28,602 nt of DNA, from positions 1-28,602 of IMG/VR virus record IMGVR_UViG_3300042197_001374; one strand, given 5' to 3'. How positions within the stretch are numbered: position 1 is the first letter of the stretch; each line of letters begins with the position of its first letter. Source of the DNA: a virus. Under the pieces are notes generated by a model. That model was not told where the DNA came from and did no database searches. It saw only the letters and a list, made by a program, of their open reading frames with translations. Below are positions 1 to 28,602 of this stretch, piece after piece. The position numbers and the translations under genes are program-made.

Positions 1-535
1 TGGGGCTGTTGTCGGTAACAGTGATTGAATCACCAGCAACAACATCAGTGATCAAAGCAGTGTCAATCTTGCTGTCAACACGAGTATCAACAGCACCAGT
101 AGTAGGAGCGTGTGCGTTATCAGATACCCAAGTTTCAGCACTACCAATAAAACCAGCAAGAGCACTCAGATCACCAGTACCGGTGGTCAGAGCACCATAG
201 GTATCTGAAAACTCTTGAAGGGCAAATCGGTTCTGTTTATCAGAGTTATTAAGGTCTTGAGCCGTCAGCGTAGAGCCAGCTGTGAAACTAACAGTGGCAT
301 CAGCAATGTCAGTTGTACGAGCAATGACAACCGTTGCACCACTTACTGCAGTGTTAAGAACAATTGCAGTACCAGCACTGTTAAAGGTGTAATCAGTAGT
401 AAGAGTTTTAAGAACACCGTTGACAGTGACACTGATGTCATTTTGTCTCAGATATTCAATTGGATCTCCACTGCTGTTAGTAAGAGCAAACGTTGTACCA
501 GATGCACTGGTATAAGTGATGGATGCGTAAGCCAT
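1..535 (-). CDS. 17: T7-like tail fibre protein, N-terminal part (cut by window edge)
   Basis: The reading frame starts with ATG at 535 and is open to the left edge, giving 178 codons. The protein begins MAYASITYTSASGTTFALTN and carries the pattern of the T7 gp17 N-terminal, tail-attachment domain: a short beta-rich repeat with FxLTNSSGDPI near residues 16-26, a VxVNGVLKTL segment near 37-46, then LTAQDLNNSDKQNRFALQEF at 90-109, which matches the family's LTAxDLN motif. In T7 this domain binds the tail and the distal part, beyond the window here, contacts the host receptor. The start overlaps the stop of the gp16-like gene (TAATG), so translation is probably coupled. Calling the family is safe; receptor specificity cannot be inferred because the distal part is missing. 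Confidence 0.9.
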   Translation of the reverse strand, partial: MAYASITYTSASGTTFALTNSSGDPIEYLRQNDISVTVNGVLKTLTTDYTFNSAGTAIVLNTAVSGATVVIARTTDIADATVSFTAGSTLTAQDLNNSDKQNRFALQEFSDTYGALTTGTGDLSALAGFIGSAETWVSDNAHAPTTGAVDTRVDSKIDTALITDVVAGDSITVTDNSP

Positions 536-3500
536 TAGTTAGAGCCTCCGGTCAGACGGTTGTTGAGAATCATTTGTTTCATTTCAGGCGGTGCTTTGTA
601 GCGTTGACCGGGTAGGTCTCCCATCAAAAATTGCTCCTTAGCAATACCTATAAGTTTACTCACTTCGTTTTTAAGAATCACACTACGCATATTGTCTTCT
701 CGATTCCAATTGGCATCTTGAACCAAACCAAATGGACCCATCTTGAACGGGCTATCAACGCCAGGGTATTGAGTGTATTCCTTGCTGGTAACCAGTTCTT
801 TGAGGTACTTGTGAGTGCCTTTGTACTGTTTACCGTTTGCAAAAAACGTAAATTCACTGTTCAAGAAATGGTTGAAATCATTCAACACACTGTCGTTAAT
901 ACCAACCCCATCGCTGTGGTACAGGGTTTTACGAGGAGGACTGACAAGGTTGTAAACCATTTCTTTGGCTACAGGATCATCCTCCATCTTGTTTGGGAAC
1001 GTCCAGTAGCGGCCTAAGACAGCCTGCAAGGGGTACCAAACACCTGCGTTGTTAGCGTTGACGGTTTGACCAGGGGTGCCATACCAAAGGGCCTTACGGG
1101 ACCTTGTACGCAACTCAGGGTCCTTAGTAATTGCAGCCATTGTTGCTTCAGTAAGCATGGCAATTGGGTTGTATTCAGTAGCAATACCAAAAGTTGCAAA
1201 CAATGAATCAGCAACGCTGTGTTTAAAGTCCTCTAGTGAAATGCCTTTTTCACCAATTTTTCCTCTGCTGTAGAACTTGCTGGTAGAAAATTTGCTAACA
1301 GGAGTAGCAGGTTTACGAGGATCAATACCTTGCACAATGACCTTACGCAGATTGAGGTAAGGATCACCGGCTTTAGCTACAGATTCAGACAACAGTTTTT
1401 GCAAACGACTAACGTCACCTTGACCTGCCTGAGTTAACGCTTTAATAAGCTTGTCAAAACCAGCAATAGCTGGAGTTTCCAAAATTGTGTTTGCAAGAGA
1501 AGCTACTGCCAAAGCAACTAAACCAGAAGTATCTTTGCCAGGAGCAAACTCAATCAAATCACGAATGGTTGCGTGGAACGCCAAGGTGTTGCCTAAAACA
1601 GGCAAATACCGATAAGGAACAGCCTGACCACCAATTAACCAGGTATAGGGTTCTACAGCACCCTCAGTTTCTCGATAAGAGTTTTCAAGACCACCAGCGA
1701 TATCTTGATTTCCGTCACGAACCAAGAAGAAAGCAAGAGAGTTGATACCAACAGAAAGAGCCAAAGCACCTTGAGCAAGGTTCCGTTCAACCGGATCACT
1801 GCTCATATATTTGCTTTCAAAATTAATGATCTGTTGTTTTACATCAGGGGGCAGTAAATCAGAAACAGCTTCAGGAAGGTTTTTAAGTGTGGCTGAGGCT
1901 GCAGCTCTTACAGCATCAGTTGAGGCTTGAATAACTTCACCGCCATAAGCAATCATTGCTGCTCGTTTAATGCCGTTTACTGGTGACGTAATAATTGGGA
2001 AAATGTCACGAGCAAAGAACGCAAGCGGTGCAAATTTACTTTGACGCCAAGTGTTAATTGCATCTGTAACAGAACCAAGAGGGCCCGTCAGCTCTTCTGT
2101 CAGGTTTACAGCTCGGCTAAGCCGCAGCATCTTTTCATCGTTAACTGCGTAGCCAATCGTTTTCTGATCAAAACCAACTTTGATTGGTTGATAAATATCA
2201 GAAGCTTCTTTATTAAGACGATTGGCAATTTCAGTGGCACGATCAGCGGGTTGAATCATTCCAGCAGCAATTTGATCTTCAACTTCAATAATTGCTCTGG
2301 CACGGGCGCCAGCATTAACAAACAAAGAAGTAGAAAGTTCATCAGCGGCTGCAGAAAGTTGGTTAAAAATTGTAAGGTTTACATCTTCACCACCTGGGTA
2401 ATAGCTTTCTTTACCAACACCCATTCCACGCAAAGCTGTAGTAGGAAGGCTAATTGCTTGACCAACAGCACTACGCTTACTCCAAGCTTCACCAGGCATA
2501 AAGTAATCGTGAAAGACTTTTGTCATCACACGAGTTTTATTAAGTAGATCAAAAATACCTTCGTTTTCTTCGCTCTTTTCAAGAACGTAATTAAAGAACG
2601 GAGTTTTAAAAGCAGTAGCGGCAAGATCTTGGGAAATGGCTTCTTCACGGCGTAACCCAGAACGACGAGCTAGGTCATAAGCAGCGTCAGCAGCTTGAGC
2701 AGGATCAGTAATTGCTCGTCCATAAACAAAACGGTTATAAGTAGCGTTTAGAGCCTCACCAATCGTGAACCGAAGCTGCAACAAAGTTTGTTGAGCAATA
2801 CGAGCTTCTTTAAGATTTTCGGCTGCTGAAATGCTTTTACCAGTAAGCCACTTAGCTGTTTTGTTAGTGAGCACTGGAGCTGCCATACCAAGCAACTGAA
2901 CCGTTTGCTCTGGAATTGCTTGAATTGGAATAGAAGCAATCATTGCTGGGTTAGACAGCGGAGAGCCAGTCTGCAAACGAGCCAACACTGCGCTGCCAGT
3001 TATTTCAAGTTCCTTAAGACGCTCGTAATCACCTTGACTTTGATACAGCTTTTCAATCAGGGTTTCAAACCCTTCAAACTCTTCATCAGTCAGCTCTTCA
3101 CCAGCTTTCACTTTGTTAAAGAATTGACCAATACTTTGGTCCATCTCTTCCTTAGCGTCTTGAGCTGCTTTGGCTGCACTGTCTGCAAATTCACTACTAT
3201 CACCAAACGCTGCCAGTTGCTGATTAAATTCACTGAACAGAGCTTTGGGATCCTGAGTAGAGAACCCAAGGCGAGTACGACGATCAAACAACCTCAGAGC
3301 GTTACCAACGCCATAGAACAGCGAGTTCATGGCTTTTGCATTTGCCATTAGTACTTGGTAACTGTCAGCAGCGTTAGAAAGAGCTGTGACACGATCCAAA
3401 CCTTCAATCTCTTCACCTTGAATGATTTGACGCAGGTTACGAGCGTCACGAAGGGCTGCAGCAGCGCTGTCATCCAGCATTGCCACGGGAACCATAATTT

Positions 3501-6048
3501 TGTTTAGGTTCTTTTGAATGTCTTTGCCAAGCTTTTCAGACTCAGCAAAAGTGGCAATCTTTCTAATTGTTGAGTTGTTACCCAGCAACGTAGCCATTTT
3601 TCTAATGGCAATACCGTATTGCTGAGGAAGAATTGCTTTGCGACCAGAGAGGCTATCTACGGCCTGTTTAACAGCAGCAGCGTTTTCAAGGGAACTTGTG
3701 TATTTGTTTGCGTTAGTGCTGTAGATCTGAGTAACGTCTTCAGCCAGATCAGTACCGTTACGCAGGTCATCAACGACTTGCTCACCTTGCTTGGTAATAA
3801 TGTCGTTTACACCACGAACAAATTCTTCAATAGTTGCTTTAGTTTCAGTTGGGTCTTGATGGATCTTGAGGTTTTTGTTGGTTTCTTTAATCAGATCAGC
3901 AACAGATCCAACAACTTCATCTAGCTGAGGAGCCTGCTGAAACTCTTTTTCAGCCAAAGCATCAGCATCAATAACCAGCTCACCGTCATCGGTTTTAGTA
4001 ATCGGCACAGGGTTAGCAATCGGCGCAGGGTCACGCGGAAGGCCAATCTGAGGATCAATAGCTTCTTCAGCTTGAGTGGTCACAGGGATCTCATCACCAA
4101 TATCAACACCACCAGGCATCTCAGGAACGATGGGAGCAAGACCGCCATTTTCAATGACTTTGTTGTGGATTGCATCTGTTTGCTGAACAAACATCCGCAT
4201 AAAGTCTTCGTTAAGGTTGCCAGTAGTTACAGCAGCCTCAGCGGCGTTCAGGAGGTCTTTAAGTTCCCCATAGGCTTCGCCGTAAGCATCTTTAATGCTG
4301 TAGTCAAAATCCATCTCATCGAGACGGTTCTCAGCAAATAGTTGCGAGTTACGACTTTCCAGCAGTTGAACACGCTCTGCATCCAGTTCATCAAGAGCGT
4401 TAACCAAAGTACGAGCATCATTCAGACTGTTACGGAATCCGATAGAAGCCGTCATGGTATCGACAGTCAGCTTCTCAAGTTCACCTTCTTTTGCTACACG
4501 TTGAAGGTTTGCACTTTCAAATTGAGAACGCTGAACGTACAAATCTTGCAGCAGTCCAATTTGTTCAGACAGTTCAGTAGCTTTACGCAGCTTGGAACTG
4601 TTTTTACTGGCTCGCTTACCAGTACCAGTGCTCTTGTTAATCCAATCAGGATCTTTTGCAATAGCAGCTTCGTAACCAGCAAGCCGCTCCTGAATCATGG
4701 AACTTTTTGCAGTCAGCTCATCAGCACTTTTAACGCCAAGGATCTTTTGAGCAGAAGCAATATCAACTTCAACTTGCTGCAGCTGAGGAGTCAAATCAGG
4801 AGCACCCTGAAGATCAGCAAGGATGTTTTCAGTTTCAGGCAGCAACTCATTGCGCTTTGTCAGGAACGACTCAGCACCAGCACGACCACCTTTAGCAATG
4901 TCAGCAACGTTTTCTTCAATCTTGCGGTAGAGCTGAGAAGTTACATCACCAAGACGTTGCTCACGCAGTTCATTAGCCCGCAAAAGACCTTCAGCTTCCA
5001 GAGCTTGACGCAGAACAGGTTCGCTTTCATTAGCAGCCTCTTCAAAGGCCTGTGCAACAGGCATACCAGAGGTTGATTTTTTCAAAAACTTATTAGCTGC
5101 ATAAAAACCACCACGAAGCACACCAAGAGCAGCAGCACCTGCACTGACGTTTTTCAGTTGTTCAAAGGCGTAGTCAAACTCTGCAGGAGTTGTAGCCCTT
5201 AGAACTTTGGCTGCAGCAATCCGTTGTTCAGGAGTACGCAGTTTTTGAATCTCATCTAACTGCTTTTGAACAGCAGCAGGAGGAGTAGGAGCAAAGAACA
5301 TTGCATCCTGAATAGCGTTAGGAATAACGTCCTTAACTAGAAAACTAGTAATTACTTTTGCACCATTTTTAATATCACCAGCTTTCCAAATATCAACAAG
5401 TTTGTCTGCAGTTTGGACAGTTTTACCCATCATCGAAGGTGCTTTAAGCAGCTTGCTAACACCCAAATCACCACCAACAGATGCAAACACACCAGCAGCT
5501 AACTGACCACCCCAAGTCTTTGGTTTGATGTTTTTCTTAACAAACTCACTGTCTTCGCTAAACAGAGGGCCCAGAACAGGCACGTTAGGACGGATACCAT
5601 AGCTAAAGCCTTCAGGGTCTTTACCAGTTTTCTGAAGGGCTTCAATGGCTGCCTGAGCGTTCTTTTGACGTTGCTCTACCAGCTTGCGATCAGTCTCCAC
5701 AGTGGGCATACCACCGCCCATAGGACCCGCAGAGAGGGCTGAGCCAAGGTCAATACCTTGAGTCAACGCACCAACTTGCTGAGCCGCTGCAATGGGGTCG
5801 TTAAACAGCTTACGAACAGCTTCAGGTACCACACGAGCAACTTCAGCTCCTGCCTGCTGCATAAAGCGACCAAGATCAAAGCCACGCTTAGGTGCAGCCT
5901 TGGGCTTAGGTTTTGCTACTGGTTTCGGGGTAGCACTTACTTTGGGGGTAGCACCACCTTGATTCCATTCTTGTTGATACCTCTGTTCTGCTTGATCAGG
6001 ATCCGCTACGAAAAGACTTTGACCGTTACGAAGAGGGACGTAGGGCAT
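535..6048 (-). CDS. 16: gp16-like internal virion (ejection) protein, 1837 aa
   Basis: This is the largest gene in the window, placed between the gp15-like gene and the tail fibre exactly where T7 has gene 16. The product is 1837 residues, against about 1318 in T7. Residues 35-55 are a Pro/Lys/Ala-rich linker. The following several hundred residues alternate Ala-rich and charged helical segments that look like coiled coil, and the last part is a folded region without a recognisable motif. T7 gp16 carries a lytic transglycosylase at its N terminus; I see no such catalytic motif here, and the upstream gene instead has an M23 peptidase domain. By position and size it should be ejected into the cell and help build the trans-envelope channel. 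The ATG at 6048 has no good Shine-Dalgarno of its own (see the leader at 6049-6078). Assignment rests mainly on synteny and size. Confidence 0.82.
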   Translation of the reverse strand: MPYVPLRNGQSLFVADPDQAEQRYQQEWNQGGATPKVSATPKPVAKPKPKAAPKRGFDLGRFMQQAGAEVARVVPEAVRKLFNDPIAAAQQVGALTQGIDLGSALSAGPMGGGMPTVETDRKLVEQRQKNAQAAIEALQKTGKDPEGFSYGIRPNVPVLGPLFSEDSEFVKKNIKPKTWGGQLAAGVFASVGGDLGVSKLLKAPSMMGKTVQTADKLVDIWKAGDIKNGAKVITSFLVKDVIPNAIQDAMFFAPTPPAAVQKQLDEIQKLRTPEQRIAAAKVLRATTPAEFDYAFEQLKNVSAGAAALGVLRGGFYAANKFLKKSTSGMPVAQAFEEAANESEPVLRQALEAEGLLRANELREQRLGDVTSQLYRKIEENVADIAKGGRAGAESFLTKRNELLPETENILADLQGAPDLTPQLQQVEVDIASAQKILGVKSADELTAKSSMIQERLAGYEAAIAKDPDWINKSTGTGKRASKNSSKLRKATELSEQIGLLQDLYVQRSQFESANLQRVAKEGELEKLTVDTMTASIGFRNSLNDARTLVNALDELDAERVQLLESRNSQLFAENRLDEMDFDYSIKDAYGEAYGELKDLLNAAEAAVTTGNLNEDFMRMFVQQTDAIHNKVIENGGLAPIVPEMPGGVDIGDEIPVTTQAEEAIDPQIGLPRDPAPIANPVPITKTDDGELVIDADALAEKEFQQAPQLDEVVGSVADLIKETNKNLKIHQDPTETKATIEEFVRGVNDIITKQGEQVVDDLRNGTDLAEDVTQIYSTNANKYTSSLENAAAVKQAVDSLSGRKAILPQQYGIAIRKMATLLGNNSTIRKIATFAESEKLGKDIQKNLNKIMVPVAMLDDSAAAALRDARNLRQIIQGEEIEGLDRVTALSNAADSYQVLMANAKAMNSLFYGVGNALRLFDRRTRLGFSTQDPKALFSEFNQQLAAFGDSSEFADSAAKAAQDAKEEMDQSIGQFFNKVKAGEELTDEEFEGFETLIEKLYQSQGDYERLKELEITGSAVLARLQTGSPLSNPAMIASIPIQAIPEQTVQLLGMAAPVLTNKTAKWLTGKSISAAENLKEARIAQQTLLQLRFTIGEALNATYNRFVYGRAITDPAQAADAAYDLARRSGLRREEAISQDLAATAFKTPFFNYVLEKSEENEGIFDLLNKTRVMTKVFHDYFMPGEAWSKRSAVGQAISLPTTALRGMGVGKESYYPGGEDVNLTIFNQLSAAADELSTSLFVNAGARARAIIEVEDQIAAGMIQPADRATEIANRLNKEASDIYQPIKVGFDQKTIGYAVNDEKMLRLSRAVNLTEELTGPLGSVTDAINTWRQSKFAPLAFFARDIFPIITSPVNGIKRAAMIAYGGEVIQASTDAVRAAASATLKNLPEAVSDLLPPDVKQQIINFESKYMSSDPVERNLAQGALALSVGINSLAFFLVRDGNQDIAGGLENSYRETEGAVEPYTWLIGGQAVPYRYLPVLGNTLAFHATIRDLIEFAPGKDTSGLVALAVASLANTILETPAIAGFDKLIKALTQAGQGDVSRLQKLLSESVAKAGDPYLNLRKVIVQGIDPRKPATPVSKFSTSKFYSRGKIGEKGISLEDFKHSVADSLFATFGIATEYNPIAMLTEATMAAITKDPELRTRSRKALWYGTPGQTVNANNAGVWYPLQAVLGRYWTFPNKMEDDPVAKEMVYNLVSPPRKTLYHSDGVGINDSVLNDFNHFLNSEFTFFANGKQYKGTHKYLKELVTSKEYTQYPGVDSPFKMGPFGLVQDANWNREDNMRSVILKNEVSKLIGIAKEQFLMGDLPGQRYKAPPEMKQMILNNRLTGGSN

Positions 6049-6078
6049 TTAAGGAGAAAGCATCTGCGCTTCCTCCAA
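6049..6078 (-). promoter_or_regulatory. Ribosome binding site with a five-codon leader ORF before the gp16-like gene
   Basis: On the minus strand a strong GGAGG lies about 8 nt before an ATG at 6063. That ATG opens only Met-Leu-Ser-Pro and then TAA, and the TAA touches the ATG of the gp16-like gene at 6048 (TAAATG). The large gene's own ATG has a pyrimidine-rich stretch in front of it. Ribosomes may load at the mini-ORF and reinitiate on gene 16, or the GGAGG may simply act at long spacing. The sequence is plain to see; the role is inferred. Confidence 0.4.
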
Positions 6079-6103
6079 ACTAACGGATATAACTAGAAAA
6101 TAC

Positions 6104-8860
6104 TTAACGTCTGTTGGGATCGCTTACTTTACGGAACAACGGATAAACAGCTTTCTTAAAGAAATCGTTCTGCCTTGCTTGTTCAAACTGATCAATCTGA
6201 CTGGGGAAACCAGTGCCAGGACGGAACAGTTGGCTATGAAGGTGACCAGGAGTACCACGACCAGTTGTGGAACGACCAGGATTGCTGTTAGTTGGACTCA
6301 TATCACCAGCAATCAAAATGTTCTGACCACGGCTTACACGCTGTCCAGGACGTACTAGCAATCGAGCAGCGTGGGCAAGAAGCAGTCGTTCACCTCTGCG
6401 ATAACCAGGGCCATCAGAATCAGCTTCAATTACAACTGTGTTTCCATAACCACTGACAGGACCTGCATACACCACACGACCACTTAGAGGAGCTGGCATT
6501 GGGTTGGCTGTTTGAGCCCTGTTACCCCGCTCAAGTTGGAAATCAACAGCTCTGTTAGCAGAGTGACCGTGATGAAGGTTATACACATAAAGCTGCAGAT
6601 CCCGAGGAGCAGTACCAGTACCAGCCACAGGTGCTTTAGCAGCAGCTTGAATCTTGGCTGCGTTTGCTCGGTACTGAGGCTGTTGCAACAATCCGTAACG
6701 ATTGGCTTGCTGTTGAACAATTTCAGCAATCGTAACTTTGTTGTTTAAACCTTGCTGAACGTTTGCCAAGCTACGACGGGTACCAGCACTAAGTCGTGAC
6801 GTATCACCGCTAGCAAGGGCGTAGTTTAGTTCGTTTAACTCACGCTCGTTAAACACAAAGTTGTTTTTAAGATACTCTCTGGCTTGAGGAGCGTTTTTAA
6901 AGGTATTACGGGCAAGAGAAGCCCAGGTACCACGGTTATCAGTGTCGTTGATGCTGATCTCCCAACTGCCATCAGGACGTTGCTTGGAGCTACCAAGAGC
7001 GGGACCTTTTAGGTTTGGCCGTCCACGATCTGCAGGAGAAAGGCTGTAGTAAGAATCAACGTTGCTGTATTGAGGTTGATCGTAGAAGTAACGCTTAGCA
7101 TCTTCAAGAATCCTGAGTTGCACAGCAGGGTCGTTGATGTTTTCACCCCGCTGCCGGGCTTCATACAGCTTGTTGTTGATGTAACGAGAACCTTCTACGC
7201 GAAGACGCTGAGAAGCTTGCAGAGTTGCACTCTTAGTAATCCTGCGCTTTTCTTCACCAACCTTGCCTTCTTGAGCCACCATTTTGAGTTGCTCGTCTTT
7301 AGCAAAGAAGTTTGCTTCAAGACCTTTAGTTAGTTCTTTAACTAGAGCATCACGAGCTTTTGTGGTGTTGGGATTAGAAGCTTCACGACGGGCATCACCA
7401 AACTTATTGATGGCATACGCCATTACGGAAGTACCCTCAACACGAGCAGCAAGGTCACCAGGCAGCTCAGTAGCACCTTGAGCTACAAGGTCATCAACTT
7501 CTTGCTTAAGGAATGCCTCTGCAGTGGGGCTCAGAGTAACGGTACGGAACGGGTAGGTTTTATCAATCATTTCGTCAGCATCAGCCACTGACATACCCTC
7601 AGGCAGCAACCCTCTAGCCGCTAGCTGACGGTTACGAGCTTTGAGAGCTTCACGTTGATCAGTAATTTGTTGGTCACTGGGATTGGGAAATTGAGCATAG
7701 AACTGAGTGGACTCATCGTTAAAGTTACGCTTCCACTCACGTTGAGTACGCTGAATACCACGCTCAATAGAACCTTCAAATACTTCTTGAGCTTTTACAG
7801 CTTGAACAGCGCCATTTTGTAAAGCTTCCCTAAACGTTTCACCCTTAGCGTTACGCAAATTAAGGATCGGTTGACCATCTGCTGTTTTGATATTTTCCCA
7901 AGCTTTGACATAGTTCAAATAGCTAAACGTTTCGCCAAGGTCGCTGTAACCATCTTTATTGGCATCAATAAACAAAGACGGAGCTTCACGGAACAGCAGC
8001 TCATGGAACTGCTTTTCTGAATAACCACGATTAATTACAAACTGGTTATATGCCTTGGTGTAAGCATTTTGAAGGCTTTGTTCGCCAAAAACCGTACCAG
8101 CTTGAGAGCCGTAAGAGCCTTTAATAAACTTGGCACCCAGGCGAATCTCACCGGTAAAGATATCAGAGGCAGTTTGTTGATCTTTTAGTTCTTGTCGTTC
8201 AAAAACTTTATTAGTTACGTTCTTTTTAACGTCCAGTAGAGCTGAGCTAACAAGCGGATCAATCTTTGCAGAGCGAAACGCAGAAGGAACATCTGAATAT
8301 GGCTTTAGTAGATCATCAACTTTGGCAGCAATAAGTGCAGCACGTTCCGCTGGGTTATCAATTTCAGCAAGACGTTCAGATTGCCTAGTACCCCAACTGG
8401 CTAGGTCAACAGCAACCTGTTTACCAGCGTTAGAAGCCTTGGTGTCGTAATAGAAGAAATTAACCCAAGGGTTACTTAAGCGGTTCTGACGGGCAAGGTT
8501 TTCATCACCAGCTTTAGACAGAATCTTGGTTTCTTTTGCGTTTTCAAGTGAATCACGCAAAGCAGTAGCTTCTTGTTGCAGCAGTCTTGTAGCTTCTTCT
8601 CGTTTTTGCTCTTTGTAGTTTTCAAACAGATTGTCAGTTAGTTTTGTGAACGCACCTTCACTGCTTAGAAAATCTTGAATACTTTTAATTGCTTCAGCGC
8701 CTGAACCTGGTTTGTAGCTAGCTCCATACAGCAACTGACCACCAACCTGTACAGGGGTAGCTGGGGTTTCAGCAGGACGAGCAGGTTCAGTAGGTCGAGC
8801 CGGTTGGGCTACAAGGTCACGAATTTGACGTTGCGGGGTAATACCAAAGCTGCTTGTCAT
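6104..8860 (-). CDS. 15: gp15-like internal virion protein with C-terminal M23 peptidase domain, 918 aa
   Basis: The gene sits between the gp14- and gp16-like genes, the T7 gene 15 position, and at 918 aa is larger than T7 gp15 (about 747). Most of it is helical with no motif I recognise. Residues about 755-885 look like a zinc metallopeptidase of the M23 (lysostaphin/LytM) family: an H766...D773 pair in GHSANRAVDFQ, a glycine/valine-rich beta segment, H830 in LLLAHAARLLVRPGQRV, and the H873-L-H875 motif in TPGHLHSQLF. M23 enzymes cut peptidoglycan cross-bridges, so this domain would open the host wall during DNA ejection. The first ligand pair is spaced seven residues apart instead of the usual four, a small insertion. 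The start is ATG at 8860, overlapping the gp14 stop as ATGA. Synteny and the M23 motif are firm; activity is inferred. Confidence 0.85.
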   Translation of the reverse strand: MTSSFGITPQRQIRDLVAQPARPTEPARPAETPATPVQVGGQLLYGASYKPGSGAEAIKSIQDFLSSEGAFTKLTDNLFENYKEQKREEATRLLQQEATALRDSLENAKETKILSKAGDENLARQNRLSNPWVNFFYYDTKASNAGKQVAVDLASWGTRQSERLAEIDNPAERAALIAAKVDDLLKPYSDVPSAFRSAKIDPLVSSALLDVKKNVTNKVFERQELKDQQTASDIFTGEIRLGAKFIKGSYGSQAGTVFGEQSLQNAYTKAYNQFVINRGYSEKQFHELLFREAPSLFIDANKDGYSDLGETFSYLNYVKAWENIKTADGQPILNLRNAKGETFREALQNGAVQAVKAQEVFEGSIERGIQRTQREWKRNFNDESTQFYAQFPNPSDQQITDQREALKARNRQLAARGLLPEGMSVADADEMIDKTYPFRTVTLSPTAEAFLKQEVDDLVAQGATELPGDLAARVEGTSVMAYAINKFGDARREASNPNTTKARDALVKELTKGLEANFFAKDEQLKMVAQEGKVGEEKRRITKSATLQASQRLRVEGSRYINNKLYEARQRGENINDPAVQLRILEDAKRYFYDQPQYSNVDSYYSLSPADRGRPNLKGPALGSSKQRPDGSWEISINDTDNRGTWASLARNTFKNAPQAREYLKNNFVFNERELNELNYALASGDTSRLSAGTRRSLANVQQGLNNKVTIAEIVQQQANRYGLLQQPQYRANAAKIQAAAKAPVAGTGTAPRDLQLYVYNLHHGHSANRAVDFQLERGNRAQTANPMPAPLSGRVVYAGPVSGYGNTVVIEADSDGPGYRRGERLLLAHAARLLVRPGQRVSRGQNILIAGDMSPTNSNPGRSTTGRGTPGHLHSQLFRPGTGFPSQIDQFEQARQNDFFKKAVYPLFRKVSDPNRR

Positions 8861-9903
8861 TGGCCGATAGGTTTGGGTGCGGGAGGTTGCATGGACTGGT
8901 AGTTTTTGAGAGCTTCAAGTCCAATATTTGCTAAATCAATCGTAAGCGCTGTTCCAGAAGGCATCGTTTCAGGAGTTGGGGGCACAGCCGTAATAGGCAA
9001 AGGAGCCAACGGTTTGACGGGATCAGGAATAGGTTGAGGCGTGTAAAACTGGACTTGATTAGAGGTGTTTTGACGGGCTACGTCCAAAGCCTCTGCTTGA
9101 CGGGTTTTGTCAGCAATACGGTAGTTGCGGGTAACTTCTCTATTGCTGAGATTAGCCAAATATTGCTGGTGATATTGGTTGTTAAGACGCTCAATAGAAC
9201 GACCAGCTTGACCCTTAGCTTTGGCTTTACTAGCTGCAGCAATAGATTGAATACGAATGTTTTCTAGCTCAATTGTTTCTTTAGCTTCTTCTTCATAAAA
9301 ACGACCTTCAAGATCAGCAATCTGTCGTTCAAAGTTTTTGAAAGCTTGAGTAGAAACAGCACCTTTGTACTCAGCCTGTTGCTTAGCAAGCTGGTCTTCG
9401 TAATCACGACGCCTCTGAGCGTAATCAAGGTCCCTGTAATAGCTGTCTAACTGAGCTTGGTAGTCTCGGTAGTTCTGAGCCACAGTGTCTGCATAACGAG
9501 CCCAGTACTCTTGGTTAGCTGCAGCGTTACGCAAACCAGATTCTGCTGCTGCGTTTTTATAAGCTGCTGTGGCTGCTGCTCCTTGAAGAACCCCTTTACC
9601 AATTGACAGAATTGAAGGCAGTTCAAAAATACCTTTTAAAAGATTTTGAAAGCTATTTTGATTTTGGGCTTGAGTTTGAACCTGATCTTGAATTTGAAAA
9701 ATTGAAGAGTAGTCAGGGATATCAAATTTTGGAATACCGAAATCAGCACCAAAATCAAAATTACCGGTAAACCCAAGAGTGCCTATGTTAAAAGACGGAG
9801 AAAAAGCTTCTTCTGAAAGATTTGGAACGTTAAAAGAAGGAATGTCTAACGTTTGACCCAGGTCAACGTCTAAACGAAAATTAGAGGCGCCAGAAAAAGT
9901 CAT
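8857..9903 (-). CDS. 14: gp14-like internal virion protein, 348 aa
   Basis: Located between tail tube B and the gp15-like protein, as T7 gene 14. The N-terminal 70 residues hold an unusual run of Phe-centred short motifs (PSFNVPN, PSFNIG, NFDFGADFG, PKFDIPD). A hydrophobic, Gly/Ala-rich segment at about residues 90-115 (LPSILSIGKGVLQGAAATAA) could enter a membrane. A long charged helix rich in Tyr, Arg and Gln follows to about residue 270, and the C terminus is Pro-rich. T7 gp14 is ejected and lodges in the outer membrane; the hydrophobic segment plus coiled coil fits that role. The ATG at 9903 overlaps the gp12 stop by one base (TGATG). Sequence identity to T7 gp14 is low by eye, so the call leans on position and architecture. 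Confidence 0.75.
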   Translation of the reverse strand: MTFSGASNFRLDVDLGQTLDIPSFNVPNLSEEAFSPSFNIGTLGFTGNFDFGADFGIPKFDIPDYSSIFQIQDQVQTQAQNQNSFQNLLKGIFELPSILSIGKGVLQGAAATAAYKNAAAESGLRNAAANQEYWARYADTVAQNYRDYQAQLDSYYRDLDYAQRRRDYEDQLAKQQAEYKGAVSTQAFKNFERQIADLEGRFYEEEAKETIELENIRIQSIAAASKAKAKGQAGRSIERLNNQYHQQYLANLSNREVTRNYRIADKTRQAEALDVARQNTSNQVQFYTPQPIPDPVKPLAPLPITAVPPTPETMPSGTALTIDLANIGLEALKNYQSMQPPAPKPIGQ

Positions 9904-12900
9904 CAGCCGTACTTCCTCGCTACATCAAAGTACAGACCAGTCCACTCAAGAGCGATGAACTTAGCCTGGTCGATGCTGTCGTTCACTAGCTCCACTGTAA
10001 CTTGGTCATTCTTGCTTTGGATATAAGCACGGAACTTAGCCTCTTCAAACGGTTCTTCCTCGCTAATTACGATGTTGGCGTTCAGTGGGTCTCTACGGTC
10101 AAACTCGTAAGTCACCGTATCTCGGAAATAAGGAGTAACTTTAACGGTGAAGTAACGAGCATCGTTGTAATAAATATCCATATATCGCAACTGCAAACGA
10201 CCAGTGCGATTACCAATAAAAGTGTTTTCGGTCGCTGTTCTGCTATACGGCATAAGTTGAGGCGGTCGGTAAGTAAACGTAAATTGCTCGCCAAAGACCC
10301 AAGAGCTGTTTGAGAAGTCACCAAGGCTATCGCAAACAAAACTTGTAACACCAGCCGGAACACTAGTAGCCACGACCCAACGCTTTTTAGCTTCGCTTGC
10401 ATCGCCTGCGTTTTGTTTGATGATGACAAATTGACTGGTGTTAACGGTCCTGTAGGGCAGCGTAACAGTCGTTTTGTTGGTGGCAGCAGAGTAGCTAAAG
10501 CTAGCCGTACCAATGTCAGTGGTAATCGAGCTAGAGATTTGACGGTCTAGCAGGAACAGATCAGCACTGTCTTGAGGCGGCCTAGAAGCGTTGATGCCTT
10601 CAAGGTAGTACTCAGTACTGCCGCTGTTGTTGTAGCTAACCAACTTGAACAGAGTTCCTTCAACAAAGTCACACCAATAAATGTTTTTGTTGGGGAAGGT
10701 CCATTTATGCCAAGCGTTTTGTCTGTTGGTTAAAGAGCCACTAGAAGCTTCCCAGAAAAATTGATACACATACAGCGCATCTGGATCATCTTTACTCAAA
10801 GCCACTAGATACTGATCAGTACGACTTACAGCAAGGGAATCAATGTTTTTAGGGATGTATTTAGGTACCGTTTCAGTGATTACAGCAGTTTGACCCAGGT
10901 TGATACCCACCGTGCGGTCAGTGGTAATGAAAGTTTGGAAACCAGTGAAATCACCTTCTTTAACTGGGAACAACACTTGAGGGCCAACCTGTTCAGGTTT
11001 GACGTTTGGCTCCATGCTGATGGAACTAATACGACCCACAGAAGCTGTCTCAGGGCTGAACGTAACGTTATCGCCTGAGTACAAACGGAACTGGTTTTCG
11101 TTAGAAAACAACACAAGTTCGTCCTGCTGCTGCAAGGCGTAGTTCAACACAGCAACGTCGTTACTGACAGCAGTGAGGTCAATAGGATCGCTGTCAACAA
11201 CTTGCAAGGCTGATTGCTGCCAGAAGTTAAAGTACGCTCCAGACTCACTCAGGATGACGTTTTCACCGCTGACAAAGCCAAGACGGTTTTTGAAAAATAC
11301 AAGGTCATTAATTGTGTAGCCAACAAACGACGGACCAGGAAGCTCTTCCTCATCGCCAGCTAATCGTTGTTCCCAACCAGGAAGATCAATAGAAACACTG
11401 CCATCTGTATAAGCAGCACCAGTGAACGGCTGGAATGTAAACCGCACAAGGCCGTTGGAGTTTCTGTAATAGACAAACGCATGGGGCATCGTGTTGTCAT
11501 CCAGAAGCCCTCTAGCGCCCCAACCAGCACTTTCCTCCCACACGCCACGGCCAAAGGTTCCGTTAGTAGTAGTGTTTTCAGCGTTGAATTTGAGGTAATA
11601 CGAGCTTTGATCAGAAGATCCAGAAGGCGCTACAAGCACCGTATAACCTTCCCAAGAGGTAGGAGGAAGCTCTGTAATGTTTGTGACTTGGTTGGAAAAT
11701 CCAGCCATCAAAGTGTTGCCACGAGCATCAGAGGCGACGATGCTTTTAAAGTAACGAGAAGAGCTAGTTAAGCCAATCAGAATTTGAGAACCTTGAACTT
11801 CAAATGTCAGTTGATTATTAATATCAGTTTGATCAAGACCATCGCCAAGGGTCAAAGTTGTAGAACCGTTAGCAGTGGCGTTAACAAGAGTGCCTGCTTC
11901 ATTAACCAAGGTAAATGTGTTGGCAACTGTATCTACTGTTCCAACAAACGTATTAGCTGGGATACCAGTGCCACTTACAGTTTCACCAGGAAATACTTTT
12001 TTGATATCAGCAGCGGTGACGCTTGTGATAGTAGAGCTGCCAGTAGAAGTTGTACCAGTAATAGTTTCAGTAAAACTAACTAATCGAGCAGCAATATCTT
12101 CAGAGCTGACAACGTTTGGATCGCCAGAAGCGTCAGTAAGAGAAGGAGTTAAATAATGACCAGTAATAACATCACCGTTATCAAGCTCAACTGCTATGTC
12201 ATACATCGTGTCGTAATCAACCAGCTTGACCCATACCTGAGCTTTGGTAGGTCGGTAAACGCTGCTAATGCTACCGATGTTGTAACGGGTCAGAGTTTCA
12301 GTTGAATCGTATGCAGTCTTCTTTTGAATATTGGTTACAAACACATAGTCCTGAAATGACGTAGCCCTAAAACGATCCCGAGCACGACCAGCTCCACGCA
12401 GGTAACCAAGATTGGTGGAGCTGATGTTAGAGAAAGTTTGCTCAACAGGGACAACAGTGGGAAGGATGCCACTAATGGGCTCAACATTAGAAATACCGGT
12501 AACGAAGGTGTAACTAGATTCAACAGTCAGGGTTACACCAGTCGTCGTAGCAGTTGCATTTTTGCTGAGAGTGATGCGAGAGCCAGCAGTATCAATATCA
12601 ACAATGGTCGTTCCGCTAGGTATACCACTACCTGTTACACCAGCTCCGACAAACAAATCTGTCATGGAGCTAACAGAAGTGACTACAGCAGAGCCGTTAG
12701 TAATATTTCCAGTACGAGAAACGGTACGGCTATCGTCAGCAATAATGAGGATAAAACGTTCACTGCTACTGCGGTTATAAACAAAAACCCAAGCTTCATT
12801 CCACTTGATTGGAGTAGTCAGAGACAGACCACCAGCGTTCTTTGTAAGCGTATCAATACGCTTTACAGGCACAGAACCTAGCCGTTTCTTAAGACCCTCA

Positions 12901-13022
12901 ACAAGGTCACAGTTTCCGTTTTCAAGGACTTTGGCAAAACCAGGCAGCACAAAACTATCGGCTTGCTGGTTAACACCTTTATTGAGAGGGCCAATGATTT
13001 GGCTAAAAAGTTCTCTTGACAT
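9903..13022 (-). CDS. 12: Tail tubular protein B (nozzle), gp12-like, 1039 aa
   Basis: T7 gp12 is about 794 residues and forms the tail nozzle. This product starts MSRELFSQIIGPLNKGVNQQ and continues with a core typical of the family: a LxxGAGRARDRFRATSFQDY region near 207-226, the NRLGFVSGENVILSESGAYFNFW region mid-protein, and a C-terminal SGTVEL-like beta domain ending in ALEWTGLYFD. The extra length is largely explained by two similar beta-rich inserts at residues about 101-167 and 325-392 (listed separately). The gene starts with ATG at 13022, sharing one base with the gp11 stop (TGATG). Its product should be a hexameric nozzle below the gp11 ring, contacting the tail fibres. Confidence 0.92.
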   Translation of the reverse strand: MSRELFSQIIGPLNKGVNQQADSFVLPGFAKVLENGNCDLVEGLKKRLGSVPVKRIDTLTKNAGGLSLTTPIKWNEAWVFVYNRSSSERFILIIADDSRTVSRTGNITNGSAVVTSVSSMTDLFVGAGVTGSGIPSGTTIVDIDTAGSRITLSKNATATTTGVTLTVESSYTFVTGISNVEPISGILPTVVPVEQTFSNISSTNLGYLRGAGRARDRFRATSFQDYVFVTNIQKKTAYDSTETLTRYNIGSISSVYRPTKAQVWVKLVDYDTMYDIAVELDNGDVITGHYLTPSLTDASGDPNVVSSEDIAARLVSFTETITGTTSTGSSTITSVTAADIKKVFPGETVSGTGIPANTFVGTVDTVANTFTLVNEAGTLVNATANGSTTLTLGDGLDQTDINNQLTFEVQGSQILIGLTSSSRYFKSIVASDARGNTLMAGFSNQVTNITELPPTSWEGYTVLVAPSGSSDQSSYYLKFNAENTTTNGTFGRGVWEESAGWGARGLLDDNTMPHAFVYYRNSNGLVRFTFQPFTGAAYTDGSVSIDLPGWEQRLAGDEEELPGPSFVGYTINDLVFFKNRLGFVSGENVILSESGAYFNFWQQSALQVVDSDPIDLTAVSNDVAVLNYALQQQDELVLFSNENQFRLYSGDNVTFSPETASVGRISSISMEPNVKPEQVGPQVLFPVKEGDFTGFQTFITTDRTVGINLGQTAVITETVPKYIPKNIDSLAVSRTDQYLVALSKDDPDALYVYQFFWEASSGSLTNRQNAWHKWTFPNKNIYWCDFVEGTLFKLVSYNNSGSTEYYLEGINASRPPQDSADLFLLDRQISSSITTDIGTASFSYSAATNKTTVTLPYRTVNTSQFVIIKQNAGDASEAKKRWVVATSVPAGVTSFVCDSLGDFSNSSWVFGEQFTFTYRPPQLMPYSRTATENTFIGNRTGRLQLRYMDIYYNDARYFTVKVTPYFRDTVTYEFDRRDPLNANIVISEEEPFEEAKFRAYIQSKNDQVTVELVNDSIDQAKFIALEWTGLYFDVARKYG
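11847..12050 (-). repeat. Second copy of a beta-rich repeat domain inside gp12 (residues about 325-392)
   Basis: The segment follows the pattern GSSTITSV, then a short spacer, VFPGETVSGTGIPANTFVGT, a variable loop, FTLVNEA, and a closing TTLTL. It matches the first copy at 12522-12722 in order and spacing. This type of G-S-G-I-P/T-x-I repeat is common in phage tail proteins as a small beta sandwich exposed on the surface. The similarity is visible at protein level only. Confidence 0.65.
12522..12722 (-). repeat. First copy of the beta-rich repeat domain inside gp12 (residues about 101-167)
   Basis: The segment follows the pattern GSAVVTSVSS, LFVGAGVTGSGIPSGTTIVD, ITLSKNAT and TGVTLTV. It is the N-terminal partner of the copy at 11847-12050. 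The two copies are about 157 residues apart, so this is a dispersed duplication rather than a tandem one. Confidence 0.65.
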
Positions 13023-13660
13023 CAGCGGCTCAGGATATCGGGACCAAAGTTAGTAACGACACGGCCACCATACATATCGTCAGGGCCGCTGATGAAGTTG
13101 TAGTTTTGAGCCATGTCCTCAGTACGCTTGAGAATTTGCAAAGCTCTTTCTTCGTCTTCTGCTGTGTAGGTCTCAAGACTGGCAGAAGTCACAGCTCGGT
13201 TAGCAAACATACGGCCAGCTCGGATCGTAATATACCGACGGCCAGTTTCAGGAATACTGTCCCAATCAAGCTCTTCAACAATCTCAGCTACAAGGTCGCT
13301 GGTGTTACCAATGACTGCTACACCAAAGCTACCTCTCAGGTCGTATGAGTTCCTAACGCGATCAAAAAGCCTAAGACCACGAAGAACAAACCTTTGAGAT
13401 GGGTAGGTAAGCGGATTAAATCGAACAGCAAGGGTATTGCTAGGAAGCTGGGATTGACCTGTAGAAGCGTCCAGAGGAATGGAGTCATACAGCATTGTGT
13501 TCCAAGACCACCCAGCACCTTGAACCTCTCGGCTCACCTCATCAAGAGTGCGCTCTGCCAAGCTTGCGTCACCAGTCAAAGGAGCGTTAAGACTGTTTAC
13601 AGGTGCCTCACCAATAATGGCGAGAAGGGTGTTAACTGCACTGAGTTTACTAGTCGCCAT
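13022..13660 (-). CDS. 11: Tail tubular protein A (adaptor), gp11-like, 212 aa
   Basis: The protein begins MATSKLSAVNTLLAIIGEAP, the typical start of T7 gp11 family members (VNxxLxxIGE). The length of 212 aa is close to T7 gp11 (196). Family features continue with AERTLDEVSREVQGAGWSWN near residues 35-54 and a C-terminal helix. Gp11 forms the 12-mer ring that joins portal and nozzle. It lies directly upstream of gp12 and downstream of the capsid gene and its terminator, as in T7. The ATG at 13660 follows an A/T-rich stretch that is the U-tract of the preceding terminator, so it needs either read-through or its own promoter. Confidence 0.92.
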   Translation of the reverse strand: MATSKLSAVNTLLAIIGEAPVNSLNAPLTGDASLAERTLDEVSREVQGAGWSWNTMLYDSIPLDASTGQSQLPSNTLAVRFNPLTYPSQRFVLRGLRLFDRVRNSYDLRGSFGVAVIGNTSDLVAEIVEELDWDSIPETGRRYITIRAGRMFANRAVTSASLETYTAEDEERALQILKRTEDMAQNYNFISGPDDMYGGRVVTNFGPDILSR

Positions 13661-13669
13661 TATTGCAAC

Positions 13670-13697
13670 AAAAAAGGGGAAACATTTCTGCCTCCCC
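13670..13697 (-). terminator. Rho-independent terminator after the major capsid gene
   Basis: On the minus strand the RNA reads GGGGAGGC, a six-base AGAAAT loop, GTTTCCCC, then six T residues. The eight base pairs include two G-U wobbles, and the run of U follows directly. T7 has its main terminator T-phi at exactly this place, between genes 10 and 11. Both the structure and the position support the call. Confidence 0.85.
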
Positions 13698-13710
13698 TCA
13701 TTGTATTGGT

Positions 13711-13733
13711 AATTAACTAGAAGCTAGTTAATT
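13711..13733. repeat. AT-rich 10-bp inverted repeat at the capsid stop codon
   Basis: The arms AATTAACTAG and CTAGTTAATT are perfect complements separated by AAG. The repeat runs into the capsid stop codon and carries stop codons in several frames. It lies about 14 bp before the terminator hairpin on the transcribed strand. It may stabilise the 3' end of the capsid mRNA; no function is proven. Confidence 0.55.
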
Positions 13734-15144
13734 AGTACGGGTTGCCGTCATGAAGCAGGCTCACTGCACACTCAGGACGCAGGATGCCGTGACCCACAGC
13801 GTAGCTAGCAACCATCATGGTGCTCTGAGTCATAGCCTTGTACTCAGCACCGGTCATCTGCATCGACACGTCCTTCAGTGCCACGGTACCCACGGCTTCT
13901 TTGGAGAAGCACAGGCCGAAGCAGTTAGCGATGGACGAGGTGTTGCCCTGCTCATCCTGGTAGTAATCGTAGGTACCAGCAGCAGCAGCGCCGTCAGAGC
14001 CGTCCTTACCGTTGATGTAGTTAGGACGCTCACCACGGGTCACAGCAGACTGGTTAGACAGACCCACATAGGTCTGGTTAGCGGTATAGCTGTTGATACC
14101 CAGGTGGTTAGAGGTCATCAGACGGAAGCCAGCCACAGAAGCCACGCGGTTCTGGTAGATGGAGCCATTGGCACCACCAGCGGCGTTGAAGTCGGTGTTG
14201 ATGGCACGGTCGCTGTTCAGCACGTCGTAGTAAGCACCAGGGCTCAGGACGCACACACGACCTTCCTTAGGAGCATCCTTTTCATCAAGAGCCTGGCAAG
14301 CTTTGAACAGGTTCTCAACAATCAGGTCGCCACGAGCGTTGCGGTCAGCAGCGGCGTTTAGGTCAATACCGGTGAAGGAAGTACCACCAGGCATTGCGTT
14401 CAGAACGAACAGACGCTCGCCAACAGTGAACTGAGCGTTGGAGCCAGTACCGATAGCACCCAGGGGGTTGATACCGAAGGTGGCAGCACCGTTGGTAGGA
14501 GCAGTGGTGATCACACCGTAAGCACCGGAGGTCTCACCGTACACCACTTCACCCACGGCCCAGTAAGCCAGCTCAGCGGTTTGGAAGTTGGCGCTCAGGG
14601 TCACAACACCGGAAGTAGCCGAGGAGTAGGTACCACCGTTCAGTTGGAAACGCTTGGAATCCCAGTCCTTCACACGACCGTCAGACTCAGTAGCAGCCAG
14701 CAGGGTGCGAGCAAGACGCTGGTCATAGGCACGAGCAAGAGCGCGGCCCAGCTCGGTCGAATAAATCGAACGAACATCCCAGTGCAGCTTGGCTTCATCC
14801 AAGTCATAGATGGAAGCATCAGCGATCAGCAGGTCATCAATGGTGATGATCTTTTCGCCAATCATGCCCTTGTTACCTTGACCGGTGATCCAATCACCAG
14901 GACGGTGGTAACGGCTGGAGAAACGACCAGTGATCGGGAAGCTTGCGCTTTTGCCCGAAGAGATGGTGCGCTTCATGGTCAGATCTTTGAAGATCGTCTC
15001 ACGGTTGAACGTGGTCAGAACTTCGCCAGAAAAGATCTTGAGGAAATTAGCGTTTTCCTTTTCGTAGTTGCCGGAGGCGGAACCTGCGTTGTACTGAACG
15101 CCGTTAAGACCACCCAACCGGCTGAGAGATGCAAATTCAGGCAT
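13732..15144 (-). CDS. 10: Major capsid protein, gp10-like, 470 aa
   Basis: The HK97-fold capsid protein of the T7 type is clear from motifs shared with gp10A: FLKIFSGEVLTTF (residues 34-46), TISSGKSASFPITGR (60-74), EKIITIDDLLIADASIYDLD (97-116), HWDVRS (121-126) and, at the C terminus, EAVGTVALKD and YAVGHGILRPE. The protein is about 125 residues longer than T7 gp10A. Much of the excess is one beta-rich insert at about residues 162-256 (listed separately). Base composition looks GC-richer than in nearby genes such as 18552-19511, consistent with codon tuning for very high expression. The ATG at 15144 has no clear Shine-Dalgarno; just upstream lie a perfect palindrome and a hairpin. The gene is followed by a terminator. 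Confidence 0.95.
   Translation of the reverse strand: MPEFASLSRLGGLNGVQYNAGSASGNYEKENANFLKIFSGEVLTTFNRETIFKDLTMKRTISSGKSASFPITGRFSSRYHRPGDWITGQGNKGMIGEKIITIDDLLIADASIYDLDEAKLHWDVRSIYSTELGRALARAYDQRLARTLLAATESDGRVKDWDSKRFQLNGGTYSSATSGVVTLSANFQTAELAYWAVGEVVYGETSGAYGVITTAPTNGAATFGINPLGAIGTGSNAQFTVGERLFVLNAMPGGTSFTGIDLNAAADRNARGDLIVENLFKACQALDEKDAPKEGRVCVLSPGAYYDVLNSDRAINTDFNAAGGANGSIYQNRVASVAGFRLMTSNHLGINSYTANQTYVGLSNQSAVTRGERPNYINGKDGSDGAAAAGTYDYYQDEQGNTSSIANCFGLCFSKEAVGTVALKDVSMQMTGAEYKAMTQSTMMVASYAVGHGILRPECAVSLLHDGNPY
14377..14661 (-). other. Beta-rich insert in the capsid protein (residues about 162-256)
   Basis: Compared from memory with T7 gp10A, the stretch between AATESDGR and the ADRNARGDLIVENLF helix holds roughly 90 extra residues. 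The insert contains VGEVVYGETSGAYGVIT and, about 30 residues later, FTVGERLFVLNA, so it looks like a small double-stranded beta module with two VGE turns. It probably decorates the capsomer surface. Boundaries are approximate. Confidence 0.5.
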
Positions 15145-15166
15145 CGTCAGTATGGAGGTAGAAGTT

Positions 15167-15180
15167 TACGAGCGCTCGTA
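15167..15180. promoter_or_regulatory. Perfect 14-bp palindrome upstream of the capsid gene
   Basis: TACGAGCGCTCGTA is identical on both strands and lies about 23 bp before the capsid start in the only intergenic gap between portal and capsid. T7 places its strongest late promoter here (phi10). The site could be part of a phage promoter, an operator or an RNA processing hairpin; the sequence alone does not decide. Confidence 0.4.
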
Positions 15181-15188
15181 TATCACTG

Positions 15189-15212
15189 TTGTTATCGCCT
15201 CGGCGGCAACAA
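15189..15212 (-). other. Imperfect hairpin in the capsid gene leader
   Basis: On the minus strand TTGTTGCCGCC and GGCGATAACAA can pair with one mismatch and one G-U wobble around a very short loop. No U-tract follows, so it is not a simple terminator. Together with the palindrome at 15167-15180 it fills the 91-bp gap before the capsid gene and may affect mRNA processing or stability. Confidence 0.4.
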
Positions 15213-15235
15213 TGTTTACGTTCGCTATTGAAATA

Positions 15236-15859
15236 TTAACCCCTAGGGCCAAGAACGTCGCTACGAAGCAACTTATCTTGAACATCTTGGGTATAAGCAG
15301 AGTCCTGCAGATACCTGGGGTCACTCATAGCAGCCATCACTTCTTGGCTTGAACGGAACACATCACTGCTATTTGCAGAAAGCTTTCCACCAATCAGTTC
15401 AGGCTCATAGCCAGAGTTTTCTTGGAACGCGTAGTACAGAGACTGCAGTGCGTTACGAGCTCGGTAGTAGTCACCGCTATTAACTTCACGGTTATACGCC
15501 TCAAGCTCGCCAGCTTCAAGGTTTTCCTTAGCCCACTGTTGAACTGCACTGAAGTTTTCTTCACCACCAATGCTTTCCAGAATGGTGGCTTCCTCTTCTT
15601 GAGACAGAACAACAGGTTCTTCAGCAGTTTGGTTTTCCTCAGCCTCAGGTTGCTCTTCGGCTTTCTCATAACCAGTGCGATTACCAAGCTTTTTCTCAAG
15701 TTCTTGGTAAGCCTTTAGAAGATCATCGGGGCTTTTGAATTTGCCACCAATCAACTCTTGCTGTTGCTCTTGCTGCTCAACCTCTTGAAGAGCTTGCAGA
15801 TCTTGCTCGCTATAGGGTCCCGTCTCTTGAGACAGGAAATTGTCAGCAATGACTTCCAT
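15236..15859 (-). CDS. 9: Capsid assembly scaffolding protein, gp9-like, 207 aa
   Basis: The protein sits between portal and capsid genes and is highly acidic and Gln/Glu-rich, as scaffolds are. A segment at residues about 38-58 (LIGGKFKSPDDLLKAYQELE and on) is the hallmark of T7 gp9-type scaffolds. The middle (residues 60-90) is a low-complexity Glu-rich stretch, and the C-terminal third is helical. T7 gp9 is 307 aa, so this is a short form. It should line the inside of the procapsid and leave before DNA packaging. The ATG at 15859 lies just after the stop of the small upstream gene. Confidence 0.9.
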   Translation of the reverse strand: MEVIADNFLSQETGPYSEQDLQALQEVEQQEQQQELIGGKFKSPDDLLKAYQELEKKLGNRTGYEKAEEQPEAEENQTAEEPVVLSQEEEATILESIGGEENFSAVQQWAKENLEAGELEAYNREVNSGDYYRARNALQSLYYAFQENSGYEPELIGGKLSANSSDVFRSSQEVMAAMSDPRYLQDSAYTQDVQDKLLRSDVLGPRG

Positions 15860-15861
15860 GA

Positions 15862-16074
15862 TCAGCCGATCCGAACGGTCAGATCAGGATAGATCCAAAC
15901 GGGCCGCTTGTTCTTAGCAGCAGCGACATACTGTTCGTAAACCTCAGGCTTTTTAGCCTTCAGCTCTTCAATCAGTAGATCCATTTTGGATTTAGGTTCC
16001 GACTTTTTCGGAGCCTCAGAAGCCTCCAGGGGCTCCTCCACCAGCGGCTTCTTGACTTGCCCGGATTGAGTCAT
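15862..16074 (-). CDS. Small charged protein between portal and scaffold, 70 aa
   Basis: I do not recognise this protein. It begins MTQSGQVKKPLVEEPLEASE and has a Lys/Glu/Pro-rich N-terminal half, then MDLLIEELKAKKPEVYEQYV, an amphipathic helix, and an aromatic end with VWIYPDLTVRIG. Its first 59 bases overlap the 3' end of the portal gene in another frame, while the rest fills the gap up to the scaffold start, which it reaches with only 2 bp between. An internal ATG at 15984 would remove most of the overlap; neither ATG has a strong Shine-Dalgarno. Position suggests a minor head-assembly role, but that is only context. Confidence 0.65.
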   Translation of the reverse strand: MTQSGQVKKPLVEEPLEASEAPKKSEPKSKMDLLIEELKAKKPEVYEQYVAAAKNKRPVWIYPDLTVRIG

Positions 16075-17614
16075 TTTCAGCTTTGAGAAGTGCGGCCTGT
16101 TTAGCAGGATCGTTATTCGGATCTTGCGCGGCCATTTGTTGCTGCATCATCATAGCTGTTTGCTGCTCTTCAGCCATGAGATCTTCGTCCGATTTAATGA
16201 GTTTGTAAGTATCGAGACCATCGGAAGCAGCGAGGCGGGTAATCAGCTCACGGCTATTAACGTACTTAGCCATGACCTCAGGACCCAGAGTGCCAGCAAT
16301 GGTTTGCAGGAACTCAATCAGTTTGGCTTTATCGTTACCACGGCCAAGAGCATCAAGACCAGTGGTGATCTGAGGTTTTACAACATCCTTGGGAAGCTTC
16401 GGCAACCGACCCTGACGCTCCATAAGAGCCATCTTGCGGTTGACCAGAGGAAGCTGCATCTCAACGCTAAGGATGCTGTAGATACCACCCAAACCAGCTT
16501 CAAGTTCTTGAGCCACCATGCGGATTTCTTCAGCCGTCACACGGTCACGGCCAGAAGTACCAGCTTGAATTGCACTGTTTAGCAGGAACGCAAAGCTCAA
16601 GCGTTGTTCGATCCGAGCGATGGTGTTGAGAGCCACCGTAAGGTCTGCCTGCTTCTGCATTTGAAGAGGAGCCACATCATTCGGGTTGCCTGCCACAATT
16701 GAACCATTGGCAGCCCGAGCAAGAGCGTCAGGACGAGTAGTGCCGTTGGGATTGCAGAGGAAGATGATCTTGGCTGCAGCGGCTGAGCCTTCAACAATTG
16801 CTTTAGAGAGGTACTCAAGGCTCTTGAGGTCACCTAGAAGCTCCTCACAGTAGCCACGACCGTAGGCTTCATGAGCCACGCGGAACATACGAAGGGGAAT
16901 CCAGGGGCTCTTTTCAATAGGAACAGAACCTTTCTTGCCAATTTGTTTTGCGTAAGCTTCTTGATACCAGTTACACCGATCAGCTTTGTAATCCCAAGTG
17001 ATGTGGGTGTAGAGGAAAACAGTTTTATCTACAAACTTGCCTTCGTTATCTTTAGGTGCAACTTTTTCAGGCAGCACATCAGGGCTAACCTCTTCACGCA
17101 CCACAACCTCAAGGATGTTTCCTTCAGGATCACGGTTCAGCACAAAAGACTTCAGCGGATAAACCCTGGTGCCACTCTCAGCGACATACAGCAGGGCGTT
17201 GCCGCCAATGATCAGATGCTTGAGAGCTTCAAACAAAGCAGTCCGATCACCAGACTCTTCAATGTCACGCATCACTGCGCGTTCCATCAAAGCCAGTTGT
17301 TGATCAAACTCTGACTGCAGTTCCTTGTAGTTCTCAAGTTCCCGCTTTAGCTTCATGTCGTCTACAGAGAGACGGAAAAAAGCTTGGTTAGGAGGCAGCA
17401 AAGCAATCAGCAGTTTGCTAGCCAGGTTGTTGACGCCACGAGCACCAAGACCTTGGTAGGTAGTAGCGATTTTGGTGTAAAGGTTTTTACCAGTACTACG
17501 GTCGTTTTCGGTAATAAGAGTCGGCAGAGTGTATTTGCTGCACTCAATAGCCCGATCCAAATAAATCGTCTTTTCTGGCTCTAGTGCCGAGTAACGAGCC
17601 GAAGCATTAGACAT
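16016..17614 (-). CDS. 8: Portal (head-tail connector) protein, gp8-like, 532 aa
   Basis: Length matches T7 gp8 (536 aa). Family landmarks are the N-terminal RAIECSKYTLPTLI helix near residues 22-35, the TTYQGLGARGVNNLASKLLI segment near 51-70, LLPPNQAFFRL, the LIIGGNALLYV strand, and the crown/stem region with LLNSAIQAGTSGRDRVTAEE. The C-terminal 40 residues are Gln/Met/Ala-rich. The product should form the dodecameric DNA channel at one capsid vertex, which nucleates assembly with the scaffold. Its ATG at 17614 overlaps the upstream stop by 8 bp (ATGTCTAA), and GGTGG lies a few bases upstream. Confidence 0.95.
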   Translation of the reverse strand: MSNASARYSALEPEKTIYLDRAIECSKYTLPTLITENDRSTGKNLYTKIATTYQGLGARGVNNLASKLLIALLPPNQAFFRLSVDDMKLKRELENYKELQSEFDQQLALMERAVMRDIEESGDRTALFEALKHLIIGGNALLYVAESGTRVYPLKSFVLNRDPEGNILEVVVREEVSPDVLPEKVAPKDNEGKFVDKTVFLYTHITWDYKADRCNWYQEAYAKQIGKKGSVPIEKSPWIPLRMFRVAHEAYGRGYCEELLGDLKSLEYLSKAIVEGSAAAAKIIFLCNPNGTTRPDALARAANGSIVAGNPNDVAPLQMQKQADLTVALNTIARIEQRLSFAFLLNSAIQAGTSGRDRVTAEEIRMVAQELEAGLGGIYSILSVEMQLPLVNRKMALMERQGRLPKLPKDVVKPQITTGLDALGRGNDKAKLIEFLQTIAGTLGPEVMAKYVNSRELITRLAASDGLDTYKLIKSDEDLMAEEQQTAMMMQQQMAAQDPNNDPAKQAALLKAENDSIRASQEAAGGGAPGGF

Positions 17615-18389
17615 TCAAACCACCAGCTGCATTTGATGAACCTGCTGTGATCCCAAGACCAGCAACAGGTGATTGTATTTCCAAATTAGTACGCAGTGCA
17701 GCAGGTGTGCCAGCACGTTGACGAACGCGACTACCAACAGGAGGAGCAGCAGCTCTTTGCTGTTGAATAGCAGAAGTAATCTTTTGCTGTTGCAACATAG
17801 AAGCGGCTGCAGTGCGTTGCTGTGCCATCTGTTGCTCTGCAGTTTGACGAGCAATTAAAGCTTGCTCTTGCATTGAGGCAGCTTGTGCTTGATACGAAGC
17901 TAGTTGTTCACGAGCAATACCAAGTTGAGCCTCTTGTGAAGCACGTTGAGTAGCGGTTTGTTCTTGAAGAGCTTTTGTTTGTTCAGAAAAAGCCAAACGT
18001 TGAGATTCTGATTGAGCCTGCATTTGACGGCTTTGTTCAGCAGCAGACTCACGCATAGCAGTCAACTGAGCAGCAGAGGAAGTCCTGGCTTGCTCCAACT
18101 GTTGACGGCTAGATTCAGCTTGCTGTGTATAAGCAGCTTGAGAAGCTTCAAACTCCTTTTGACGTTGAGCAAGACTGGCACGAAGGTTAGCGATTTGCTC
18201 GTTAACCAGTCGAGTTTGATTTTCAGTCGCTTGCTGGGCTAAAGCATATTGCCTTGCAGCTTGTTCTTGTTGAGCGCGAAATTCATTACTACGCTGTTCA
18301 GCAGCACGAAAACCTTGGTAGGCAGAAACACCAGCTCCAACCAAACCAAGGATCGAAAGAACTGAATTAAGCGAACTGTCTTTAGCCAT
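17607..18389 (-). CDS. Gln/Ala-rich coiled-coil protein with gp7.3-like C terminus, 260 aa
   Basis: Residues about 8-24 (NSVLSILGLVGAGVSAY) are hydrophobic and could be membrane-active. Residues 27-210 are a long Gln/Ala/Arg-rich coiled coil with no Cys or Pro. The tail is basic (SRVRQRAG) and ends in AGGLNV. T7 gp7.3, a small virion/tail assembly protein encoded just before the portal, ends in a very similar GGGINI, and the gene here is also directly before the portal. I therefore suggest a gp7.3-related tail or core role, although the coiled-coil body is much longer than T7 gp7.3 (about 99 aa). GAGGAAAC a few bases before the ATG at 18389 is a good ribosome binding site. Function is inferred from the end motif and position. 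Confidence 0.7.
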   Translation of the reverse strand: MAKDSSLNSVLSILGLVGAGVSAYQGFRAAEQRSNEFRAQQEQAARQYALAQQATENQTRLVNEQIANLRASLAQRQKEFEASQAAYTQQAESSRQQLEQARTSSAAQLTAMRESAAEQSRQMQAQSESQRLAFSEQTKALQEQTATQRASQEAQLGIAREQLASYQAQAASMQEQALIARQTAEQQMAQQRTAAASMLQQQKITSAIQQQRAAAPPVGSRVRQRAGTPAALRTNLEIQSPVAGLGITAGSSNAAGGLNV

Positions 18390-18555
18390 ACTTGGTTTCC
18401 TCTTGGAGCCTGTGCTGCTCTTTAAGATGCCTTACAACTGATACTTGTCCGGCAGTAAACCAGATAAGTTTCTCTTCCATACTAAGGTCAGGTGCTTTAT
18501 CTGGATAAATACCGTCAAGATACTGAATAATTTCAGTTTCGATGTAAGGAATCAT
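18382..18555 (-). CDS. Small hypothetical protein, 57 aa
   Basis: This short gene fills the gap between the two coiled-coil genes. It begins MIPYIETEIIQYLDGIYPDK and ends with QEETKYG; the middle has EEKLIWFTAGQVSVVRHLKE, a likely helix. Its ATG overlaps the stop of the upstream gene as ATGA, and its TAA lies inside the start of the next gene (ATGGCTAA), so it is tightly fitted into the operon. The translation contains no stop and looks like a compact globular or helical peptide. I do not recognise the family. Confidence 0.7.
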   Translation of the reverse strand: MIPYIETEIIQYLDGIYPDKAPDLSMEEKLIWFTAGQVSVVRHLKEQHRLQEETKYG

Positions 18556-19511
18556 ATGTTTAGGCCAGTCGGGTTGATCCGAGTAGGAGCGGTACCACCA
18601 TAACCACCAACGCCAGACCTTGCACTGACTCGTGTGACAGAAACACCAGGCTGACCAATCATTGATTTGCGACGGCGTGTTTGTCCTGCTGTAACAGAGC
18701 TTTGATTTTGCTGTTCGGTAAGTTTTGTAGCAGGAGCTGAGGCTGCTTCTTGTTTAAGAGCAGTTTGACGTTTAGTAATTATTTGCTGCTTTGCTGTTTC
18801 TGCTGCTGCCGCTGCAATACTTTTTTCGTTTGTTTCTTTCTCTTTTTCAAATTGAGACTGAAGAGCTGCTTGTTGTTGTTGAATAGAAGCTCTATCGCTT
18901 TCAAATTGAAGTTTGATTGCTGCTTGTTCTTCTTGTGCGGCTAAACGCGAAGCGTTAATTTGAGCTTCTATGTTTGCTTGCTCTTGTTTTTGTTGTTCAG
19001 CAATTTTTTGCTGTTCAAGTACAAGGTCTTGCTGAAGTTTTTGCTGTTCACTAGCTAAAAATCTTGCAGCTTCTTCTGCTTCAAATTGTTGAGCTTTTAC
19101 ATCTGCTTCTTGTAGCAAAGCAACTTCATACAAACGACGTTGTTCTGCCGCTTCGGCTTGTGCTTTTCTAGTTTGCCAAGAAGCATAGTTAGCTCGTTCA
19201 GAAGCCTCGATAGATGCCCTCAATCTTTGACAATTAGCGTCATAACAAGGACCCGCCCATTGAGTAAACGTTGGTGCAGGTTCATTAAATGTATAAGGAC
19301 CATCAAGAACACTTCTAGGGTTTTCAGCAGCAATCTGGTCTCGGTTGTAAGCCTCCCAAGCTGCTTCAAACTGACGACTTCCATTGGGGGATTCACGGGC
19401 GTTACGTCGAGCTCCTGCAGTGTCGTGACCACCAAGTTCTCGGTTTACTCGATCCCAATAAGTTCCAGGAAACCAAAGCTCAAAGAATTGATCTTTAGTA
19501 ATTAACGCCAT
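18552..19511 (-). CDS. Coiled-coil virion-type protein with gp7.3-like C terminus, 319 aa
   Basis: The first 110 residues are globular and aromatic-rich (FFELWFPGTYWDRVNREL, later FTQWAGPCYDANCQ with two Cys). Residues about 110-260 are a long Gln/Glu/Ala coiled coil. A basic segment (RRRKSMIG) follows, then a Gly/Thr/Arg tail ending in PTGLNI. The end resembles the sister protein at 17607-18389 (AGGLNV) and, from memory, T7 gp7.3 (GGGINI) and the basic end of gp6.7. T7 gp6.7 and gp7.3 are virion proteins encoded in the same interval before the portal. AAGGGG about 7-8 nt before the ATG at 19511 is a good ribosome binding site. The role as a tail or core assembly protein is an inference. Confidence 0.7.
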   Translation of the reverse strand: MALITKDQFFELWFPGTYWDRVNRELGGHDTAGARRNARESPNGSRQFEAAWEAYNRDQIAAENPRSVLDGPYTFNEPAPTFTQWAGPCYDANCQRLRASIEASERANYASWQTRKAQAEAAEQRRLYEVALLQEADVKAQQFEAEEAARFLASEQQKLQQDLVLEQQKIAEQQKQEQANIEAQINASRLAAQEEQAAIKLQFESDRASIQQQQAALQSQFEKEKETNEKSIAAAAAETAKQQIITKRQTALKQEAASAPATKLTEQQNQSSVTAGQTRRRKSMIGQPGVSVTRVSARSGVGGYGGTAPTRINPTGLNI

Positions 19512-19529
19512 CGTGAATCCCCTTATGTA

Positions 19530-20243
19530 TCAAGCGTAGCTGGGAAGATCAGAGTTACTGGTTTCAAAGAACGCAGGCATCCGAGCTCGTTGAGTCTCAA
19601 TCAAACCTTCAGCTTTACCTGAGTACATCAGGCTGTCGCTTTGATCCAGCCAGAACTGACGATCAAGATACTTATTGTCAGAACTGCCAAGGGATTGCAT
19701 CACCCAATTGACAGTTGCCTTACGCAATTTATCAAGAGAAGGAGAGACACTAAGCCCCAGCTCACGACAAACAAGGCTATTGGCAGCAACATGAACTTGT
19801 TCATCACGACTAATGTCAGCGCTTACCGTTCGGAGACCAGCATCACCGTTAAAACGAAAGAACGGGAGGAGAACGAAAAAGATCGCACGCTCGGCCACCA
19901 TTGCTTTGAGGACCGGATGATCTGGATGTTCAATCCACGCTTGCCGTAGTCGCAGGGCTTCTTTCTCTGCCTGCTCATCCACTCCCAATGCGTTGGTGAT
20001 ATATCCCAGCGCAAGATCGTGGCGTTCTTCATCTTTGATGTTGCTTTCAAGAAGCGCACGGGAGGCTTCAGGAATTTCAGTAGAGCAAGCATCTTGGATA
20101 AAATCACCAACCGGAAGCTCCATATGACGAAGGGCAAGAGCCCGGAAGATTGTTTCCTCCGAGCCCTCTTTTAGCTTGCCAGCGGTTGATTGAATAGGAG
20201 TCCAAGTGCGCTTGCGAGCGAGCAGTTTTTGATACGGGTTCAT
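19530..20243 (-). CDS. nrdB: Ribonucleotide reductase class I beta (ferritin-like) subunit, 237 aa
   Basis: The protein has the six metal-ligand positions of class I RNR beta subunits: a candidate helix-B carboxylate E42, E72-x-x-H75 (in DEERHD), E118 (in AERAIFFVLLPFFRF) and E148-x-x-H151 (in SRDEQVHVAAN). The two helices around E118 and E148 match E. coli NrdB well by eye. The residue four after H75, where E. coli has the radical Tyr122, is Leu79. It is short (237 aa against about 375) and ends in LPSYA. The ATG at 20243 overlaps the alpha-subunit stop as ATGA; a TTG 15 nt upstream is less likely. Such divergent beta subunits are known from P-SSP7-type cyanophages and had long been missed. 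Metal content and radical mechanism cannot be read from sequence. Confidence 0.88.
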   Translation of the reverse strand: MNPYQKLLARKRTWTPIQSTAGKLKEGSEETIFRALALRHMELPVGDFIQDACSTEIPEASRALLESNIKDEERHDLALGYITNALGVDEQAEKEALRLRQAWIEHPDHPVLKAMVAERAIFFVLLPFFRFNGDAGLRTVSADISRDEQVHVAANSLVCRELGLSVSPSLDKLRKATVNWVMQSLGSSDNKYLDRQFWLDQSDSLMYSGKAEGLIETQRARMPAFFETSNSDLPSYA

Positions 20244-21637
20244 TCGGCGCAATTGCAATCGGGTGCTGAATCTCCCTCCAACAAATTGGCAAGGTAATTC
20301 TCAACATCTACATCGCTAATAGCGGCGTAGGCATTGGATTTATCTTGGATGTCGGACATGACCTGAAGAGAGTAATACAAACTCTTCAGGGGGGAGTTCA
20401 ACCATCGTGCCATAAATTGACGGTCCATAGTTGTCATGTCTGACCACCAATTCATAGAGATTGCGTGAGCCATGGATGTGCTATCCATCAGCCGCTGCCA
20501 CTCACAGTTCAACTCAAAAAATGTGTCCCAACCAACCTCTTCAGCGGTTTGACATTTGGGGTTGAACTTATAACTTTGAACGCCAAGAGTCGCACTATCA
20601 CGATCTACATCTCGGCTGATCGGAGGTGAGATTTCAGGGGCTGTAGTGAACCCTTCACGATCCACATAGCGGTACGCACAAGAGGCTGTAGGGGCCACGG
20701 TGAACGCTCGGGACATGTTGTAGTCAGCAGCCACCTTAGAGGCCTCTGCAAAGCCCAGGAAGATGGCGTGAGCAATCTCACCAGCTTTGGTTTCAACAGA
20801 CCCGACACCAAGGTTTTTACGGCGCAGAGCACCCACAAAGTCCTCGTAGGTCACGCCTTCAATAGCCAGCAGGTTTGCCAAGCCAAGGACACCTAGACCA
20901 ACTTGGTTATCTTTGCGGCTGTAGATACCAGACTCATCCACACCAGTCTGTTGATACAACTCACAAAGAAACTTCATGCCATCAACAAACGCCTGAGGAA
21001 TCTCATCAATCTTGGTGAGACCCAAGTTGATATGAGACAGCAGGCAGGTGTCCCGAGATTTCAGCAGAATCTCTTGGCACACGTTGGAGTAAATGCGCTC
21101 ACCGTTTACGTCGTACTGCTTTTTAACAATCCAAACGTCACCCTTGCGGGCAGCGTCCATGATTGCTTTTAGCTTGTCGGGTTCGTCGATGATTGCAGGA
21201 TCAACATTGACACAACGTTTGATCCAAGGAATACGACCGCGATCGTAATTAACAAACTCCAAAATGTCAGGATGATCTGCGTCAAGATGAGCAACCACCG
21301 CACCGTTACGGTAGGTACCCCCGCGACGAAGGATTTCATTGAACTTGGAGTAGATCTCCATGAACCCACAAGGGCCTGAAGCAACCATTCCGTGAGTGTT
21401 TCTAGTGCCTCGTGCGCGAAGCTTAGAAAGGTGAACAGCAACCCCTGCGCCATACCGAAGAGCTTTGCTGACGAATTGCCAAGAACCCTCAAGACCATCA
21501 GCGTCCTCGTCCATCGTGTCTTCCACAACGAACACAGTACAACTAACGGGATAACGGCGGGTGGGATTCTCAATCCAACTCTCCACCCTCCCGGTCATCG
21601 CTATCGCCGGATTCAGAGTTGCCTTCGTCAGTTTCAT
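20240..21637 (-). CDS. nrdA: Ribonucleotide reductase alpha (catalytic) subunit, compact, 465 aa
   Basis: The catalytic set is present: first redox Cys33 (PVSCTVFV), the N185-x-C187-x-E189 active-site motif (SNVCQEI), second redox Cys198 (DTCLLSHINLG), and the phosphate-binding APTASC loop. Near the C terminus LKSLYYSLQ carries the Tyr421-Tyr422 pair that relays the radical in class I enzymes, and the end CNCAE (Cys461, Cys463) is the swinging redox arm. The Tyr pair and the adjacent beta gene argue for class I, although P-SSP7-type enzymes were long labelled class II. Only about 32 residues precede the first redox Cys, so the ATP cone and most of the usual N-terminal domain are absent. I chose ATG 21637; TTG 21646 and ATG 21598 are alternatives, all overlapping the upstream gene. 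It makes dNTPs for phage replication. Confidence 0.92.
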   Translation of the reverse strand: MKLTKATLNPAIAMTGRVESWIENPTRRYPVSCTVFVVEDTMDEDADGLEGSWQFVSKALRYGAGVAVHLSKLRARGTRNTHGMVASGPCGFMEIYSKFNEILRRGGTYRNGAVVAHLDADHPDILEFVNYDRGRIPWIKRCVNVDPAIIDEPDKLKAIMDAARKGDVWIVKKQYDVNGERIYSNVCQEILLKSRDTCLLSHINLGLTKIDEIPQAFVDGMKFLCELYQQTGVDESGIYSRKDNQVGLGVLGLANLLAIEGVTYEDFVGALRRKNLGVGSVETKAGEIAHAIFLGFAEASKVAADYNMSRAFTVAPTASCAYRYVDREGFTTAPEISPPISRDVDRDSATLGVQSYKFNPKCQTAEEVGWDTFFELNCEWQRLMDSTSMAHAISMNWWSDMTTMDRQFMARWLNSPLKSLYYSLQVMSDIQDKSNAYAAISDVDVENYLANLLEGDSAPDCNCAE

Positions 21638-21848
21638 CTTTGTCAATTGCTCGTTGAAGTGAAGTGATTACAAAATCTTCCCATTGGTCGTCATCAAGCT
21701 GGGAAAGAGGCTTAAGTTCAGGGTGCTCTTCATCGTCCCAATAGAACTGAATCGAGCCATTGCCTTCGTCATCTTCCTCGTATTCGGCTTCGACATATTG
21801 CCAAGCGCCGTTAGGAATTTGAGCCAGCAGTTCATCGTAAGGCTTCAT
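21570..21848 (-). CDS. Small very acidic hypothetical protein, 92 aa
   Basis: I do not recognise this protein. The N-terminal two thirds look folded (MKPYDELLAQIPNGAWQYVE, later IQFYWDDEEHPELKPLS and DDQWEDFVITSLQRAI). The last 23 residues (DKDETDEGNSESGDSDDREG and on) are almost all Asp, Glu, Gly and Ser. This acidic tail is encoded in the region that also encodes the N terminus of RNR alpha in another frame, an overlap of about 68 bp. The start overlaps the MazG-like gene stop as ATGA. Its place between MazG and RNR suggests a link with nucleotide metabolism or RNR, or it could be a DNA-mimic type acidic protein; neither is shown. Confidence 0.75.
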   Translation of the reverse strand: MKPYDELLAQIPNGAWQYVEAEYEEDDEGNGSIQFYWDDEEHPELKPLSQLDDDQWEDFVITSLQRAIDKDETDEGNSESGDSDDREGGELD

Positions 21849-22186
21849 AAGTCTGAGAAGTCAACGGGTTGGTAGTTGGGCCCTTTTTGAACTTTTCCAT
21901 CCACTTTTGTGAAAGGAAACTTGGACCAGTTAGAGGTGTAGAGCCGATCGAAAGCAGAATCAGGATCCACACCCAAGGTAAGAAGCAAACCATAAGTGAC
22001 CCATAGTAGGTCGCAGGCTTCTTTGATAACTTGTGCGCGAGACTCGTTGCGATATGCGTAAAGAAGTTCGTAAAACTCTTCTTCGACATACGCAAGTTGC
22101 TGTTCACGTTGTTCGTTATCAGGATTGGTTAACTGGTCCGCTTTGTGCATCCAGGTCCGAACTAACTCGGAATTGGAAATGATCAT
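21845..22186 (-). CDS. MazG-like NTP pyrophosphohydrolase, 113 aa
   Basis: The four-helix MazG/all-alpha NTP-PPase pattern is present: E36-E37-x-x-E40 (VEEEFYELL) and E56-x-x-D59 (KEACDLLWVTYG) form the magnesium site. The rest fits a single-domain member: an N-terminal helix (ELVRTWMHKADQL) and a C-terminal extension with YTSNWSKFPFTK. Such enzymes hydrolyse NTPs or dNTPs to the monophosphate plus pyrophosphate; phage versions are thought to sanitise or rebalance nucleotides. I chose ATG 22186 because GAGG lies 9 nt upstream; a TTG at 22195 sits directly on that site and is unlikely. It overlaps the DUF3310 gene by 68 bp and couples to the next gene through ATGA. Substrate is not predictable. 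Confidence 0.85.
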   Translation of the reverse strand: MIISNSELVRTWMHKADQLTNPDNEQREQQLAYVEEEFYELLYAYRNESRAQVIKEACDLLWVTYGLLLTLGVDPDSAFDRLYTSNWSKFPFTKVDGKVQKGPNYQPVDFSDL

Positions 22187-22448
22187 CGGCAACAACCTCT
22201 TCGTAAAGTTTCTGGCGGTTATTCCATTGGTTATCCCACTGTTCTTGTCGTTTGATCAAGCGGTCGAGATACCAACGGGCTTTCTTGAGATCCTCGATAC
22301 CGTTCTTGTGTTGGTACCGAGTGACGTATTTGATGATGTTGCCTTCAACAAAATCAAAGGCGTGGCTTTCGATGTAATCAATACATTCAATTACTCCTTC
22401 GTCAAAGGCGTAGTGGCTTGGTCTGATGGGATCGAAGTCGGGGTCCAT
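22119..22448 (-). CDS. DUF3310 protein (T7 gp1.7-like nucleotide kinase family), 109 aa
   Basis: The family pattern is clear: P10-SHY13, G18 with ECIDYI, F33VEGNIIKY41 and D53LKKARWYLDRL. DUF3310 includes T7 gp1.7, reported as an unusual nucleotide monophosphate kinase, and many uncharacterised phage proteins. The C-terminal 40 residues are polar and probably flexible. The gene overlaps the exonuclease gene upstream by 58 bp and the MazG-like gene downstream by 68 bp, which places it among dNTP-supply genes. In T7, gene 1.7 lies much earlier, so the position here is different. ATG 22448 is the only plausible start that keeps PSHY; the Shine-Dalgarno is weak. Kinase activity is inferred from the family only. 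Confidence 0.82.
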   Translation of the reverse strand: MDPDFDPIRPSHYAFDEGVIECIDYIESHAFDFVEGNIIKYVTRYQHKNGIEDLKKARWYLDRLIKRQEQWDNQWNNRQKLYEEVVADDHFQFRVSSDLDAQSGPVNQS

Positions 22449-23170
22449 AGTTGAACTTCATCGAATGTGTACTCAGTGTCACGGAGGATGCGAGCAAGGC
22501 GTGCTTGGGTCAAAGCGTAATCAGCTCCAAACCCTTTCTTCTTGTACTGCTGAACTACAGTTCTCCATGCGGAGGCTTCGTCAAACCCAGCTTCTTCGAT
22601 AAGTCTCTCCGCTGTCTTCGGTCCCACCCCAGGGCAACCAGGATAGCCGTCAGTGGAATCACCGGTAAGAGCCTGACGATAAAAATAGACATCAGCTTCA
22701 AGTTGAGAAATGTGGAAGATGTTGCCTTCGTTATCTAGATGAAGACCCGGGATTTGTTTGAGATCCTTGTCACCAGACCAGATAACTGTTTTGTATGGAT
22801 GACGAGTGCCAAGGATGCCAAGAACATCATCAGCCTCTAGTCGATACCAACATTCAGAGGGAAACTGCTGTTCAGCCCAACGTCGTACTGCTTTATACCC
22901 CACAGGTTTGCGACGGTCGTAACGAGTACGGTGTGCTTTATAGGTGGGTGCAACGTCCTTACGGAAGTTTTCAGAAGCAGTCCAACAAAGCGTGAATCGG
23001 TCAGCTTGTGCTTGGTTACGTTTGGTTTCAAGTAGCTCATTAAAAATGAATTGAGCTTCTTTAACAGGAAGGTGAGTCGTAATGATGTCTGTAGACCATT
23101 CGATCTCAACTTCAGCGGAAACGACTGCTTGGAACAGCAGCATGTCTGCGTCAAGCAGCAGCCAAGTCAT
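22391..23170 (-). CDS. 6: 5'-3' exonuclease, gp6-like, 259 aa
   Basis: The protein has the FEN/5' nuclease layout: D7 and D9 in LLLDADM, the arch residues YKAHR (77-81), E112-A-D-D115, D134-K-D136 in SGDKDLKQ, D171 and D174 in GDSTDGYPG, and the helix-hairpin-helix GCPGVGPKTA (178-187) that holds duplex DNA. In T7-like phages this nuclease degrades host DNA and removes RNA primers. The ATG at 23170 is preceded by AAGGAGGT with a 4-nt gap, the best Shine-Dalgarno in the window, so expression is probably high. It overlaps the end of the endonuclease VII gene by 20 bp. Confidence 0.93.
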   Translation of the reverse strand: MTWLLLDADMLLFQAVVSAEVEIEWSTDIITTHLPVKEAQFIFNELLETKRNQAQADRFTLCWTASENFRKDVAPTYKAHRTRYDRRKPVGYKAVRRWAEQQFPSECWYRLEADDVLGILGTRHPYKTVIWSGDKDLKQIPGLHLDNEGNIFHISQLEADVYFYRQALTGDSTDGYPGCPGVGPKTAERLIEEAGFDEASAWRTVVQQYKKKGFGADYALTQARLARILRDTEYTFDEVQLWTPTSIPSDQATTPLTKE

Positions 23171-23546
23171 CGGTACCTCCTTGGTGGGCTCCCAGCTTAT
23201 TGACTCTGGCTAGGTAGTCCACAGCTTTGAGGACGCCTTCAATATTGTCACCAAGCTTGCCGATACCTGTGTTGCAGTTATTACAAATCCAACCGCGATG
23301 CTCATGGGTCTCATGACAATGATCCCAATGCAACTTCTGTTCAGTGGATCCGCAGCACTCACACGGCGTACCTAGCTCAGGAACTTTGTGTTTCTTACGA
23401 ATGTGGTAATAATCCCTGAGCTGCTTGGAGTAGCACGACAAACACTCAGGTCGCCTCCAAGTACCGTTGCGACCAAACAGGTCTAAAGGTTTGTCTTGCT
23501 TGCAAATCTTGCAAGTTTTAGTGGCACTCAGCCCAATTGGTTCCAA
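23151..23546 (-). CDS. Endonuclease VII-type HNH nuclease, about 131 aa
   Basis: The core is typical of recombination endonuclease VII (T4 gp49 family): C62-x-x-C65 (CECC), H73WDHCH78, G85WICNNCNTG and LGDN (98-101). An additional Cys-x2-Cys pair set (C12, C15, C35, C38) precedes it and could bind a second zinc. The open frame continues far upstream inside the polymerase gene, but that part looks like a shadow. I place the start at TTG 23546 because GGAG lies 7 nt before it; it would overlap the polymerase stop by about 29 bp. The enzyme could resolve branched DNA, complementing endonuclease I, or it could be a free-standing homing-type endonuclease lodged between genes 5 and 6. The start codon is uncertain. 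Confidence 0.75.
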   Translation of the reverse strand: MEPIGLSATKTCKICKQDKPLDLFGRNGTWRRPECLSCYSKQLRDYYHIRKKHKVPELGTPCECCGSTEQKLHWDHCHETHEHRGWICNNCNTGIGKLGDNIEGVLKAVDYLARVNKLGAHQGGTDDLAAA

Positions 23547-25272
23547 CTTTGAACTCCGCACCGATTGCAATACGGAGTCCAAGTGCATCTCCTGCCAAGC
23601 CAGCAGACCTGACTGCAATAGTTCCGAGCTCTTCTGCGCGTTCTGTTGCGACTGCGAACTGCACCTCGTCGTGAATATGGGCGAGGAAGATCCAATCGAC
23701 CCCGTATTCAAATCCGGCTTTGCTGAGCTCATCGAAGCAGGTGATGTACCAAAGCTTGCTAATGATGGCACCTGCGCTTTGAAGTAGGAAGTTAAGTGCG
23801 CTATGTGAGGACCGGATTAATATCCGTCTACCGTCCAACGCTTTAACAAATCCTTCATCTTCTGCTTTTGCTACTACTCTTTTAGAAAGCGAAGCCAAAG
23901 CGGGCATATTACGGAAATACTTCCGCTTCAGCTTTGCTCCATCCTGACCCGTAATCAGACCTAGCTTCTCTGCCCCTGCTCCATACATCAAGGCATAGAA
24001 GAACGTCTTTGCCTGGTCTCTGGTGGCGAGTCCTGCGGCCTTTTGATTGGCCGTATGGATATCGCCGTTCAACACTTCATCTGCAAACTTACCGTCATCA
24101 AACGGCCACAGGTAGTGGGCTAAGCAACGTGCTTCGATTCCACTGAGGTCCACGCCAACCTGTTTGGTGCTTCTACCTCCCCCGAGGCGGCCAGGTCCAA
24201 ACAGAGCTCGGCACTCCGGTCCCAGGGCTGACCTGACAGCAGGTACCTGGGCCATATTGGGGTTGACGTGGCTACAGCGAGCGGTGGCGCAGCCAACAGT
24301 AATCACACTGCCGTGAATCCTGTTGTCGCTTTCCACCAGTTTCAACCAAGCGTTGTTGCCTGTGCTGAGTTGACCCAATCGCTTTTGGAGCGTGAGGTGT
24401 GAAACAAAATCCTCAGCCCCAGGGATCTTCGACAGAACTGTTTCATCGACCTTGGGTTTACCAGTGTCGGTGAATTCCTCTGGCTTCCACTCCAGAAGAT
24501 TCTGTAGCACCCAAGCGATGTGATCCCGAGAGTTCGGGTTGAGATCCGTAAGACGGCACATTGCTGCACCACCTACATAACCTCGTGACGAGTTGTCTCG
24601 CTTGGGCGTGAAGAGCCCTCCGTCAACGAACGGGAACCGTTGTCTCAATCGTTCGCTGAGAGTATTCAGTTGTCCGTTGATCTGAGCTTCAAGTTCCAAA
24701 GCCCCTTGAACATTGAAACCAAAGCCAGATCGTTCCTGCAGGGCGATGAGCTGTGCAAAGCGCATCTCAAGGTCAACGGCACAAGGGATGTCGTCAGCCT
24801 TCGGTTGCAACCTGCGCCAAAGCTTAAGGTTCAGTTCAACATCACAGACGCACCGTTCAGCCAGTTCGTCAGTCAGCACACTGAAGTCTTCAAGACCAGC
24901 GTGACGTTTGCTATAGCCCAGTCGGAAGCCATAAGCCTCAAGACTGTGGCGTCCGTAAAGCTGGATTGGCATCCCCTCCCACTTTTTTTGGAAGTCACGG
25001 TCGAGAATGTCTGGGTAAAGCATCCGGCAAAGGATCAACGTATCGACGACTTTGCCTTTTGGTTTAAACGTTGGATATACCTGTTGTATCGCCGGTATGT
25101 CGTACTGAATGATGTTGTGACCAATCAGTACGTCCGCATTTTCAAGAATCTGAAGCCACTCTTTTGGGTTCTTGTACAGAACTGTGTCCGTGCCGTCAGA
25201 TATTGCACAGCAGTGGACTTTAGTAACGTCCCTAATCTTGAGAGCATTGGTCTCCACGTCGAACGTTACCAT
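23518..25272 (-). CDS. 5: DNA polymerase I family, gp5-like, 584 aa
   Basis: The 3'-5' exonuclease motifs are D5-x-E7 (FDVETNAL), N53-x3-Y57D58 and D144 (CVCDVEL). The polymerase motifs are A, D375LSGIEARCLAHY; B, R418DQAKTFFYALMYGAG; and C, H534DEVQ. The last residues, GTNWAECH, match T7 gp5 (GPNWAICH) closely. The residue aligned with E. coli Phe762/T7 Tyr526 is Tyr426. The protein is about 120 residues shorter than T7 gp5, with a gap where T7 has its thioredoxin-binding loop. I chose ATG 25272, with AAGG upstream, because the exonuclease motif I begins immediately there; the open frame further upstream encodes no recognisable domain. It replicates the phage genome with gp4 and gp2.5. Confidence 0.95.
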   Translation of the reverse strand: MVTFDVETNALKIRDVTKVHCCAISDGTDTVLYKNPKEWLQILENADVLIGHNIIQYDIPAIQQVYPTFKPKGKVVDTLILCRMLYPDILDRDFQKKWEGMPIQLYGRHSLEAYGFRLGYSKRHAGLEDFSVLTDELAERCVCDVELNLKLWRRLQPKADDIPCAVDLEMRFAQLIALQERSGFGFNVQGALELEAQINGQLNTLSERLRQRFPFVDGGLFTPKRDNSSRGYVGGAAMCRLTDLNPNSRDHIAWVLQNLLEWKPEEFTDTGKPKVDETVLSKIPGAEDFVSHLTLQKRLGQLSTGNNAWLKLVESDNRIHGSVITVGCATARCSHVNPNMAQVPAVRSALGPECRALFGPGRLGGGRSTKQVGVDLSGIEARCLAHYLWPFDDGKFADEVLNGDIHTANQKAAGLATRDQAKTFFYALMYGAGAEKLGLITGQDGAKLKRKYFRNMPALASLSKRVVAKAEDEGFVKALDGRRILIRSSHSALNFLLQSAGAIISKLWYITCFDELSKAGFEYGVDWIFLAHIHDEVQFAVATERAEELGTIAVRSAGLAGDALGLRIAIGAEFKVGTNWAECH

Positions 25273-25474
25273 CGAGAAAGACCTTAAGGTTTCGGCTGTA
25301 GCAGAAGTCAAGGAAGTCCTCAAGTTGGTCGTAGGTGAGCTGGTTGCAGGCGTCATTGGACTTGAAAAAGGACTGACACACACGCTTAGCGGTTTCAGTG
25401 GCAGCAAGGGCTGTCACTTTAAGGGAGTTCATCTCCGAGACATGAACGTCAAAAGTCGGATTCAAAATGATCAT
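25232..25474 (-). CDS. Small protein between helicase and polymerase, up to 80 aa
   Basis: This frame bridges the 176-bp gap between the helicase stop and the polymerase start, overlapping them by 26 and 41 bp. The product runs from MIILNPTFDVHVSEMNSLKV through a helical Ala/Thr-rich part (TALAATETAKRVCQSFF) to LTYDQLEDFLDFCYSRN and a short basic end. An ATG at 25432 gives a 66-aa version. Neither start has a well-spaced Shine-Dalgarno, although GGAG touches the second. I do not recognise the family. The gap would otherwise be unusually long for this compact genome, which supports a real gene. Confidence 0.6.
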   Translation of the reverse strand: MIILNPTFDVHVSEMNSLKVTALAATETAKRVCQSFFKSNDACNQLTYDQLEDFLDFCYSRNLKVFLDGNVRRGDQCSQD

Positions 25475-27080
25475 CGAATTGTTGTGGCTTACTACCGCCA
25501 GAAAGCTCCAACATTCTGCCTGTAGTTTCGTTGTATTTCACAGTGCCTGATACGCCGCACCAACCTGTGAAACGATTTTTAAGAACTCGTACAGTTGTTC
25601 CTTCTGAATCGTTCTCAGACTGCTGATTGCGTTCAAGACCAATACAGATGTCACTAAGTTGGCCGATAGCAGCGCTACCGCGTAACTGTGAAAGGGATGT
25701 TTGAGCACCGTTCTCGTGGCCTTTATCGCCAGTAGGGCGGCGTAAGTGTGACACCAAAAGCATCCCGCAGCCTGTTTCTTCAACAAAGCTTCGGAGTTTT
25801 GTCATCGTTTGATCAATCGCCCTACGTTCGTCTCCTTGGTCCAAACCTGAGACAAGAATCGAGAGGTGATCGAACACAATCCAATTACACCCGCAACCAC
25901 TAACCAGATGCCGTATACGGTTAAGCAGAACGGTAGGGTCAAGAGAGCCAAAATGATCGTACAGAAATAACCGACCCGTTCCGAGAGTCCGATTGAAGGC
26001 CTCCTCAATTTGTCCATCAGTGAAGTGACCTCGATCAATGTGGACAGGGTAATTAAGATCCATACCGACGAAGCGCCGAGCAGTACGTCGAATGTTCTCT
26101 TCCAAAGCGACATAACCCACTGTTTCGTTTTGCCTTGTAAGCAGGTCATACGCAATTTCAGAAACAAACGTACTTTTCCCGATACCAGATCCAGCCGTGA
26201 TAGTAACGAGCTCGCCCTTACGCAGCCCGTGAAGCTTGTCGTTTAGGAACTTGTAGGGATACTCAGCGCTCTGCGTTTTGGGGTCTTCTAGGACCATCTG
26301 GAGCAGTTTGCTGCCACTGATGATTCCATCTGGTTCGTACTCAGCAGCAGTCCACACCATCTGCATGATGGCTTTGCTGTCCCCTGCTACCAAAGCTTCG
26401 TTGGCATCCTTGTACTTCTCGATCTTGCCGATCTTACCCACGCGAGGCGGAAGTAACTGAATGGCGTTCTTCGCTGCTTTTTGACCGTGATCATCGTTGT
26501 CAAAACACAGGATGATCTCTTCAAACTTCAGTAGCCAATCGAGATTACTCCTGATTGATTTCTCCGCAGAGTCAGCGCCATTCGGTAGCGAGACGCACGG
26601 CCAGCTCTTACGAACTGTGGCGTAGCTGAGGCAGTCATACTCACCCTCAAAGATAACCAGCAGCTTGCCTCCACTCCACTTTTCCTGCCCGAGAAACGTA
26701 TGGTCAGGATTGGTTCCATGCTGGACAAAGTTCTTGTTTGGCTTACGAATCTTGTAGCCAGTAAGACGACGTTCTTTGTCGTAGATGGGCCAGAAGTAAG
26801 CCTCACTGTCGCCATAGGTACCCTTGAAGTATCCAAAGAGTTTGCACGTCTCTTCGTGAATACCCCGACTTGGGATGGCGTTGTATGAACCAACCAGGGG
26901 TTCGATCTCAGTGTGGGAGTCATTGGTTGCAAAGCTGGACATGGTGAAGGAAGAGGAAGAACCTGAAACGTGGTAAGTACAACCGGGCGTGAAGCAGTGC
27001 TCACCACCGTCGTCGTACAGAGCAACGTTGTCGCGTGACCCACATTTGGGGCAGTTCAACCTGCGGACAACGCGGGACAT
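25449..27080 (-). CDS. 4: Primase-helicase, gp4-like, 543 aa
   Basis: The domains follow T7 gp4. A zinc-binding domain has C10, C13, C29 and C34. A TOPRIM primase has E146 in VIFEGEYD and D194-N-D196 in LCFDNDD. A RecA-type helicase has Walker A AGSGIGKS (296-303), Walker B IVFDHLSIL (401-409), and the LLVSHLRR motif (441-448). The C terminus, FDDHFESDF, is acidic and ends in Phe, like the T7 gp4 tail that docks on the polymerase. I chose ATG 27080: a GGAGGT lies 9 nt upstream inside a hairpin, and the zinc site follows at once. An in-frame ATG at 26942 sits where T7 starts its short gp4B form but has no purine-rich ribosome site. The protein unwinds DNA and primes the lagging strand. Confidence 0.95.
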   Translation of the reverse strand: MSRVVRRLNCPKCGSRDNVALYDDGGEHCFTPGCTYHVSGSSSSFTMSSFATNDSHTEIEPLVGSYNAIPSRGIHEETCKLFGYFKGTYGDSEAYFWPIYDKERRLTGYKIRKPNKNFVQHGTNPDHTFLGQEKWSGGKLLVIFEGEYDCLSYATVRKSWPCVSLPNGADSAEKSIRSNLDWLLKFEEIILCFDNDDHGQKAAKNAIQLLPPRVGKIGKIEKYKDANEALVAGDSKAIMQMVWTAAEYEPDGIISGSKLLQMVLEDPKTQSAEYPYKFLNDKLHGLRKGELVTITAGSGIGKSTFVSEIAYDLLTRQNETVGYVALEENIRRTARRFVGMDLNYPVHIDRGHFTDGQIEEAFNRTLGTGRLFLYDHFGSLDPTVLLNRIRHLVSGCGCNWIVFDHLSILVSGLDQGDERRAIDQTMTKLRSFVEETGCGMLLVSHLRRPTGDKGHENGAQTSLSQLRGSAAIGQLSDICIGLERNQQSENDSEGTTVRVLKNRFTGWCGVSGTVKYNETTGRMLELSGGSKPQQFDDHFESDF

Positions 27081-27120
27081 AAAAAGAGACCTCCAGGTAA
27101 CCATGCACCCCGGAGGTCTC
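27081..27120 (-). terminator. Hairpin plus U-tract overlapping the gp4 ribosome binding site
   Basis: On the minus strand GAGACCTCC and GGAGGTCTC pair perfectly over nine bases and can extend to twelve with one G-U wobble. Five T residues follow, then directly the ATG of the helicase gene. It has the form of a rho-independent terminator or attenuator. Its 3' arm is also the GGAGGT Shine-Dalgarno of gene 4, so folding would hide the ribosome site. RNase III processing, as in T7, is an alternative role. Confidence 0.7.
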
Positions 27121-27146
27121 GGTGTCCTTTCACTTGTCCGGCAGAA

Positions 27147-27163
27147 TCATAGCACTGCTATGA
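27147..27163. repeat. 17-bp palindrome at the endonuclease I stop codon
   Basis: TCATAGCACTGCTATGA has eight-base complementary arms around one central base. It overlaps the last codons of the endonuclease I gene and lies 27 bp from the hairpin before gene 4. It could be an operator-like site or a small RNA hairpin; nothing further supports a role. Confidence 0.4.
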
Positions 27164-27547
27164 CCAGCTAGACGGGATGATCGGACCCTCACACCAGGGC
27201 ACACTGTATTTGTCACACCACCGGGCGTAGGTCATACTCCCTGTTTTGGTGAGCTTTTGATGCGGTTTTTGTAGGACCATTCGGATATCGACTGATGGGT
27301 GCTGCTCTTTGAACAGCTTGATCAGCCTCCGATCTTCCGCATCAAAGTAACCCTTCACCTCAAGCACTACGCCGTTGCTGAGAACGAAGTCAGGGGTGTA
27401 GCTACGAGGGATCAGCAAGTCGTACTTGTACTGCTCATACTCCCAGCTAACCCCTGATGCGTTGAGGTGGTCGGCTACTTTGCCTTCAAAGCCCGAACGA
27501 AACCCATTTGCTTGGCGTTTGCCGTACTTATGGAATCGTCGGGCCAC
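27158..27547 (-). CDS. 3: Endonuclease I (Holliday junction resolvase), gp3-like, 129 aa
   Basis: The PD-(D/E)xK active site of T7 endonuclease I is conserved with almost the same spacing: E21 (FRSGFEGKV), D53 (YTPDF) and E63-V-K65 (VLEVKG). The downstream EQHPSVDIRMVL also matches T7 (EQHPELDIRIV). It is 129 aa against 149 in T7, lacking the basic C-terminal extension. The enzyme cuts branched DNA and helps degrade host DNA and resolve phage concatemers. The start is GTG at 27547, four bases after the SSB stop; a weak GAG is nearby. The next gene begins after a 77-bp gap containing a palindrome and a hairpin. Confidence 0.93.
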   Translation of the reverse strand: MARRFHKYGKRQANGFRSGFEGKVADHLNASGVSWEYEQYKYDLLIPRSYTPDFVLSNGVVLEVKGYFDAEDRRLIKLFKEQHPSVDIRMVLQKPHQKLTKTGSMTYARWCDKYSVPWCEGPIIPSSWS

Positions 27548-27551
27548 TTAC

Positions 27552-28175
27552 TCAAAAGTCAGGATCTTCGCCAGACACAGTAGCAAGTTCTTTCAGGTTT
27601 GGTTTGGATTGCTTAAACCCAGACTGCTTGGTAAAAGCTTTGGTGATATCAAAGTCACCACGATCCTCACCAGCAGTAGTCACAGCCTTCAACACCTGAA
27701 TACCCTTGGGGCACAGCCGGATGCCACCCCGAGGTGCTTTACGAGGGATGTACATCGGTTTGATGGCTACAAGGATCTCAGAGCCCTCACGCAGCTTCAA
27801 ATCAGGAGCCAGAGGTTGCAGCTCAGTGTCTACCACAGGCAAAGGGAACTCCCCATAGCTGGGTTTAGCCGTCAGTTTGATTACGGCTGAGCCGTCTTCA
27901 GACATTTCAAACGGAGCGTCGTAAAAACTTTTCTTCCCCGTCTGGTCACGATACCAGGCACATGCCGCGTCGTATGCCTCAGAGATTTCTTCAACAATCT
28001 CCTCTGCGTCTTGTACAAGAACCTTGATACGGAAGTCACACGGTTCATTGTTGTAGGTAGGGATTTCGGTGAAGCTGGGGATCCAGCCAGTCAGCGTGCC
28101 TTGAATTTGCACAGGACTCAGTGTCGAAAGGACCCACAGAAGGTACCTGCGGTGCATACGCCAAGGAGAGGCCAT
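27552..28175 (-). CDS. 2.5: Single-stranded DNA-binding protein, gp2.5-like, 207 aa
   Basis: The gene holds the gene 2.5 position, directly before endonuclease I and primase-helicase. The fold fits an OB-type SSB: QIQGTLTGWIPSF, a helix with EEIVEEISEAYDAACAWYRD, FYDAPFEMSEDGSAVIKLTA, a basic strand (VAIKPMYIPRKAPRGGIRL) and a C-terminal tail ending SGEDPDF. T7 gp2.5 also ends in acidic residues plus Phe, which contact the polymerase. The tail here is less acidic. Similarity elsewhere is modest, so the call rests on position, helix/strand order and tail. The ATG at 28175 follows an AAAGAG that is part of the repeat array. The first 20 residues (MASPWRMHRRYLLWVLSTLS) look unusual; the true start may be downstream. 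Confidence 0.82.
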   Translation of the reverse strand: MASPWRMHRRYLLWVLSTLSPVQIQGTLTGWIPSFTEIPTYNNEPCDFRIKVLVQDAEEIVEEISEAYDAACAWYRDQTGKKSFYDAPFEMSEDGSAVIKLTAKPSYGEFPLPVVDTELQPLAPDLKLREGSEILVAIKPMYIPRKAPRGGIRLCPKGIQVLKAVTTAGEDRGDFDITKAFTKQSGFKQSKPNLKELATVSGEDPDF

Positions 28176-28184
28176 AGGACAGCT

Positions 28185-28350
28185 CTTTAAGTGGCCCCTT
28201 TGAGTGGCTCTTTAAGGGCCCTCTAAGTACCTTTAAGTACCTTCTTAAAGAGGTTCTTAAAGAGGTCTCTAGCCGTCAACTTAGAGGGCACTTAAAGAGG
28301 CACTTAAAGAGTCTTCTTAAAGAGGTCTTTAGCCACCACTTAAAGGGCCA
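28185..28350. repeat. Mirror-oriented array of about 12 copies of a CTTAAAG-type repeat
   Basis: Five copies read CTTTAAG (or CTTTGAG, CTCTAAG) on the plus strand, starting at 28185, 28198, 28210, 28221 and 28231. Seven copies read CTTAAAG (one CTTAGAG), starting at 28244, 28256, 28280, 28291, 28303, 28316 and 28339. Degenerate copies near 28267 and 28327 fill two gaps, giving a period of about 12 bp. The extended consensus is CTTAAAGAGG, and TTCTTAAAGAGGT occurs three times exactly. The array occupies the whole space between two divergent genes. Candidate roles are a bidirectional regulatory region, an origin, or an array like the short repeats beside T7 genome ends. Confidence 0.85.
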
Positions 28351-28354
28351 TTTA

Positions 28355-28492
28355 ATGAATCCTTTGGATCCCAGTCAAGTTCCAGTAACAATGACTGAAG
28401 AAGAACTAGCTGAGTTCTTGGATGAAATGTTGGAGCGTATTGAAGCTACAGAAGACGATCAGTACGATCCTGACGTTTGGGGAGAAAAGTGA
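28355..28492 (+). CDS. Small acidic protein, plus strand, 45 aa
   Basis: This is the first gene on the opposite strand. It begins MNPLDPSQVPVTMTEEELAE and ends DQYDPDVWGEK. The middle (MTEEELAEFLDEMLERIEAT) should be a strongly acidic helix. AAAGGG lies about 8 nt before the ATG and comes from the last copy of the repeat array. The next gene starts inside its stop (GTGA), which supports real translation. Very small acidic proteins are common in early regions of T7-like phages, where several inhibit host enzymes, but I do not recognise this one. Confidence 0.7.
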   Translation: MNPLDPSQVPVTMTEEELAEFLDEMLERIEATEDDQYDPDVWGEK

Positions 28493-28602
28493 TAGTGGAT
28501 ATACAACCTTTGACTATTAATGTTGCAGTCATTCTTGATGAATATGATTACGCTCGTGATCAATACAAGAAAGCCTTTGGTGATCAACAGAAAGACTTTT
28601 GG
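28489..28602 (+). CDS. Hypothetical protein, plus strand, cut by the right edge
   Basis: The frame opens with GTG at 28489, overlapping the preceding stop as GTGA, and stays open to the edge for 38 codons. It reads VIVDIQPLTINVAVILDEYD and then a basic/aromatic stretch with YARDQYKKAFGDQQKDFW. There is no recognisable motif in the visible part. Tight coupling to the 45-aa gene suggests a second small early gene in one rightward operon. Confidence 0.55.
   Translation, partial: MIVDIQPLTINVAVILDEYDYARDQYKKAFGDQQKDFW

Follow-up and report, generated by a model that had tools for sequence, protein, structure and literature searches.

A two-way CTTAAAG heptamer array and its matched partner in freshwater relatives of cyanophage P-RSP2: candidate origin or early-leader arrays

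A freshwater relative of a marine cyanophage carries, at the head of its replication operon, an array of CTTAAAG-type heptamers in two opposed halves (array 1), and most of its relatives carry a second array of the same word between the TerL gene and thyX (array 2). Array 1 is conserved, its inner core is nearly invariant, the two arrays are coupled within genomes, and the word recurs beside T7-type RNA polymerase (RNAP) and TerL genes in other phages. The best reading of these sequences, which we hold tentatively and with somewhat less than even confidence, is that arrays 1 and 2 form a pair of T7-type origin or early-leader arrays; the heptamer probably marks where phage DNA copying or early reading begins. 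In phages without a T7-type RNA polymerase, this raises the question of how a T7-type replisome is started. A comparative and experimental test is made possible by finding one word in matched arrays beside TerL and ahead of the replication operon, and once more where the RNAP and SSB genes meet in other T7-type phages.

Array 1 and its gene setting

The window, meaning the whole stretch of DNA analyzed here, is a virus record of 28,602 bases from a P-RSP2-like cyanopodovirus, whose nearest cultured phage is Prochlorococcus phage P-RSP2. Its minus-strand genes include those for a gp2.5-like single-stranded DNA-binding protein (SSB), an endonuclease, a T7-type primase/helicase, DNA polymerase, exonuclease, ribonucleotide reductase, portal, capsid and tail proteins. 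The features around array 1 are as follows.

25449..27104, minus strand: T7-type primase/helicase (PHROG 239)
27158..27547, minus strand: endonuclease, next after SSB in the replication operon (PHROG 945)
27552..28112, minus strand: gp2.5-like SSB gene (PHROG 112), with a longer open reading frame from an ATG at 28175
28134..28152, minus strand: leader element CCGCAGGTACCTTCTGTGG / GCACCGCAGGTACCTTCTGTGGGTCCTTTC between array 1 and the SSB start, noncoding and very conserved in the alignment of relatives, possibly a short hairpin
28185..28237, minus strand: SSB-proximal half of array 1 (CTTTAAG side), five heptamers at 28185, 28198, 28210, 28221 and 28231, orientation kept across 27 unique relatives
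28244..28345, plus strand: distal half of array 1, seven CTTAAAG heptamers at 28244, 28256, 28280, 28291, 28303, 28316 and 28339
28183..28324: imperfect inverted repeat of the two halves, with 46-nt arms that are 85% complementary
28355..28492, plus strand: small divergent open reading frame for an acidic product of 45 aa, whose initiation region abuts array 1

The SSB gene probably starts at the GTG at 28112 rather than at the ATG at 28175, since aligned relatives begin there and this start is separated from array 1 by a conserved leader; array 1 would then be situated ~73 bp upstream of SSB instead of flush with it. Array 1 precedes SSB, endonuclease, primase and polymerase directly, by the replication-gene boundary at which a T7-type primary origin would be expected. 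The part of the map missing from the window, taken from relatives, reads TerL - thyX - HNH - small genes - divergent small-gene block - array 1 - SSB, and the divergent small genes near array 1 are found in relatives too; the one conserved small protein encoded near array 1 is shared with P-RSP2, which has no arrays. The window also has two intergenic copies of CTGCCGGACAAGT on the minus strand, one at 27144 upstream of the primase gene and the other at 18455 in the 18389-18552 gap.

Allowing at most one mismatch, array 1 consists of 12 heptamers, nine exact and three with a single mismatch (28198, 28221 and 28280). Successive steps are 13, 12, 11, 10, 13, 12, 24, 11, 12, 13 and 23 bp, with 24 and 23 being double steps and the mean close to 12, and the orientation switches at 28238-28243. 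These values bear out the first-pass annotation, which had described twelve heptamers at ~12-bp steps, five pointing left and seven right, with the switch near 28240. The density is far beyond chance: the densest 172 bp of the window holds 12 sites, whereas the densest stretches in 200 first-order Markov simulations of the window averaged 3.9 sites and never exceeded 7, and YTTWAAR occurs nine times in array 1 against 1.1 expected, a count reached in 0/200 local dinucleotide shuffles. Because CTTAAAG and its reverse complement differ at the central base only, heptamer direction rests on that base together with the flank (GAGG/CCTC); the resulting split is non-random (5/5 vs 0/7, p = 0.0013). 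An isolated CTTAAAG at 25417 was rejected as a further site, since this position is polymerase coding sequence in relatives and the word is not conserved. The cyanobacterial Pho box was likewise set aside as an identity for the heptamers, the bases following TTAA not fitting.

The inverted arrangement gives array 1 considerable folding potential, with a stability much greater than that of dinucleotide shuffles (z = -8). This would suit a structured or translational leader in which the repeats work at the RNA level, folding into hairpins or enhancing translation ahead of thyX and SSB, and in some T7-like phages the words do occur close to the ribosome-binding site, within the 5' leader. When whole units are shuffled, however, stability is similar in 7/8 genomes (z -1.8 to +0.7; L017 is at z = -3.9), and compensatory change was seen in 0/68 pairs. 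On these two results, we no longer regard a large hairpin or cruciform as the selected feature; the fold follows from repeating units that are themselves nearly palindromic. Rfam returned only sub-threshold matches to long-hairpin models, among them microRNA precursors far below the gathering score, which we regard as artefacts of long hairpins. As the opposite orientation of the two halves is also hard to explain for one leader, such a role in RNA appears very improbable.

Conservation and the partner array after TerL

Freshwater and estuarine relatives have array 1 as far out as ~67% SSB identity, most of them with 7 to 13 YTTWAAR sites; it is weaker in L024, L110, L117, L121 and L124. The two-way split is kept as well: in 27 unique relatives, exact copies number 52 vs 4 in the distal half and 41 vs 1, in the opposite sense, in the proximal half, although these loci are related and the counts are not independent. 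Each half points toward the gene it precedes, as had been proposed from the window sequence, and the prediction of a conserved array held for both the array and its orientation. Absence from close relatives with the same neighbors had been put forward as grounds for refutation, and here the outcome is divided: close relatives do carry the array, but it is absent from the P-RSP2 clade despite the same gene neighbors and a divergent AT-rich promoter-like region. Since P-RSP2 and its close relatives share both the neighbors and the replication genes, the array is not indispensable for this replisome. The lineage is represented entirely by metagenomic fragments apart from P-RSP2, the member without the array.

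Within one close clade, array 1 is more variable than the SSB leader (17/148 vs 2/107 columns, p = 0.003), and this variation is unevenly placed. In that clade, outer heptamer columns vary in 8/18 cases and inner TTWAA columns in 1/45 (p = 9e-5). A near-fixed TTWAA with drifting outer C/G is how redundant sites behave when only their core is required.

The second array, not seen in the first-pass annotation, lies outside the window in the gap between TerL and thyX and is matched to the window array. A conserved TTGACA promoter-like element leads into it, with the start of the array at the element's -10 region and its end near the thyX start.

L013:1741-2000: array 2
L006:1480-1760: array 2
L029:731-925: array 2
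L027:1181-1345: array 2

In the window's clade, arrays 1 and 2 have the block CTTAAAGAGGTCTCTAGCCGT(T/C)AACTTA in common, and the repeat flank differs in other lineages, for example TTTTAAAACGG or GGTTTAAAGGG. Across eight lineages, the pairing of array 1 with array 2 of its own genome was scored by shared k-mers; only 1/40,320 permutations, the observed one included, was as good at k=8 and at k=9, with 6 as good at k=7 and 4 at k=10. Since same-genome arrays share more k-mers than arrays of different genomes, the two evolve together, whether through exchange or because a single factor acts on both. On one contig (L053), CTTAAAGATA has recently been amplified in tandem within array 2, to six copies spaced 10 bp apart, indicating that an array can grow by slippage.

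Co-variation of this kind is also what an operator array would produce. A phage or host protein might bind the heptamers cooperatively, controlling three operons together: through array 1 those of SSB and the divergent small genes, and through array 2 the thyX/early operon. Such a switch would be needed by a lineage that has no RNA polymerase of its own. An invariant core in redundant sites is consistent with protein binding, and flanks that vary by lineage while the two arrays stay matched resemble co-evolution with one protein. This operator function is a close rival to the origin pair, because array 2 overlaps the promoter-like element and the orientation of array 1 follows transcription. 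Against it, PHROGs and Pfam searches of the small genes near the arrays turned up no known regulator, initiator or DNA-binding family. Furthermore, no sigma-70-like consensus promoter was found at array 1 of the window, the orientation of array 2 is mixed outside the window's clade, and the heptamer turns up again in unrelated T7-type phages with an RNAP of their own. Taken together, we consider an operator possible but somewhat doubtful; it and an origin may not be mutually exclusive.

Recurrence in T7-type phages and the origin reading

We scanned 2.9 million viral contigs for runs of three CTTAAAG words spaced 10-15 bp apart; this gave at least 120 matches, and the matches listed form 59 clusters. 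Ten of these 59 lie within 500 bp of a T7-type RNAP, TerL or SSB gene, compared with 1/76 and 0/27 clusters for two control heptamers (1/103 jointly); for the matches listed, the difference gives p = 2e-4, or 0.001 when the window phage's own family is left out. The other 49 of the 59 clusters among the matches listed have no placement beside RNAP, TerL or SSB. In a cluster of T7-like phages, mostly 39-41 kb in size, the words are located ~50-62 bp after the RNAP gene, with a phage-type promoter ahead in those read. In L185, L212, L242 and L258, the array occupies exactly the RNAP-SSB gap and surrounds an AT-rich palindrome in those read, L185 having four words on one flank and three on the other. 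Further clusters from the scan lie directly after TerL, and in S-SRP01 the RNAP gene abuts SSB. On sequence comparison, the places of the arrays in the window's lineage, namely the equivalent of the RNAP/SSB boundary and the position directly after TerL, are those where T7-type phages have theirs.

Two other viral groups (L158, L201, L203, L206, L230 and L270; L157, L170, L183 and L190) have an AT-rich stretch flanked on either side by CTTAAAG clusters, which in L158 and L203 are located between terminase-side and opposed small genes. A literature search found no paper on arrays of the CTTAAAG heptamer.

The T7 primary origin comprises phi1.1A/phi1.1B and the AT-rich region after gene 1, and it needs a T7 RNAP promoter. 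The T7 AT-rich stretch after phi1.1B contains CTTTAAG and CCTTAAG words. Array 1 thus resembles this origin in lying near the RNAP/SSB module and in its AT-rich stretch with repeated words of this type, of which T7-like phages have three regular copies there. It differs in having 12 copies in two opposed halves and in standing directly before SSB rather than after an RNAP gene. An A/T-rich cluster is described as part of the T7 origin in PMC12839067, with Saito et al. 1980 as its source on the primary origin.

The position of array 1 before SSB, primase and polymerase, together with the recurrence of the word beside T7-type RNAP and TerL genes, lends support to the origin option raised in the first-pass annotation, insofar as sequence comparison can. 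At the head of the SSB-endonuclease-primase-polymerase operon, array 1 occupies the place of the RNA polymerase/SSB junction in other cyanopodoviruses. Transcription beginning at or beside each array would cross the AT-rich heptamers, whose repeated TTWAA cores may serve as sites for melting and protein loading. Replication could thereby be started, with array 1 as the equivalent of the primary origin and array 2 as that of the right end, and its start would be tied to early transcription of the flanking operons.

Several points count against an origin. The P-RSP2 clade has the replication genes but no array, GC skew in a near-complete relative has no clear turning point, 49 of the 59 clusters among the matches listed have no placement beside RNAP, TerL or SSB, and the T7 origin requires a T7 RNAP promoter, which the window's lineage cannot use. 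A search for T7-type RNA polymerase (PF00940) gave no match in P-RSP2, G001, G002, G007 and the shorter contigs tried, whereas the T7 positive control matched; with no T7 RNAP gene, the lineage differs from T7 in having no T7-type promoter use. In addition, the 5'-leader words by the ribosome-binding site of T7-like phages also fit a translational or leader role. In its fullest form, the origin reading would hold that a T7-like cyanophage lineage without an RNAP kept, expanded and duplicated an origin array, and that two co-evolving arrays start replication and early transcription with host RNA polymerase and a putative array-binding protein. We rate this full scenario as unlikely. For the origin pair as such, we infer that replication starts at the arrays, that host RNA polymerase takes part and that one or more proteins bind there.

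Mycobacteriophage cluster A stoperators are, like the heptamers of array 1, short asymmetric sites oriented relative to transcription; according to PMC9283540, they are spread across the genome and serve the immunity repressor, whereas the present sites are confined to two dense arrays and no repressor was found in the phage. Unlike a Rep-bound iteron origin, array 1 has no cognate Rep-type initiator gene found near the arrays.

Genome ends

Arrays of a similar heptamer next to the T7 terminal repeats had been mentioned in the first-pass annotation, correctly: in T7, CCTAAAG is repeated at 13-bp steps from 175 to 338, directly after the left terminal repeat. The T7 arrays SRL and SRR share several properties with arrays 1 and 2, including a heptamer that matches CTTAAAG at 6/7 bases, a 12-13 bp step, a length of ~160 bp, ~12 copies, and paired arrays of one word per genome with one on the TerL side. 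The resemblance is not superficial, given that CTTAAAG arrays recur in T7-type phages. However, the T7 copies have a single orientation and abut the terminal repeat, whereas array 1 is two-way (5 vs 7, conserved) and lies at an internal operon junction. To our knowledge, no function has been settled for the T7 terminal arrays.

By analogy with the T7 pair around the terminal repeat, arrays 1 and 2 might bracket a concatemer junction and guide terminase or end processing. Array 2 follows TerL directly, and in Syn5 the order is TerL - thyX - 237-bp terminal repeat, by which an end may lie between the two arrays. The same order suggests that the end of the window's lineage comes after thyX, kilobases from array 1, which itself heads the replication operon. 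P-SSP7, with its mapped 206-bp terminal repeat (PMC3350473), and Syn5 have no such array at their terminal repeats. Nor did the relatives show any significant BLAST match to the terminal repeats of Syn5, P-SSP7 or T7.

The P-RSP2 record has near-identical ends of 513 bp at the same junction as array 1. We rejected this redundancy as a terminus; it is probably an unmerged assembly overlap, since sister records show the same artefact elsewhere (P-GSP1, 357 bp, in capsid genes; P-SSP3, 475 bp). Contig ends are commoner after TerL but scattered, without a pile-up at a sharp single position, and were also discarded as a terminus signal. The earlier suggestion of a genome end at array 1 is accordingly not upheld, and a terminus or packaging function for the arrays seems quite unlikely. 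The near-complete relative G001 (43.4 kb) has both ends inside the capsid gene.

Several minor observations concern the same region. The cyanopodovirus GenBank records HQ332139.1, HQ332140.1 and HQ332137.1 have apparently unmerged end overlaps of 357-513 bp, which may be mistaken for terminal repeats. Downstream of thyX/HNH, a conserved noncoding element, GGTTTTGCTTCAGATTTTTGAGCACTAGTTAAC, is near-identical across diverged contigs (L013 ~2900-2980, L109, L110, L062 and others) and is, by synteny with Syn5, a candidate genome terminus. An imperfect palindrome, ATTGAGAATGAGTCGCAAT, which resembles a Fur box, is repeated in L013 (~3010 and 4680-4780) and L029 (~3915). Finally, positions 38-79 of the Syn5 terminal repeat contain two copies of TATTGAGAATC.
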